From positions 1 through 64,000 of the forward strand of contig JADGDX010000004.1 in NCBI GenBank assembly GCA_016744675.1: a stretch of DNA of 64,000 bases, written 5' to 3'. The notes under the pieces were generated by a model. It saw only the letters and a list, made by a program, of their open reading frames with translations, was not told the origin of the DNA and did not search any database. This DNA is from Desulfuromusa sp. (GTDB taxonomy: Bacteria; Desulfobacterota; Desulfuromonadia; Desulfuromonadales; Geopsychrobacteraceae). Shown here piece after piece: positions 1 to 64,000 of the stretch. How positions within the stretch are numbered: position 1 is the stretch's first letter; every line of letters starts with the position of its first letter. Made by a program: the position numbers and the translations under genes.

Positions 1-1087
1 CATCTTTCAGCCCCTGACACATTGTTTCAATATAGTTTTTATCCTCAAGCAAACGAACAATTTCATCTGACATGATTTCTGGTTCGGCAGCATCTTGAAT
101 AAACTCTCGTGCAACATCTCGACCAGCAACAATATTTGTTAAACCTGCGTACGGAATTTTAATCAACCTTTTACCAATAGCATAGCTTAATGGAGCAACC
201 TTATATAGTATCGCCATCGGCGTTCCAACCAAAGCGATTTGCAATGTGACCGTACCTGATACCGTTAATACAGCATTGCTGGCAGATGCAACCTCGTAAA
301 TATTATCTTCAACGATTGAAATTGGCAAATCTGTCTGTGAAAATTTATCCTCCAAAGCAGTTCGAGGCAGAGAAGGAGCGACCGGAAGAATAAACTTTAT
401 CCCAGGTTTTCTCTCAAAAAGAAGTTCAGCTGTTTCGATCAAAGAGTCTAAAATATATTCTAACTCACTGTTTCGACTCCCTGGGAAAATACCGACGACT
501 GGTTCATTCTCGTTAAATCCCAAGGCATTCCGTAACAATCCCTGAGGTTGATTATCGCAAAACTCATCAAGAAGTGGATTGCCAACATATTCTGCCTTGA
601 CTCCCAAATGTTCATAAATTTGAGGTTCAAAAGGAAAAATCAGAGCGAGACGATCAACACGTTCAGCGATAACCCGCGCCCTTCCACTTCGCCAGGCCCA
701 AACCTTAGGACTAATATAGTAAAGAACAGGCACCCCAGCGGCTTTGGCAACTTTAGCCAGACGTAAATTAAAATCAGGAAAGTCTATCAAGACCAACAAA
801 TCGGGTCGCTCATCATCATTTATAACTCGCTTTAGCTGCCTGAAGCGTCTAAAAATAACTGGAAGCTGACGAAAGACCTCGACCAGTCCCATAACTGACA
901 ATTCATCAGAAGGAAAAAGTATCCTGCAGCCAGCCTCCTCCATTTTGGCTCCACCAACACCATAAAAACTCAATTCAGGATAAGACTCAGTTGCAGCGTT
1001 GATCAAATGACTACCATGAAGATCACCTGATGCCTCACCTGCAATAATCATAACTTTGCTGTGTTGTCGAGTATTCTCTTTGTTCAT
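1..1087 (-). CDS. lpxB: Lipid-A-disaccharide synthase (partial, runs off window start)
   Basis: Reverse strand from CAT at 1085-1087 reads MNKENTRQHSKVMIIAGEASGDLHGSHLIN, the LpxB N-terminus; follows lpxA in the usual order. Absent from the ORF track because it is truncated. Confidence 0.93.
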   Translation of the reverse strand, partial: MNKENTRQHSKVMIIAGEASGDLHGSHLINAATESYPELSFYGVGGAKMEEAGCRILFPSDELSVMGLVEVFRQLPVIFRRFRQLKRVINDDERPDLLVLIDFPDFNLRLAKVAKAAGVPVLYYISPKVWAWRSGRARVIAERVDRLALIFPFEPQIYEHLGVKAEYVGNPLLDEFCDNQPQGLLRNALGFNENEPVVGIFPGSRNSELEYILDSLIETAELLFERKPGIKFILPVAPSLPRTALEDKFSQTDLPISIVEDNIYEVASASNAVLTVSGTVTLQIALVGTPMAILYKVAPLSYAIGKRLIKIPYAGLTNIVAGRDVAREFIQDAAEPEIMSDEIVRLLEDKNYIETMCQGLKD

Positions 1088-1108
1088 AAAATGAAAGACC
1101 TAAAAAAC

Positions 1109-1140
1109 AAATTGCGAGAGCCTTACGGGTCTCGCAATTT
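1109..1140 (-). terminator. Strong hairpin between lpxA and lpxB
   Basis: AAATTGCGAGA-GCCTTACGGG-TCTCGCAATTT, perfect 11-bp outer stem; weak flanking T/A tract. Confidence 0.5.
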
Positions 1141-1172
1141 ATTGTTCATTCAGTAAGGCTGAATTCATACGA

Positions 1173-1946
1173 CTATCGAGCTAATCCACGCTCACTTTTT
1201 TTTAAGAAATCAAGATACGTAAAGACTTCTGAGGCAGACACATCAAATTGTTCTTCAATCTGAGCGATCGCTTCTTCAAGTTTTAGGTTTGAACGAAATA
1301 CTAATTTATAAATGTTTTTGATATTAGCCAAGGCCTCGCGACTAAAACCGCGACGCTTTAATCCAGTCAGGTTCAAACCCACGACTTTAGCACGATCACC
1401 TTGTACAATTGCATAAGGAACGATATCTTGCCCAATCATGGAACCACCGCTAGCCATCACGTGACAACCGACACGGGAAAATTGATGGACTGCACTTAAC
1501 CCCCCAAGGATGGCAAAATCATCGACTTCAACATGACCTGCCAAAGTAGCAGCATTGGCAAGAATGACATGATTTTTGACGATACAGTCGTGAGCAACGT
1601 GAGAATAAGCCATCAAAAGATTATCGTTACCAATCGTGGTCACTCCGCAACCATCTTCGGTGCCAAGGTGGATTGTCACAAATTCACGAATCTTGTTACG
1701 ATCACCAATCTTCAGGTATGAGACTTCTCCAGCAAACTTCAGATCCTGAGGGACAGCACCAATCGAAGCAAATTGAAAAATTTGATTATCACGCCCGATT
1801 TCGGTATGTCCCTCAATAACAGCATGAGGGCCCACTGTTGTCCCTGCTCCGATAGTCACATGTTCCCCAATGACTGTATAGGGACCAACAGTAACCGAAG
1901 AATCAAGCTTAGCCCCTGGCGCAATGATTGCTGTTTGATGAATCAT
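1173..1946 (-). CDS. lpxA: UDP-N-acetylglucosamine acyltransferase
   Basis: MIHQTAIIAPGAKLDSSVTVGPYTVIGEHV left-handed beta-helix hexapeptide repeats; HVAHDC motif; fabZ/lpxD context. Confidence 0.97.
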   Translation of the reverse strand: MIHQTAIIAPGAKLDSSVTVGPYTVIGEHVTIGAGTTVGPHAVIEGHTEIGRDNQIFQFASIGAVPQDLKFAGEVSYLKIGDRNKIREFVTIHLGTEDGCGVTTIGNDNLLMAYSHVAHDCIVKNHVILANAATLAGHVEVDDFAILGGLSAVHQFSRVGCHVMASGGSMIGQDIVPYAIVQGDRAKVVGLNLTGLKRRGFSREALANIKNIYKLVFRSNLKLEEAIAQIEEQFDVSASEVFTYLDFLKKSERGLAR

Positions 1947-1958
1947 AGGATCTCCCCG

Positions 1959-2396
1959 TTATTTTTTTGCAAAAGTAGCTTTTAGTTCAGCATCAGCAAC
2001 CTTGGTATCACCAACATACGCCGTTCCCTTAAACTGATAAATCCCCCGACGCCTCGATAACAGTTCCAATTCCATCCGCAAAACATCCCCAGGAAGAACC
2101 GGTTTACGAAAACGAGCTTTGTCAATACCAACAAAATAGGTGACCTGATCATCAGCAATATCATCAAGAACCGTGACATAGGCACCACCAACCTGCGCCA
2201 TCGCCTCAACAATCAAAACTCCTGGCATAATCGGGTGATCAGGGAAATGCCCCTGAAAAAAAGGTTCATTGACTGTCACATTTTTAAAACCATTAACCTT
2301 AACACCTTCTTCAACTTCTTCGATGCGATCAACCAGTAGAAAAGGGTAACGGTGAGGTAAAACCTTCATAATTTGTTGAATGTTCATGACAAGCAT
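1959..2396 (-). CDS. fabZ: 3-hydroxyacyl-ACP dehydratase
   Basis: IMKVLPHRYPFLLVDRI...FFQGHFPDHPIMPGVLIVEAMAQ. Confidence 0.97.
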   Translation of the reverse strand: MLVMNIQQIMKVLPHRYPFLLVDRIEEVEEGVKVNGFKNVTVNEPFFQGHFPDHPIMPGVLIVEAMAQVGGAYVTVLDDIADDQVTYFVGIDKARFRKPVLPGDVLRMELELLSRRRGIYQFKGTAYVGDTKVADAELKATFAKK

Positions 2397-2397
2397 T

Positions 2398-3429
2398 TCA
2401 TTTCTCCTTTAACAAAGTCTCGAGTTCTTCAAGACGTTTTTGCATTTGCTTCATTTCTTTACGCATTTCCGGTAGTTTAGGCAGTGTCATCGTCGCACGA
2501 AGCCATTGTTTATGGGGCATCAGGGGCAAACCAGACAGAATCTGGTTAGACTCAACATCGTTTGTTGCACCACCTCTGGCTCCAATCATGACATTATCAC
2601 CAACGGTCAAATGACCGGCAATTGCAGCCTGTCCCCCAAAAGTACAATGATTCCCAATTTTTGAACTTCCGGCAATTCCACTTTGCGAAACCAGTATACA
2701 ATCTTCCCCAAGATCTACATTATGGGCAATCTGTACCAAATTATCGATTTTAGTCCCGCGCCGAACTCGCGTTTCACCAAGAGCAGCACGATCAACACAA
2801 CTATTGGATCCAATTTCAACATCATCTTCGAGAACGACAATTCCAACTTGTGGAATTTTATAATAACTTTGACCATCAGGTGCAAAACCAAAGCCATCCG
2901 AACCAATCACGACTGCAGGTTGCAAGATGACCCGATCGCCAAGTTGACATCCTTCACGCACAACTGATTGAGCGTGTAAAATACAATCATTACCAACGGA
3001 TACATCATCGTACAGGACAACCCCTGGATAAAGTGTCGTTCCTGAACCAACAGAGACGTTCTCACCCAAAACACAGCCAGGATAAACAGTGGCAGCCTTA
3101 TCAACAACAGCAGATTCAGCAACAGACGCTCCTGCCATAACCCCCCTCATCACTCTTTCAGGAACCTGCAAAAAAGTGAGAATCCGGGCAAATGCCAGAT
3201 ATGGATTATTGCAAACAATCAGATTGACTCCAGGGGCATCAACACCTGGTGCAACGATCACAGCCGAAGCCTTACATGCGCTTAACATCCCCAAATATTT
3301 AGGATTAGACACAAAGGTAATATCGCCTGACTGAGCTTGATCTATTGGTGCGACCCGACAAATATCGAGATCTGCATCACCAATGACATCGCCACCAACC
3401 AACTCGGCCAACTGTTTTAATTTTGCCAT
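2398..3429 (-). CDS. lpxD: UDP-3-O-(3-hydroxyacyl)glucosamine N-acyltransferase
   Basis: Hexapeptide repeats, IGSDGFGFAPDG and IAHNVDLGED motifs, C-terminal coiled coil. Confidence 0.97.
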   Translation of the reverse strand: MAKLKQLAELVGGDVIGDADLDICRVAPIDQAQSGDITFVSNPKYLGMLSACKASAVIVAPGVDAPGVNLIVCNNPYLAFARILTFLQVPERVMRGVMAGASVAESAVVDKAATVYPGCVLGENVSVGSGTTLYPGVVLYDDVSVGNDCILHAQSVVREGCQLGDRVILQPAVVIGSDGFGFAPDGQSYYKIPQVGIVVLEDDVEIGSNSCVDRAALGETRVRRGTKIDNLVQIAHNVDLGEDCILVSQSGIAGSSKIGNHCTFGGQAAIAGHLTVGDNVMIGARGGATNDVESNQILSGLPLMPHKQWLRATMTLPKLPEMRKEMKQMQKRLEELETLLKEK

Positions 3430-3486
3430 AGAGAATCCCTATAAACATTAATATTTTGCTCTAAACCAGATACGCCAACATTCTTG

Positions 3487-3999
3487 TTATTCTTTGCTCT
3501 CATCATAGGCTTTAATCAGTTTATCTGTCAGATCATCAATATCTTCGGCAAAATAAATAAGCCCACCCTCACTGCGTTCTACAATAAGTGAATAACCGCC
3601 GTCCTTACCAAATTTCTGAAGTATTTCAGAAAGATCCTTTAGGATCAGTTGAGTCCGCTTTCCATCTTCCTGCTGCAGCTTTCTTTGAGCTTCTTGTTGG
3701 AATTTTTGCAGATCAGCAACTTTTTTCTGATATTCTTTAAGTTTTACTTGTTTTGCCTCATCAGATAGAAGCGCAGCTTGCGTTTCCAACTCCCCCTTAA
3801 GTTTTAAAAAATCACCCTCCTTGATTTTAAACTCAGTTTCTAATTCTTTGGCTTGAGCAGCAATGTCACTTTTAGCCTGAGCGCCAGCCTTTGAAAGGTT
3901 CAGAGCTTTCTGTAGATCGACATAAGCGATTTTAACTTCAGCAAAAGCTGGAGCACATAGTAATAAAACGGCAACAAAAGCAATAAAAAATCTCTTCAT
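3487..3999 (-). CDS. OmpH/Skp family periplasmic chaperone
   Basis: Signal peptide, KIAYVDLQKALNLSKAG, coiled-coil; between lpxD and bamA. Confidence 0.9.
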   Translation of the reverse strand: MKRFFIAFVAVLLLCAPAFAEVKIAYVDLQKALNLSKAGAQAKSDIAAQAKELETEFKIKEGDFLKLKGELETQAALLSDEAKQVKLKEYQKKVADLQKFQQEAQRKLQQEDGKRTQLILKDLSEILQKFGKDGGYSLIVERSEGGLIYFAEDIDDLTDKLIKAYDESKE

Positions 4000-4025
4000 G
4001 TTTTTCTCCTGTCGATGAGAGCCTA

Positions 4026-6266
4026 TTAAAAGGCTCGTCCAATAGTAAATTCAAATATCGAATGTTTTTCACCATCGCGGGGATCTAAATTGTACCCCCA
4101 CTCAAAACGTAATGGCCCCATCGGGCTCTGCCAACGAATACCAGCTCCGACACTACTGCGCATATCTGAAAAGGTATCTTGAGGACCGGTCCACGCATTC
4201 CCCGTATCAAAGAACAAAACCCCCTTCAAACCCAAATCCTTAACTAGAGGGAAAAGATATTCGAAATTAAAATACCCCATCCTCTCACCACCAATGTAAT
4301 TCCCGTTAACATCTGTCGGCCCGACCTCGCGGTTTTCAAATCCTCTGATGGTTCGAATACCTCCGAGAAAGAACCTTTCAGTGATTGAGACCTCTTCATC
4401 ATCAGTTGAAACAACATAACCCAACTCTCCGTGAATGGAGAAAACGGTTCCCCAAAACAGCGGAAAAAAATGTCGGTGTTCAAATATAGACTTTACAAAG
4501 TCTTCGCTCCCACCAAGACCTGCGTACTCTAAACTAACCTTGGTGATTCCACCACGACTGGGATCCTGGTAAAAATCCGTACTATTCCTGATCCACTCTG
4601 TCGTAATTGAAGAGAGAGTAGATTCACGTGCGTAGATCCAATGGTCGTCAGCTGCGACCGTATTTGAGATATTTAAAATTTCCTGTTCTTCATAACGATA
4701 AGTCAAATAAGCCTTGGAATTTCGGGTAACAGGATGACCCGCACGAATCGATCCACCGGTCCGATAGTCATCATACTCATCATATTCACGCTCAGATTTA
4801 TAAACTTCCCCACCGAGAGTCCAGTTACTATCAAGAAAGTGGGGATCACTGATTCCAACTGAATAAGTCGTGCTGCTTGCACCAAAAGAGCCGCTGAGGT
4901 TAAGTCGCACTCCGTAGCCCAAAAAATTATCCTGAGATAGCGATCCCTGAGCCAATAACTTATCAGCTGAAGAGTAGCCAAGACCTATCGAAAACGTTCC
5001 GGTGGGTTTTTCTGCAACTGCGACATCAAGAATCGCTTTATCTTCGCTCGAGCCGACTTTTTTCGTCACATTGACTTCATCAAAAAAACCAAGGTTCTTC
5101 ACTCTGCGTTTTGTATCTTTGACCCGTTTAGCACTGTAAAGACTCCCATCAACAAACGGGATTTCGCGTCGAATAACTTTATCACGTGTTTTGGTGTTCC
5201 CACTAATATCAACTCGTTCAATATAAACCTGAATCCCCTGCTCCACCTCAAGATTCAAATCAATGGTCAACTGCTCCTTATTTTTATTTGTCAAAGGAGC
5301 AACATTCGCATACGCATAACCACTATCGGCATATAAATCGGTCAAAGCTAGAACACTATCCCGTAAATCTGTCCGGCTGAACACATCACCTGCTTGGAGC
5401 TTAATGATTTGCTGCAGCTGTTCTTCTTCATATAACAGATCACCAGTAATTATAACCGTACCTACTCGATACTGAGCACCTTCATCAATCTCAATCACAA
5501 CGTCCAAGTGCTTCTCTTCAACCAAAGTCACCTCTGCCGGCTTAACTTTGACATCCTGATAACCCTCATCATGATATGCCGCCTTGATTCTTTCTATGTC
5601 CAGGGCCATGGTATCTTTAAGATATGTTCCCCGATCTGTCATCCAAGATAAAAACCACCGCTCTCGTGATTCAATTTTCTTGATCAAGTCACCTTTGTCA
5701 AAAACACTATTCCCTACGAATAGAATCTCACGAATCAGGACCTTCTCTCCCTCGTCAACTTTGAACGTCAAAGTCGCCTCATTCTTAATATCGGTCGTCA
5801 ATTCAGGATCAATTTTTACAGCATGGTAGCCATCTTCTATATAGGCATTCTTTATCTCAAGAACACTCTCTTCAATCTTTGAACGGCTATAAATCGAAGG
5901 GGTTCTGATTTTCACAAGGGGACGTAATTTTTGTTTGGACAACTCATCATTCCCACTGAATTCAATCTTACGAAGAAGAGGGAATTCGTGAACGACAAAC
6001 GTGAGAATTTTTGCCCCTTGAACTTCTGTTAGCTCTGCTGAAATATCCTCAAAACGACCCAAGGCAAAGATATTGTGTATTGCGCGGTCAATATCATCAA
6101 GAGAAACAGTGCCCCCAGGATTTAATGAAAGGACAGCAAAAACTGAAGAGGATTCAATTCTCTCATTTCCCTCTATCTGAATATCTGACAACTTAAATTC
6201 TTGAGCAATCGCAAAAGCGACAGTGCTCAAGAGAATCAAAAGTGTCAACAGGACTTTCTTTAACAT
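4026..6266 (-). CDS. bamA: Outer membrane protein assembly factor BamA
   Basis: Signal peptide, POTRA repeats, C-terminal barrel with FFLGGIRTIRGFENREVGP (VRGF/Y motif) and terminal F. Confidence 0.96.
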   Translation of the reverse strand: MLKKVLLTLLILLSTVAFAIAQEFKLSDIQIEGNERIESSSVFAVLSLNPGGTVSLDDIDRAIHNIFALGRFEDISAELTEVQGAKILTFVVHEFPLLRKIEFSGNDELSKQKLRPLVKIRTPSIYSRSKIEESVLEIKNAYIEDGYHAVKIDPELTTDIKNEATLTFKVDEGEKVLIREILFVGNSVFDKGDLIKKIESRERWFLSWMTDRGTYLKDTMALDIERIKAAYHDEGYQDVKVKPAEVTLVEEKHLDVVIEIDEGAQYRVGTVIITGDLLYEEEQLQQIIKLQAGDVFSRTDLRDSVLALTDLYADSGYAYANVAPLTNKNKEQLTIDLNLEVEQGIQVYIERVDISGNTKTRDKVIRREIPFVDGSLYSAKRVKDTKRRVKNLGFFDEVNVTKKVGSSEDKAILDVAVAEKPTGTFSIGLGYSSADKLLAQGSLSQDNFLGYGVRLNLSGSFGASSTTYSVGISDPHFLDSNWTLGGEVYKSEREYDEYDDYRTGGSIRAGHPVTRNSKAYLTYRYEEQEILNISNTVAADDHWIYARESTLSSITTEWIRNSTDFYQDPSRGGITKVSLEYAGLGGSEDFVKSIFEHRHFFPLFWGTVFSIHGELGYVVSTDDEEVSITERFFLGGIRTIRGFENREVGPTDVNGNYIGGERMGYFNFEYLFPLVKDLGLKGVLFFDTGNAWTGPQDTFSDMRSSVGAGIRWQSPMGPLRFEWGYNLDPRDGEKHSIFEFTIGRAF

Positions 6267-6330
6267 TCATATCCCTCTTAAGAGAAAGGTCAAAACAAAA
6301 GGGCGATTATAGGTAATCACCACAAGAACT

Positions 6331-7026
6331 TCAATTGATATTATCCTCGGCCAGGATCCCATCCTCGATCCGTAATGTCCGGTCAAGACTATCTGCCAGT
6401 GCACCGCTGTGGGTCACAATGATCATCGTTAGGCCACGAGTCTGATGCATCTGATCGAGTAAAAGAAGAATTTCATCCGAGGTCCGACTATCAAGATTAC
6501 CAGTAGGCTCATCTGCCAATAACAAGCGTGGTTCACGCACCAACGCTCTAGCAACGGCAACCCGCTGCTGCTCGCCCCCAGAGAGAGCCCCCGGCTTATG
6601 TGTCAACCGATGTCCGAGTCCAACTTCGTGCAATATATCTGTTGCTTTAACTGTAGCGTCAGCACGGGTGAATCCACCAATTAAAAGGGGCATGGTAACA
6701 TTCTCTAAAGCTGTAAACTCTGGTAACAACTGATGAAACTGGAAAACAAACCCGATCGTACGGTTGCGAAAGGAATCCAGTTCTGGACCACGCAAAGAAA
6801 ACAGACTCTCTCCTTCAAACAACACGTCTCCGGTCGTTGGACGGTCGAGCCCGCCAAGAATGTGCATCAGCGTTGTTTTGCCCGCACCCGAAGTGCCAAC
6901 AACAGCGACACGTTCACCAGCACAGATTTTCAGATTCACATCCCGAAGAACCTCAATCTCACCACCTTGTGTTGTAAATTTTTTACCGACACCACAAACG
7001 TCTATCATTGCCCGAAGACTATTCAT
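6331..7026 (-). CDS. lolD: Lipoprotein-releasing ABC transporter ATP-binding protein
   Basis: Walker A GTSGAGKTT, signature LSGGEQQRVAVARAL, Walker B LLLADEPTGNLD; overlaps LolC/E ORF. Confidence 0.93.
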   Translation of the reverse strand: MNSLRAMIDVCGVGKKFTTQGGEIEVLRDVNLKICAGERVAVVGTSGAGKTTLMHILGGLDRPTTGDVLFEGESLFSLRGPELDSFRNRTIGFVFQFHQLLPEFTALENVTMPLLIGGFTRADATVKATDILHEVGLGHRLTHKPGALSGGEQQRVAVARALVREPRLLLADEPTGNLDSRTSDEILLLLDQMHQTRGLTMIIVTHSGALADSLDRTLRIEDGILAEDNIN

Positions 7027-8269
7027 AGCGAAGAGCCTCAGTCGGATCCATCCTAGATGCCCGCCATGCAGGATAGATCGTTGCTAGAAGACAAATCACC
7101 ATAGCCATCAACACGACAATCACAACATCCGTAGCAATAATTTCAGAGGGAAAATGTTCCATCCCGTAAACAGCTTGGTCAAAAATTCTAATACCAAAGA
7201 GCCGTTCAAAAAACTTGATAACAGTGTCGGCTGAATTAGCGAGAAGGACACCTAAAGCGGCACCCAGTCCAGTCCCCACCGACCCGATGATGAATCCCTC
7301 CATCATAAAGATTTTCATGATACTGCGAGCATTCGCCCCCATAGCACGCAAAATAGCGATATCACGGTTTTTTTCCATGACAACCATGATAAGTGTTGTC
7401 GCAATATTGAATGCAGCCACAAGGACAATAATACCGAGGATAATAAACAACCCAAGCTTTTCAAGCTTGAGCGCCGACAAGAACGAACCATAGATACTTT
7501 GCCAAGGACGAACAACAAGGGGAAACTCAAATTGTTGGCTCAAAGAATCTGCAACCACAGGGGCATGATCGTAACGATCAACTTCTAGCTCAACACCACT
7601 GACGACACCCTCCAGATCAAAAAATGTCTGTGCTGTTAACAAAGGGATATAAGCGTAGAAACTATCAACAAGACTGCTTTGCTTTTCAAATATGGCAACC
7701 ACCTGAAATGGTTTCATTTTTGGAATCATCCCAAAAGGTGTCATGGTAAACAGAGGAGGGATAACATTGATAGAGTCGCCAACAGCAACTCCGAGACTGC
7801 TTGCGGTATCGAGCCCAATTATAATCCCGGGACGATCCGTTGTTGCAGAAAAGAACTGTTCAATAACAGGCTCCCCATCGAGAGTCAGAAGGGGTTGGAA
7901 AAAAATTTTATGGTCTTCCCCAACACCTTTAATGCTGACTGCGGAAACATTGCCCTGAGATAGCAACATCGCCTCCTTTGAAACAAATGGGGTCGCTGAC
8001 AAAACATGTGGTGTCAGCTTGGCAGCATCAACAAGTTCTTGTGGATTGTTAATTCCTGAGCTAAAACTTTGCATTAAGACATGGGGGACGTTTCCAAGAA
8101 TCTGACGACGAACACCGTCAGTAAAACCTGTCATCACAGCGAGAACGAGGATCAGAGCAGCAACACCAAGAGTCACTCCGGCAATTGAAATAAATGAAAT
8201 CACCGAAATAAAGGTCTGCTTCCGCTTGGCACGCAGGTAGCGGAGACTGATAAACCATTCGTAGGACAT
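7019..8269 (-). CDS. lolC: Lipoprotein-releasing ABC transporter permease, LolC/LolE family
   Basis: WFISLRYLRAKRKQTFISVISFISIAGVTLGVAALI; FtsX-like C-terminus YPAWRASRMDPTEALRYE. Confidence 0.88.
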   Translation of the reverse strand: MSYEWFISLRYLRAKRKQTFISVISFISIAGVTLGVAALILVLAVMTGFTDGVRRQILGNVPHVLMQSFSSGINNPQELVDAAKLTPHVLSATPFVSKEAMLLSQGNVSAVSIKGVGEDHKIFFQPLLTLDGEPVIEQFFSATTDRPGIIIGLDTASSLGVAVGDSINVIPPLFTMTPFGMIPKMKPFQVVAIFEKQSSLVDSFYAYIPLLTAQTFFDLEGVVSGVELEVDRYDHAPVVADSLSQQFEFPLVVRPWQSIYGSFLSALKLEKLGLFIILGIIVLVAAFNIATTLIMVVMEKNRDIAILRAMGANARSIMKIFMMEGFIIGSVGTGLGAALGVLLANSADTVIKFFERLFGIRIFDQAVYGMEHFPSEIIATDVVIVVLMAMVICLLATIYPAWRASRMDPTEALRYE

Positions 8270-8338
8270 AAAACTCCAAGAGAATGTCAGGGCGAAGAAG
8301 TCACATCTTGAAACGAACCGCCCCTTTACATTCTTTGA

Positions 8339-9823
8339 TTAGCTGATTTCAGGGCGCAACTGAGGAAACAAAATGACATCACGAATCGATGCCGAGTTGG
8401 TCAACAACATGACCAACCGATCAATCCCAATACCCTCACCAGCTGTAGGCGGCAAGCCATATTCAAGAGCGCGGATATAATCTTCATCCATCTCATGCGC
8501 CTCTTCATCACCCGCGGCCTTCTCTTCAAGCTGATGGACAAAGCGTTCTTTCTGATCCAAAGGATCATTGAGCTCAGAAAAGGCATTAGCAAGTTCCCGA
8601 CCAACAATGAACAGTTCGAATCGATCAACAACATCGGGGTTCTGATCATTTTTACGCGACAGCGGTGAAATTTCAGTAGGATATTCGGTAATGAAAGTTG
8701 GTTGCCAAAGTTTCGGCTCAACAACTTCATCGAAGATTTCCGCTAATAATTTACCATGACCAATTTTGTCATTCAATTCAAGACCAAGAGCCTGGGCATA
8801 GGAAAAAGTTTTATCCCGATCGTCCAGAACGTCCATCTCAGTCGAGCCGTACTTTACGATCGACTCTTTCAGAGTTAAGCGATCCCATGGCGGTGTCAGA
8901 TCAACCTCCTTATCTCCGTAAGGAATAACCATGCTCCCGCAAACCTTGTGAGCAACATCGCTGATCAGCTTTTCTGTGAAATCCATCAGATCGTGATAAG
9001 TTGCATAAGCACGATAGAATTCCATCATCGTAAATTCGGGATTATGTTGAATTGAGATTCCCTCATTACGGAAATTACGATTGATCTCAAAAACTCGATC
9101 GAAGCCACCAACCACTAACCGTTTCAGGTAAAGTTCAGGAGCAATCCGCAAAAAGAGATCCATATCTAAAGTATTATGATGCGTCATAAAGGGTTTGGCT
9201 GTAGCCCCACCCGCAATTTGGTGCATCATCGGTGTTTCGACTTCGAGATAATCATTATCCAGCATATAATCCCGAATCAAGCTGACAATTTGACTCCGCT
9301 TGCGAAATACGTCCTTCACGTCAGAGTTTGAAATCAGATCAAGGTAACGCTGGCGATAACGGGTTTCAACATCAGTTAATCCATGCCATTTTTCAGGGAG
9401 GGGCAAAAGCGATTTCGTTAACAAACGGATTTCAGATGCTCGCAGTGACAACTCATCAGTTTTTGTCCGGAAAGGGGCACCAACAACACCGATGATATCA
9501 CCAATATCAAATTTTTTAAAAAGTTCAAAAAGTTCCTCACCGACCTGATTTCGTGCAACATATATCTGCAACATGCCGCTACCATCCTGCAATTGCAGGA
9601 ATGCTGCCTTACCAAAATCTCGACGAGCCATAATCCGACCACCGACACGATAAACAACCTCAAGTCCTTCGAGCTTGTCTTTATCATCAGCGCGATGAGC
9701 TTCGTGAATTTTTAGCGCAGTATCGGTAACAGTAAAATCATTGGCAAAAGGATTAACCCCGGCAGCCTGAAATGTTTCAATTTTATCTCGTCGCTGCTGC
9801 AATAAATCGTTCAGTTCTTCCAT
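8339..9823 (-). CDS. lysS: Lysyl-tRNA synthetase (class II); start set at [15 protein letters not shown], not the longer ORF start
   Basis: [66 protein letters not shown]. Confidence 0.96.
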
Positions 9824-9906
9824 AATTATATTCCTCAAGCTGTTCAATTTGGTCAAGCAAGATAACCTCAGCGCCACGTTTTCGTCAAGGCAGAAAGGGT
9901 AACAAT

Positions 9907-10329
9907 CTACAAACCCTCAAACCCAGTTAAAGCGGTTCGAAACTCAAATGGCATCCGACAAGGTTTACGCTTTTGATAGTCATAACAAACCAACGGCGTC
10001 TCCCCCTCTGCTGTCAATTCAAGATCACGTTCAACCCGATATTCCATCACCCAACTAGAGCGCTTCAATTTAATGGACTTCACTCCAATATTCAACTTAT
10101 CTCCGAGAAACATTTCTTTGCGAAAATAGACATGGGCCTCAGGCATAATAATTCCACAACCGCCCAAATCAATCTCTGAGTAATCTCCGAGATGAGCAAG
10201 ATACTCTATTCGAGCATCCTGAAAAAAATTCAGCACAGCAGAATTGGCAACATGGCCTCCGTAGTTAATGTCAGCAATACCAACACGATAGGCAAAGCAA
10301 AAACTATATCCTTCCACAGTATCCTCCAT
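9907..10329 (-). CDS. Acyl-CoA thioesterase, 4-hydroxybenzoyl-CoA thioesterase-like hot-dog fold
   Basis: [35 protein letters not shown]; start ATG at 10329 overlaps mutM stop (TAATG). Confidence 0.85.
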
Positions 10330-11144
10330 TAACGTTGGCATTCCGGACAAAAAAAGGTCGATCGCTGACCGAGTCGCTGCGTATGAACCGGCTGGTGGCA
10401 AATGGTACAAGGATCACCCCCACGCCCATAAACCTGCAACTTCTGCGTGAAATACCCGGGTTTCCCATCCGCTTGACTAAAATCACTGATTGTTGTCCCA
10501 CCAGCAGCAATCGCCTCGTCAAGAATTTCCTTTATTGCCCCCACCAACTTCTCGTAACGAGCTTGGCCCACGTTTCCTGCGGCTCGATCCGGGCGTATCC
10601 CTGCGCGAAAAAGGGCTTCGCTAGCATATATATTCCCCACACCAACAACCGTTTTTTGGTCCATGATAAACTGTTTAACAGTGATCTTTCGCCCCTTTGC
10701 TGCCCTCCAAAGATAGTGCCCATTTAGTTCATCTGTCAGTGGTTCAGGCCCTAGATGTAAAAGCAATTTATGACTAAAGGGAGGGCTCTCGGTATAGATT
10801 AACAGACCAAACTTACGGGGATCGGTAAAACGAAGGCATTTCCCATCAGTAAAAATCAGATCAACATGGTCATGCTTCTGCTCGGTGGCAGCGGCGCTAA
10901 CAATGCGCAGGCTTCCGGTCATTCCTAAGTGCAAAATAAGTGTACCATGGTCACAATGAAATAGCAGATACTTAGCTCTTCTTTCAATCCTGTGAATTTT
11001 CTGACCAGGAAGCTGCTCTGAGAGGGAATTCTCAAGTGGCAATCTGAGTTTAGTCGTCCGCAGCACACATTCAAGAATGGTGCGATCGGTGACATGGGGT
11101 AAAATTCCACGCAAGGTTGTTTCAACTTCAGGTAATTCTGGCAT
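10329..11144 (-). CDS. mutM: Formamidopyrimidine-DNA glycosylase
   Basis: N-terminal PELPEVETTLRGI; C-terminal zinc finger CTICHQPVHTQRLGQRSTFFCPECQR. Confidence 0.97.
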   Translation of the reverse strand: MPELPEVETTLRGILPHVTDRTILECVLRTTKLRLPLENSLSEQLPGQKIHRIERRAKYLLFHCDHGTLILHLGMTGSLRIVSAAATEQKHDHVDLIFTDGKCLRFTDPRKFGLLIYTESPPFSHKLLLHLGPEPLTDELNGHYLWRAAKGRKITVKQFIMDQKTVVGVGNIYASEALFRAGIRPDRAAGNVGQARYEKLVGAIKEILDEAIAAGGTTISDFSQADGKPGYFTQKLQVYGRGGDPCTICHQPVHTQRLGQRSTFFCPECQR

Positions 11145-11239
11145 CGTCGATTCTGACTATAAAGGCTTCAGATAATTGAGGGGCTGGTGTCTAGCACGAA
11201 AAATCTAAACACTGCCATCCTTGTTTATGAGTTGTTTTT

Positions 11240-11647
11240 TTAAAATCGGATTTTTTGTAGTGCATTATCAAAGTGGTGAAAATCAATTTGATCTGGATCT
11301 CCCAAATAATCATCTTCGCCAAGCTTCTGAGCTGAATGATAAGTCCAAAAGCTATCGACCTTAATCAATAAAGCTAACTCATAAAAAAGTTGTGAACCTG
11401 CTTCGGAAGACAGTTCCATCTTCAATAAGGCTTCAATTTGTTTATTTTCAATATTTCGTTGCGCTAAGCTGCACCAAGTTTTTAATTTGATTTCTCCCAA
11501 CTGCTGTTGGGCAAAATCGATATAACTTTGGCGGCTTTGAAACTGCTTTAAAAATGGGGCATCAACATGGTAACTATCATAGACACTTCCATAGTCTCCC
11601 TGACTTAAAGCAGCAAAGCGAAGTTCTAAAAACTGCTGGGCTGTCAT
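11240..11647 (-). CDS. YchJ-like / NTF2-like fold hypothetical protein
   Basis: TAQQFLELRFAALSQGDYGSVYDSYH pattern; 4-bp overlap with upstream permease. Confidence 0.55.
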   Translation of the reverse strand: MTAQQFLELRFAALSQGDYGSVYDSYHVDAPFLKQFQSRQSYIDFAQQQLGEIKLKTWCSLAQRNIENKQIEALLKMELSSEAGSQLFYELALLIKVDSFWTYHSAQKLGEDDYLGDPDQIDFHHFDNALQKIRF

Positions 11648-12498
11648 TCTTTTAACCTCGGATCAAGAGCATCGCGAATCCCCTCACCTAAGAGATTGTA
11701 ACCTAGAACAGTGATTAGTATCGCCAGACCGGGGAAAACCGAGAGCCACCAGGCACTACCAAGGGTCTGCTTACCCACAATTAACATGTTTCCCCAGGAT
11801 GGAGTCGGCGGTTGCACGCCAATACCAAGAAAAGAGAGGGCACTTTCAGTTAAAATAGCCCCAGCGACACCTAGGGTGGCAGAAACAAGCACAGGAGAAA
11901 GCGCATTGGGAAGGATATGACGAAAGATGAGTCGCAGGTCTGAAGCTCCTAGAGCCTGCGCGGCAAGGGCGAAATCACGCTGGCGCAAACTGAGAAACTC
12001 AGCACGAATCAGTCGGGCAACACCCATCCAACTGGTGAGTCCGATGACAATCATAATATTCCAGATGGAGGGATCAAGAAATGCAATCACCGCTAAGATC
12101 AGAAAAAAAGTAGGGAAACAAAGCATAATATCGACAAAACGCATTAAAATAGCATCGACCCAACCCCCATAATACCCCGCAAGGGCCCCAAGAATAATCC
12201 CGATCAGAGTAGAAATACCAACGGCAACAAAACCAACTAACAATGAAATGCGGGCGCCATACAGCATCCGAACGAAAACTTCACGTCCCAAATCATCCGT
12301 TCCAAAAGGATGAGCCAGGCTTGGAGGAAGAAGGCTTTGACCGACATTAATAGCTGCAGGGTCAGAACTGCTCAATGACGCTACTGCTGCCATCAAGAAC
12401 ATAATCAGAACAATGCCACCACCAACCAAAGCCATGCGGTTATGACGCAACTGGCGCCATACAACATCAAAAAGAAAAGTACGTCGTGATCGTGACAT
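11644..12498 (-). CDS. Oligopeptide/dipeptide ABC transporter permease, OppC/DppC type
   Basis: HPFGTDDLGREVFVRMLYGARISLLVG; EALSFLGIGVQPPTPSWG-type C-terminus. Confidence 0.93.
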   Translation of the reverse strand: MSRSRRTFLFDVVWRQLRHNRMALVGGGIVLIMFLMAAVASLSSSDPAAINVGQSLLPPSLAHPFGTDDLGREVFVRMLYGARISLLVGFVAVGISTLIGIILGALAGYYGGWVDAILMRFVDIMLCFPTFFLILAVIAFLDPSIWNIMIVIGLTSWMGVARLIRAEFLSLRQRDFALAAQALGASDLRLIFRHILPNALSPVLVSATLGVAGAILTESALSFLGIGVQPPTPSWGNMLIVGKQTLGSAWWLSVFPGLAILITVLGYNLLGEGIRDALDPRLKE

Positions 12499-12500
12499 AA

Positions 12501-13118
12501 TTACTTAAATTTCACCCGTTCAACATCAAGAACACTCAAAACCCCTTTTTCTTTTAGAATATCAAGAAGTCGGTCTAAACGTGGGTCGTCAGAAGAGAGT
12601 TCCTCAAAGTTAACCACGCCATGCTCCATGTCCGACGCCCCTAGGGCAGGTTCAGGAGCCTTAACGGGCTTAGCGGGAAGATTATTTTTGATCGCTTGTT
12701 TAATTTCATCTTCTACGGCAAGAACGGGGATAACCTTGCAACCGGTTGCAAATTGCAGATCATCAATCATTTTGAGATTTGTCGGGTCGGTCATTGCGAC
12801 CCGTAATGATTTTTCATTCCCCGTCTTACGTAACTCTACGGGAAGAACCATCCACTCCAGCATCCGCTCAGTCGACATCAGGGACATAAGTTCTGAAGAG
12901 ATCTCAAGATCTTCGAGAGAAATACGTGAATACTTTTCCTGTGACTCAAGAAACTCGATGATCGTCTCTTCAGGAAGGTAGCCTAGCTTGACCAGCGCAC
13001 TTCCAATTCGTCCGCCCAGATTTCTCTGCATTGACAGCGCCGACTCTAATTGAAACTGGTCTATTAAACCGGCCTCTAAAAGCATTTCTCCCAAACGGTT
13101 TGCATTAACTTGCATCAT
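12501..13118 (-). CDS. Stand-alone MshEN (GspE/PilB N-terminal-like) domain protein
   Basis: Two 24-residue motifs RLGEMLLEAGLIDQFQLESALSMQ and RIGSALVKLGYLPEETIIEFLESQ separated by 5 residues (RNLGG); no ATPase domain. Confidence 0.85.
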   Translation of the reverse strand: MMQVNANRLGEMLLEAGLIDQFQLESALSMQRNLGGRIGSALVKLGYLPEETIIEFLESQEKYSRISLEDLEISSELMSLMSTERMLEWMVLPVELRKTGNEKSLRVAMTDPTNLKMIDDLQFATGCKVIPVLAVEDEIKQAIKNNLPAKPVKAPEPALGASDMEHGVVNFEELSSDDPRLDRLLDILKEKGVLSVLDVERVKFK

Positions 13119-13145
13119 TCCCCCTATTTTGAATATTAATATAAA

Positions 13146-14141
13146 TCACGATGAACTCCTACTTCGGTCACTATGCCGAATTCTTGGGTCTGCTAAAGCA
13201 TAACAGATATCAGCAAGCAAATTTCCTAGCAGTGTCAGGACAGCACCCATCACAAGAATCCCCATAATCAATGGATAGTCACGCATCATAACACCATCAT
13301 AAAAAAGCTTCCCCATACCGGGAATAGCGAAAATTGTTTCAAAGATCACACTTCCACCAATCAATCCCGGGATAGACAGTCCAAGGATGGTAATAACAGG
13401 GAGCAATGCATTACGTAATGCATGCTTATAGATCACTGTTCGTTCAGACAGTCCTTTAGCCCGAGCTGTCAGGATATAATCCTGTCGGATCACATCAAGC
13501 ATATTCGAGCGCATATAACGTGAAAAACCGGCGAGCCCACCAATCGCAGACACAAAAACAGGTAAAATAAGATGATTTATCCGGTCAAGGAGCTGTCCAG
13601 ACCAACTCAAATATTCATATCCAAGAGATTTCAATCCAGAGACGGGAAGAAGACCCAACCTAACACCGAACCAATCCATCATCAATAAGGCAAGCCAGAA
13701 AGATGGCATCGCAAATCCGGTAAAGACGAAAATTGTAGTAACTCTGTCAAAACCAGAATTTCTACGAATCGCAGAAAGGATCCCAAGAGGGACAGAGACA
13801 GCAAGAATCAACACGATCGACAAAATATTAAGAAGAATTGTCACCGGAAGACGCTCTAAGACTTTGTCCAAAACAGGACGTCGATCCGTTGCAAACGATT
13901 CACCAAAATCAAGTTGCAACAAACGTGACAACCACTGTCCATATTGCACATAGAGGGGTTGGTCCAGTCCATATTGAGACCGAAGACGTTCCTGCAACTC
14001 TGAACTTGCCTGAGGGTTCATCTGAGTTTGCATATCAGTTGGTTCTCCCGGAGCCAGATGGATCACAACGAACGAAATCAATGTGATCCCCAACAACATC
14101 GGGACAAGCAACAACAAACGCTTAGCGATATAACTCAACAT
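13146..14141 (-). CDS. Oligopeptide/dipeptide ABC transporter permease, OppB/DppB type
   Basis: [60 protein letters not shown]. Confidence 0.94.
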
Positions 14142-14168
14142 ATCTTTTTCACCAACAAACTATAGGTT

Positions 14169-15818
14169 TTATCGAGAATATTTTTGTTCATCCTGTGGGA
14201 CAAACCACTGATTGAAATTATAGCGAATTCCGGCAGGAGCAGCTTTCACACCACGAAAACGTTTTGATACAGCAGGCAATGCCTCCCCAACATACAAAAA
14301 GGTATAGGGCTGTTCCTCAGCAAGAATTTCCTGGAGGCGATGATAATAAGCTTTACGCTCTTGAGTATCAAATATCCGCCTCCCTTTTTCTAACAGAAGG
14401 TCAACCTCGCTATTTTTGAAACCAATAAAATTTAGCTCACGTGGGCCGACCTTACTCGAGTGCCAGATATTATATTGATCAGGTTCGGGACCTCCCGACC
14501 ATCCAAGTATCGTCGCATCAAAATTTCCGGGATTAATAAACTCTTTTAAAAATGTTGCCCATTCTATAACTCTTAATTTAACGGCAACTCCAACCTCTTT
14601 AAATCGACGCTGAATAATTTCACCAGTTTTAGAGCGCAGATCATTCCCCTGATTGGTCACAATCGTAAAAGCTAACTCTTCGCCATTTTTATCAAGAATG
14701 CCATTGCCGTCTGTATCTTGCCATCCAGCTTCGGCTAATAGCTTTCTCGCTCTGTCAGGATCATACGTATATTTTGGAACTTCAGAATTATAAACCCAAG
14801 TATCGGGCTTATAAGGGCCAGTTGCCACTGCGCCATAACCAAGAAGGACACCATCAATCAATTCTTGTTTGTTGATTGCGTAAGAAAGAGCCTGCCTGAT
14901 TCTTTTATCCTTAAAAAGAGGGCGATTTAAATTGTAGCCAAGATAAGTGTAACCAAAGTTCAGATAACGATATTTATTGTACAACCTTTTAAATGCTGGA
15001 GTCTCAGTCTGTCGATCATATTGCAGAGGAGAAAGTCCCATAAAATCAAGGCTACCGGTTTGTAACTCCAGAAACTGGGTCGAGATATCAGGAATAATAC
15101 GATACACAACACGTTTGAGATAGGGCTGACCTTCAAAATAGTCGGGGTTTGATTCAAGAACAATTTTTTCCCCACCAGCCCATTCGACAAAACGATACGG
15201 ACCCGTTCCAATGGGATTGCGCGCCAGTAAGCTTTTTGTCACATCTTTCCCATCAAGAAGATGTTTAGGGTGGATAGCTGTTGCCCAACTAATCAGTGCA
15301 GGAGCATATGGTTTGTCGTAATGGACAATAAACGTGTAAGGGTCTGGAGTTTCAACACCCGTCACTTGCTTAAATGATTCGGCATAAGAAGTCGGTGTTT
15401 CTGGATCGATATATAGTTGGTAATTAAACTCAACATCTGCCGATGTAAAAGGAGTTCCATCGTGCCAAGTGACCCCTTTTTGCAAATGAAAAGTTAGTGT
15501 CAAGTTATCATCAGAGACGTCCCAACTCTGAGCAAGTTCGCCCTCAATCTGTAAATCTTTATTGTAACGAACTAAACCATTATAGATCATACTATTAATC
15601 GAACTTGAAGCTGAGTCAGACGCCAACACCGGCAGTAAGGTACTGGCATCACCAATAGAAGCTTCCATGAAGGTATCACCATACTCAGGGTTCAGAGCTT
15701 CAGAAACTCCAGGTCTGTCCGCTTCATCAGAATGGCTACAAGCCCCCAGAAACAAAAGGGCCGCACTAACACACAGAAAATGATAAATAATAAAATTCTT
15801 CATTAGCATTTTAACCAC
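14169..15818 (-). CDS. Peptide ABC transporter substrate-binding lipoprotein (SBP family 5)
   Basis: Lipobox LFLGAC; GLVRYNKDLQIEGELAQSWDVSDDNLTLTFHLQKGVTWHDGTPFTSADV. Confidence 0.94.
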   Translation of the reverse strand: MVKMLMKNFIIYHFLCVSAALLFLGACSHSDEADRPGVSEALNPEYGDTFMEASIGDASTLLPVLASDSASSSINSMIYNGLVRYNKDLQIEGELAQSWDVSDDNLTLTFHLQKGVTWHDGTPFTSADVEFNYQLYIDPETPTSYAESFKQVTGVETPDPYTFIVHYDKPYAPALISWATAIHPKHLLDGKDVTKSLLARNPIGTGPYRFVEWAGGEKIVLESNPDYFEGQPYLKRVVYRIIPDISTQFLELQTGSLDFMGLSPLQYDRQTETPAFKRLYNKYRYLNFGYTYLGYNLNRPLFKDKRIRQALSYAINKQELIDGVLLGYGAVATGPYKPDTWVYNSEVPKYTYDPDRARKLLAEAGWQDTDGNGILDKNGEELAFTIVTNQGNDLRSKTGEIIQRRFKEVGVAVKLRVIEWATFLKEFINPGNFDATILGWSGGPEPDQYNIWHSSKVGPRELNFIGFKNSEVDLLLEKGRRIFDTQERKAYYHRLQEILAEEQPYTFLYVGEALPAVSKRFRGVKAAPAGIRYNFNQWFVPQDEQKYSR

Positions 15819-15823
15819 ATCCC

Positions 15824-16585
15824 TTATGGCAATGGTTCGAGAGGAATATTGTTTGGCTTTTGCAGCTGAAATCGTGTCACGTCAATCACACCATTCACCT
15901 TTAACTCTGAAAACTTAACTTTAACACGAGTTTGCTCTTTCGGAATTTCTATTGCGATCATTCGCGGAAAGTTATTTTCCTTAGAAAACTTCTGATAATC
16001 AACCGACAGAAACATCTCCTTGTTATCAAAATAACGACAACCAACTAACTTCAATTTGCGATCAAACAACAATTCCTGACGACTTCCTTGCCCCGACAAA
16101 ACCAGCATTACACCACCAGCAGACATTTCTATGTGACTGTCAAGATAAGCAGCAATCGGGGGATCATAGAGGAGCAAAGTTAAAAAATCTTCGGCCTTTA
16201 GTGGAACACGCGTAAACCGAACAATATTTTCATAACTTGCCGGGCCACATAAGTACCGGCCAGGAACTGTCGTGTTGAGAAGAACCGATAAAATCTCGCC
16301 GTCAGAGGTCATTTGCAAAATCAGCTGACCAAACCCAGTCAGGACATCAGCTCGCAGACGATTTGGCTTTTGCAATAATAAATATTGCTGGCTGGATAAA
16401 AACTTATCATCAACACTCAGAGAAACACTCGCAGCACCATCCAAAGAAAGATATTGACCTCTGGCTAAAGCGATCTGAGACAGCAACTGATCTACGGTTG
16501 GTGGTGTCTCCCAAAGCGGTTCAGAAGGACGAAAAAGACAAGCAGATAACAAGAAAAGGGGGATAAAGAATAACCAGCGCATCAC
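15824..16585 (-). CDS. Outer-membrane lipoprotein, LolB/DUF4292-like
   Basis: Lipobox LLSAC; LolA/LolB-like beta-rich sequence (ADVLTGFGQLILQMTSDG); overlaps TPR gene by 4 bp. Confidence 0.6.
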   Translation of the reverse strand: MMRWLFFIPLFLLSACLFRPSEPLWETPPTVDQLLSQIALARGQYLSLDGAASVSLSVDDKFLSSQQYLLLQKPNRLRADVLTGFGQLILQMTSDGEILSVLLNTTVPGRYLCGPASYENIVRFTRVPLKAEDFLTLLLYDPPIAAYLDSHIEMSAGGVMLVLSGQGSRQELLFDRKLKLVGCRYFDNKEMFLSVDYQKFSKENNFPRMIAIEIPKEQTRVKVKFSELKVNGVIDVTRFQLQKPNNIPLEPLP

Positions 16586-18384
16586 GATCTCTCGGCTAAA
16601 ACTGAATTAAGCTTTTCTTCAACTGGCTTCATTTGAGGAGTTATCTTCAAAGCCCTCCGGTAAGCAGCGGCAGCCTTATCCCATAATTCCATAGCACGAT
16701 ATAAGTCCCCCAAGTGTTCATGAATCACAGCATCATCAGGCTGCAATGCCGTTGCCTTCTCGAGCTGTTCACGGCTTTGAGAGTAATCTCCCAGCTTAAA
16801 ATAAACCCAGCCGAGAGTATCAAGAACATAACCGCTCGGCATCATTTCCAACGCCTTTTGAGCGCGGACAAGAGCTAAGGGAAGATCAATCCCCTTCTCA
16901 GCCTGGTGGTAAGCAAGAAAATTCAATGCATCAGGATGATCACTATCCTTCAAGAGGAGGCGTTCCATCGTGTCCACAGCTGCCTGGCGTTGACCAAGTT
17001 GTTCATACAACACGCCTAGCTGATAGAGTAATTGAGTCGCCTCGGGATTCTTTTCAATACCTGCCAATGCAAATGGGAGGGCCTCTTCCTGATTTTGAGT
17101 AGCACCAAGAAAGGCGACCAGATAGAAATACATATCAGGTCGATGATAACCATCAACAGACATCTGTTTTAAAATATCAATCGCAGTGTCATCTTGATCA
17201 ATTTGCTTATATAGATACGCCAGCTGCAAACGAGCGTCATAATAAATAGGAAGATCTCTGCCAACTTCCTCAAGAGATGAAATAGCAGCAGATGTTTTCC
17301 CTTGCCCAGATAAAGCCATCGCTAAATAATATCGGCTGCGGCTCAGATGATTCTTCGATTCAATAAGAGAATTGAACGAATTTTCCGCATCAACCCAGCG
17401 TTCCAAATCCAATTGAATCAGTCCAATTTGATGGAGAATATGCAAATTCAAAGGTCGTTGCTGTCTCACCATTTGAAAATGTTTTAAGGCTTCCTCTTGA
17501 CGCTGCAAGCGCAAAAGATATTGGCCCAGTTGCTGCTGCACCGCTGTTGCCCTTGGATTTTCATTGATAAATGAAAGATAAAGGTCAAGAGCTACATCTT
17601 GGTCTTGCTGTTCCAATATCAATCCATATTCCAGAACCGCCTGTAAGTGCCCTGGATTTCTTTGTATGATTTTCTGATAAACCTTTGAGGCTAAATCTGT
17701 CTGCCCATTGTCAAGATAGAGTCGAGACAAAGCCAATTGGGCAAGATCAGAATCTGGCTGTCGATCATTTAAGTCATTTAAAATCGAAAGGGCTTCCTCA
17801 ACTTGGCTTGAACGGGCAAGAGATATCGCTAAGCGCACATAAGTTGATGCATGATCGTCTCTTAGCTCTATCGCACGACGGAAATGCTCAATCGCGAGAG
17901 AATAATTCTGCTGATAAGCACGAACATCCCCCATCAGTTCATGACCATCTACGCTCTCCGGAGTTCTCTCGAGAAGGAGTTCCAAAGCTGTAACAGCCTC
18001 TTCCGGTTGTTGTTGGTGTAAATATGCTTTGGCTAAAATCAACTGCAAATAATCTGATCGAGGATCAAAAAAAACAGCTCGATTCAGAGCAGCAATTGCC
18101 TCCTGCCAATGACCATCAGCTCCTAGCATCCTGAACTCGCTGAAAGCAAATAAAGCTTTGGCCCTTGGATCTGTTAACTCTGATTGATATCCGAGATTGT
18201 TATCATGATGAGAATTCAGTTGATGAGGCGATTTAAGAGGGCTACATCCCACAATCAGAGTTTGGGAAAGAAGTAACCCAACAATTATTATAATACTCTT
18301 GATAAAAGACGGTCTCTTCAAAAAATGATCCTTAAATTTATAAGATTGTATGCGGGATGAATCATCGATAAGTAACATACTCAT
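16582..18384 (-). CDS. TPR-repeat lipoprotein
   Basis: Lipobox-like LIVGCSP; many TPR units (e.g. LDTLGWVYFKLGDYSQSREQLEKATALQPDDAVIHEHLGDLY). Confidence 0.85.
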   Translation of the reverse strand: MSMLLIDDSSRIQSYKFKDHFLKRPSFIKSIIIIVGLLLSQTLIVGCSPLKSPHQLNSHHDNNLGYQSELTDPRAKALFAFSEFRMLGADGHWQEAIAALNRAVFFDPRSDYLQLILAKAYLHQQQPEEAVTALELLLERTPESVDGHELMGDVRAYQQNYSLAIEHFRRAIELRDDHASTYVRLAISLARSSQVEEALSILNDLNDRQPDSDLAQLALSRLYLDNGQTDLASKVYQKIIQRNPGHLQAVLEYGLILEQQDQDVALDLYLSFINENPRATAVQQQLGQYLLRLQRQEEALKHFQMVRQQRPLNLHILHQIGLIQLDLERWVDAENSFNSLIESKNHLSRSRYYLAMALSGQGKTSAAISSLEEVGRDLPIYYDARLQLAYLYKQIDQDDTAIDILKQMSVDGYHRPDMYFYLVAFLGATQNQEEALPFALAGIEKNPEATQLLYQLGVLYEQLGQRQAAVDTMERLLLKDSDHPDALNFLAYHQAEKGIDLPLALVRAQKALEMMPSGYVLDTLGWVYFKLGDYSQSREQLEKATALQPDDAVIHEHLGDLYRAMELWDKAAAAYRRALKITPQMKPVEEKLNSVLAERS

Positions 18385-18579
18385 TTTGCGAGCGTCAAAC
18401 CCTTTAGAATTCGTTTAAGAAACTTTACTGACTTGAAATCTCTGGTAAAATCCAACCATGTGTAAGCTATAATTAACTATTGTAATTCTCCTCTTTCGAG
18501 ATTAATCTGTAAACGAGACGTTCCCAACAAAAAGACGCAATATGGTTCATTGGATAAACAGATCAAAAAAGGGCAGATA

Positions 18580-18831
18580 ATGAAGGAATCTCAGGGAAAT
18601 TCTGTTCGAGAAGCCTGGCTTTTGTGCCTCATCTTGGGGTTGATTATGATCAACTTCCCCTTCATCCACATTTTTAATACCGAGCAGTTACTTCTCGGCA
18701 TCCCAAATTTGGTTGTTTATTTCTTTATCGGCTGGCCAATATCTATCGCCGTCATCTGGTTTTTTACGAGTTGTCTCGATAATCAAAAACAAATCGCCCC
18801 TGAAAAAAACCAGGACAAGAGCGAACCATGA
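18580..18831 (+). CDS. Small two-TM protein, symporter small-subunit-like (DUF4212-type)
   Basis: Two hydrophobic helices; stop overlaps the next start (ATGA). Start may instead be 18550. Confidence 0.55.
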   Translation: MKESQGNSVREAWLLCLILGLIMINFPFIHIFNTEQLLLGIPNLVVYFFIGWPISIAVIWFFTSCLDNQKQIAPEKNQDKSEP

Positions 18832-21800
18832 ATAATACCCTGTTCATGTCGATAGTATCACCAAAAATTGTCTTGCTTGTCTCTCTGGGCTATTTTGCCT
18901 TGCTTTTCCTCGTTGCTTGTTATGCTGAAAAATGTCGCAAAAAAGGCAACTGCCTCTTAAAAAACTCACATATTTATTCATTATCCCTCGCTGTATATTG
19001 CACCAGCTGGACATTTTACGGCAGTGTTGGAAAAGCCGCCACTAGCGGCTTGGAATTCCTCCCTATCTATCTTGGTCCGACACTCATTGCCTTTGCCTGG
19101 TGGTTTTTACTACGTAAAATGGTCGTCATCAGCAAACAACAGAACATCACCAGTATCGCTGACTTTCTTTCCAGTCGTTATGATCGCTCAACTGTTCTCG
19201 GAGCCATCGTTACCCTCTTTGCTGTTTTTGGAATTACGCCCTACATTGCCCTTCAACTCAAAGCAATTGCACAAACATTAAGTATTCTGTCGATGCCCTC
19301 CACTGCTCCCCATACAGGATTATACGATTATACATCAAGTATCCCTGGGAGCATTGATATCGCTTTTTTCGTTGCTATCTTGCTCGCGTTATTCGGCATG
19401 CTATTCGGAGCGAGAAGCCTAAGTACATCAGAAAAACATGAGGGTTTAGTTGTTGCTGTAGCCTTTGAATCACTGGTTAAGCTGGTCGCTTTTCTCGCCG
19501 TAGGTATTTTTGTGACCTATGGGATGTTTGATGGCTTTAGTGACATTTTCCAACAGTTTTTTGAACAGTTTCCTGAAAGAAGAGATCTCTTGCTTCTAGG
19601 AACTGAAAGAACCCCCTATACAAAATGGTTTACCCTGATCATCCTATCGATGATGGCCATCATGTTTTTGCCGCGCCAATTCCATATTATGATTACAGAA
19701 AACACCGATGAAGAGTACATCAAGTCGGCAATGTGGAAATTTCCTGCCTACCTTTTTCTCATCAATCTTTTTGTCCTCCCTATCGCCTTAGGAGGGTTAA
19801 TTATCAATGGAGGCGACACAACGCAAGCAGACTATTTTGTTTTGACCTTGCCTTTATCGTCAGGCCATCCTTGGTTAGCATTACTGGTCTTCATTGGAGG
19901 TCTATCTGCATCTGCTGGCATGGTCATGGTGTCTTCTGTGACGATCTCAACTATGATCTTGAATCACTTGATCATGCCCATTATTCTAAAAATGAACATT
20001 CAAGCCCAAAGTATCTCTGGCCTACTCATTAACATTAAAAGACTCGGCATTTTAGGTGTCATTTTTATAGGTTATTTTTATTTTAAGGTGATTGGAAACT
20101 CCTATGCCCTCGTCAATATGGGGCTAATTTCCTTTGCGGCAGTCACTCAATTTGCCCCTGCCGTTATTGGTGGGCTTTTCTGGAAAAGGGCAAACCGTAA
20201 AGCGGCTATATCAGGCATCAGCCTTGGTTTTGCTTTATGGTTTTACACATTGCTCATTCCATCTTTTGTTCGCTCAGAGTGGATCAGTCCTGAGATTCTT
20301 CAAAATGGTCTTTTTGGTTTTAACCTTCTGAAGCCACTAGAACTTTTCGGCCTGCGCGGGTTTGATATGTACACTCATTCCCTGTTCTGGAGTCTCCTAT
20401 TCAATCTTGCGGCATATCTAACATTATCCTTTTTTGCTAAACAAACGGCATCAGAAGAACTCCAAGCTGAGAGATTTGTCGATGTCTTCATTGAGCAACT
20501 TCCTCAATCAGGACAATTAAAGCGTATCAGCAAAGCACCAACCGTCATGGAATTTGTTGAGCTGATGTCTAAATTTATTGGTGAGAAACCAGCCCAAACA
20601 GCCATAGCAGATTTCTTAAGTCACCAAGAAATTGACGCTAGAGGCAATCTCTCTGATCATGAGATTCCGAATTTAAAAAGCTTCACAGAACGAACCCTTG
20701 CTGGGTATGTTGGAGCAGCACCAGCGCGCATCATTCTCGAAAACTACCTGGAAGCTCGTGGCAGTGAGATGGAAGATGTCTTTGATATTTTTGGCACAGT
20801 CACAATCAGCCATGCTTCCAGTCGTGAACAGCTGAGTGTTTTATACGATGCTGCTCAGATTGTTTCCAGCGAAGGCGATTTTCAGAAAACTTTAGACAAT
20901 ATTCTCGAACTCCTTGCTCAACAATTCAAATTTGACCTTTGCGTTATCCGTTTTTTGGAACCTGAGTCCATGACACTTATGGTCAAAAGTCTGGTTGGTT
21001 CTTCTTCAGAACATTTTGGTCAATTTGAACGTAATCTCAATATGGAAACCTACATTGGCCAAGCGTTTCTCTCTAACGTAACCACTGTTGTTAATGATGC
21101 TGATTATATTGAAAAACCCATCTCAGCTGGACACATAAAGCGGGACGGTATTTCTTGCCTCGCCCACACTCCTATTATTTTTGAAGGCGAACCCATCGGG
21201 ATCATGTCAGCTTTTTCCAAAACAGCAAAAGGGATTTTCACCAACGAATTTATTGCATTGTTCGAAAACTTGGCGGGACAAGTCGGCATTGCCTGGCGAA
21301 ATGACCAACAATTGCAGAAACTATTACGAGGGCGTGAACAAGAGAGGGAAATGCAAATTGCAAAAGATATCCAAAAAACCCTACTTCCCTCAAACCTTCC
21401 TGACCTCGACAACATTGCGATAGCTGGACTCTGTGTTCCCGCTCATCAGGTCGGGGGTGATTACTACGATTTCATTGAACGTGAAAATTCGTCGTATGAT
21501 CTGATTATTGCTGATGTCTCTGGTCACAGCATCGGATCGGCCTTGATTATGGCTGAGACACGGACCTTTATTCATGCTCGCGTCGACAGTATCAGGCAGC
21601 CATCTGATATGTTACGTGCACTCAATAGTTATTTCTTGAAAGACCTGGATCGATCCGATCTTTTTGTGACCATGTTTTATCTACAGTACAACCCTATTAA
21701 TCGTCGACTTATCTATGGCAATGCAGGTCACAACACCCCGCTACTTTGGAAAAACAAAGAGAAAAAGATTGTTACTCTCGATACCGAGGGGATGATTTTC

Positions 21801-22070
21801 GGTATTAAAAACGATATCACCTTTGAGCAAAAAGCCACTGATCTTGACCCCGGTGATATCCTTCTTCTTTACACAGATGGTATTATTGAAGCCGAGAACA
21901 AAGAGAAGGTCTTTTTTGGCATTGAACGATTAGGGAAATTACTTGAAGAATGTGGAGATCTTCCCCCACAAGAATTGATCGACCGCATCATGACTCAGGG
22001 TCGTATTTTCACCGGCAAACGCCATTTCAACGACGATATTACTCTTGTTGCGATGAAAGTTTTAAAATAA
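18828..22070 (+). CDS. Sodium:solute symporter-like / STAC-like / GAF / SpoIIE-type PP2C phosphatase fusion
   Basis: N-terminal multi-TM symporter (SLSLAVYCTSWTFYGSVGKAATSG, FLPRQFHIMITEN); linker FTERTLAGYVGAAPARIILE as in CbrA-like sensors; C-terminal VGGDYYDF, ADVSGHSIGSAL, GNAGHNTP, LLYTDGIIEAE, DDITLVAM. Confidence 0.88.
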   Translation: MNNTLFMSIVSPKIVLLVSLGYFALLFLVACYAEKCRKKGNCLLKNSHIYSLSLAVYCTSWTFYGSVGKAATSGLEFLPIYLGPTLIAFAWWFLLRKMVVISKQQNITSIADFLSSRYDRSTVLGAIVTLFAVFGITPYIALQLKAIAQTLSILSMPSTAPHTGLYDYTSSIPGSIDIAFFVAILLALFGMLFGARSLSTSEKHEGLVVAVAFESLVKLVAFLAVGIFVTYGMFDGFSDIFQQFFEQFPERRDLLLLGTERTPYTKWFTLIILSMMAIMFLPRQFHIMITENTDEEYIKSAMWKFPAYLFLINLFVLPIALGGLIINGGDTTQADYFVLTLPLSSGHPWLALLVFIGGLSASAGMVMVSSVTISTMILNHLIMPIILKMNIQAQSISGLLINIKRLGILGVIFIGYFYFKVIGNSYALVNMGLISFAAVTQFAPAVIGGLFWKRANRKAAISGISLGFALWFYTLLIPSFVRSEWISPEILQNGLFGFNLLKPLELFGLRGFDMYTHSLFWSLLFNLAAYLTLSFFAKQTASEELQAERFVDVFIEQLPQSGQLKRISKAPTVMEFVELMSKFIGEKPAQTAIADFLSHQEIDARGNLSDHEIPNLKSFTERTLAGYVGAAPARIILENYLEARGSEMEDVFDIFGTVTISHASSREQLSVLYDAAQIVSSEGDFQKTLDNILELLAQQFKFDLCVIRFLEPESMTLMVKSLVGSSSEHFGQFERNLNMETYIGQAFLSNVTTVVNDADYIEKPISAGHIKRDGISCLAHTPIIFEGEPIGIMSAFSKTAKGIFTNEFIALFENLAGQVGIAWRNDQQLQKLLRGREQEREMQIAKDIQKTLLPSNLPDLDNIAIAGLCVPAHQVGGDYYDFIERENSSYDLIIADVSGHSIGSALIMAETRTFIHARVDSIRQPSDMLRALNSYFLKDLDRSDLFVTMFYLQYNPINRRLIYGNAGHNTPLLWKNKEKKIVTLDTEGMIFGIKNDITFEQKATDLDPGDILLLYTDGIIEAENKEKVFFGIERLGKLLEECGDLPPQELIDRIMTQGRIFTGKRHFNDDITLVAMKVLK

Positions 22071-22170
22071 CTTACTGGCTAGCAATTATACAGTCACCAG
22101 ACTAAAAATAGAGTACAATAACGAACATAGCAGCAAACACACCCTTAACTTCAAATACGGGAGAACTTAC

Positions 22171-22506
22171 ATGAAACTTAATATGACCGAACAAGGTGAT
22201 ATTGTCACAATTAGTATTGATGAAGAACGTATGGATGCCCACAACAGTGGTGACCTTAAAGAGAAGATGCTGCAACTATTTGATGAAGGAAAGTGTAGCC
22301 TTGTCATTGATTTAAGTGCAGTTCGATTTATCGATTCTTCAGGTCTAGGGGCTTTAGTTTCTGGCTTTAAAAATGCCAGTGCCAGAGAAGGAAATCTTAA
22401 GCTTTGCTGTCTGCAACCTCAGGTTCGCTCAATGTTTGAACTAACACGCTTACACCGCGTTTTTGAAATTTTTACAAACCAAGACGAAGCCCTAAATAGC
22501 TTCTGA
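22171..22506 (+). CDS. STAS-domain anti-sigma factor antagonist
   Basis: LVIDLSAVRFIDSSGLGALVSGFKNA with phosphorylatable DSSGLG. Confidence 0.94.
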   Translation: MKLNMTEQGDIVTISIDEERMDAHNSGDLKEKMLQLFDEGKCSLVIDLSAVRFIDSSGLGALVSGFKNASAREGNLKLCCLQPQVRSMFELTRLHRVFEIFTNQDEALNSF

Positions 22507-22515
22507 GAGTCATCT

Positions 22516-22938
22516 ATGTCCAGAGAGGTCAAAGTTGATATAACGGTTCCCAATCAAACTAAGTACCTAGGAATGATTGGAAGAATCGGTGAGAGTATCG
22601 CCTACTCCTTGAAATCATTTCAGGGGAATCGGCGCGAACTCGCCTACCATATCAATCTTGTCCTGACGGAAGCTCTTGCAAATGCGATAAGCCATGCAAA
22701 CGAATTTGATCCTGACAAAGATGTCAGAGTATTGATCTCAGCCTCTGATCAAGAATTGAAAATTAAAGTTTTTGATCAGGGGCTTGGGTTTGACATTGAA
22801 ACACTATCAAAACTTAAAGCAAAAGCAAGCGATGAGGGTGGGCGTGGTGTTCAGCTTATTTTTAAGCTCATGGACAAAGTTCGATATCTGCGAGAAGGCG
22901 ACTGCAACGTTCTTGAAATGCTTAAGTATCTCCATTAA
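22516..22938 (+). CDS. RsbW-like anti-sigma serine kinase (HATPase)
   Basis: LVLTEALANAISHANEFD, VFDQGLGFD, GGRGVQLIFKLMD. Confidence 0.92.
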   Translation: MSREVKVDITVPNQTKYLGMIGRIGESIAYSLKSFQGNRRELAYHINLVLTEALANAISHANEFDPDKDVRVLISASDQELKIKVFDQGLGFDIETLSKLKAKASDEGGRGVQLIFKLMDKVRYLREGDCNVLEMLKYLH

Positions 22939-22940
22939 TT

Positions 22941-24296
22941 TTATTGATTCTCTTCAACCCCATACTCCTTGAGCTTACGTCTTAGTGTTAGGCGATTGAT
23001 ACCTAAGATATCAGCCGTATGAGTTTTGTTGTGCTCTGTCCGCTTATAAACCGATAGCACATGTTTCTTTTCTACCTCAGAAAGAGAAACCATCTCCTCT
23101 GCGGCTAACTTCCCCTCACCACAACACCCAACCAAGGCCAAATCATCAGGGGATATCTTGCCCCCTTCATGGAGAAGAGTCGTTCGCTCAATCACGTTTT
23201 TCAGCTCTCTGACATTCCCAGGCCAAGAATGTTTCTTCAAACACGTTAAGGATTCACTACTAAATTCACAACGTTTGTCGAGGCTATGTAACAAAAACTC
23301 CTCAAGAAACAGATTGGCTAAAACAGGGATATCTTCGGGATGTTCGCGTAAAGGTGGAACACGAATTGGAAACACATTCAAACGGTAAAAAAGGTCCTCA
23401 CGGAAAAGCCCCTTTTTAATCCGCTCAAACAAATCTCTATTTGTTGCCGTTACAATTCTGACATTCACCTGAATTGATTGTTGCCCGCCAATCCGGGTGA
23501 CTGTCATATCCTCTAGAACCCGAAGCAGCTTAGCCTGTAACCCCGGTTCCATTTCAGCAATTTCATCTAAAAATAACGTTCCGTGGTCCGCAAGTTCAAA
23601 AAGCCCCTTCTGACGACTCCGTGCATCAGTATAAGCCCCCTTTTCGTGTCCAAAAAGTTCATTTTCTAATAACGATGCCGGTAAGGCAGCACAATTAATC
23701 TTAAGAAGGGGGCCTTCACGCCGAGCACTTTGATAATGGATGGCTTCTGCCACCAACTCTTTTCCGACACCACTCTCTCCAAGAATAAGAGTTGTTGTTG
23801 TGTCTGCTTTAGCGACCAATAGAATTTCTTGCCTTATCTTGCTTAATGCATTGGACTCACCAATTAATCGTGTCCATGACTGCTTGTTTCGCTGTTTTTC
23901 TCGCAATCTGAAAGAATTAACTTCCCCCCGAAGTTGCCGTGTATCCATCGCCCTCTCAACGATCAATTGCATTTCATCAAGATCGAAGGGCTTATTGATA
24001 TAGTCATAAGCTCCAAGCTTTAATGCATGAACAGCTGTTTGAACTTCTGGATAAGCAGTCGCAACAATCACCAGCAAAGATTTCAAATCTGAAATTTCCG
24101 AGAGGAGATCGAGCCCTGACCCATCGGGCAATTTCATATCCAGAATCATCAAATCGAAGTTATGCCGAGCCAATTGTTTACGAGCACAACGGAGATTTTC
24201 TGCCCCTATCGCTTCATAACCTTCCTGCTTAAAAAAATCGACCAGACTATCACGCAAAACTTCTTCATCTTCTACGATTATAATGCGCCCGCGCAT
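22941..24296 (-). CDS. NtrC-family sigma54-dependent response regulator
   Basis: REC domain (LMILDMKLPDGSG), AAA+ GESGVGKELVAEAIH, loop GAYTDA, C-terminal Fis-type HTH. Confidence 0.95.
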   Translation of the reverse strand: MRGRIIIVEDEEVLRDSLVDFFKQEGYEAIGAENLRCARKQLARHNFDLMILDMKLPDGSGLDLLSEISDLKSLLVIVATAYPEVQTAVHALKLGAYDYINKPFDLDEMQLIVERAMDTRQLRGEVNSFRLREKQRNKQSWTRLIGESNALSKIRQEILLVAKADTTTTLILGESGVGKELVAEAIHYQSARREGPLLKINCAALPASLLENELFGHEKGAYTDARSRQKGLFELADHGTLFLDEIAEMEPGLQAKLLRVLEDMTVTRIGGQQSIQVNVRIVTATNRDLFERIKKGLFREDLFYRLNVFPIRVPPLREHPEDIPVLANLFLEEFLLHSLDKRCEFSSESLTCLKKHSWPGNVRELKNVIERTTLLHEGGKISPDDLALVGCCGEGKLAAEEMVSLSEVEKKHVLSVYKRTEHNKTHTADILGINRLTLRRKLKEYGVEENQ

Positions 24297-26248
24297 TCGC
24301 TACCTCCCCGAGGAAAAACAATGATCGCCTCAACACCCACCTGAGATCTGTCTTTCAAACTAACTTCTCCCCTTAGTTCATCAACCAACTGTTTTACAAT
24401 AGCTAGACCCAAACCCGTCCCATATGACTTACTCGTGACCAAAGGTTCAAACAATTGATCAATAAGATCTTCTGGCAAACCACAGCCATTATCAAGCACC
24501 CTTACCTCGATCAGATCTTCAATAGTATCTACAAATACATCAACCTGCCCTCCAACTTCACAAGCTTGCAAAGCGTTTAAAATAAGATTCATAAATATTT
24601 GATGAAGGTGTTGTGCCTTTGAGCAAACGAGAAAAGGAGCATCAGGTAAATGTAATTGCAGATCAATTTCCATTCGATCCGCTTCTTCGCAAAGGATAAA
24701 TGCTAAATCGCGTAATACTTGATTTATATCTGTCCCTTCTTTCTCAAAGTTTTGCTGTGGTTTCAGATTTCCTCTCAAATGACCAATAAAAGCTCCCAAG
24801 CGATCAACTAATTTTAGCATTTTAGCAATATCGGTCTGAAGGTCAGGATCAAGTTCCTTACGTCTTTGCAACATCTGCAATTTAATTCGCAATCCTGCTA
24901 GGGGGTTACCAATTTCATGAGCGACAGTTGCAGATAACATCCCCAAAGAGGAGAGTCTATTCGCCTGAAGAAGCTGTTTTTCGAGCGTATCCATCAAGAT
25001 TTTTGCATTATCAGCTTCTTCTTGAGTCCGTCTGAGGTCTGCAACTTTAAGCTCAACTTCATCCTTCAAAAGAGCATTCCAATGGGTCAGCTCTCTATGT
25101 GACTCTTTTTGTGCTTGTGCCATCTCATTTAAAGCATGAGAAAGCTGTCCCAACTCATCACGACTGCGAATGTCTGAACGTACGTCAAAATGACCACCTG
25201 CAACTTGATTAGCGAATTTCGACAAGCGATGAATAGGAAGGCTGAAGGTTCGAGCGGCAGCAATTGCCAGCCCAGAGACAATAATTGCAATAAAGATTAA
25301 AGAAAAAATGAAAGTTTGTTTTAACTGATAAATCTGAGTATATAAATGCTTTTGCGGATAACTAATTGTCAAATACCATAAGCGGTCAGAACCTGCACTC
25401 ACAGGCGTTATTGCTTGAATATCGGTTCCAGATGTTGAAATCTGCACCCCATCATCGGGCCTGAGAAACTCAGAAAACTCGGTATCGGTATGATTCAACT
25501 CTGACATTTCTGCGCAGGTAAAATGTGATTGGCCAAACTTATTCTCCATTTTGACAAATTGACGCCCTTGGTTGAGCAATAAGACCCTTGCCTCGTCCAC
25601 AGAAACCAACTGTTCCAGAGTTGAAAACAGTTTTTCCCCAAAAACATTAACTACGACCAACCCCAAAATTTCTCCAGCTTTATCAGCAATTGGAGTTGCA
25701 ATTCGAACGACGAGATTATTAGGAACTTCAATTTGACCAAATTCAATATTCAGATCAAGATGCGAGACATATGTCTTACCCGCAGCATACTGAAAAGCCT
25801 CCTGAACATAATAACGATCGCCTTTATATTGTAATTGTGAATCAGGGACCAAAAAAGGTTGGCCATCGACATTATTAATTCGCAGTTGCTCATAGCCATC
25901 TATTGAAATAAATCGTAATTGGTAATAGTCCTTCTCAACCATAATGGCTGCCAAAAATTCATTCTGAACGAGACTCCACTGATCAGCCTCCATTCCATCC
26001 TGCAAACTCCGTTGTAAAAAACGGGCAAGAGAACGAACATCCCTCTTCACACCATTAAGGTAATCCTCTATAGCACTCGCTGCCGTTACGGCTTCAACCT
26101 GCAGACTTCGCTTCACCTGCCCCTGTAAAACCTTTTCTATCTTACCGATAAAAAAATTCCCTAGAATCAAGAGGGGAACAAGCGCCAAACCTAAGAAAGC
26201 AACCAGCATTTTTTTTCGAATTGAAAAAGAAAACTGAGGAATCCACAT
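24278..26248 (-). CDS. Membrane sensor histidine kinase (extracytoplasmic sensor, HAMP, HisKA, HATPase)
   Basis: ATVAHEIGNPLAGLRIKLQML; VLDNGCGLPEDLIDQLFEPLVTSKSYGTGLGLAIVKQ; overlaps regulator ORF. Confidence 0.94.
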   Translation of the reverse strand: MWIPQFSFSIRKKMLVAFLGLALVPLLILGNFFIGKIEKVLQGQVKRSLQVEAVTAASAIEDYLNGVKRDVRSLARFLQRSLQDGMEADQWSLVQNEFLAAIMVEKDYYQLRFISIDGYEQLRINNVDGQPFLVPDSQLQYKGDRYYVQEAFQYAAGKTYVSHLDLNIEFGQIEVPNNLVVRIATPIADKAGEILGLVVVNVFGEKLFSTLEQLVSVDEARVLLLNQGRQFVKMENKFGQSHFTCAEMSELNHTDTEFSEFLRPDDGVQISTSGTDIQAITPVSAGSDRLWYLTISYPQKHLYTQIYQLKQTFIFSLIFIAIIVSGLAIAAARTFSLPIHRLSKFANQVAGGHFDVRSDIRSRDELGQLSHALNEMAQAQKESHRELTHWNALLKDEVELKVADLRRTQEEADNAKILMDTLEKQLLQANRLSSLGMLSATVAHEIGNPLAGLRIKLQMLQRRKELDPDLQTDIAKMLKLVDRLGAFIGHLRGNLKPQQNFEKEGTDINQVLRDLAFILCEEADRMEIDLQLHLPDAPFLVCSKAQHLHQIFMNLILNALQACEVGGQVDVFVDTIEDLIEVRVLDNGCGLPEDLIDQLFEPLVTSKSYGTGLGLAIVKQLVDELRGEVSLKDRSQVGVEAIIVFPRGGSECAGAL

Positions 26249-26428
26249 ATTAATTAAGTTCCTAATGAATGATCAAAAAAACAAAGAAACAAGATTAACG
26301 GTAAATAAAACTCAACAAGATCAAAGATACCACAAGTGGCGATTATTGTACCATCGAGACGGTTCATTTATTACCAGCTGAGACATGAAGTTAAAACCAA
26401 CTCCTTGTTTTTACATATACATTATGTA

Positions 26429-26444
26429 TGGCACAATTTCTGCT
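26429..26444 (+). promoter_or_regulatory. Sigma54 (-24/-12) promoter
   Basis: TGGCACAATTTCTGCT: GG and GC elements separated by exactly 10 bp, upstream of the cytochrome operon. Confidence 0.75.
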
Positions 26445-26599
26445 TTGTTTATTATTGCAATAGGAGAACCAAGATAATTTTTCTCCTTACGTCAATAATA
26501 GTTTAGAAGAACCCCGTTAAATCAAACAGAAACTTTATAGAATTATAAAAAGCAGCCTTTGTCAGCTCATTAATACTTTGACTTTGGAGAGATCTTCAC

Positions 26600-27259
26600 A
26601 TGGGAAACAATGGGAAAAAAACTCATTTTGAGCAAGGTGAGTTCTGGAAAAAAGTTATTCTTCCAGGCACCGTTATTCTTCTCCTTTTTTTTATTTTCTG
26701 GGGGGACAGCAAACCTCCCATCCCTAGTCCTGTTCCCCTAAATGCTGAATGGTACTCACCAGAAACAGCTCGTGGAGAGATCCTGGTAAATACAGTTATG
26801 CCTGGAAACTGCTTTATTTGCCACAGTGTACAAATTCCCGATCCCACAACGATTAGCCCTCAGTTTGCCCACATAACTGTGAAGCTCGAACATGGCGTTA
26901 ATGATCGTTGCTACAACTGCCATCATATTTATGATCGCGACAGCCTTGCTGGCGACGGTGAATCAAAAATATCGTTTGCAACTCCAGAAAGGTTGTGCGC
27001 TCGTTGTCACGGTATAATTGTTCGCGATTGGAAGGACGGGACTCATGGATTAAGGCAAGGAGGATGGTTAGTCAAAGGCGGAAAAGACCCCGTTAACTTT
27101 ACCTGTACCGAATGCCATGACCCACATACACCACAATTTAAATATATGCATGCGGCACCAGCACCAACCTGGCCAGAGAAAACGCTTCGCCAAAGCCGAC
27201 AATCTGATGATGACCCTAAGTCAGCCTTTTTGACTGAATCTATCCAGGAGAGATTCTGA
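26600..27259 (+). CDS. Membrane-anchored tetraheme c-type cytochrome
   Basis: N-terminal TM; four CXXCH motifs (CFICH, CYNCH, CARCH, CTECH). Confidence 0.92.
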   Translation: MGNNGKKTHFEQGEFWKKVILPGTVILLLFFIFWGDSKPPIPSPVPLNAEWYSPETARGEILVNTVMPGNCFICHSVQIPDPTTISPQFAHITVKLEHGVNDRCYNCHHIYDRDSLAGDGESKISFATPERLCARCHGIIVRDWKDGTHGLRQGGWLVKGGKDPVNFTCTECHDPHTPQFKYMHAAPAPTWPEKTLRQSRQSDDDPKSAFLTESIQERF

Positions 27260-28209
27260 TGAGTAAGGAAGAGCAAAATAATCACGATGAGACAAACCAA
27301 AACCCGCAAGAACCGACTATCAGCCGTCGCTATTTCCTTGCTGGATCTGCTTGTCTCTCTGTCGCCACTGCCGTTTCTTTATCCCCACTTCTCAATGCAG
27401 AAGAAGTCCCCTCAAGTGAGGACTTAATTCAAAAACACTACAAAGAATTAAGCACAGAAGAAAAAAAAGAAATCTTTGCCAAACTTGAGTCTGAAATCAA
27501 TCAACAATATGGGGTGACCGCAAAAATTTCTGACCCAGCTCCACTAGACGGAGTTGAATTTGCTTACGTACTTAATCTTGGCCGCTGCATTGGTTGTCGA
27601 AAATGTGTTTATGCCTGCATGGATGAAAACAATCAGTCAAGAAGCCCACAAAAACAATATATCCGTGTCATGAAAATGAAAAAAGGGACGATTAACTTAG
27701 AAACATCCAGTCATGACTATCCTGAGAAAGAAGCTTCTAGCAAAGATCATTTTTATATGCCTGTTGCTTGTCAGCAATGTCGCGAACCCAAGTGTATTGA
27801 GGTGTGCCCGGTAAAAGCGACTTGGAAGGAAAAGGATGGCATCGTCGTCGTTGACTATAACTGGTGCATAGGTTGTCGCTATTGTGAAGCCGCTTGTCCC
27901 TACCATGCGCGACGCTTTAATTTTGCCAAGCCACAAATTCCAAAACAAGAAATCAATCCAGATATGGGCTATTTATCAAATAGACCGCGCTACATGGGGG
28001 TCATGGAAAAATGTACCTTCTGCCTACACAAAACCCGACGTGGAGAATACCCCTCTTGCATGGAAGTTTGCCCAACAGGGTCGCGTAAATTTGGCAACAT
28101 TAGAGATCCAGAAAGTGAAGTTAGAAAAATCATTGAGCAGGAACGGGTCTTTGTCCTCAAGCAAGAAGTTGGAACATTACCGAAATTTTACTACACCTTT
28201 GCTAAATAG
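27259..28209 (+). CDS. Periplasmic 4x[4Fe-4S] ferredoxin-like subunit with Tat signal (DmsB/HybA/NrfC type)
   Basis: SRRYFLAGS twin-arginine signal; CIGCRKCVYAC, CQQCREPKCIEVC, CIGCRYCEAAC, CTFCLHKTRRGEYPSCMEVC. Confidence 0.94.
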   Translation: MSKEEQNNHDETNQNPQEPTISRRYFLAGSACLSVATAVSLSPLLNAEEVPSSEDLIQKHYKELSTEEKKEIFAKLESEINQQYGVTAKISDPAPLDGVEFAYVLNLGRCIGCRKCVYACMDENNQSRSPQKQYIRVMKMKKGTINLETSSHDYPEKEASSKDHFYMPVACQQCREPKCIEVCPVKATWKEKDGIVVVDYNWCIGCRYCEAACPYHARRFNFAKPQIPKQEINPDMGYLSNRPRYMGVMEKCTFCLHKTRRGEYPSCMEVCPTGSRKFGNIRDPESEVRKIIEQERVFVLKQEVGTLPKFYYTFAK

Positions 28210-28258
28210 TTGTTGGGGAAGAATTATCACTACCAACAACCGCAAAAAGGGTTAAGAA

Positions 28259-29470
28259 ATGAATACAGGTTTTCCAAAAGTTTTCAATGATCTGGCAAAA
28301 ACGGTTCTGCTCGGCAACCGAACCTATTCCTTGTGGATGTTTGTGTTGATTGCCATTAGCTTGCTTGGCCTCAATGCCTTCAGTCGACAATTAGCTCATG
28401 GTTTGTATACAACAGGAATGGGTGATGAGGTGTCATGGGGCTTATATATCTCCAACTTCGCCTTTTTAGTCGGTATGGCTGCAGCAGCTGTCATGATGGT
28501 CATTCCAGCTTACATATTTAAAGATGAAGAAATTCACAAAGTCGTCATATTCACTGAACTTTGGGCGATTGCTGCGCTGGTCATGTGTCTTCTCTTTGTT
28601 ACAGCAGATATCGGTCGACCAGACCGACTCTGGCATATGTTTCCCGTAATTGGAGTCTTCAACTGGCCAACATCCATGCTCACCTGGGATGTTCTTGTCT
28701 TAAATGGCTACCTCTTACTCAATCTCTATGTCTGTGGTTACGTCCTCTATAAAAAATATATGGGACAAAAACTTGTTGCAAAGCATTACATACCAATCGT
28801 ATTTCTCGCAATTGCATGGGCCCCACTCATTCACACAATCACCGCATTTTTATTCCAGGGTTTAGGTGCAAGACCATTTTGGCATAGCGGCCTGATAGCG
28901 CCTCGTTTTCTCGCTTCAGCATTTGCTGCCGGGCCAGCGTTCATTATTCTTGTATTTAAAATCATGGATCACTATAAGTGTTGCACAATTCACAAAGATG
29001 TTATTGCCAAAATTCGCATTATTGTCACTGTCAGTCTCCTCGTTAACCTGCTCTTGGTTGGGTCTGAGTTATTTACAGAACTTTATTCAGGATCAGAGCA
29101 TTCCATCCATTTAAGCTTCTTACTCGGTTTTCACGGAAAAAGCGTTCTGGCGCCATGGATATGGTCTGCTATAGCACTAAATGTTATAGCAGCTGCTATT
29201 CTTCTTTTACCTGCTCGTGAAAACCCACGATTCCTAACGATTGCATGTGTCATGATTATTATCGGAATTTGGGTTGAAAAAGGCCTTGGATTTGTCATCT
29301 CCGGGTTTATTCCAACTCCTCTTGGTGATTTTGTTCAATACCAACCCACTCTTAACGAATTAACTGTCTGTTTCGGTATTCTTGCCTTTGGGCTCTTAAT
29401 TTATACAGCTCTGTTGAAAATTGCAGTGCCGATTATCAATGGTCAGCTTTGTCAGAGAAAGGTTGATTAG
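28259..29470 (+). CDS. NrfD/PsrC-family membrane quinone-interacting subunit
   Basis: Polytopic; GMGDEVSWGLYISNFAFLVGMAAAAVMMV; follows the FeS subunit. Confidence 0.92.
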   Translation: MNTGFPKVFNDLAKTVLLGNRTYSLWMFVLIAISLLGLNAFSRQLAHGLYTTGMGDEVSWGLYISNFAFLVGMAAAAVMMVIPAYIFKDEEIHKVVIFTELWAIAALVMCLLFVTADIGRPDRLWHMFPVIGVFNWPTSMLTWDVLVLNGYLLLNLYVCGYVLYKKYMGQKLVAKHYIPIVFLAIAWAPLIHTITAFLFQGLGARPFWHSGLIAPRFLASAFAAGPAFIILVFKIMDHYKCCTIHKDVIAKIRIIVTVSLLVNLLLVGSELFTELYSGSEHSIHLSFLLGFHGKSVLAPWIWSAIALNVIAAAILLLPARENPRFLTIACVMIIIGIWVEKGLGFVISGFIPTPLGDFVQYQPTLNELTVCFGILAFGLLIYTALLKIAVPIINGQLCQRKVD

Positions 29471-29564
29471 TAACAACTGCCAGCTTTCAATTGCTTCCCC
29501 TTGATTGAAATTCTTGACATCAGGCGGGAACATATTTCAACCAGTACGAAAAAGGGAGGTAAAT

Positions 29565-31925
29565 GTGCAAAAAAACTTGTTGATGTGTCTACTGGCCAGT
29601 GTGGTCGTCTTCAGCTTTGGCACAATGGCGTACGCAGGAGGTGGATGTACAACCACCGATTGCCACGCAGGGCTAGAAGAGATCGTTCCGACAGATTTAC
29701 CAATGTCACAACAGCTCAAAATGAATGGTCAAATGCATGGTGACCCAGATGGCTGTGTTATGTGTCATGGTGGAAACCCCATGGCAACCAAAAAAGAAGA
29801 AGCACACAAGGGTGTTCCCGCAACATTGAGGATGGCACCTGGCCCTAAGGACTACTATCCAGATCCAGGTTCAATTTGGATCTCTGATAATACCTGTGGC
29901 ATTTGTCATGTTGGGTACACCTACCGCGCAAAGACCTCCCTCATGAATACTGAAGCAGGGAAGATTTCTGGAAACATGCATACATGGGGCTTCGAAGAGA
30001 CTCAAAACTTCCAGAATCCATGGGGCAATTATGCTGTTACCGATCAAGATGGCCAAACCCCGATGATCGGAACTGAAGCATATAAAAGCTACATGAAAGA
30101 TCAAATTAGTATGTACCCAAATCAGTATCCAAAAAAATTGGACCTGATGCCAAATCCAACAGTTGAAGAGGTTAAAAAAGATCCTAAAAAGGCCGCTTTC
30201 GCCTACCAACGCCAAGATTGCAACCGTTGCCATATCGGTGTTCGTGGACGTGAAAAGCGCGGTGACTATCGCGGTATGGGCTGTTCAGCCTGCCACATCC
30301 TCTATAGCAATGATGGCTACTACGAGGGCAAAGACAAGAGCATCAATCCAGATGAAAAAGGACATATGCTCAAACACCAAATTATTGGAAATCGCAAGAC
30401 CGGCGGCATTCCAGTGGAAACCTGCAGTTCATGCCATAATCGCGGAAAACGCATTGGTGTTTCGTTCCAAGGTCTGATGGAATTCCCATACGGTTCACCA
30501 TTCAATGAAGATGGTGGAAAACAACCCAAACTACACACTAAAAAATATATGTTTGTTTCTGATGACCTCCATCATCAGCAGCAAAGTAGAAAAGGCAACC
30601 CAGAGGGTGGCCTACTCTGTCAAGACTGCCATACAAGTATTGACATGCACGGTGATGGCAACATTCATGGGACAACAATGGGACAAGTTGAAATCGAATG
30701 TACCGATTGTCACGGAACTCCTCAAAGCTACCCATGGGAACTTCCCGTTGGTTATGGTGATGAGTTTGGAAAAAAAGCTCAAACAAAAGCTCGAGGCACA
30801 GCAGAAAAATTGTTGATTGTCGGCCAACAATTTGGTTATCCCTATGACGCTGAAGATGGATTTGTTCTCTCTGCGCGCGGAAACCCAATGGGTAATGTTA
30901 TCCGTCGTGGAAATAAAGTCATCGTTCACTCTGCAACAGGAAATGATTTTGAAGTCCCTGACCTTAAAGGCCTCTCCATCAGCAACAAGTGGAAAGATCC
31001 AACTGCTGAAGTTGCAATGAGTGCGGTCAGTGGTCACTTGGAAAAAATGGAGTGTTACACCTGTCATGCTTCTTGGGCTCCACAATGTTATGGATGTCAT
31101 GTCAAGATTGACTACAGCAGTGATAAGAATGGCAAGCAAAAAGGTGGAACTGATTGGATCGCCTCAGGCAACAGTCATGATTCACAAGGGCAAACAGCTG
31201 AATCCAAACTAGGCAGCAAAGGGATATTCACATCAGGCAAACCTATGGAAACTCGTTCTTACTTACGTTGGGAAGACCCTGTTCTTGGAATCGGTGGTGA
31301 AGGTAGGGTAACGCCATTAATGCCTGGCTGTCAGGTTGTTTATACTGTCGTTGACGATACAGGTGCTGTCATAGCCAACAATATGATCGCAGATGCCCCC
31401 GATGAAGCTAAATATCGTGGCCAAGAGCATGTTCCACTAGCAATAGACATGTCCCCTGTTCAACCACACACAGCTCAACGTAAGGCCCGTACCTGCGAAA
31501 GCTGCCATGGCAATGCCAAGGTTGCGGGTTTAGGGATTGGAGATGGGACCTTTGGTAACATGCAAAACAAAGATATTGTCTTTGATTTGATGGATGCGAA
31601 AACCCGTGAAATCATTCCAGAGAAATACACGGTTCAAATCCAGGCAATACCAAAACTTGACTTTGACTGGTCACAAATTGTTACACGCGAGGGAAAACAG
31701 CTCGCTACAGTTGGAAGTCACTGGCCTCTGAGTCGGGCATTTAATAAAGAAGAAATTGAAACTTTCATGCGTACTGGAACCTGCATGGGATGTCACCAGA
31801 ACATGAGTGAAAAAGAACTCTGGAAGAAGGTCAGCGAGGATGGTCAATTGGATATGAAGAAGCACTCTGAGCTGATGAACAAGATGCTTAAAACCATGGC
31901 AGAGAAGAACCCTGTCAAAAAGTAA
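29565..31925 (+). CDS. Exported multiheme c-type cytochrome (11 CXXCH plus 1 CX4CH)
   Basis: GTG start at 29565 with GGGAGG SD at 29554-29559 and signal peptide VQKNLLMCLLASVVVFSFGTMAYAGGG; CVMCH, CGICH, CNRCH, CSACH, CSSCH, CQDCH, CTDCH, CYTCH, CYGCH, CESCH, CMGCH plus CTTTDCH. Confidence 0.92.
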   Translation: MQKNLLMCLLASVVVFSFGTMAYAGGGCTTTDCHAGLEEIVPTDLPMSQQLKMNGQMHGDPDGCVMCHGGNPMATKKEEAHKGVPATLRMAPGPKDYYPDPGSIWISDNTCGICHVGYTYRAKTSLMNTEAGKISGNMHTWGFEETQNFQNPWGNYAVTDQDGQTPMIGTEAYKSYMKDQISMYPNQYPKKLDLMPNPTVEEVKKDPKKAAFAYQRQDCNRCHIGVRGREKRGDYRGMGCSACHILYSNDGYYEGKDKSINPDEKGHMLKHQIIGNRKTGGIPVETCSSCHNRGKRIGVSFQGLMEFPYGSPFNEDGGKQPKLHTKKYMFVSDDLHHQQQSRKGNPEGGLLCQDCHTSIDMHGDGNIHGTTMGQVEIECTDCHGTPQSYPWELPVGYGDEFGKKAQTKARGTAEKLLIVGQQFGYPYDAEDGFVLSARGNPMGNVIRRGNKVIVHSATGNDFEVPDLKGLSISNKWKDPTAEVAMSAVSGHLEKMECYTCHASWAPQCYGCHVKIDYSSDKNGKQKGGTDWIASGNSHDSQGQTAESKLGSKGIFTSGKPMETRSYLRWEDPVLGIGGEGRVTPLMPGCQVVYTVVDDTGAVIANNMIADAPDEAKYRGQEHVPLAIDMSPVQPHTAQRKARTCESCHGNAKVAGLGIGDGTFGNMQNKDIVFDLMDAKTREIIPEKYTVQIQAIPKLDFDWSQIVTREGKQLATVGSHWPLSRAFNKEEIETFMRTGTCMGCHQNMSEKELWKKVSEDGQLDMKKHSELMNKMLKTMAEKNPVKK

Positions 31926-31953
31926 TTCATAAAAAGAGTTCTTACCTATCATG

Positions 31954-31984
31954 CCCCGGCAGTGACAACTGCCGGGGATTTTTT
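31954..31984 (+). terminator. Rho-independent terminator of the cytochrome operon
   Basis: CCCCGGCAG-TGACAA-CTGCCGGGG followed by ATTTTTT. Confidence 0.93.
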
Positions 31985-32010
31985 CTTTTCAGCTGAGAAA
32001 GATTCATATT

Positions 32011-32487
32011 GTGAATTTACAAATACTAAGATTGGTTGCTTCGATTCAAATTTTTGGTGGCACTTGGGGAATCGCAATCATGCTTTATAGGATGCTCGAT
32101 GTTCTTGATAACTTACAATTTATTATCTATTTATTGATTTATCTGGTTCCATTTATTTTCAGTATTTTGGCAGGCATTCAGTTATTAAAGAAACGAACTT
32201 CTGGCTTAAACCTCTCCCTCGCAGTGCAATTGGTACAGGTTCCATATTTTGCCTTTAATGGTCTTTATTACTCTTTCATTTCAGGTTTATTGCTGGGGAT
32301 AAGAGTTAGTATTCTTGAAGGGATGAAAAAATTTAACTTTAATTTCAGTATTGGCGGATATTGTCAGGTACAAACCGGATTGCCCGTTGAGTTGACGGCA
32401 ATTGGCATAAATGTTTTTGCCCTGATAACATTTTGTTTTTTGCTTGGGAACAGAATAAAAAACATCAAAGAAGATTTATCTAAATAA
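32011..32487 (+). CDS. Hypothetical polytopic membrane protein
   Basis: ORF with several hydrophobic segments in codirectional context; start could be GTG or an internal codon. Confidence 0.5.
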   Translation: MNLQILRLVASIQIFGGTWGIAIMLYRMLDVLDNLQFIIYLLIYLVPFIFSILAGIQLLKKRTSGLNLSLAVQLVQVPYFAFNGLYYSFISGLLLGIRVSILEGMKKFNFNFSIGGYCQVQTGLPVELTAIGINVFALITFCFLLGNRIKNIKEDLSK

Positions 32488-32497
32488 TAGAGCTGAT

Positions 32498-33124
32498 TTA
32501 TTCAGAAGGAAGAAAGGTTAATAAATCAAGATGGTTGGTAAATGAAAACTGGCCAGAGACGCCCCCACCATATCCGGCAAATTGCGTATTTGCATCATTT
32601 GCAGCAGATTTATCCAATTCAGAATCCCCGATAAAGAGGCAATTCTCTGGTTTAATCTTTAGCTTTTGTGCAGCAAGAAGAAGCATATCGGGTGCAGGCT
32701 TAGGCTGTTTTACATCGTGGCTAGTAACAACAACTGAAAAATATCTTCTCAAATTAAAATGATCCAAAATCGACTCAACACTTTTGCCTCGGTTTGTTGC
32801 AATTGCTAGCGGGAACCTTCCTGAAATCAAATCTAAAATTTCCATCAAATTCTCTTCCGCATTCATATGGGGAATAAATTCGCGATAATCTAAAGTTGAT
32901 GCAAAACTAAGAGCTAAAGAGAGATCTTCTTCACGCATCAAGTTTTCTAACACAACCGGTGAACTGGCCGTATGACATAAATGGGCTAAATCAGTTTGAT
33001 CAGAAGAAACATGGGGATATGAAAATTCACCTAAAATCCGATTATAATATGCAAGATTAGCCTTTTTACTTTCAAACATCACTCCATCACAATCAAATAT
33101 AACGGCATCAATTTGCTTCATCAA
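32498..33124 (-). CDS. HAD-superfamily hydrolase (phosphoglycolate phosphatase-like)
   Basis: DAVIFDCDGVMFES, ATNRGKS, KPAPDMLLLA, FIGDSELDKSAA. Confidence 0.93.
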   Translation of the reverse strand: MMKQIDAVIFDCDGVMFESKKANLAYYNRILGEFSYPHVSSDQTDLAHLCHTASSPVVLENLMREEDLSLALSFASTLDYREFIPHMNAEENLMEILDLISGRFPLAIATNRGKSVESILDHFNLRRYFSVVVTSHDVKQPKPAPDMLLLAAQKLKIKPENCLFIGDSELDKSAANDANTQFAGYGGGVSGQFSFTNHLDLLTFLPSE

Positions 33125-33905
33125 TATCTCTTTTCAGAACATATACCAAACCACACAGACCCAACACAATCATTGGTAGCGACAACAATTGCCCCATCGT
33201 CGCCCCACCCCAAAGAAAACCAAGGTGACTATCCGGTTGACGTAAAAATTCAATGCTAAAGCGGAAAACGCCATAAAAAAGCACAAAACTAAAAGCCGGG
33301 AGACCTTCTCTAACCCTCGCTCTATGTAACATATAAATCAGAACAAACAGAACCACACCTTCCAATCCAGCTTCATAAAGTTGGCTGGGATGACGGGGCA
33401 AAGAACCTCCCCCGGGGAAAACAACTCCAATAGGATGTGTTGTCACCCTCCCCCAAAGTTCAGCATTGATGAAGTTACCAATCCTTCCAAAAAAGAGACC
33501 AATTGGTACAGCTGAAACGGCGATATCTCCAATTAATAAAAGTGATAATTTGCGTCGATAACAAAAAATAAGCAGAACGAGGACAACTCCAATTAATCCA
33601 CCATGAAAACTCATCCCCCCCTGCCAGACATAAAAGAACTCGTGAGGGTGTCTTATATAATATTTAAAGTTATAAAAAAAGGTATAGCCAAACCGTCCTC
33701 CAATAACAACACCAAGAACAGCATAAAAAAGAAGATCAGAAATAACTTCATTTTTAATTGTCAGATGACGCAACCTAACGACGTGGCACATCATAAAATA
33801 ACCACCAACAAAGCCTAATAAATACATCATTCCATACCAGCGAATAGCAAGTGGACCAATACTGAATATGATTGGATCTATTTGAGGAAATACCATCAAA
33901 ATCAC
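33108..33905 (-). CDS. lgt: Prolipoprotein diacylglyceryl transferase
   Basis: GGRFGYTFFYN, FFGRIGNFINAELWGRVT, RHPSQLYEAGLEG. Confidence 0.97.
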   Translation of the reverse strand: MILMVFPQIDPIIFSIGPLAIRWYGMMYLLGFVGGYFMMCHVVRLRHLTIKNEVISDLLFYAVLGVVIGGRFGYTFFYNFKYYIRHPHEFFYVWQGGMSFHGGLIGVVLVLLIFCYRRKLSLLLIGDIAVSAVPIGLFFGRIGNFINAELWGRVTTHPIGVVFPGGGSLPRHPSQLYEAGLEGVVLFVLIYMLHRARVREGLPAFSFVLFYGVFRFSIEFLRQPDSHLGFLWGGATMGQLLSLPMIVLGLCGLVYVLKRDIDEAN

Positions 33906-34819
33906 TTTCTCAATTTATTTAGCGCTCTTTGCATGTCTTCAGGAACAGTAACACTAAAATCTAATTTATGATTTAATACAGGGTGGCTAAAAGAAATGTT
34001 TTGGGCGTGCAAAAGCGGTCGAACGATCTCCAGACCCTCAACAGCTTTAAGTCCACCGTAACGAACATCCCCAATCAGGGGATTATTATTTTCAGACATA
34101 TGTGCACGAATTTGATGAGAACGACCCGTTAGTATCTCTACATCCAACAGTGAGAAATCATCCATTCTCTCAAGAACATTAAAGCGGGTAATTGCTTCTT
34201 TACCACCTTTTAATACCGTTTTAACACGATTATCTTTTCTCGATCGCGCAAGCAGAGAAATAATTTCACCTCTGTCCTCAACCGGAGAACCGTGAACCAA
34301 GGCAAGATAACTTTTCTTAACTTCACGTTCTAGAAATATCCGTGTCATTTCCTTATGGGCTCTAGGGTGAATGGAAAAAACCATAACACCCGAAGTCCCA
34401 CGATCAAGGCGCTGAACCATGCCGATTTCAGCTTTTTGATGAGCCCTAAATGGATCTCTAAGATACCATTGTAATGCTTCAAAAAGAGTTCCCTTAAATC
34501 GTGCGTGAGTTGGTTGGGTTTCAATCAAAGGTGGTTTATTGATAACAATAATAAATTGATCCTGAAACAGGATATCTGATTTTTGTAATCGAAATGGGAC
34601 CAATGATAAATGATCGATATAGACTTCAACGGAATCTTTCACCTTAATAGCCGTTGAACAACTTCTCACTCTTCTACCATTAATATGAACTCCACCAAGG
34701 TCGACAATCTTTTTGACTTGAGTCCTAGATAAACCGGCAGCAGTATTTGAAAGGAATTGATCAAGCCTTTGACCAACATCACCTGATAAGACGTCAAAAC
34801 GATGAATTGTCCACTTCAT
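33902..34819 (-). CDS. RluA/RluC/RluD-family pseudouridine synthase with S4 domain
   Basis: S4 domain N-terminus; MVQRLDRGTSGVMVFSIHPRAH; RSHQIRAHM; LHAQNISFSHP. Confidence 0.93.
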   Translation of the reverse strand: MKWTIHRFDVLSGDVGQRLDQFLSNTAAGLSRTQVKKIVDLGGVHINGRRVRSCSTAIKVKDSVEVYIDHLSLVPFRLQKSDILFQDQFIIVINKPPLIETQPTHARFKGTLFEALQWYLRDPFRAHQKAEIGMVQRLDRGTSGVMVFSIHPRAHKEMTRIFLEREVKKSYLALVHGSPVEDRGEIISLLARSRKDNRVKTVLKGGKEAITRFNVLERMDDFSLLDVEILTGRSHQIRAHMSENNNPLIGDVRYGGLKAVEGLEIVRPLLHAQNISFSHPVLNHKLDFSVTVPEDMQRALNKLRK

Positions 34820-34870
34820 TCAATTTCCCCGATTATTGAAATATATCATTTATGCAATCTAATTTAAGCC

Positions 34871-34898
34871 TTGACTTAAATCTTGAAGTTGTTATGAT
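34871..34898 (+). promoter_or_regulatory. Sigma70-type promoter of the 6S RNA gene
   Basis: TTGACT - 16 bp - TATGAT. Confidence 0.7.
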
Positions 34899-34905
34899 CA
34901 AAATC

Positions 34906-35103
34906 AAGCTAGATCTTTGATTTTCTGGGATGCGCGGGTTGGTTCTGATCCCTTGACCAACGTTTTTATTGACCTGTCGTTACGTGAAAAAGTGGTGAGC
35001 AAGCCTGTCCGTGAACAGGACGCCTTAAGCTTCTTCCGTTGGCAACCTTTTCAGATCAGGTCATCTGTAAAGAATCATACCGGCATCCTGGAGAGCTTTC
35101 TAT
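34906..35103 (+). ncRNA. ssrS: 6S RNA
   Basis: CTGGGATGC pairs with GGCATCCTGG near the ends; 6S-like internal string GGTGAGCAAGCCTGTCCGTGAACAGGACGCCTTAAGC resembles E. coli GGTGAGCATGCTCGGTCCGTCCGAGAAGCCTTAAAAC; own promoter and terminator. Ends approximate. Confidence 0.88.
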
Positions 35104-35104
35104 A

Positions 35105-35136
35105 AAAAAGGCCCTGAATTTATTCAGGGCCTTTTT
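35105..35136 (+). terminator. Bidirectional rho-independent terminator between 6S RNA and ihfB
   Basis: AAAAAGGCCCTGAA-TTTA-TTCAGGGCCTTTTT. Confidence 0.92.
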
Positions 35137-35159
35137 AAATCATAACTAGTTTCAAACAA

Positions 35160-35444
35160 TTACTCGTCGACCCTATCACGCAATTCCTTACCTGTCTTAA
35201 AAAATGGAGTCTTCCGCGAAGGAATTTCAACTAACTCGCCACTCTTGGGGTTACGTGCCTCACGAGCATCACGCTCGCGCACTGAAAAAGAACCAAAACC
35301 ACGAATTTCAACGCGATCACCTTGCGCAAGAGCGTCACCAATACCACCAAAAATAAGATTTATTACAGTTTCAGCATCTTTCTTATTAAGAATTTCATGC
35401 CCATCCGAAAGTTGCTCAATCAATTCACTTTTAGTCATCTTCAC
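35160..35444 (-). CDS. ihfB: Integration host factor beta subunit / HU family
   Basis: MTKSELIEQLSDGHEILNKKDAETVINLIFGGIGDALAQGDRVEIRGFGSFSVRERDAREARNPKSGE; adjacent to rpsA/sppA. Confidence 0.9.
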   Translation of the reverse strand: MKMTKSELIEQLSDGHEILNKKDAETVINLIFGGIGDALAQGDRVEIRGFGSFSVRERDAREARNPKSGELVEIPSRKTPFFKTGKELRDRVDE

Positions 35445-35468
35445 CTTCCATGTACTTTGATAAAAAAA

Positions 35469-36359
35469 TCAAAAGTTATTCCAGATATACTGTGGCCCGA
35501 TTTCATGCGTAAGCGAAAAATCGACCCCAAGATAATGATTCACAGTATTTTGTAGATAACGATCTATAATGTTAGTTTTTTCTGGCACAGGGTAGACCAA
35601 ATCAGGGTCATCATTTATTCCTGTAACCTTAGCAGCATATTTGATTGCATCAGCCAAGGTCCCCAACTCATCTATAAGCCCGACTTCTTTGGCCTGCCTT
35701 CCAGTGAAAATACGTCCATCAACAAAAGGTTGGAGCCTCTCAATTGGCATTTTGCGGCCAAGGCTTATCGCTTCAACAAATTGTTTGTGAACATCATCAA
35801 TCACGCCCTGCAATAAATCACGATCCGCGGTTAAAAACTTGCGCGTAGACGAACCAATATCTTTAAAACGACCACTCTTGACAACCTCGGTTCCAACACC
35901 AACTTTTCCCATCAATTCCTGATAATTAGGAAAAGACATGATAACACCAATACTCCCAGTAATTGTCCCCGGGTTGGCAAATATTTTCTCGCCTGCAACG
36001 GCAAGATAATATCCACCGGAGGCGGCGACAGAACCCATTGAGACAATTAACGGTTTTTCTTTAGCTAATTGTTTTAACTCAGAATAGATTTCCTGCGAAG
36101 GTCCTACTCCACCGCCAGGGGAATCTATCCTTATGACAACGGCCTTGATGTTATTTTGATCTCGAAATTCTTCAATCTGCTCAACCATTCGTCGGGAATC
36201 GGTGATTGTTCCCTCAACTTCTAGTATCCCGATTTTATCCCCAACCGAAACAACCATCGACCCAGTACGTATATATCCAGCGGTGAAAACAACCAGCAGG
36301 AAAAAAACAAAAACCGCACTAACAGCAAGGGAGACTATAAAAAATGGACGTTTTTTCAT
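35469..36359 (-). CDS. sppA: Signal peptide peptidase SppA; start probably MKKRPFFIV rather than the longer ORF start
   Basis: VVIRIDSPGGGVGPSQEIYSEL, VSMGSVAASGGYYLAVAGEKIFANPGTITGSIGV. Confidence 0.94.
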   Translation of the reverse strand: MKKRPFFIVSLAVSAVFVFFLLVVFTAGYIRTGSMVVSVGDKIGILEVEGTITDSRRMVEQIEEFRDQNNIKAVVIRIDSPGGGVGPSQEIYSELKQLAKEKPLIVSMGSVAASGGYYLAVAGEKIFANPGTITGSIGVIMSFPNYQELMGKVGVGTEVVKSGRFKDIGSSTRKFLTADRDLLQGVIDDVHKQFVEAISLGRKMPIERLQPFVDGRIFTGRQAKEVGLIDELGTLADAIKYAAKVTGINDDPDLVYPVPEKTNIIDRYLQNTVNHYLGVDFSLTHEIGPQYIWNNF

Positions 36360-36371
36360 CTTCACCAATAA

Positions 36372-36403
36372 AAAAAGGGGCTCCATAGTGTTATGGAACC
36401 CCC
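36372..36403 (-). terminator. Terminator-like hairpin downstream of rpsA
   Basis: GGGGcTCCATA-gtgt-TATGGAaCCCC with A-tract on plus strand (U-tract on minus). Confidence 0.75.
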
Positions 36404-36421
36404 ATTCAGTTCATCTGTTAA

Positions 36422-38146
36422 TTAATCTTCAGACTTACGACCCACGGCACCTTGTAACAGGTCACCAAGGTTTGATGTTGCTGTCTTTTGAGCTCCCATG
36501 AACTCGTTGACTTCTGCTTTTTCTTTCTGAACATCAAGGTTTTTGATAGAAAGAGCAATTTTACGGTCAACGGTATCAACCTGGAGAACTCCTGCTTCCA
36601 GATCAGATCCAACTTCAGCAAAGTCTTTTGGACTTTCGATTTTCTCTTTGCTCAGCTCAGAAACGTGAATCAAGCCTTCAATACCCTCTTCAAGTTCAAT
36701 GAAGATACCGAAATCTGTGACCGACGTCACTTTACCCTTAACAATAGTTCCACGGGCATAGCGAGTTGGAACAGTTTCCCAAGGATCAGCACTCAACTGC
36801 TTCAGTCCCAGAGAGAAACGCTCATTTTCGCGATCAATGTTCAGGACAACAGCTTTGACTAAATCACCCTTCTTATAAGCCTCAGATGGATGCTTGATAC
36901 GTTTTGTCCATGACAAATCTGAGATATGAACAAGACCATCAATTCCCTCATCAACACCAACAAAAATACCAAAATCAGTGATATTTTTTACTTGGCCCTC
37001 AATGATTGTACCAATTGGGAACTTCTCACCAATAATATCCCATGGATTTGGCTCAATCTGCTTAAGGCCAAGTGAAATCCGACGGTTGTCAGTATCAAGT
37101 GCCAAGACAACAGATTCAACATCATCACCAATTGAGAGGACTTTATTTGGATGTTTGACCCGCTTTGTCCAACTCATTTCGGACACATGGATCAAGCCTT
37201 CAACGCCCTCTTCAAGCTCAATAAATGCACCGTAATCTGTCAAGCTGACAACTTTACCGGTCACCTTAGTTTCAATTGGGTATTTACTTGCGACGTCCAA
37301 CCATGGATCTGGAGCAATTTGCTTAAGACCCAGAGAAACACGTTCTTTTTCTTTATCAAACTTAAGGACTTTGACATTAATCTTGTCGCCAACAGCCAAG
37401 ATATCTGAAGGGTGCTTTACACGTCCCCAAGACATATCAGTGATATGCAACAGACCATCGATACCACCAAGGTCAATAAATGCACCGTAGTCTGTCAAGT
37501 TCTTAACAATACCCTCAACAACTTGATTTTCCTCAAGTGTCTTCAAGGTATCACTGCGGTGTGATTCACGCTCAGTCTCAAGCAGAACTCTCCGCGATAG
37601 AACAATATTTCCACGTCGCTTGTTCAGTTTAATGATTTTGAAATCAAAGGTTTGACCAATAACTTTATCCAGATTGCGAACCGGACGTAAGTCAACCTGT
37701 GACCCAGGCAAGAAAGCATTAACACCAATATCAACAGACAGGCCACCCTTGATACGACTGATAATACGACCTTCAACCACAGCATCCTCTTCAAGAGAAT
37801 TCCAGATTTTTTGTCGATCAGCTTTCTCTTTCGAGAGGACAATCAGTCCACTGTCGCTTTCACCGCCACCGAACAGGACATCATAAACGTCACCAACATT
37901 GACGTTAATTTCGCCTTTTTCGTCAGCAAACTCACGAAGAGATATGACACCCTCCGATTTGTAACCGACGTCGACAACAACCGAATCAGGATTAACCTGA
38001 ACAATTGTTCCTTCGACAACATCATTTCGCTTTAACTCAAAGCCGCCCTGCTCATAATCTTTCAGCAGCTCCTCAAAGCTTTCTTCGAACTCACCGTCCT
38101 GCATTTCCATTTCGTTTTCGTCCTGCATGTCTTTTTCTTCTACCAT
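36422..38146 (-). CDS. rpsA: 30S ribosomal protein S1
   Basis: Tandem S1 domains (LTDYGAFIDLGGIDGLLHITDMSWGRVKHPSD etc.); downstream of cmk. Confidence 0.97.
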   Translation of the reverse strand: MVEEKDMQDENEMEMQDGEFEESFEELLKDYEQGGFELKRNDVVEGTIVQVNPDSVVVDVGYKSEGVISLREFADEKGEINVNVGDVYDVLFGGGESDSGLIVLSKEKADRQKIWNSLEEDAVVEGRIISRIKGGLSVDIGVNAFLPGSQVDLRPVRNLDKVIGQTFDFKIIKLNKRRGNIVLSRRVLLETERESHRSDTLKTLEENQVVEGIVKNLTDYGAFIDLGGIDGLLHITDMSWGRVKHPSDILAVGDKINVKVLKFDKEKERVSLGLKQIAPDPWLDVASKYPIETKVTGKVVSLTDYGAFIELEEGVEGLIHVSEMSWTKRVKHPNKVLSIGDDVESVVLALDTDNRRISLGLKQIEPNPWDIIGEKFPIGTIIEGQVKNITDFGIFVGVDEGIDGLVHISDLSWTKRIKHPSEAYKKGDLVKAVVLNIDRENERFSLGLKQLSADPWETVPTRYARGTIVKGKVTSVTDFGIFIELEEGIEGLIHVSELSKEKIESPKDFAEVGSDLEAGVLQVDTVDRKIALSIKNLDVQKEKAEVNEFMGAQKTATSNLGDLLQGAVGRKSED

Positions 38147-38272
38147 TGGAGATGTTACCCCCTTACGAATTTCCCGACGCCTCTCGACGGCGGACTCAAT
38201 TTGAGACTGCGCAAGTTAGCACAGCATTAAAGAAAAAACAAACCAATATTTTTCAAGCAGTTATTCTATTTT

Positions 38273-38956
38273 TCAAACAGCTTCTGCTTGTTTTGCTTCA
38301 ACAACAACTAACATTTTTTGCAATACATCAACGATCGTCAATTGTGTTGAATCAACAACAATCGCATCATCGGCTTGCATCAATGGAGCAAGGGTTCTCG
38401 CAGTGTCAGCCTTATCACGTGATTCAACGTCAGCTATCGTTTGCTGCAAATCGACTTTAATTCCCTTTTCCTTCAATTCTTTGTAACGACGCAAGCCTCT
38501 TTGCTCTGCCGTTGCTGAAAGAAAAAATTTAACATCTGCCGATGGGAAGACAACTGTACCGATATCACGTCCCTCAAGGACAACACCACCCTCCTGCCCC
38601 ATTTGTCGTTGCAGATCAAGCATTGCCTCACGAACTGAAGAACAAGATGCAATTTTTGCTGTCAGCAAGCTCACTTCTGGCGTTCTTATCGCATCTGAGA
38701 CATCGACTTCATTGACAATGATTCGCTCTTGACCCTTTTCACGAACAAACCGTATCGACAAATCAGCACACAGTTTCTTTAAAGCCTGCTCGTCATGAGA
38801 ATCAATTTTCTGCCGTTGTGCCATCAGGGCAACTGACCGGTACATTGCTCCGGTATCGATATTCAGATATTCCAACTTATCGGCAAGTGCCTTACTCAGA
38901 GTACTTTTCCCTGCGCCAGATGGGCCATCAATCGCAATAATGAGTTTTTTATACAA
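38273..38956 (-). CDS. cmk: Cytidylate kinase
   Basis: IAIDGPSGAGKSTLSKALADKLEYLNIDTGAMYR; GRDIGTVVFPSADVKFFLSATAEQR. Confidence 0.97.
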   Translation of the reverse strand: MYKKLIIAIDGPSGAGKSTLSKALADKLEYLNIDTGAMYRSVALMAQRQKIDSHDEQALKKLCADLSIRFVREKGQERIIVNEVDVSDAIRTPEVSLLTAKIASCSSVREAMLDLQRQMGQEGGVVLEGRDIGTVVFPSADVKFFLSATAEQRGLRRYKELKEKGIKVDLQQTIADVESRDKADTARTLAPLMQADDAIVVDSTQLTIVDVLQKMLVVVEAKQAEAV

Positions 38957-38962
38957 ATCTAT

Positions 38963-40342
38963 CTATCCTTTAGACACTTGGTTCAACAATTCCCAAAAAC
39001 CGGGAAAGGAGGTCTCAGTGCATGCAGAATCTAAAATTTTCAGCTCAGAGGTTGCATTCAATGCAGCAATTGCCATACTCATAGCGATCCGATGATCACC
39101 AAACGAATTCACCTCACCCCCACAAAGAGGTTTTCCACCGACAATCCTCATGCCATCTTCCAGAGGGACAATGTCTACGCCAAGTGATCCCAAACAATCA
39201 CACATTGCTGCGATACGATCAGTCTCTTTAACCCGTAATTCTTTGGCATCTCGGATTGTCGTCACACCTGCAGCAAAAGCAGCTGCGACACTGACAACCG
39301 GAAACTCATCAATAGCTCGAGGGATTAATTCCCCACCGATCTCAATACCACTTAAGTCACTGCTCTTAACCAATAAATCAGCAACAGGTTCGCCAGAGAG
39401 CTCACGTTGATTCGTTAGTTCAATTGAACCCCCCATCAGTTGCAGAATATCAATAATCCCACTGCGGGTCGGATTAATACCAACATTTTGGAGAAGGATC
39501 TCTGAATTGGGGACAATCAGTCCGGCAACAAGAAAAAAAGCAGCAGAAGAGATATCTCCGGGGACAACAACCTCTCGGCCAGTTAATTCTACCCGACCCT
39601 TGACTCTGGCACCCCCAGAGAAAGATTCAAGGTCAGCACCAAAATAACGTAACATTCTCTCACTGTGATCCCGCGAAAGATGGGGTTCAAAAACAGTTGT
39701 TTCGCCGTCAACATGCATTCCGGCCAGTAACACTGCCGACTTGACCTGAGCACTGGCAATTGGAGAGTGGTAATCCACTGGCTTTAATCCCCCCCCATCA
39801 ATGGCCAACGGAGCTTTGGTGTGATTATTTCGACCCAGTATTTTTGCCCCCATTGAAGTCAAGGGATCAATAACCCTCCCCATAGGACGTTTACGCAAGT
39901 ATTGATCTCCGGTTAAAATTGAGAAAAATGGCTGTGCAGAAAGAATTCCACTCATCAAGCGCATTGTAGTCCCGGAATTACCACAATCGATAACATCGTG
40001 GGGTTCTTTTAAACCCGCCAATCCACACCCTTGAATAATCAATTCGTCATCGGCAGTTTCAACAACCTCAATCCCCAGACTTTTAAACGCACTTAAAGTG
40101 GACAGACAATCTTCACCGCGCAATAACCCACGGATATGGCTTTCCCCTTTAGCCAAAGAAGCAAACATAATCGCGCGATGAGAAATCGACTTATCTCCAG
40201 GGACAACAAATTCGCCGCGCAGACCATTTTTGGGGGTAATTATTCTTGATTCTATTTTATGCATAGAGGGAATCATCCTTCTTAATTCTGATCGGTTTTG
40301 TTGTAGGGGAAAAACATCAGACTTCAAAATCTTGTCAGCCAC
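38963..40342 (-). CDS. aroA: 3-phosphoshikimate 1-carboxyvinyltransferase (true start may be MHKIESRIITP)
   Basis: FVVPGDKSISHRAIMFASLAKGES, DCGNSGTTMRLMSGIL, LRVKETDRIAAM, FGDHRIAMSMAIAAL. Confidence 0.97.
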   Translation of the reverse strand: MADKILKSDVFPLQQNRSELRRMIPSMHKIESRIITPKNGLRGEFVVPGDKSISHRAIMFASLAKGESHIRGLLRGEDCLSTLSAFKSLGIEVVETADDELIIQGCGLAGLKEPHDVIDCGNSGTTMRLMSGILSAQPFFSILTGDQYLRKRPMGRVIDPLTSMGAKILGRNNHTKAPLAIDGGGLKPVDYHSPIASAQVKSAVLLAGMHVDGETTVFEPHLSRDHSERMLRYFGADLESFSGGARVKGRVELTGREVVVPGDISSAAFFLVAGLIVPNSEILLQNVGINPTRSGIIDILQLMGGSIELTNQRELSGEPVADLLVKSSDLSGIEIGGELIPRAIDEFPVVSVAAAFAAGVTTIRDAKELRVKETDRIAAMCDCLGSLGVDIVPLEDGMRIVGGKPLCGGEVNSFGDHRIAMSMAIAALNATSELKILDSACTETSFPGFWELLNQVSKG

Positions 40343-40379
40343 TCACCAGCTGTCTAGATATCTTCAACTTGAACTTATT

Positions 40380-41249
40380 TTATAATATTGCATCACGAAG
40401 TTGCTTGGAGCGGAGGAAAAATTCAAACAACTTCTCCCCATTCCCCTCGGAAACATCGGCTTTAAGTTCGGCAAAAAAACCTTCAAACTGCTCCATCATT
40501 TCCAGTAACGCCTCACGATTTGTTTCTGCGATATCGCGCCACATAGTCGGATCAGACGAAGCAATCCGGGTGAAGTCACGAAATCCTCCTGCTGAAAACT
40601 CGAGAATATTCTCTTCATAATGATCGTATGAGCCAACAGCATTCACCAGAGAGTAAGCAACCATGTGAGGAAGATGGCTGATCGCAGCCAAAACCTTGTC
40701 GTGCTTTTCGAGTGTCATCTTGACCACTTCACTGCCAACAAGAGTCCACATTTTTTCTATAAGTTCAAGAGCAGACAGATCAGTGTTTTCGGTAGGGGTC
40801 AATATGCAGCGTTTTCCATGATACAAGGTCGGAAACGCAGCATCAGCACCACTCTTTTCAGTCCCCGCAATTGGATGACCGGGAACAAAATGAACCCCTT
40901 CGGGAAGCATAGGTTCAATCGCTCTGGCAACATCCCCCTTAACACTGCCACCATCAGTAATAATGGCACCTGCTTTCAACCCAGGCAAAAAGAGCTGTGT
41001 CACAGTACTCAAAGTTTTCACAGGTGTCGCAAGAAAAACAACATCAGCTCCTTTAACTGCGTCGAGCGGATCACGTGTATAGCGATCTATCACACCAAGT
41101 TTGATTGCAGTCTCGAGATTGGGCTTTCCCCTCCCGTAGCCAACAACTTCGCCAACAGCACCCGCCTCTTTCAACGCTAGTGCCAGAGATCCACCAATCA
41201 AACCGACACCAATAATTGCTAAACGAGGAATCAGAACAGAATCAGACAT
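40380..41249 (-). CDS. tyrA: Prephenate/arogenate dehydrogenase; start MSDSVLIPRLAIIGVG overlaps pheA by 8 nt
   Basis: LAIIGVGLIGGSLALALKEAG; PGHPIAGTEKSGADAAFPTLY. Confidence 0.93.
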   Translation of the reverse strand: MSDSVLIPRLAIIGVGLIGGSLALALKEAGAVGEVVGYGRGKPNLETAIKLGVIDRYTRDPLDAVKGADVVFLATPVKTLSTVTQLFLPGLKAGAIITDGGSVKGDVARAIEPMLPEGVHFVPGHPIAGTEKSGADAAFPTLYHGKRCILTPTENTDLSALELIEKMWTLVGSEVVKMTLEKHDKVLAAISHLPHMVAYSLVNAVGSYDHYEENILEFSAGGFRDFTRIASSDPTMWRDIAETNREALLEMMEQFEGFFAELKADVSEGNGEKLFEFFLRSKQLRDAIL

Positions 41250-42345
41250 GACTCTCTCCAACCATTCCCTCGTTTCTTGCGATCGGGTAGGATCCCAAAA
41301 TCTTAAGGAAATGACAGTAGCCACGCAATTCATCGATCGCAGCAGAAATTTCCGGGTCGTCGACATGACCTATCAGATCAAGGAAAAATATATATTCCCA
41401 CGCTTTTTGTTTAATCGGACGACTTTCAATCTTAGCCAGATTGATCTCGCGCTTACTGAAAGGTTCCAACATACGATAGAGAATTCCCGCCTCATCCTTA
41501 ACGCTAAACATGATTGAAGTTTTATCAGCGCCACTATTTTCAGGGGTTTTCTTACCGATAATCAAAAAGCGGGTAAAGTTGTTTGGGTTATCTTCAATCT
41601 TCGCTTTGACAACTTGAAGATCGTACTGGATGGCAGCCGCATGACTTGCGATGGCAGCCACAGTTTCATCCTCACTTGCCATTTGGGCAGCAGCGGCGGT
41701 ACTGGCAACATCCAACAGCGGTGTTTCTGCCATATTCGTTTCAAGCCAATGCCGACATTGCGCCAACGGTTGAGGATGAGAAACTATTTTACTAATTTTC
41801 TCGGGGTGACCAGATTTAGAAAGCAGGTTGTGTGAGATTTCGAGCATAACCTCAGCAATCATCTGCAGTTCTGAATCGAAGAACATATCGAGGGTGTGAT
41901 TCACCACCCCTTCAGTCGAATTTTCAACTGGAACAACACCATAATGGGCACGCCCCCGCTCAACTTCCTCAAAAACAGCCGGAATACTTTTTAAAGGAAC
42001 CAGCTGTGCAGACAAACCAAATTGCTGCATCGCCGCCATATGGGTAAATGTCGATTGCGGTCCTAGAAACGCGACACGCATCGGCATTTCCATATTCAAA
42101 GATGCTGATATGATTTCACGAAAAACCTTACACACAGCTTCGTTTGGAAAGGGGCCAGGGTTTTTACCAGTCAAACGCTCATAAATCGCTTTTTCGCGGC
42201 TCGGCACATAAAAAGATTTTTCACTTCCCTCTTTCGCCTTGCCAACATGAATTGCAACCTTCGCGCGTTGATTAAGCAAATCGAGAATCTTGTTATCGAT
42301 CTCATCGATCTGCTGACGTAATTGACCTAAATCTTCATCTGCCAT
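41242..42345 (-). CDS. pheA: Bifunctional chorismate mutase / prephenate dehydratase
   Basis: LGQLRQQIDEIDNKILDLLNQR; RVAFLGPQSTFTHMAA; VPVENSTEGVVNHTLD; C-terminal ACT domain. Confidence 0.95.
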   Translation of the reverse strand: MADEDLGQLRQQIDEIDNKILDLLNQRAKVAIHVGKAKEGSEKSFYVPSREKAIYERLTGKNPGPFPNEAVCKVFREIISASLNMEMPMRVAFLGPQSTFTHMAAMQQFGLSAQLVPLKSIPAVFEEVERGRAHYGVVPVENSTEGVVNHTLDMFFDSELQMIAEVMLEISHNLLSKSGHPEKISKIVSHPQPLAQCRHWLETNMAETPLLDVASTAAAAQMASEDETVAAIASHAAAIQYDLQVVKAKIEDNPNNFTRFLIIGKKTPENSGADKTSIMFSVKDEAGILYRMLEPFSKREINLAKIESRPIKQKAWEYIFFLDLIGHVDDPEISAAIDELRGYCHFLKILGSYPIARNEGMVGESHV

Positions 42346-42619
42346 AAAGACCTACTTTCGGTGATTTGATTGATAAGGTGGGGAAATGTAACCTAATCTG
42401 CCCTGAAAATCAATTCACCGCACCCCTTCTAAAAATGAAATGGGATCCTGCCGGTTCTTAAATTAACGTCGATTTTCAATGCACGTTCTCTGTGATTCTT
42501 AGCTACTGAAACCTACCGTCTCAATACTGTACGTGACCTTTACTAGTGAACACCCCTAGAGATATTGATCTCCATAGCTAGACCAATCGAACCACGACTG
42601 TTATCACGATAGCTTAGCA

Positions 42620-43294
42620 CTACCGAACAACCTGATGACCACGTTTTGCCCAGTCAACAATACCGTAGCGCAGGTTGTAGATCTTCTTAAAACCGTTTTC
42701 AATCAGAATTCGCGATGCGACTGTACTGCGATTTCCAGTCGCACAGTAAACCAGAATATCGTGATTTTTATACTCTGCCAATTTATCAAGGTAGTCCTGT
42801 AACACTTGAACAGGAAGCAGGTTTGCCCCTTGAATATAACCTTGTTGAAACTCCCCTTGAGTTCTGACATCCAGAATTACAGGATTGGTATTCTTCAAAA
42901 CTGCAACAGCTTGCTCTGCTGACAACTCACGATAGGACGCCGCATTATATTCGATGACCTTAATGATACCGCTTGCCGTTCCAGCGGTAAAATTGTAGCT
43001 ACCAGGCTTCTTCATCTTGACATAAGCACGCTCCCCTTTTGGAACGGGAAAGGTCTTTTCAATTCCTAATTCGGGAATCGTCAAAGTAAAAGAAGTGTAC
43101 CCACCTAGGGCAGGTTGAATATAATCACCGCGGTAAATCACAAAATCATTGTGCTGATCCGGTGCAAAGCTCAATAGCCGTAAGCCATCAACGATTTTAC
43201 CCGAGACGACAACTTCTTCATTTGCTTGGGTGAACCCCACTTGAGCAAACAAGAAGCTAAATAACACTGCAAAAAGAAGACTTATACTTTTCAC
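42620..43294 (-). CDS. Exported rhodanese-domain protein
   Basis: Signal peptide; VILDVRTQGEFQQGYIQGANLLPV; active-site loop CATGNRS. Confidence 0.9.
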   Translation of the reverse strand: MKSISLLFAVLFSFLFAQVGFTQANEEVVVSGKIVDGLRLLSFAPDQHNDFVIYRGDYIQPALGGYTSFTLTIPELGIEKTFPVPKGERAYVKMKKPGSYNFTAGTASGIIKVIEYNAASYRELSAEQAVAVLKNTNPVILDVRTQGEFQQGYIQGANLLPVQVLQDYLDKLAEYKNHDILVYCATGNRSTVASRILIENGFKKIYNLRYGIVDWAKRGHQVVR

Positions 43295-43309
43295 TGTACC
43301 CCCCTTTTA

Positions 43310-43353
43310 GACAATACATATATTTTTGCATGTATATATGTATATGAATTGTC
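43310..43353. repeat. Interrupted inverted repeat upstream of the rhodanese gene
   Basis: GACAATACATATA (43310-43322) and TATATGAATTGTC (43341-43353), 12/13 complementary, 18-bp spacer. Confidence 0.6.
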
Positions 43354-43407
43354 ATCGAAGCTATCAACTCAGAAACCGGTCACATTTGTAGTCTAAACAT
43401 CTTACGC

Positions 43408-44772
43408 TTATCGAGCGTTTACTGCCTGTCTCGAGTTTGTTTTCCTGCTATTTACTTGGCCATTACGCTTTGGCTTTCCAGAACCAAAAGGCTGACCAGT
43501 TTTTGCTTTAAAACCATTTTGGTTCCTCTTTTTTGATGCATGAACTCTGCCAGGATCAGATTTTCCTTGCTTAGTGGGTTCAGCGACAATGCTCAGGTTC
43601 GGCTCGTAGCCAACAACAACCTGCTGAGGTATTTTTGTTTTTAGAAGCCGCTCTATATCACGTAATAATTTGACTTCATCAATACTAACGAGTGAAACAG
43701 CCTGACCGGCACGACCCGCACGGCCAGTTCTTCCAATACGGTGAACATAATCTTCAGACACATTTGGTAGGTCAAAGTTAACAACTTGCGGTAATTGATC
43801 GATATCCAAACCACGAGCAGCGATATCAGTTGCAACCAACACACGAACCGCCCCTTTTTTAAATTCAGAGAGTGCTTTTGTTCTTGCCCCCTGGCTCTTA
43901 TTGCCATGAATGGCCGCCGCACTGATACCATCTTTTTCCAGTTGGCTGGAAAGTCTATTAGCACCATGTTTGGTTCGAGTAAAGACAAGAACCTGTTGCC
44001 AGTTTTTTGAACCAATCAAATAAGAAAGTAATTCACGTTTGCGTTTTTTATCAACCTTATGAATAACTTGGTCAACCCGTTCAGCAGTTGTATTTTGCTG
44101 TGCAACTTCAATAAGCAGTGGTGATTTCAGAAATCCACCGGCGAGTCTCTTAATATCATTTGAAAAAGTGGCAGAAAAAAGTAAGTTCTGCCTGTTTTTT
44201 GGCAGCAAAGCCAAAATCTTGCGGATATCATGGATAAAACCCATGTCCAGCATCCGGTCAGCTTCATCGAGAACCAAAATTTCGACCTTAGATAGATCGA
44301 GAGTTCCCTGACCCACATGATCAAGAAGACGACCAGGCGTTGCAACGAGGATATCGACACCTCGACGAAGTGCAGCAAATTGTGGTCGGATACTAACACC
44401 GCCATAAATGACTGCAGAGCGCAGTGGCAAGTGCTTTCCATAGCTAATCACATTTTCATCTATTTGCGCGGCAAGCTCACGTGTTGGTGTCAATACAAGT
44501 GCCCGCACAGGTCGCTTACCCCCTACCACTTTTTTTGAATTCAAGAGCTGTAATAACGGCAGGGTAAATCCAGCTGTTTTCCCCGTACCTGTCTGGGCAG
44601 CAGCTAAGATGTCTACCCCCTTAAGAACTGCTGGGATCGCCTTAGCTTGGATTGGTGTTGGTTGGCTGTAACCCTGCTCAGCTACAGCACGAAGAAGTTC
44701 GGTCTCAAGACCAAGATTGTTAAACGTCATAGAAAAAATACTCCAGTATACTAGCCGAAAACATGCGTCCAT
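43408..44772 (-). CDS. rhlE: DEAD-box RNA helicase (true start probably [16 protein letters not shown])
   Basis: Q motif, [50 protein letters not shown]; basic C-terminal tail. Confidence 0.9.
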
Positions 44773-45301
44773 CAGACGTCTGAAAACAATCTAACCTGCT
44801 GGTTTTAAAAGAGAATAGGCTATTCGGAGCTATCTCTTGCATAAATAAATGCAAAAAACTCCGCACAGACACTTCTCAAGAGTAAAGCCTATAATGGTAG
44901 ATTGCCATCTAATATTAGCGGATAGCACCATGATTGGAACCTGTCCACACCTTGTCAAGATGACAAAGAAACGGTCCGGGACGGGAAGTTTATTAATTGG
45001 TGTCAGGGGAGGATCGAAAGAAACAACCGAGGCACTACTAGTGCCGACCGATGGGCACAATGAGCGCAGGACATTAACAGAATAGCCCCAACGTGTCTAG
45101 CCCTATAATTTTCTGCAATAGGTTCCTCTAAACAGGAGAACATATGAATTGAGATGTACGCTCAATAATTATTTCACCAACGATCACCCACTGTACCCAC
45201 TATATAATTGATAAACCCGCTTGACCCACCGATTTGCCACAGCTAGAATCTCGTGTTTGAATAGTATCTACCCTACTTACTTAAATACAAAGGAAATATA
45301 A

Positions 45302-46492
45302 ATGTCCATCGCAACCAAAATAAAAGCACAAATAGAAGGTTCTTCATGGATTCGTAAGATGTTTGAAGAGGGAGCCGCACTTCGGCAACAATACGGCGAT
45401 GAAAATGTTTTTGATTTCACTCTGGGGAATCCCACCACAGAACCCCCTAAAGAGCTTCATCAGGAACTTAAAAAAATAGCAGACAACCCAACTCCTGGCA
45501 TGCACCGCTACATGAACAATGCTGGTTACGAAGAAACTCGTGCAGCAGTCGCAGAAGTCATTGCTGAACATTGCAATCAACCGGTCAAGGCAGCACATAT
45601 TGTCATGACCTGCGGTGCCGGAGCCGCCCTAAACGTTGTGCTAAAAACACTCTTGAATCCGGGAGATGAGGTCATCATCCTGACTCCCTACTTTGTTGAG
45701 TACAAATTTTATATCGACAACCATAATGGCGTCGCAGTTGAAGTTGTCACCAAGGATGATTTTCAACCTGACCTTGAAGCGATCCGTTCTGCGATCAATT
45801 CACGAACACGTGCCATTATCATCAACTCACCAAACAATCCAACCGGTGTTATTTATCCCGAATCTACCCTTAATAAATTAAGTAACCTGTTGGCCGACAA
45901 AGAAAAAGAATACGGAACTACAATACTCACCATTTCGGATGAACCATATGCACGTATTAGCTTTGGGGAAAAGGTTCCAAGTATTTTCAATTGTATTAAA
46001 AATTCAGTCATTGTCACATCCCACTCAAAAGATCTAGCTCTTCCGGGAGATAGAATTGGCTATCTGGCAGCTAATCCTGCAATGGTCGATGTTGATCTCT
46101 TTTTACAAGGGTCGATCTTTTGCAATCGTGTCCTCGGTTTTGTCAACGCACCTGCACTGATGCAAAAACTGGTGACAAACCTACAGCGCGTCAGTGTTAA
46201 TGTTGGTGAATATCAACATAAGCGAGATCTTCTTTATAACAAGCTGACCGAACTTGGCTTTGAGATGGTCAAGCCTGGCGGTGGATTCTATCTCTTCCCC
46301 AAGTCACCGCTAGAAGATGAAATGGAATTTATCCGCATAGCACAAAAATATCGTATTCTCTTAGTTCCAGGTTCCGGATTCGGCGCCCCAGGTTTCTTCC
46401 GCATTGCCTATTGTGTTGAAGATGAGATGATTGAGCGAAGTTTACCTAAATGGGAAGAACTCGCTCGAGAGATTGGCTTAACAACAAAGTGA
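45302..46492 (+). CDS. Pyridoxal phosphate-dependent aminotransferase (aspartate aminotransferase family)
   Basis: INSPNNPTGVIYP; PLP-lysine motif SHSKDLALPGDRIGYLA. Confidence 0.93.
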   Translation: MSIATKIKAQIEGSSWIRKMFEEGAALRQQYGDENVFDFTLGNPTTEPPKELHQELKKIADNPTPGMHRYMNNAGYEETRAAVAEVIAEHCNQPVKAAHIVMTCGAGAALNVVLKTLLNPGDEVIILTPYFVEYKFYIDNHNGVAVEVVTKDDFQPDLEAIRSAINSRTRAIIINSPNNPTGVIYPESTLNKLSNLLADKEKEYGTTILTISDEPYARISFGEKVPSIFNCIKNSVIVTSHSKDLALPGDRIGYLAANPAMVDVDLFLQGSIFCNRVLGFVNAPALMQKLVTNLQRVSVNVGEYQHKRDLLYNKLTELGFEMVKPGGGFYLFPKSPLEDEMEFIRIAQKYRILLVPGSGFGAPGFFRIAYCVEDEMIERSLPKWEELAREIGLTTK

Positions 46493-47376
46493 TCAGGACT
46501 TTTCAATTGACACCACAAACCCTTAGAGCTGAAGTCACAAAAAGAGTTATCGATATTGTTGATAACTCAAGCAAAAACCACCTATCGGGCTTTGATGAAA
46601 AATGCTGGGAGAGCCCTTTGGTGGGGATTGCTCAAGGTCATGATGCGCTGTTCAGCAACTATAAAAATATTATCGACACATCATACTGGACTCCGCTTGA
46701 AGCTATGGAGCTAGAGTATCCAGATGATTCGTTCCATGCTGAAAATCTCAGTGTGATTTGCTGGGTATTACCTCAAACTGAAAAAACTCTGACAGATCAA
46801 CGCAGAGAAGACAATCTTCCGGCGAAACGCTGGGTCTATTCCCGCCATTTTGGGGAAATATTCAACGAACACCTGAGATCAACACTGTGTGATGAATTCC
46901 GTGCACAGGGCATTCGTGCGGTAGCCCCAGCCCTTTCTAAAAACTGGGGCTACCGCCAGTCAAAAAAAACCGGGATATTTTCTAACTGGTCTGAGAGACA
47001 CACTGCCTATGTCGCAGGTCTTGGTACTTTTGGGTTATCGGACGGCTTTATTTCTGAAAAAGGAAAAGCGATCAGAATTGGCTCTATTGTCGTCGATACA
47101 GTCATTGAGGCTGACACAAGGTCAGCCACGTCTCACACCCAGAATTGCCTCTACCTAACGCAGCAAACCTGCGGTATCTGCATCAAAAGGTGCCCTATTG
47201 CAGCTATTAATAATCAAGGACACGACAAACAAATGTGTCATGATTACATCCGAGAGGTCACTTCGCCCTACGCAAAAAAAGTTTCCGGTGAAGTCGCTAC
47301 CCCTTGTGGCCTCTGTCAGATCAACGTTCCTTGTGAAAGGAGAAATCCGTTGAGAAAGAAAAGAATAAACGGATAA
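46489..47376 (+). CDS. Epoxyqueuosine reductase (QueG)-like 4Fe-4S protein
   Basis: CGICIKRCPIAAIN plus C-terminal CGLCQINVPCERRNP; GTG start overlaps aminotransferase stop (GTGA). Confidence 0.8.
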   Translation: MIRTFQLTPQTLRAEVTKRVIDIVDNSSKNHLSGFDEKCWESPLVGIAQGHDALFSNYKNIIDTSYWTPLEAMELEYPDDSFHAENLSVICWVLPQTEKTLTDQRREDNLPAKRWVYSRHFGEIFNEHLRSTLCDEFRAQGIRAVAPALSKNWGYRQSKKTGIFSNWSERHTAYVAGLGTFGLSDGFISEKGKAIRIGSIVVDTVIEADTRSATSHTQNCLYLTQQTCGICIKRCPIAAINNQGHDKQMCHDYIREVTSPYAKKVSGEVATPCGLCQINVPCERRNPLRKKRING

Positions 47377-47394
47377 TCCAACATCTCACTTAAA

Positions 47395-48366
47395 CTAAAT
47401 TTGATCCGCCATAATATGTGCAGGAATAATCTTTCCGGTTGGGCTAACGTAACGAACTTCACATTTGAGTTCAAACCCAATGTTATCTAAAATTTTTTGT
47501 CTGACTTGCTTAATCAAGGTCAGTACATCTGCAGATGTCGCTCTCCCAAGGTTGATGATAAAATTAGCATGCTGCGATGAAATCTCTGCATTGCCAACCT
47601 GAAGACCCTTCAAGCCAGCTGTTTCAATAATTTTACCGGGGGGGCCAACAGTAGCATGCATTTCCTGACTGCTTAAAAAAACCGAACCGCAATTAGGCAG
47701 TTTCCGAGGGAATTTAACTCGTCTGGACCGCAAATCCTCGAGCATTTCCTGACGAATGGCTTTGATATCCCCATTTGCACAATTCAAAACTACAGCAACA
47801 ACCACACATCCCGTCCCCTGCAATGCACTATATCGGTAGGAAAAATCACATTCGTCCTTGCTCAAAGTTTGCAAATGTCCATTTTTGCTGATGACTGTGA
47901 CGTTAACCACATTTTCACCAATACCCTTACGCTGACTACCACCATTCATCATGACCAGACCGCCCACGGTTCCAGGAATGCCAATACAGTGCTCTAGACC
48001 TGTCAATCCGGTCTGCATTGACTTGCGAGCAAGTTGTGGCACCCAAGCACCCCCTTGAGCACATATTGTATTGCCCACAATACTGATATCAGCCATCTCT
48101 TCGCCAACTTTAATGACAATCCCGCGAACACCCGCATCATCAAATAACAAGTTAGTTCCCTGACCAATAACGATAAATGGAACGTGATTATCCGTTGCGA
48201 AACGGAGAATTTTGACAATTTGCTCAGAATCGTTTGGTTCAACAAACAAATCTGCCGGACCACCAATCTCCCAACTAGTGTGACCTGATAGCGGCTCAGA
48301 AAAAGTTACTTTGCCTATTTTCTGTATCGCCAGAAGATCTAGTTTTTTCTGAAATGATTCAGTCAT
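47395..48366 (-). CDS. murB: UDP-N-acetylenolpyruvoylglucosamine reductase
   Basis: HTSWEIGGPADLFVEP, GQGTNLLFDD, GIPGTVGGLVMMNGGSQ, FPRKLPNCGSVF. Confidence 0.96.
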   Translation of the reverse strand: MTESFQKKLDLLAIQKIGKVTFSEPLSGHTSWEIGGPADLFVEPNDSEQIVKILRFATDNHVPFIVIGQGTNLLFDDAGVRGIVIKVGEEMADISIVGNTICAQGGAWVPQLARKSMQTGLTGLEHCIGIPGTVGGLVMMNGGSQRKGIGENVVNVTVISKNGHLQTLSKDECDFSYRYSALQGTGCVVVAVVLNCANGDIKAIRQEMLEDLRSRRVKFPRKLPNCGSVFLSSQEMHATVGPPGKIIETAGLKGLQVGNAEISSQHANFIINLGRATSADVLTLIKQVRQKILDNIGFELKCEVRYVSPTGKIIPAHIMADQI

Positions 48367-50107
48367 TTCTCACACAATCCGGTGTTCTGATATCAACAAT
48401 CTGAAGCTGAACCGACTCTTTGTCCCGCCATTGATTGATTCCGGGACGAAACAACAAATCGATCTCACCATTTAATTGGTCAAAGCGATCAGCCATACCA
48501 AAAGCAATACATCCAATTCGGCAGCCACCCTGTTCTACGTCAAACTTGAGGTGTTTATCACCAAGAATTCGTGGTGAATAGGCGCGACAGCCACAACTGA
48601 TAAATGCAGGCTGTGGATTTCCTGCGCCAAAAGGATTCAAAGTGTCCATCTCTTTGAGCAACTGAAGTGACAATAAAGAAAGCTCAATTTCACCATCATG
48701 AAATAAAACTGGTAACAAATTCTCTGGTGAAAGTTGATCACGAGCAGCAAGTTCAAAGTCACGGATAAAATCATCCAAGTTCTCTTCAACTATAGATAAC
48801 CCTGCAGCCATCGCATGCCCACCATAGCCGCCGAGAGAATCAGAGCTTTCTTTAATCCCTTGATAAAGGTTAAAATTACTGATTGAACGTGCTGACCCCT
48901 TCCCTAAGCCGTCGTCCAAAGCAATCATAACCGTTGGACGATGATAGCGTTCAACTAATCGGCTCGCAACAATCCCTATCACTCCAGAATGCCAATTTTC
49001 ACTTGCAAGAACAATACTGTAGCGCTCCGGTCGATTCTGTTCTTCAACCATAGCAACAGCTTCTGTCAAAGTCTGCTGTTCAATCTTCTGCCTCTCACGG
49101 TTAAACCCATCCATAAGTTCTGCCAAAGAGTCAACTTCCTGCTGCTCTTTACTTAGAAGTAACTTCACCCCTAAACTTGCATCCTCTAACCGTCCTGCGG
49201 CATTTAGTCGCGGAGCGAGACGAAAACCAACCACCCCACTACTCATCTGCTTCACTTCAGCGACACGTTTTAACGCAGCAACGCCTAAGCGTGAACCTGA
49301 CTCAAGTAATTGCAATCCACTCCGCACAAGAATCCTATTAACACCACCCAATGGGACAATATCTGCGATCGTTCCTAACGCAACCAGATCAAGTCCATGG
49401 CGAAGATCTGGTTCTTCTCTTGATTCAAAATAATTATTATCTCGTAGTCTCCTACGGAGACCAATCAAAAGAAAGAAAGCGACTCCAACACCAGACAAAG
49501 CCTTCCACGGAAAACGATTTGAAGGTAAATGTGGATTGACCAAGGCTATGCATACAGGAAGGTTATCAGGTGGCTGATGATGATCAGTGATTATTAAATC
49601 AAGCCCCAACTCAGCGGCAAGCTCAGCTTCACTTTCAGCAGACACACCGCAATCCACAGAAACAATCAATGAACTTCCATCACTTTTTGCCTGCTGAATC
49701 GCATCGGCAGAAAGACCATAGCCATCCTTTAAACGTAGTGGAATATGATAATCGACAATTCCACCTAAAGCTCGAAGGCTTTCGACAAGAAGAGCACAAC
49801 CAGTGATACCATCGACATCATAGTCACCATGAACAGAAATTCGCTCGCCCTTCATCAAGGCTGTCTCAAGTCGTCCACAAGCAATTGCCATGTCAGGTAA
49901 CAAGTCGGGATCTGGCAACGCAGACAATTTTGCTTGAAGAAAGTCTAGACCATCCTCTGGCGTAGAAACGCCACGAAACATCAGGATCTGAGCAGTCAAA
50001 GGATGGACACCCAAGGTTTCTGCCAACGATGAAATCTGTGCTGAATCTGCTGAGTCTCCTCGAAAAGTCCAATTACGTTTAGCTACAGGATCCACAGGAA
50101 ACCTCAC
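48359..50107 (-). CDS. recJ: Single-stranded-DNA-specific exonuclease
   Basis: HGDYDVDGITGCALL, VDCGVSAESE, IITDHHQPPDNLP, GYGGHAMAAGLSI. Confidence 0.97.
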   Translation of the reverse strand: MRFPVDPVAKRNWTFRGDSADSAQISSLAETLGVHPLTAQILMFRGVSTPEDGLDFLQAKLSALPDPDLLPDMAIACGRLETALMKGERISVHGDYDVDGITGCALLVESLRALGGIVDYHIPLRLKDGYGLSADAIQQAKSDGSSLIVSVDCGVSAESEAELAAELGLDLIITDHHQPPDNLPVCIALVNPHLPSNRFPWKALSGVGVAFFLLIGLRRRLRDNNYFESREEPDLRHGLDLVALGTIADIVPLGGVNRILVRSGLQLLESGSRLGVAALKRVAEVKQMSSGVVGFRLAPRLNAAGRLEDASLGVKLLLSKEQQEVDSLAELMDGFNRERQKIEQQTLTEAVAMVEEQNRPERYSIVLASENWHSGVIGIVASRLVERYHRPTVMIALDDGLGKGSARSISNFNLYQGIKESSDSLGGYGGHAMAAGLSIVEENLDDFIRDFELAARDQLSPENLLPVLFHDGEIELSLLSLQLLKEMDTLNPFGAGNPQPAFISCGCRAYSPRILGDKHLKFDVEQGGCRIGCIAFGMADRFDQLNGEIDLLFRPGINQWRDKESVQLQIVDIRTPDCVRND

Positions 50108-50134
50108 TGGTTTTAATAGGGAAGTGATGAATTA

Positions 50135-50165
50135 AAAAAGGCCGAAGCATTTTGCCCGGCCTTTG
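50135..50165 (-). terminator. Terminator-like hairpin between the TPR protein gene and recJ
   Basis: AAAGGCCG...CGGCCTTT with flanking A-tract on plus strand. Confidence 0.75.
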
Positions 50166-50176
50166 ATTTGATATTA

Positions 50177-50761
50177 TTACGGTTGCTTGGGAATTTCAGG
50201 ATGATTCTTGAGAGATTCCAACTCCATACGAACTTGTTCAGCACCTGGACTCCCAGGGTTAATCACAATAAAACGTCCCCAGGCATCTATCGTCTTAGCA
50301 AAATCCTGGAGGTCATATCGGTAAACAATCCCTAAATTATAAAGACTCTGTTGGTGATTTTTATCAATATCATTGGCCTTAATAAAATTCTTAATCGCTT
50401 TATCAAACCAACCTACACGACGGTACATTACACCCTGATCAGTTAGAGTATCAGGATCATCTCCGTTAAGTTCAAGAGCTTTTGCATAAGCCTCGATTGC
50501 CTTCATCGGCTGATCTGAATCAAAAAAGTTATGCCCTAATTCAATCCAAGCCTTACGATTACCTGGTTCTCTGGTAACAATCCCTTCAAGAATCGTCGTC
50601 TGCTGTTTTTGATTAACCACAGGAGCCGAAGCAGAGACCGGTGCTGGCGCAGTTGAGGGAGCAGAGGATGCAGCATCTTTTTTTGAATTAGAAACAATCA
50701 CTCCAATCAAGATACCTGCAGCCAAGGCAATAACAACAAACAGAATCGTCTCTTTTTTCAT
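50177..50761 (-). CDS. Membrane-anchored TPR protein
   Basis: N-terminal TM; TPRs (GHNFFDSDQPMKAIEAYAKALELNGDDPDTLTDQGVMYRRVGWFDKAI). Confidence 0.88.
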   Translation of the reverse strand: MKKETILFVVIALAAGILIGVIVSNSKKDAASSAPSTAPAPVSASAPVVNQKQQTTILEGIVTREPGNRKAWIELGHNFFDSDQPMKAIEAYAKALELNGDDPDTLTDQGVMYRRVGWFDKAIKNFIKANDIDKNHQQSLYNLGIVYRYDLQDFAKTIDAWGRFIVINPGSPGAEQVRMELESLKNHPEIPKQP

Positions 50762-50816
50762 TCAACAAAAACCTTTTGCGCCCGATAATTCCTTCTATGT
50801 GAAGAAAGAAGGACCG

Positions 50817-51764
50817 TTAAGCAGACTTTTTATCCAACTTTTGCTGCCAGAATATCAATACTGGACTTGCAACGAAAATTGAAGAGTAAGTACCAACCAG
50901 CACACCAACTAACATGGCAAATGCAAAGTTGTGAATAACACCACCACCGAGAACAAAGAGCGCAAGGACAACCAGCAAGGTTGTTCCGGACGTCAGTAGT
51001 GTTCGTGATAGGGTTTCATTAATGCTGCGATTAACAACAAATGGAAAACTCTCTTTATTATGCTTGCCAGAATTCTCGCGGATCCGATCATAGACAATAA
51101 TCGTATCATTCAGTGAATAACCAATAATGGCGAGGAAAGCAGCTATTATTGGTAAATCAATCTCTTTACCAAAAAGACTAAATGCACCCAATGTGATCAT
51201 AACATCGTGAAAAAGGGCTACGATCGCGCCAATGGCAAAGCGGAATTCAAAACGCCAAGAGATGTAGACGAGAAGCCCCAACATAGCATAAAAAAGAGCT
51301 TTCAATCCCTTATTGCGTAGATCCTTCCCCACCTGAGGGCCAACCATTTCAACACGTCGAATTTCAACGTGACCTTTTTCATAGGTTTGTTCAAGGGCAT
51401 TCTGAATTTGAACAGAAAGGCCTTTTAATTCTCCAGAAGCTTGCTCAACACGAATCAAAAATTCGTTTTGATTATCACCAAAGCTCTGAACAACGGGACT
51501 CCCAAGCTCAAGGCCAGCCAATGATTCTTTAATAGTGGCCGCATCAGTTGTCTTTTCAAATTTCACCTGAACCAAGGTTCCACCAGCAAAATCGATTCCA
51601 TAATTGGGCCCGCCATTAAGCAATAGTGAAGCAAAACCAACGAGGATTAGTGCTAAAGAAACAATCAACGCAATTTGTCGTTTACCAACAAAATCTATAT
51701 TAATATCCGGCTTGATCAGCTGCATGCCGTAAGCCTCCTTATATACTGAGCCGCTTAACTTCAC
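50817..51764 (-). CDS. secF: Protein translocase subunit SecF (true start probably MQLIKPDINIDF)
   Basis: NYGIDFAGGTLVQVKF; AIIGYSLNDTIIVYDRIREN. Confidence 0.97.
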   Translation of the reverse strand: MKLSGSVYKEAYGMQLIKPDINIDFVGKRQIALIVSLALILVGFASLLLNGGPNYGIDFAGGTLVQVKFEKTTDAATIKESLAGLELGSPVVQSFGDNQNEFLIRVEQASGELKGLSVQIQNALEQTYEKGHVEIRRVEMVGPQVGKDLRNKGLKALFYAMLGLLVYISWRFEFRFAIGAIVALFHDVMITLGAFSLFGKEIDLPIIAAFLAIIGYSLNDTIIVYDRIRENSGKHNKESFPFVVNRSINETLSRTLLTSGTTLLVVLALFVLGGGVIHNFAFAMLVGVLVGTYSSIFVASPVLIFWQQKLDKKSA

Positions 51765-53337
51765 GGCCCTTCAAGAAAAGATCAAAAATAACCCGCGAAA
51801 CAAATATTGCGGTAAACAAAGAAGCGATGATGCCAATAGACAAAGTAACCGCAAAACCTCGAACCGGTCCTGTTCCAAATTGGAATAAAACCAATGCAGC
51901 CAACAATGTCGTCATGTTTGCATCAATGATCGTCATGAATGCCTTGCTGTATCCAGATTCTAAAGCCAGCTTAGCTGCTCTTCCAAGTCGGACCTCTTCG
52001 CGGATCCTCTCAAAGATAAGAACATTGGCATCCACTGCCATGCCTATCGTCAAAACAACACCCGCAAGACCGGGAAGGGTCAGGGTGGCCCCAAACAGAG
52101 AAAGCATTGCTGAGATAAAAAGGATATTAAGTGTCAAAGCAACAACGGCGACAATACCTGAGAGCTGGTAATAAACCACCATTGCAAGGACAACTAAGAG
52201 TGCCCCCACCCAGATTGACTTAATTCCCTTGGCAATTGAATCGTGTCCGAGTGATGGTCCAACAGTCCGATTTTCCATGATTCTAACCGGAGCAGGTAGA
52301 GAACCAGCGCGCAGAATGATAGCGAGATCAGTTGCTTCCTGGGATGTAAACGACCCAGAAATCTGGGCACTTCCGCCTGCAATCCGTTCGCGAATCACCG
52401 GAGCCGAATAAATCGTATCATCCAGAACAATCGCCATTCGCTTACCCACATTCGAAGCGGTAATCTGATCAAAACGCTTTGCTCCAACCGCATTGAATTC
52501 AATGGACACATAAGGTTCATTGAAGCGGGTATCGATCCTCACATTGGCATCAGACAGAAGGTCTCCAGTTAAAACTGTCTTATCAACGACAACCAGAGGA
52601 GTTTCAGTTTCAGCACCAGTCGCCTTGTTGACATTCCGCTCATAAAGCAACTGCGTTCCAGGAGTCAATTTCCCAGCAACAGCATCCTGAGGATTAGCTG
52701 TTTCGTCAACCATCTTAAATTCAAGTCGTGCCGTTTTTCCAAGAAGAGCAATGGCGCGGTCTGGATCTTCAACACCAGGAAGTTGAATCAGGATACGGTT
52801 TCCACTCTGTCGCTGCAGCGTAGGTTCGCTGACACCAAACTGATCAATTCGATTGCGCATGGTTTCAAGCGCTTGCCGAACAGCATAGTCCTTGATATTT
52901 TCGATTTCAGAATCACTTAACCGAAAATGTTTTTCGATATAACCACCGGCACCTGTAAAGGTTTCAGCTTCTAGAGAGGGATAGCCATCGGACATCAGCG
53001 TATCAACCTTTGCCCCCTCTTCATCATCATAGACAAGGACGACCAGCCGATCACCCTGACGCCGCTCTAATCGCTTGAAAATAATATCTTTCTCGCGTAG
53101 TTCAGTTTCAGTTTGATCGATAATCGTATCAATTCGACTTTCAACTGCCTTATCAACATCAACACCAAGCACAAGGTGCATTCCACCTTGCAAATCTAGT
53201 CCGAGTTGAATCGGGCTGAAAGAATCATTCCACCACTGCGGCAAGCTATCCCGCATCAGTGTTGGAGCAATGGCAAAAAATGACAAAAGCAGGCAAAGTA
53301 AAACCACCACACTTCTGAATTTAAGACTATTTGACAT
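51739..53337 (-). CDS. secD: Protein translocase subunit SecD
   Basis: LGLDLQGGMHLVLGVD; GMAVDANVLIFERIREE. Confidence 0.97.
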   Translation of the reverse strand: MSNSLKFRSVVVLLCLLLSFFAIAPTLMRDSLPQWWNDSFSPIQLGLDLQGGMHLVLGVDVDKAVESRIDTIIDQTETELREKDIIFKRLERRQGDRLVVLVYDDEEGAKVDTLMSDGYPSLEAETFTGAGGYIEKHFRLSDSEIENIKDYAVRQALETMRNRIDQFGVSEPTLQRQSGNRILIQLPGVEDPDRAIALLGKTARLEFKMVDETANPQDAVAGKLTPGTQLLYERNVNKATGAETETPLVVVDKTVLTGDLLSDANVRIDTRFNEPYVSIEFNAVGAKRFDQITASNVGKRMAIVLDDTIYSAPVIRERIAGGSAQISGSFTSQEATDLAIILRAGSLPAPVRIMENRTVGPSLGHDSIAKGIKSIWVGALLVVLAMVVYYQLSGIVAVVALTLNILFISAMLSLFGATLTLPGLAGVVLTIGMAVDANVLIFERIREEVRLGRAAKLALESGYSKAFMTIIDANMTTLLAALVLFQFGTGPVRGFAVTLSIGIIASLFTAIFVSRVIFDLFLKGREVKRLSI

Positions 53338-53382
53338 TTGCGTTGTATCTCCCTTTAAGCATTTATGGGCAACAAAGACGGG

Positions 53383-53691
53383 CTATTGTTTAACTTCAGT
53401 GATTGAAGTCCTATTTATTTTCATTTTGACCCCAGTTGCGATCTCAAGAACAACGGTCGTGTCTTCGACCGAAACGATCTTAGCATGAATACCACCAGCA
53501 GAAACGACATTATCTCCAGCCTTAAGTGCTGCCACTAATTCCTTTTGCTGCTTGGCCCGTTTTTGCTGAGGACGGATGAGTAAAAAATAGAAAATGGCAA
53601 ACATTGCCACCAACATAATAATACCCTGATACTGACCGGCCTGTCCTTGAGAGGCTGCGCCCCCTGCCATTGCATAAGCTTCTGATACCAT
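53383..53691 (-). CDS. yajC: Preprotein translocase subunit YajC
   Basis: FAIFYFLLIRPQQKRAKQQKELVAALKAGDNVVSAGGIHAKI. Confidence 0.96.
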   Translation of the reverse strand: MVSEAYAMAGGAASQGQAGQYQGIIMLVAMFAIFYFLLIRPQQKRAKQQKELVAALKAGDNVVSAGGIHAKIVSVEDTTVVLEIATGVKMKINRTSITEVKQ

Positions 53692-53746
53692 ATGAATTTC
53701 CTCCTTAAAAGTGTTTCAGTGAATACTTTGTTAAATACAAAATATC

Positions 53747-54904
<1,158 letters not shown>

Positions 54905-54919
54905 TCATGGGATGCACAA

Positions 54920-55957
54920 TCATGTAATCAACATACAATCGCCATAACTGAAAAAGCGAAATTTTTCCTCTATTGCCTGACGATAAGCAGAAAGAACAAG
55001 GTCACGCCCTGCAAACGCCGAAACCAACATCAGCAGAGTCGATTTGGGCAGATGAAAATTAGTAATGAGAGCATCTACTATTTTAAACTGATATCCAGGA
55101 TATATAAAGATTTCGCTATCACCAGCACCGCAAGCCAGAGAGTTATCATCAGTTGCAGCCGTTTCAAGTGCTCGGGCACTTGTCGTACCGAGAGCAAAGA
55201 TACGTCGACCTTCTTTACGAGCAGTATTAACCGCTGCTGCTGTTGTCTCAGAGATGGAAAAGAGCTCTGAATGCATTTTATGTTGTAGGATATCGTCAAC
55301 CCTCACAGGAAGAAACGTTCCAAGGCCAACATGCAAAGTCAAAGTGACTATTTCAACTCCGGCATCTACCAAATCTTGCAAAATCTTTTGGGTAAAGTGT
55401 AATCCCGCTGTCGGAGCAGCAACAGCACCTTTTTCACGCGCAAACACAGTCTGATAACGAGAGAAATCTTCTCGACTGTCTTCGCGCTTTATATAGGGTG
55501 GCAATGGAAGGTGACCAACCTCTTCAACTTTTTCCATAAAATCACCAGAACAAGAGAAACGAACCCGTCGATACGGGGCGTCCATCTCTTCTAAAATCTC
55601 AGCAGAGAAGTCCGGTGTGAAATTAATGATGGTTCCAATTCGTAATGGCTTGGAACTTTTGGTCAAACACAGCCATTCTTCACTATCTGCATTACTTGTT
55701 TTTTGCCGAACCAGAAAAACTTCAACTTTTCCCCCGGTTATCTTATGGCCAAGAAGTCGGGCCGGAATAACTTGGGTGTCGTTAATAACCAGAACATCTC
55801 CTGAGCGGAAATATTCCTTAATATCAGCAAAACATTTCGACTCCAGAGCCTTAGACTGTCGATCCAAACATAACAAACGTGAAGCATCACGTCTCTTGGC
55901 TGGAACCTGTGCAATGAGCTCATCTGGGAGCGAAAAATCAAAATCCTTAAGATCCAT
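54920..55957 (-). CDS. queA: S-adenosylmethionine:tRNA ribosyltransferase-isomerase; start MDLKDFDFSLP
   Basis: LPDELIAQVPAKRRDASRLL, GAVAAPTAGLHFT, TSARALE, TNFHLPKSTLLMLVSAFAG. Confidence 0.97.
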   Translation of the reverse strand: MDLKDFDFSLPDELIAQVPAKRRDASRLLCLDRQSKALESKCFADIKEYFRSGDVLVINDTQVIPARLLGHKITGGKVEVFLVRQKTSNADSEEWLCLTKSSKPLRIGTIINFTPDFSAEILEEMDAPYRRVRFSCSGDFMEKVEEVGHLPLPPYIKREDSREDFSRYQTVFAREKGAVAAPTAGLHFTQKILQDLVDAGVEIVTLTLHVGLGTFLPVRVDDILQHKMHSELFSISETTAAAVNTARKEGRRIFALGTTSARALETAATDDNSLACGAGDSEIFIYPGYQFKIVDALITNFHLPKSTLLMLVSAFAGRDLVLSAYRQAIEEKFRFFSYGDCMLIT

Positions 55958-56212
55958 CAAAACATGTCCAAAGCGTGTTAAATAGCGACTTAGAAGATCA
56001 TAGAAAGACATCAAAAGTCAATGGCTTTCCGTCGAGACGAAAGAGCCTGTTATTCGAGGTTTTACGGCATTTATTCGTTAAATAGAGTGGTGCCTAAAAC
56101 AACAGATTTCATGTTAAAGTATCTTTGTAACCAACAGCACCCAATGCACATTACAACTGTGATTTCTAGATGGGGTCAGAAGATCCATTCAAGTTCTGAA
56201 GGTAGGAGCAAA

Positions 56213-56434
56213 GTGAATAAAAAAGAGACGCGACTTATTTCGGAAGACATGACGATTCTGGATATCGTGAGTGATTACCCAGAAACTGAATCCGTTTTCA
56301 AATCCTATGACCAAAAGATTGGCGAATGCATCTGTTGCCGGAAGTTGTTTGACACTCTTCGAGAAACAGCTGATTGCTATGCTCTCGATCTAACGGCCTT
56401 ACTAAATGAATTAAATTCATCATGTATCCACTAA
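56213..56434 (+). CDS. DUF1858 / hybrid-cluster-associated disulfide-domain-like small protein
   Basis: GTG start after AGGAG; LISEDMTILDIVSDYPETESVFKSYDQKIGECICCRKLFDTLRETADCYALDLTALLNELN. Confidence 0.75.
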   Translation: MNKKETRLISEDMTILDIVSDYPETESVFKSYDQKIGECICCRKLFDTLRETADCYALDLTALLNELNSSCIH

Positions 56435-56440
56435 AAGGGC

Positions 56441-57793
56441 TTATTGCTTGCCCTCATAGAGAATATTCCAATCGCCCTGTTCTTTAACCATATATAAGCG
56501 CTTATGCAGGTTGCCACTGAGGTTATTTGAACGATAATGCTGAACAAAATTAGCCACAACCATCGGCAGGCCGTCTTCATTGACCGGATACGTTAAAACT
56601 GAAATGTCGGAGAGATCGATTTTCTGAAAGGTCTTCCCAGAAAAAACTCTTTTCTTATATTCCCCCCAACTTTTTTTATCGTAAGATTTCGACCAAAAAT
56701 CGGGTGAATACATATCAAGATAACTAACGATATCAGCCTTTTCCCAAGTCTGCCTCCAAGTCTCTAACGCAGATTGGATTTCAATGTTCTGGTCAAGCCA
56801 ATCTCGACTTGATATCCATTGAACAGACTCACTGATGACAACTGGTGTACGTCCCACTTCAACATACTGACTGATAAGTGTGAATTCATCATTTGTCAAA
56901 ACAACACAGCCCTCACTGTCGAGTGGAGGACGACTGTAAAGTGACTTATCTGTTCCATGCAGCCAAATTCCGCTGCCAGTCTTTTTCAAGCGACGATCAT
57001 ATTCATTTGGATAATTTACCGGAAATGCGCCACTTCCATAAAGTGGTGGTAACTTTTCATCTGGCAAGAAACTGGTCACAAAATAGACACCATTAGGGGT
57101 CTTTAAATCACCTTCACTCAGTTTGTCACCAATTCTCCGACCTAAGACAATATAAAAATCCTCAATAAGTTGAGGTGGCAACCCGGGTCCAGAATTACGA
57201 TAAACATACAGACGATTTTTACTCTTATCGACAATCAGAGCATACTCAGTGTTGTTGCTTAGAGCGAGCAATGCGCGGGGCACCTCGACATTATCGACCA
57301 GCGAAAGGTAACCCTGCAAGCGTGCCCTTGCCTCACTCTGTAACCGTTCAATACTGTGATGATGCAAAGGAGCCGCTTTTGCAAGCAAAGCATTCGACCC
57401 GAGCGAATCAACTTGGTTAAATCGAGCAAGCAACAAATCCCCGAGAACCAGATGTGCTAATTGAAATTTAGGGGCACGCGACGTTAATTCCTGCAACTCT
57501 GAAATAGCATCAACCAACCCACCGACCTGAAACAGAAGCAATCCTTTTAGCAAGCTTGCCTCAAAGTCGTCAGAATTACGCTGCAAACGGCCATTGAGAC
57601 GTCCCAACAAAACTTGGGAACGTTCATCTATCATCACCCGTGACTTTATCGTGTCATTGCTAACAACAGAAAGATCGGGCTGCGCGATGCTTGTCTCAGT
57701 TGATAGTTGTGGCCATAATGCTCCAACTTTTGCCCCGGTCAGGCCAAATAAAACAAGAAAAGTAACTGATATTGAAATTCTTTTATATTTCAA
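56441..57793 (-). CDS. L,D-transpeptidase (YkuD) with C-terminal NTF2-like domain
   Basis: YALIVDKSKNRLYVYRN, IWLHGTDKS...DSEGCVVLTN; TTG start overlapping upstream stop (TTGA). Confidence 0.88.
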   Translation of the reverse strand: MKYKRISISVTFLVLFGLTGAKVGALWPQLSTETSIAQPDLSVVSNDTIKSRVMIDERSQVLLGRLNGRLQRNSDDFEASLLKGLLLFQVGGLVDAISELQELTSRAPKFQLAHLVLGDLLLARFNQVDSLGSNALLAKAAPLHHHSIERLQSEARARLQGYLSLVDNVEVPRALLALSNNTEYALIVDKSKNRLYVYRNSGPGLPPQLIEDFYIVLGRRIGDKLSEGDLKTPNGVYFVTSFLPDEKLPPLYGSGAFPVNYPNEYDRRLKKTGSGIWLHGTDKSLYSRPPLDSEGCVVLTNDEFTLISQYVEVGRTPVVISESVQWISSRDWLDQNIEIQSALETWRQTWEKADIVSYLDMYSPDFWSKSYDKKSWGEYKKRVFSGKTFQKIDLSDISVLTYPVNEDGLPMVVANFVQHYRSNNLSGNLHKRLYMVKEQGDWNILYEGKQ

Positions 57794-59925
57794 CGGATGA
57801 CCCCTAAAGACCGTTCACGTAGAATGGTCCAGCCTTGGTCAGTTAACATCAAATCAAAAACCTTACGCGTCCTATCAGAAAGAAGTTCACTTTTATAGCC
57901 CTGAATAGCATCAACTCGCCAACGACCATCCCCCAGATTAGTTAAAATAAGACCATCAAGAGCTACCTCAATCCTTTCAGGTGCGGTTATGCGAGAGTAT
58001 CGCTGAGACTCCCACACAGATCGTGTTCGCCCGCCAGGAGGAAGAAACTGATCATCATAAAACCTTAAGTATGTTTCTACATCCTGAGTGGACCATGCCT
58101 GGGCCCAGCGCTTCAAGAACTGTTCAGCAGTTTCTTGCGCTGCAACCTCTGCAGGGACAGAAACATTTTCTATCGCTGGTGGTTCGACATCTGCGGTTTC
58201 TACTACCTGCTCATCCTCTTTTATAGGAATAACAACTTTACTAACCAAAACCGGTGTAGCAACATTCTCTTTAACAACAGTATCATCTGCACTCGACAAT
58301 TTTTCAGTTGATACAACTTTAGTCAATTGTGGCTGTCGCTCTGTATCGACTGCAGGATCTTGATCTTCCGCGGTTTTAGCAACACGCTCTTGACCGACCA
58401 AGTCAATACCAGCACTTTCCTTCAGACTGAGAATTCCAAGACTTGAAAAAACTGGTAAAGAGAGATGAGCTTTCGCTTTATCCAACTGCAAAGCGCGACC
58501 ATAAGACCCTCTAGCCATTTCGGCATAGATCAATCCAAGGTTTTGGTATACAGCGGCATAGCTTTCATTTGTTGCCAAAGCTTGCTCAAGAAAATCACGA
58601 GCTTGGTCGTAATTCCCTTGGGCGGCATAAAATGCAGCCAGATTATTATAAGCTCGGGGATCTTCTTGGTGATCGGCTACAATCGACTTAAATACCGCCT
58701 CAGCACCATTCAAATCACCATCAATCCACAGTTCAACTCCACGATCAAGATCGGCATTCAAATCTTTCACAACCATCCCACTTACAGGTTCATCTGCAGT
58801 ATGACTTGATAAGGAGTCCATGTTCATTAGAAAATAAAACCCTGACCCAATCAAAATACCAAGCAACAAAACCATGATAAATCGCCAGAATACAGGCTTT
58901 TTCTCTTGAACTGGCATATCGGGTATGATTTCATCATCCAAATTCTGAGGTTCATCTCCAAGAGGAAAATCTTCCGTTTCTGTATCGAGAAAATCCCCCC
59001 CATGCTCTTTTAACCGAGCTTCAATTCGTGCTGCAAGCTCAGAGCTACCAATCGCATCATCTAAGAGAGAAACTGACTCATCATCCTTAAAACTTTCAAC
59101 GAGTTCTGTACCTTCTGATTCAGGCAACCGAATCTGATCAATCCCATGCTGAGAGGCAAGAAGAGAGAGCTGGTCTTTTATGTCATTTATCGAACTACGT
59201 TCTTCGATAACAGTTCTGACCATTGACTCTAGTAAAGGCTGAAATTCTTTCAATTCACGCGGAAGATCAGGGAAATCACCTTGCAGGTGTTGTTTCGCAA
59301 CAGCAAATGGATCCACTCCTGAAAAAGGAGGTTGACCTGTGAGCAAATGATAAAAAAGACAGCCCAAACTATAGACATCAGCGGCAACACTTGCTGTTTC
59401 ACCACGAACCTGTTCTGGACTCGTATAAAAAGGATCAACCCCTGATTGGTAATCTAGACTGAAGAGTTGACCCAGAGAGAAATCAGCCAAATACGGTACA
59501 GAATTCTCAACATAAATTGTCTCAGGAGAAAGATTCCCATGACACATCTCAGCACTATGAGGACCACTCAAAGAATCATTAATCTTCTCCATAAACTCGA
59601 TAACTTGGCGAGCAGTCATTCTAGCATTGATCGTTTGAGAAAGGGATTCTCCTGGAGGAGAGGGATAAAGGCATGCAGGTTGCCCCTCTATTTCTCCCAC
59701 CCTGAGCGGCACACCGACAGAGGAAAAGTTAAGAGCTATGAGCCTGTCAGTATGATCATGAAACAATTTCTTTTGCTTATCATTAAATTGAGTTTCAGGA
59801 CGAAGAAGAAATAGTTTCCCTTGAAGTGAGTCAGGGCAATCAACAAGGTAACACTGAAAAACAGCGTTCTCAATTAATAGAGAGTTGACCTCACAATCGA
59901 ATACCAACTGACCATTTTCCAGCAT
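57790..59925 (-). CDS. Predicted pseudokinase (Hanks-type fold)-TM-TPR-NTF2-like protein
   Basis: Kinase landmarks YTSPEQVRGETASVAADVYSLGCLFYHLLTGQPPF but HGN for HRD and DFS for DFG; TM near residue 350; TPRs; C-terminal NTF2-like segment. Confidence 0.8.
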   Translation of the reverse strand: MLENGQLVFDCEVNSLLIENAVFQCYLVDCPDSLQGKLFLLRPETQFNDKQKKLFHDHTDRLIALNFSSVGVPLRVGEIEGQPACLYPSPPGESLSQTINARMTARQVIEFMEKINDSLSGPHSAEMCHGNLSPETIYVENSVPYLADFSLGQLFSLDYQSGVDPFYTSPEQVRGETASVAADVYSLGCLFYHLLTGQPPFSGVDPFAVAKQHLQGDFPDLPRELKEFQPLLESMVRTVIEERSSINDIKDQLSLLASQHGIDQIRLPESEGTELVESFKDDESVSLLDDAIGSSELAARIEARLKEHGGDFLDTETEDFPLGDEPQNLDDEIIPDMPVQEKKPVFWRFIMVLLLGILIGSGFYFLMNMDSLSSHTADEPVSGMVVKDLNADLDRGVELWIDGDLNGAEAVFKSIVADHQEDPRAYNNLAAFYAAQGNYDQARDFLEQALATNESYAAVYQNLGLIYAEMARGSYGRALQLDKAKAHLSLPVFSSLGILSLKESAGIDLVGQERVAKTAEDQDPAVDTERQPQLTKVVSTEKLSSADDTVVKENVATPVLVSKVVIPIKEDEQVVETADVEPPAIENVSVPAEVAAQETAEQFLKRWAQAWSTQDVETYLRFYDDQFLPPGGRTRSVWESQRYSRITAPERIEVALDGLILTNLGDGRWRVDAIQGYKSELLSDRTRKVFDLMLTDQGWTILRERSLGVIR

Positions 59926-60003
59926 ACACGACCTCGATAGAACACTTAGAAGATAAATTAATTATTAACAATAATAATACGGCCATTAAAAGGCAAGTAC
60001 TTC

Positions 60004-61041
60004 CTAAGGAAAAGTTGGGACAATGCCCAGCCCCAACGCATCAGAATAAGAACACATAATGTTCATATTCTGCACCGCCTGACCTGCAGCTCCCTTAACG
60101 AGATTGTCTATAGCAGAGACAACGATAACCCGACCTGTTCGCTGATCACTGACAAGGCCAATATCACAAAAGTTGGTCCCTCGAACATAAGCTATATTTG
60201 GAAGTTGATTGCCGGGCATAACGCGGACGAAACGCTCTTTGCCATATCGAAGATGATATATATCGATAAGCTCTTGTGTCGATTTGCTCTCACGCATATC
60301 AGCATAGCAAGTTGACAATATCCCCCGATTGACAGGCAACAGGTGAGGAGTAAAATTCAAACGGATATCACCACCTGACAGGCCTGACAACTCCTGCTCA
60401 ATCTCAGGGGTATGTCTGTGACTAGCAATCCCATAAGCTTTAAAACCTTCATTAGCTTCACAGTAAAGGCTCCCCAGCTTAACCCCACGACCAGCACCGC
60501 TGACTCCCGATTTACTATCAACAATCAAGCTATTAGGATCAATAAGACCGTGCTCAAGGAGAGGCGCCAGAGCGAGGATAACACTCGTAGGATAACATCC
60601 AGGGTTTGCAATCAAGCGAGCTGACTGTAACTGTTCCCGATAAAGTTCGGGCAAACCATAGACGGCTTCATCAAAGAGTTCAGGACTACTATGAGTTTGA
60701 TACCACTGCTCATAGATATTCTGATCATTCAAACGGTAATCTGCAGAAAGATCAATCACTTTACACCCAGCAGACAAAAAGCCCGGAACGACTTCCATTG
60801 CAGATTTATGTGGCAATGCTGTAAAGACTAAATCAGCTCGCCTAGAAATAGCTTCAACATTGAGTGGCTCACATATCAGCTCACAAAAACCAGTTAAAGA
60901 AGGAAAAACCTGATTAATGGGTAATCCTTCGTGCTGACGTGAGGTAACACAACAGATCTCAATCTCTGGATGTCCAACAAGGATACGTATCAGCTCAACA
61001 CCAGTATAGCCACTAGCACCAACGACAGCCACTTTAAGCAT
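60004..61041 (-). CDS. argC: N-acetyl-gamma-glutamyl-phosphate reductase
   Basis: [46 protein letters not shown]. Confidence 0.97.
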
Positions 61042-61089
61042 AAGGAACTCCGTATTTATTGATCATTCTATTCTGCATCAGCAGACACG

Positions 61090-61123
61090 AAAAAAGGGAA
61101 ACCTTTTGGGGTTTCCCTTTTTT
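61090..61123 (-). terminator. Terminator downstream of rpsI
   Basis: AAAAAAGGGAAACC-TTTTGG-GGTTTCCCTTTTTT. Confidence 0.92.
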
Positions 61124-61159
61124 CTTTTTGATTCAAACAGAAAACTACAAATAATGTAA

Positions 61160-61552
61160 TTAACGCTTTGAGAACTGGAAACTCCGACGAGCACCTGCAC
61201 GTCCGTATTTCTTACGCTCTTTTATGCGACTATCGCGGGTAATGAAACCAGCCTGCTTAAGAGTTGAGCGCAATTCAGGATTAACATCAAGGAGGGCTTT
61301 TGTAATACCGTGCTTAATCGCACCTGCCTGACCAGAGATACCACCTCCGGAAACATTGACGTAAATGTCAAATTTTCCCATATTGTCAGTCAATTCCAAA
61401 GGCTGACGAACAACCATTTTGGATGTTTCACGACCAAAGAAAATATCAAGAGGACGCTTATTGACAACGATTTCACCAGTGCCAGGTTTCATCCAAACAC
61501 GAGCAATTGAGGTCTTTCTTTTTCCTGTTGCATAATACTTCTGCTCAGCCAT
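61160..61552 (-). CDS. rpsI: 30S ribosomal protein S9
   Basis: [21 protein letters not shown]; terminal [17 protein letters not shown]. Confidence 0.98.
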
Positions 61553-61569
61553 CTAACTATCTCCCGAGA

Positions 61570-61998
61570 TTATAACTTAAGTTCTTTAGGTTGCTGGGCG
61601 GAATGAGGATGCTCACCACCGGCATAAACCTTGAGTTTACGAAACATCTTGCGGCCTAATTTATTCTTTGGCAGCATGCCCTTTACTGCTGTCTGCACCA
61701 GCATTTCAGGCTTTTTCTCTAACAATTTTTCGGCATTGATCTCTTTGATGCCACCTTGCCAACCACTGTGGTGATAATATTTCTTATCAGCCAATTTATT
61801 TCCGGTTAACTTGATTTTATCGGCATTGAGAACAACGACAAAGTCACCTGTATCAACACTTGGCGTAAAAATTGGTTTATGCTTGCCGCGTAAAATACGT
61901 GCTATTTCAGTTGCTGCACGACCGAGAACGACATCTTCAAGATCAACAACAAACCAACTTCTTTCAATATCCTGCTCTTTAGCGACCAAAGTACTCAT
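61570..61998 (-). CDS. rplM: 50S ribosomal protein L13
   Basis: [48 protein letters not shown]. Confidence 0.98.
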
Positions 61999-62131
61999 CG
62001 CATTCCTCTCTAAACTTTAGCTTATAGGTTTGTGGGGCTCACAAAAAGAGGAATTTATCTGACTCCCCCTTACCTGTCAAGAAAATTCGGTAAATAGATT
62101 CGACATCCCTAGTATTTTTTCAGACACATCC

Positions 62132-62872
62132 TCACGGTCTAAACCAGACTTCCATCAAGCAAAGTCCTTGTGCCGGAGCAGTCAAAGGCGAAGGTGCTGA
62201 ATCTTGCCTGACTAACAACACCTTAATTGTATCAACAGGCCTTTTCCCGCGGCCAATCTGAACAAGAGTACCAACCATCATCCTGACCATATTTCTTAAA
62301 AAACCACTCCCGCAAACATCGATATGAAGCAACGAACCTTCTTCTTTCAAATCAACAGAGAAAATTTCCCTAACAGTCGTCCTCGCTGAACAGCCTGAAG
62401 TTCTAAAAGAAGCGAAATCGTGTATTCCAAGAAAATCTTGCGCAGCCAGTTCCATTTTCTCTAAGTTAAGCGGCTTTTTTACTTGCCAGCTGTTTGTTCT
62501 CTCCAAGGGAGATCGAACCGGATCACGCAAGATAGTATAGCGATATCTCTTACCGCGAGCCGAAAAGCGTGCATGAAACTCGTCATCAACACACTCTGCC
62601 TGACGAACCGCAATATCGTCTGGCAAATAACGATTCAACCCCTCGCGCCAGGCCCCTAATGGCAGATTAAGCTCTGTTGTTAAATGACAAACCATCCCTC
62701 GTGCGTGAACTCCTGAATCGGTACGCCCTGAAGAATAAACAGTATGAATAACACCTGTTAATTGATGGATAGCCTGCTCTAAGCACTGCTGAACAGACAT
62801 CCCGTTAGGCTGATACTGCCAACCAACATATTCGGTCCCGTCATAGGCTAAAATAAGTTTGATTCTAGACAT
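62132..62872 (-). CDS. truA: tRNA pseudouridine(38-40) synthase
   Basis: LAYDGTEYVGWQYQPNGMSVQQCLEQAI; SSGRTDSGVHARGM; FLRNMVRMMVGTLV. Confidence 0.97.
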   Translation of the reverse strand: MSRIKLILAYDGTEYVGWQYQPNGMSVQQCLEQAIHQLTGVIHTVYSSGRTDSGVHARGMVCHLTTELNLPLGAWREGLNRYLPDDIAVRQAECVDDEFHARFSARGKRYRYTILRDPVRSPLERTNSWQVKKPLNLEKMELAAQDFLGIHDFASFRTSGCSARTTVREIFSVDLKEEGSLLHIDVCGSGFLRNMVRMMVGTLVQIGRGKRPVDTIKVLLVRQDSAPSPLTAPAQGLCLMEVWFRP

Positions 62873-63637
62873 TTAAATTTGCCAGAGTAGAAAAACGATC
62901 AAGATGCCAGCGACCGAAGCAAGAAAGGCTCCTCTATCAAAGGTAGTATCTTCTGAACTCTTTACTTCCTCAAGTGAGGTTTCTCCAGAAACGATATCAT
63001 TCGCCAGCTGGTCGGCACGATCAAATAGTCGAAGAAGAAGTGGTTCAAGGCCAAGTATCCATCCCTTGAATCCAGATAAAATACCAACTTTCTCACCTAA
63101 ACGCTCAGATTTTAAAATTGCGACCTCACCCTGGATGAGCGGGAAGAAATGAAGAACCAACAACAACATCCCACCTGCTTCACGAACAGGAACTTTTACT
63201 CTCTGCAAAGGAGCCAGAAGTGTCGTCAACCCAAAAGCTAACGCTTCGGGACGCGTTGTCCATGCCAACAGCAATGAAAACAGGACCGCAAGAAGAAGTT
63301 GAACGTTAATCATAACCCCTAGCAACAACCCATCATAAGAAAGCCAACTGGTCCCAAAAAGGGTTCGTCCAGGACTAAAAAATAGATGGAGAATCAGCGT
63401 AAAAAGCAACAACCAGCGCAGCATTTTAAAGACACGCAAAACATCCTTAACACCATGAATAGTTGCCCCTGCAGCAAGAAACCAAAGACAAGAGATTAGG
63501 GCTAACCGTAGTGGATTTGAGGCAGAAAAAAGACAGGTGATCAGACCAAGGATAAGAAGGAGCTTCACACGTGGATCAACACGATGAAGAAATGTATTTC
63601 CGGGCCGGTATGCACCTTCAATCATATTGAGATCCAA
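62873..63637 (-). CDS. Energy-coupling factor transporter transmembrane protein (EcfT/CbiQ family)
   Basis: HRVDPRVKLLLILGLITCLF; TRPEALAFGLTTLLAPL; abuts truA. Confidence 0.88.
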   Translation of the reverse strand: MDLNMIEGAYRPGNTFLHRVDPRVKLLLILGLITCLFSASNPLRLALISCLWFLAAGATIHGVKDVLRVFKMLRWLLLFTLILHLFFSPGRTLFGTSWLSYDGLLLGVMINVQLLLAVLFSLLLAWTTRPEALAFGLTTLLAPLQRVKVPVREAGGMLLLVLHFFPLIQGEVAILKSERLGEKVGILSGFKGWILGLEPLLLRLFDRADQLANDIVSGETSLEEVKSSEDTTFDRGAFLASVAGILIVFLLWQI

Positions 63638-63710
63638 AAAAAGCAGGGTAGTCTCTTGAAATCAGAAACAAGCTTCTGACACCAAGCGACTACCCCAGAA
63701 ACAAAATCAG

Positions 63711-64000
63711 TTAAACAAGCTGAGAAATTATTGCATCACCCATTGCCGCGGTGTTGACCTTCTTCTCACTGGCGTCTCCCTGATATATATCCCCGGTGCG
63801 ATAACCATCATTTAAAACTTTCTCTACGGCACCATCGATTGCATCAGCGGCATCGACCATACCAAAAGAATAACGCAACATCATCGAGGCAGAAAGAATT
63901 TGCGCGATCGGGTTTGCAATCCCTTGCCCAGCAATATCAGGAGCACTGCCACCAGAAGGCTCATACATACCAAAGGATCCTTCCGCAAGAGAGGCAGAAG
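63711..64000 (-). CDS. leuB: 3-isopropylmalate dehydrogenase (partial, C-terminal end)
   Basis: Frame stays open to the window edge: [46 protein letters not shown]. Confidence 0.92.

Follow-up and report, generated by a model that had tools for sequence, protein, structure and literature searches.

The gene cluster and its products

The window analysed is a stretch of 64,000 nt from the genome of Desulfuromusa sp., taken from a contig of 115 kb. Four genes lie at positions 18580–22938 of the window, encoding a small membrane protein, a fusion protein, a STAS protein and an RsbW-like kinase. The cluster combines two partner-switch proteins with a membrane sensor that resembles a nutrient transporter and has a protein phosphatase fused to it. 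The features are given below with the evidence for each.

18580–18831, + strand: CbrX-type small membrane protein, 83 aa, two predicted helices (sequence, orthologues, AF2)
18828–22070, + strand: SLC5-STAC-GAF-SpoIIE sensor phosphatase, 1080 aa (Pfam, PDB match, alignment, AF2, Foldseek)
18828–20438, + strand: SLC5 (LeuT-fold) domain, residues about 1–537 (10ed_A match, residue mapping)
19479–19481, + strand: K218, equivalent of CbrA K196 in the Na2 site (residue mapping)
20523–20762, + strand: STAC domain, residues about 566–645 (inside the 10ed alignment; four AF2 helices)
20877–21296, + strand: GAF domain, residues 684–823 (Pfam, PDB 2qyb)
21243–21383, + strand: GAF-phosphatase helical linker, helices 806–829 and 836–852 (AF2 secondary structure)
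21492–22061, + strand: SpoIIE/PP2C phosphatase domain, residues 889–1078 (Pfam, alignment)
22171–22506, + strand: STAS anti-anti-sigma-type protein, 111 aa, DSSGLG invariant (Pfam, NCBIfam, alignment)
22516–22938, + strand: RsbW/SpoIIAB-like kinase, 140 aa (Pfam, alignment)

An ORF check found the genes where a preliminary description of this DNA had placed them, with the exception of the start of the small gene. The architecture it had read, in which SLC5, STAC, GAF and SpoIIE domains are followed by STAS and RsbW-like genes, was borne out by Pfam, PDB and AlphaFold. Residues 15–644 of the fusion matched the cryo-EM structure of the SLC5-STAC part of CbrA (10ed, E 8e-73), in an alignment that reaches chain residue 595 and thus spans the STAC domain. 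Pfam SSF gave no match on the fusion; the SLC5 LeuT fold, for which 13 TMs are a family trait, was supported by the 10ed match and by Foldseek hits to SGLT/NIS. The AlphaFold model (mean pLDDT 74.5), for which Foldseek also retrieved GAF and PP2C folds, has four helices where the STAC domain is placed (573–584, 586–597, 612–628 and 630–643). STAC is a four-helix domain that follows the transporter; its LGPxxA motif is degenerate in the fusion (VGAAPA).

The GAF domain was identified by Pfam (GAF_2, 3.1e-13, residues 684–823) and by the match of residues 674–840 to a GAF structure from Geobacter sulfurreducens (2qyb, 1.5e-28). The helical linker behind it occupies the position of the RsbU-type signalling linker, and a signalling mechanism may be proposed for it by analogy (PMC12143880). 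The Pfam SpoIIE match (3.4e-48, residues 889–1078) agreed with the earlier observation that a phosphatase stands in the place of the histidine kinase output of CbrA-type sensors. The phosphatase motifs quoted at that time were found in the ORF; residues D878, D881, D891, D896, D1017, D1069 and D1070 were invariant in 16 aligned relatives, and all metal-binding acidic residues were kept.

The STAS protein matched Pfam STAS (2.1e-23) and, above its cut-off, NCBIfam ant_ant_sig. The RsbW-like kinase matched Pfam HATPase_c_2 (7.9e-21, above the cut-off) and kept the kinase boxes, which were invariant in the alignment (N box E52/N56/H60, DxGxGF and GRG), and scored 45.9 bits with the NCBIfam RsbW model, which is under the equivalog cut-off of 145 bits. 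Within the window's genome the fusion was the sole SpoIIE-domain protein, the STAS protein the sole free-standing STAS and the kinase the sole free-standing HATPase_c_2 protein above the cut-off; there are therefore no other obvious partners for them there. A sigma-54 response regulator and kinase downstream (22941–26248) were rejected as parts of the module, because they are convergent and their position here is not conserved among relatives. Promoter and terminator scans at the locus gave signals no better than the shuffle level.

The gene upstream of the fusion had been described as a two-helix protein, translationally coupled through an ATGA overlap and starting at TTG 18550. The overlap is present (18828–18831) and the two predicted helices stood, but the start is probably ATG 18580, behind AGGG. 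Its suggested identity as a symporter small subunit was not upheld, as the protein matched none of the symporter-subunit families in the libraries searched; Pfam and NCBIfam contained no matching family, and a PDB search with its profile also gave no match. An identity as DUF3311, for which there were weak hits in two of 21 members, was set aside. AF2 placed the helices at residues 7–24 and 43–70 with low confidence (pLDDT 66). Orthologues were present in 61 of 62 complete modules, and homologues lay next to kinase-type SLC5-STAC genes in 55 of 63 cases, compared with none of 1215 control regions. The gene belongs to the CbrX-type companions that most of the SLC5-STAC sensors examined have next to them. 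Its homology with CbrX itself is weak, since CbrX of P. aestuarii scored just 7.1 bits with the enlarged small-protein profile. We infer that the protein would accompany the SLC5 domain in the membrane, its translation being coupled to that of the sensor.

Conservation and relation to known sensors

In the Desulfuromonadia, the class that includes the Geobacteraceae, 200 near-complete genomes were surveyed; 169 of them, and 60 of 67 genera, carried the fusion. The STAS and RsbW genes followed directly 3' of it in 62 of the 66 loci with room for them, the four exceptions being second copies; L153, L155 and L031 are second copies of the fusion that lack STAS/RsbW. In a sample of 395 genomes from the phylum, 17 carried the full-length fusion, and the RsbW orthologue was present in those 17 and in no others. 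Chance is ruled out by the preserved order of the four genes. Two objections that had been anticipated, an inactive phosphatase and separation of the STAS and HATPase genes from the fusion gene, were both checked, and the catalytic aspartates proved invariant and the partner genes remained attached. One family (f4) lacked the fusion in all nine listed genomes; in the two of these that were examined the fusion and the small gene were absent and the STAS-RsbW pair was still in place, and the switch can therefore run with another phosphatase.

In the phylogenetic tree the SpoIIE-bearing sensors formed one clade (support 99) beside SLC5-STAC-GAF histidine kinases, which suggests that the kinase output was probably exchanged for a phosphatase in a single swap. 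The kinases concerned, from other classes of the phylum (L035–L048), have the sensor halves closest to that of the fusion and the same GAF domain, and the same small companion was present in nine of 13 of their loci. Unlike the fusion, they have a histidine kinase output and no adjacent STAS or RsbW genes. The resemblance extends to CbrA of Pseudomonas and to CrbS/RpuS, which share the SLC5 LeuT fold with a lysine in the Na2 site, the STAC domain and a small two-helix protein encoded just upstream by an overlapping gene; these sensors differ in possessing PAS rather than GAF domains, and a histidine kinase and response regulator in place of the SpoIIE/PP2C output with its STAS and RsbW-like proteins.

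The combination of symporter-like, GAF and PP2C domains has published mention, because SSS+GAF+PP2C_SIG(+HATPase) proteins of Actinobacteria, drawn from a domain database, carry it (PMC7918813). STAC, partner genes and conservation are not described in that paper.

The proposed switch, its sensor and its target

The earlier reading of the locus as a partner switch that receives its input from a fused SLC5-phosphatase is well supported by the architecture, the gene order and the catalytic residues, and we consider it likely that a CbrA/CrbS-like SLC5-STAC transceptor forms the base of its sensor phosphatase. We infer the following cycle, including its direction of control and the dimer mechanism. 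The RsbW-like kinase would phosphorylate the STAS protein on the serine of DSSGLG. A signalling state of the SLC5 domain, the GAF domain or both would act through STAC and the helical linker to make two SpoIIE domains pair as an active dimer, which would dephosphorylate STAS-P; unphosphorylated STAS would then bind the kinase and free, or itself act on, an unlinked target.

The three enzyme and substrate families, with their catalytic residues, are shared with RsbU-RsbV-RsbW and SpoIIE-SpoIIAA-SpoIIAB, but the present module has a membrane transceptor as sensor and lacks an adjacent sigma factor. CrsR-CrsA and HsbR-HsbA similarly combine PP2C, kinase and STAS in Gram-negative bacteria without SigB; their phosphatase and kinase are contained in one response regulator, whereas here they are encoded by separate genes, with an SLC5 sensor and no receiver domain. 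The locus also differs from SiaABCD, its neighbours being HAD, lgt, RluA, TPR and APH-AAA_33 genes with no diguanylate cyclase, and the fusion gave no full match to the SiaA model (37.5 bits against a cut-off of 700).

The sodium-binding residues, whose conservation was to be checked, made coupling of the SLC5 domain to Na+ unlikely, and it was rejected. In CbrA the Na2 site is occupied by K196, which confers proton coupling (PMC13022988); the equivalent residue is lysine in 76 of 77 SpoIIE-type relatives and in all kinase-type sequences (64/64 and 14/14). Because the Na2 site carries the proton-switch lysine of CbrA, the coupling ion is probably H+ rather than Na+. All 12 pocket positions (12/12) were identical to those of a CrbS-like protein of Pseudomonas (P. 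aestuarii), and the ligand is possibly a small carboxylate such as acetate; these residues are common to most SLC5-STAC proteins and so do not fix it.

Solute transport or binding may control dephosphorylation, as the preliminary description proposed. In CbrA and CrbS the SLC5 domains are swappable and transport is dispensable for signalling (PMC5715377), and signalling is little impaired when STAC is deleted or SLC5 exchanged (PMC5715377, PMC9100948). The SLC5 domain may therefore not be the sensor, and the GAF domain, found in every full-length SpoIIE-type fusion scored, may sense instead. That GAF senses a cytoplasmic metabolite and SLC5-STAC serves as membrane anchor and dimer scaffold is possible, though we doubt it: the SLC5 pocket and Na2-site lysine are kept in 76/77 fusions and the GAF domain diverges faster across the class, so that a passive anchor would leave the kept pocket and lysine unexplained.

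The earlier remark that no sigma factor lies nearby was confirmed by the absence of sigma-70 genes from the 115-kb contig, and none was seen adjacent in relatives with annotated neighbours. Control of RpoS, for which CrsR-CrsA in Shewanella and HsbR-HsbA in Pseudomonas set a precedent (PMC6482189), is conceivable but not favoured. The window's genome and nearly all sampled members of the class carry an RpoS-like sigma factor; across the phylum, scores for its presence are blurred by RpoD, which exceeds the threshold as well, since the RpoS model does not separate the two cleanly there. Against such control, genome G302, the fusion of which is the most divergent, keeps the whole module yet has only RpoD-, RpoH- and FliA-like sigma factors without an RpoS-level match. 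None of the alternative sigma-70 factors is universal among carriers, RpoS being absent in G302, FliA in G037 and RpoH in the window's genome. Together with the lack of an adjacent sigma gene, this speaks for a further possibility, likewise not a favoured one, in which no sigma factor is targeted and some other enzyme is acted on by free STAS or by the kinase, as in SiaC/SiaD and HsbA/HsbD; however, a diguanylate cyclase or other candidate enzyme is likewise not adjacent, the target could vary by lineage and draft genomes can miss a gene.

Taken jointly, the propositions of a carbon-status switch, namely that the module is the main switch of the Desulfuromonadia, that binding of acetate or a similar carboxylate in a proton-coupled SLC5 pocket sets the phosphorylation of one STAS protein, that the output is non-sigma and that every SLC5-STAC sensor has the CbrX-type protein as a third subunit, are improbable. 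It is very improbable that the gene order is an inherited neighbourhood only, with the fusion acting on other substrates: the flanking TPR, peptide ABC transporter, lgt, HAD and RluA genes are likewise syntenic in relatives and fusion paralogues without STAS/RsbW exist, but the order is also kept on the Geobacteraceae side, where several other neighbours differ, and the window's genome has no other free STAS.

Implications for Geobacter and its relatives

The partner-switching module is kept almost throughout Geobacter and its relatives, usually in one copy. No published description of it in Geobacter was found in the literature searched, and partner switching in these bacteria appears to be uncharacterised so far. 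The module represents a natural output swap, in that a transporter-like sensor which drives kinases elsewhere drives a phosphatase here, and this agrees with a proposal in which sensors coupled through a linker can be moved from one output to another (PMC12143880). The module also draws attention to the CbrX-type small proteins, which accompany most of the SLC5-STAC sensors examined. As phosphatase output on one dedicated STAS protein is easier to read than the broad regulon of CbrA, the module offers a genetically testable case of SLC5 signalling, and it suggests an uncharacterised link of nutrient status to regulation in Geobacter-type bacteria.

Architecture of the locus

The four open reading frames of the preliminary description, namely a small gene, a symporter-phosphatase fusion and genes for a STAS protein and an RsbW-like kinase, were all present at the locus. 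The overlap of the small gene with the start of the fusion also held, whereas its own start was revised, on sequence context most likely to the ATG at 18580.

Genes of the module in the window
18580–18831, small two-helix protein, 83 aa; ATG directly 3' of AGGG, ATGA overlap with the fusion start
18828–22070, SLC5-STAC-GAF-SpoIIE fusion, 1080 aa; Pfam GAF_2 at residues 684–823 and SpoIIE at 889–1078
from 22171, STAS protein, 3' of the fusion
from 22516, RsbW-like kinase, 3' of the fusion and the STAS gene

Pfam SSF gave no match in the N-terminal half of the fusion; in a comparison with the PDB, residues 15–644 aligned with the SLC5-STAC cryo-EM chain of the sensor kinase CbrA (10ed_A, E 8e-73), and the GAF domain matched 2qyb (E 1.5e-28), the structure of a GAF domain in a putative membrane protein of Geobacter sulfurreducens. 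Besides the helical transporter, the GAF domain and the PP2C fold, the AlphaFold model (16 input sequences, mean pLDDT 74.5, pTM 0.57) showed a helical linker and, at the STAC position, four helices; Foldseek searches with it returned the phosphatases RssB, SiaA and Rv1364c, SGLT/NIS transporters and 2qyb. Residues D878, D881, D891, D896, D1017, D1069 and D1070 were invariant in 16 aligned sequences, the relatives sharing 41–85 % identity with the window protein. The STAS motif DSSGLG was kept in 10 of 10 aligned sequences, and the kinase alignment showed that the N, DxGxGF and GRG boxes are retained.

In the model, helices 806–829 and 836–852 separate the GAF domain from the phosphatase. Linker-driven dimerization has been proposed to activate SpoIIE-like PPM phosphatases with PAS, GAF or receiver sensors alike (PMC12143880), and by analogy the fusion phosphatase would be activated in this way. 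For STAC proteins, kinase and GGDEF outputs have been published (PMC5715377), and a 2021 review, drawing on a domain database, listed SSS+GAF+PP2C_SIG proteins for Actinobacteria (PMC7918813). No publication describing the present module was found in the literature searched, an absence that does not prove novelty. We classify the module as a standard partner switch to which an SLC5-STAC sensor is connected by its phosphatase output.

Conservation and gene order

With the fusion as query, 58 of the 60 nearest genomes gave matches; in some the gene was split over contigs, and in G010 an edge fragment was the only match. Both genomes without the fusion came from one family, f4. Among 200 genomes of the class Desulfuromonadia that were at least 90 % complete, 169 carried the fusion (60 of 67 genera), and all nine listed f4 genomes were negative. 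Named relatives belong to the Desulfuromonadales and Geobacteraceae (e.g. Malonomonas, Geothermobacter, Citrifermentans and Geomonas), and the class was identified as Desulfuromonadia from these names. In L158 and L015 the fusion frame has one internal stop each, from either decay or sequence error.

Both the STAS and RsbW genes adjoined the fusion on the same strand in 62 of 66 non-redundant loci that extended 850 bases or more downstream, and 61 of these 62 also had the small gene. The four exceptions (L153, L155 twice and L031) were second fusion copies; in each of these genomes the main copy is accompanied by both partners. Second copies lacking STAS/RsbW at L153, L155 and L172 adjoin unrelated genes. 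An RsbW orthologue (E ≤ 1e-20) was found in 17 of 395 genomes of the phylum, exactly the 17 with a full-length SpoIIE fusion. All 60 relatives, including the two fusion-less ones, had one orthologue each, with an extra RsbW fragment in one.

In the f4 genomes G039 and G059 the fusion and small gene were absent, with STAS and RsbW still at the expected place, so the partner switch is not absolutely dependent on the fusion sensor. Both genomes had SpoIIE-domain matches elsewhere, and G039 also retained the APH-AAA_33 gene that lies 5' of the module in many relatives. This gene of about 520 aa, APH-like plus AAA_33 kinase where annotated, lies on the same strand just 5' of the small gene in Geobacteraceae and several other families (L147, L148, L154, L156, L157, L165, L073, L079 and others); it was absent 5' of the module in the window. 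In relatives such as L070, HAD-lgt-RluA genes directly follow the module. In the window they are separated from the RsbW gene by about 9.5 kb (22941–32484) with a sigma-54 response regulator and kinase, cytochrome genes and ferredoxin-type genes, apparently a lineage-specific insertion.

Candidate signals and targets

In CbrA, K196 occupies the Na2 site, giving proton coupling (PMC13022988). At the equivalent position, K218, 76 of 77 fusions had lysine, as did all 78 kinase-type sequences. Over 12 positions (the CbrA pocket plus K196), the fusion was identical in 12 of 12 to a P. aestuarii protein named CrbS-like by length (1164-aa frame) and similarity, whereas S53T, A56T, C74I, F248S, S251A and H257R distinguished it from P. 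putida CbrA. Geobacter has acetate among its main substrates. CrbS controls acetate use (PMC5715377). On both counts the fusion ligand may be a small carboxylate, a reasonable guess but a weak one, since the pocket residues are common to most of the SLC5-STAC family. Sensing by the GAF domain instead is a live rival, because chimeras showed that CbrA signals without its own SLC5 domain (PMC5715377).

SpoIIE-domain, free STAS and free RsbW-like proteins are each encoded once in the window's genome. None of its four sigma-70 factors (RpoD-like, RpoS-like, FliA-like and one ECF) lies on the module's contig, in agreement with the earlier remark that no sigma factor is nearby. For a possible target, RpoS is the best single precedent (PMC6482189), but G302 carries the module without an RpoS-level match. 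G037 likewise carries it without a FliA-level match, and no RpoH was found in the window's genome; thus, as far as these draft genomes show, none of the alternative sigma-70 factors is present wherever the module is. The small genome G302 also holds the most divergent fusion (L036; K218 to Val, R283 to Glu), so that a transport-type function and a target may have been lost together.

Probable companion proteins and origin of the output

With a profile built from 21 small proteins (threshold at least 20 bits), a homologue was detected immediately 5' of 55 among 63 kinase-type SLC5-STAC genes, which came from Pseudomonadota, Bacteroidota, Chloroflexota and others; the 1215 regions 5' of other large ORFs at the same loci gave none. 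At these loci across phyla (L083–L145) the two-helix homologue mostly abuts the SLC5-STAC gene. Published work presents CbrX as a two-helix subunit bound to CbrA (PMC13022988) and also as an element of translational coupling (PMC6591292). In growth tests the CbrX protein was dispensable for CbrA function. P. aestuarii CbrX scored only 7.1 bits with an enlarged profile and is therefore a divergent family member at best. Judged by these matches, the small two-helix proteins appear to form a general family, so far without a name, that accompanies SLC5-STAC sensors.

In most genomes of the window's genus, though not in the window's own genome, an additional protein of about 720 aa carries a SpoIIE domain (e.g. 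G008:C19, G004:C49 and G012:C39; 34–37 % in the phosphatase). When 110 SLC5-STAC domains were placed in a tree by maximum likelihood (quick method, no bootstrap, midpoint root only), all 63 SpoIIE-bearing rows fell on one side of one branch (SH-aLRT 99), next to SLC5-STAC-GAF histidine kinases that belong to other classes in the phylum. The simplest reading is a single swap of the kinase output for SpoIIE, followed by vertical inheritance.
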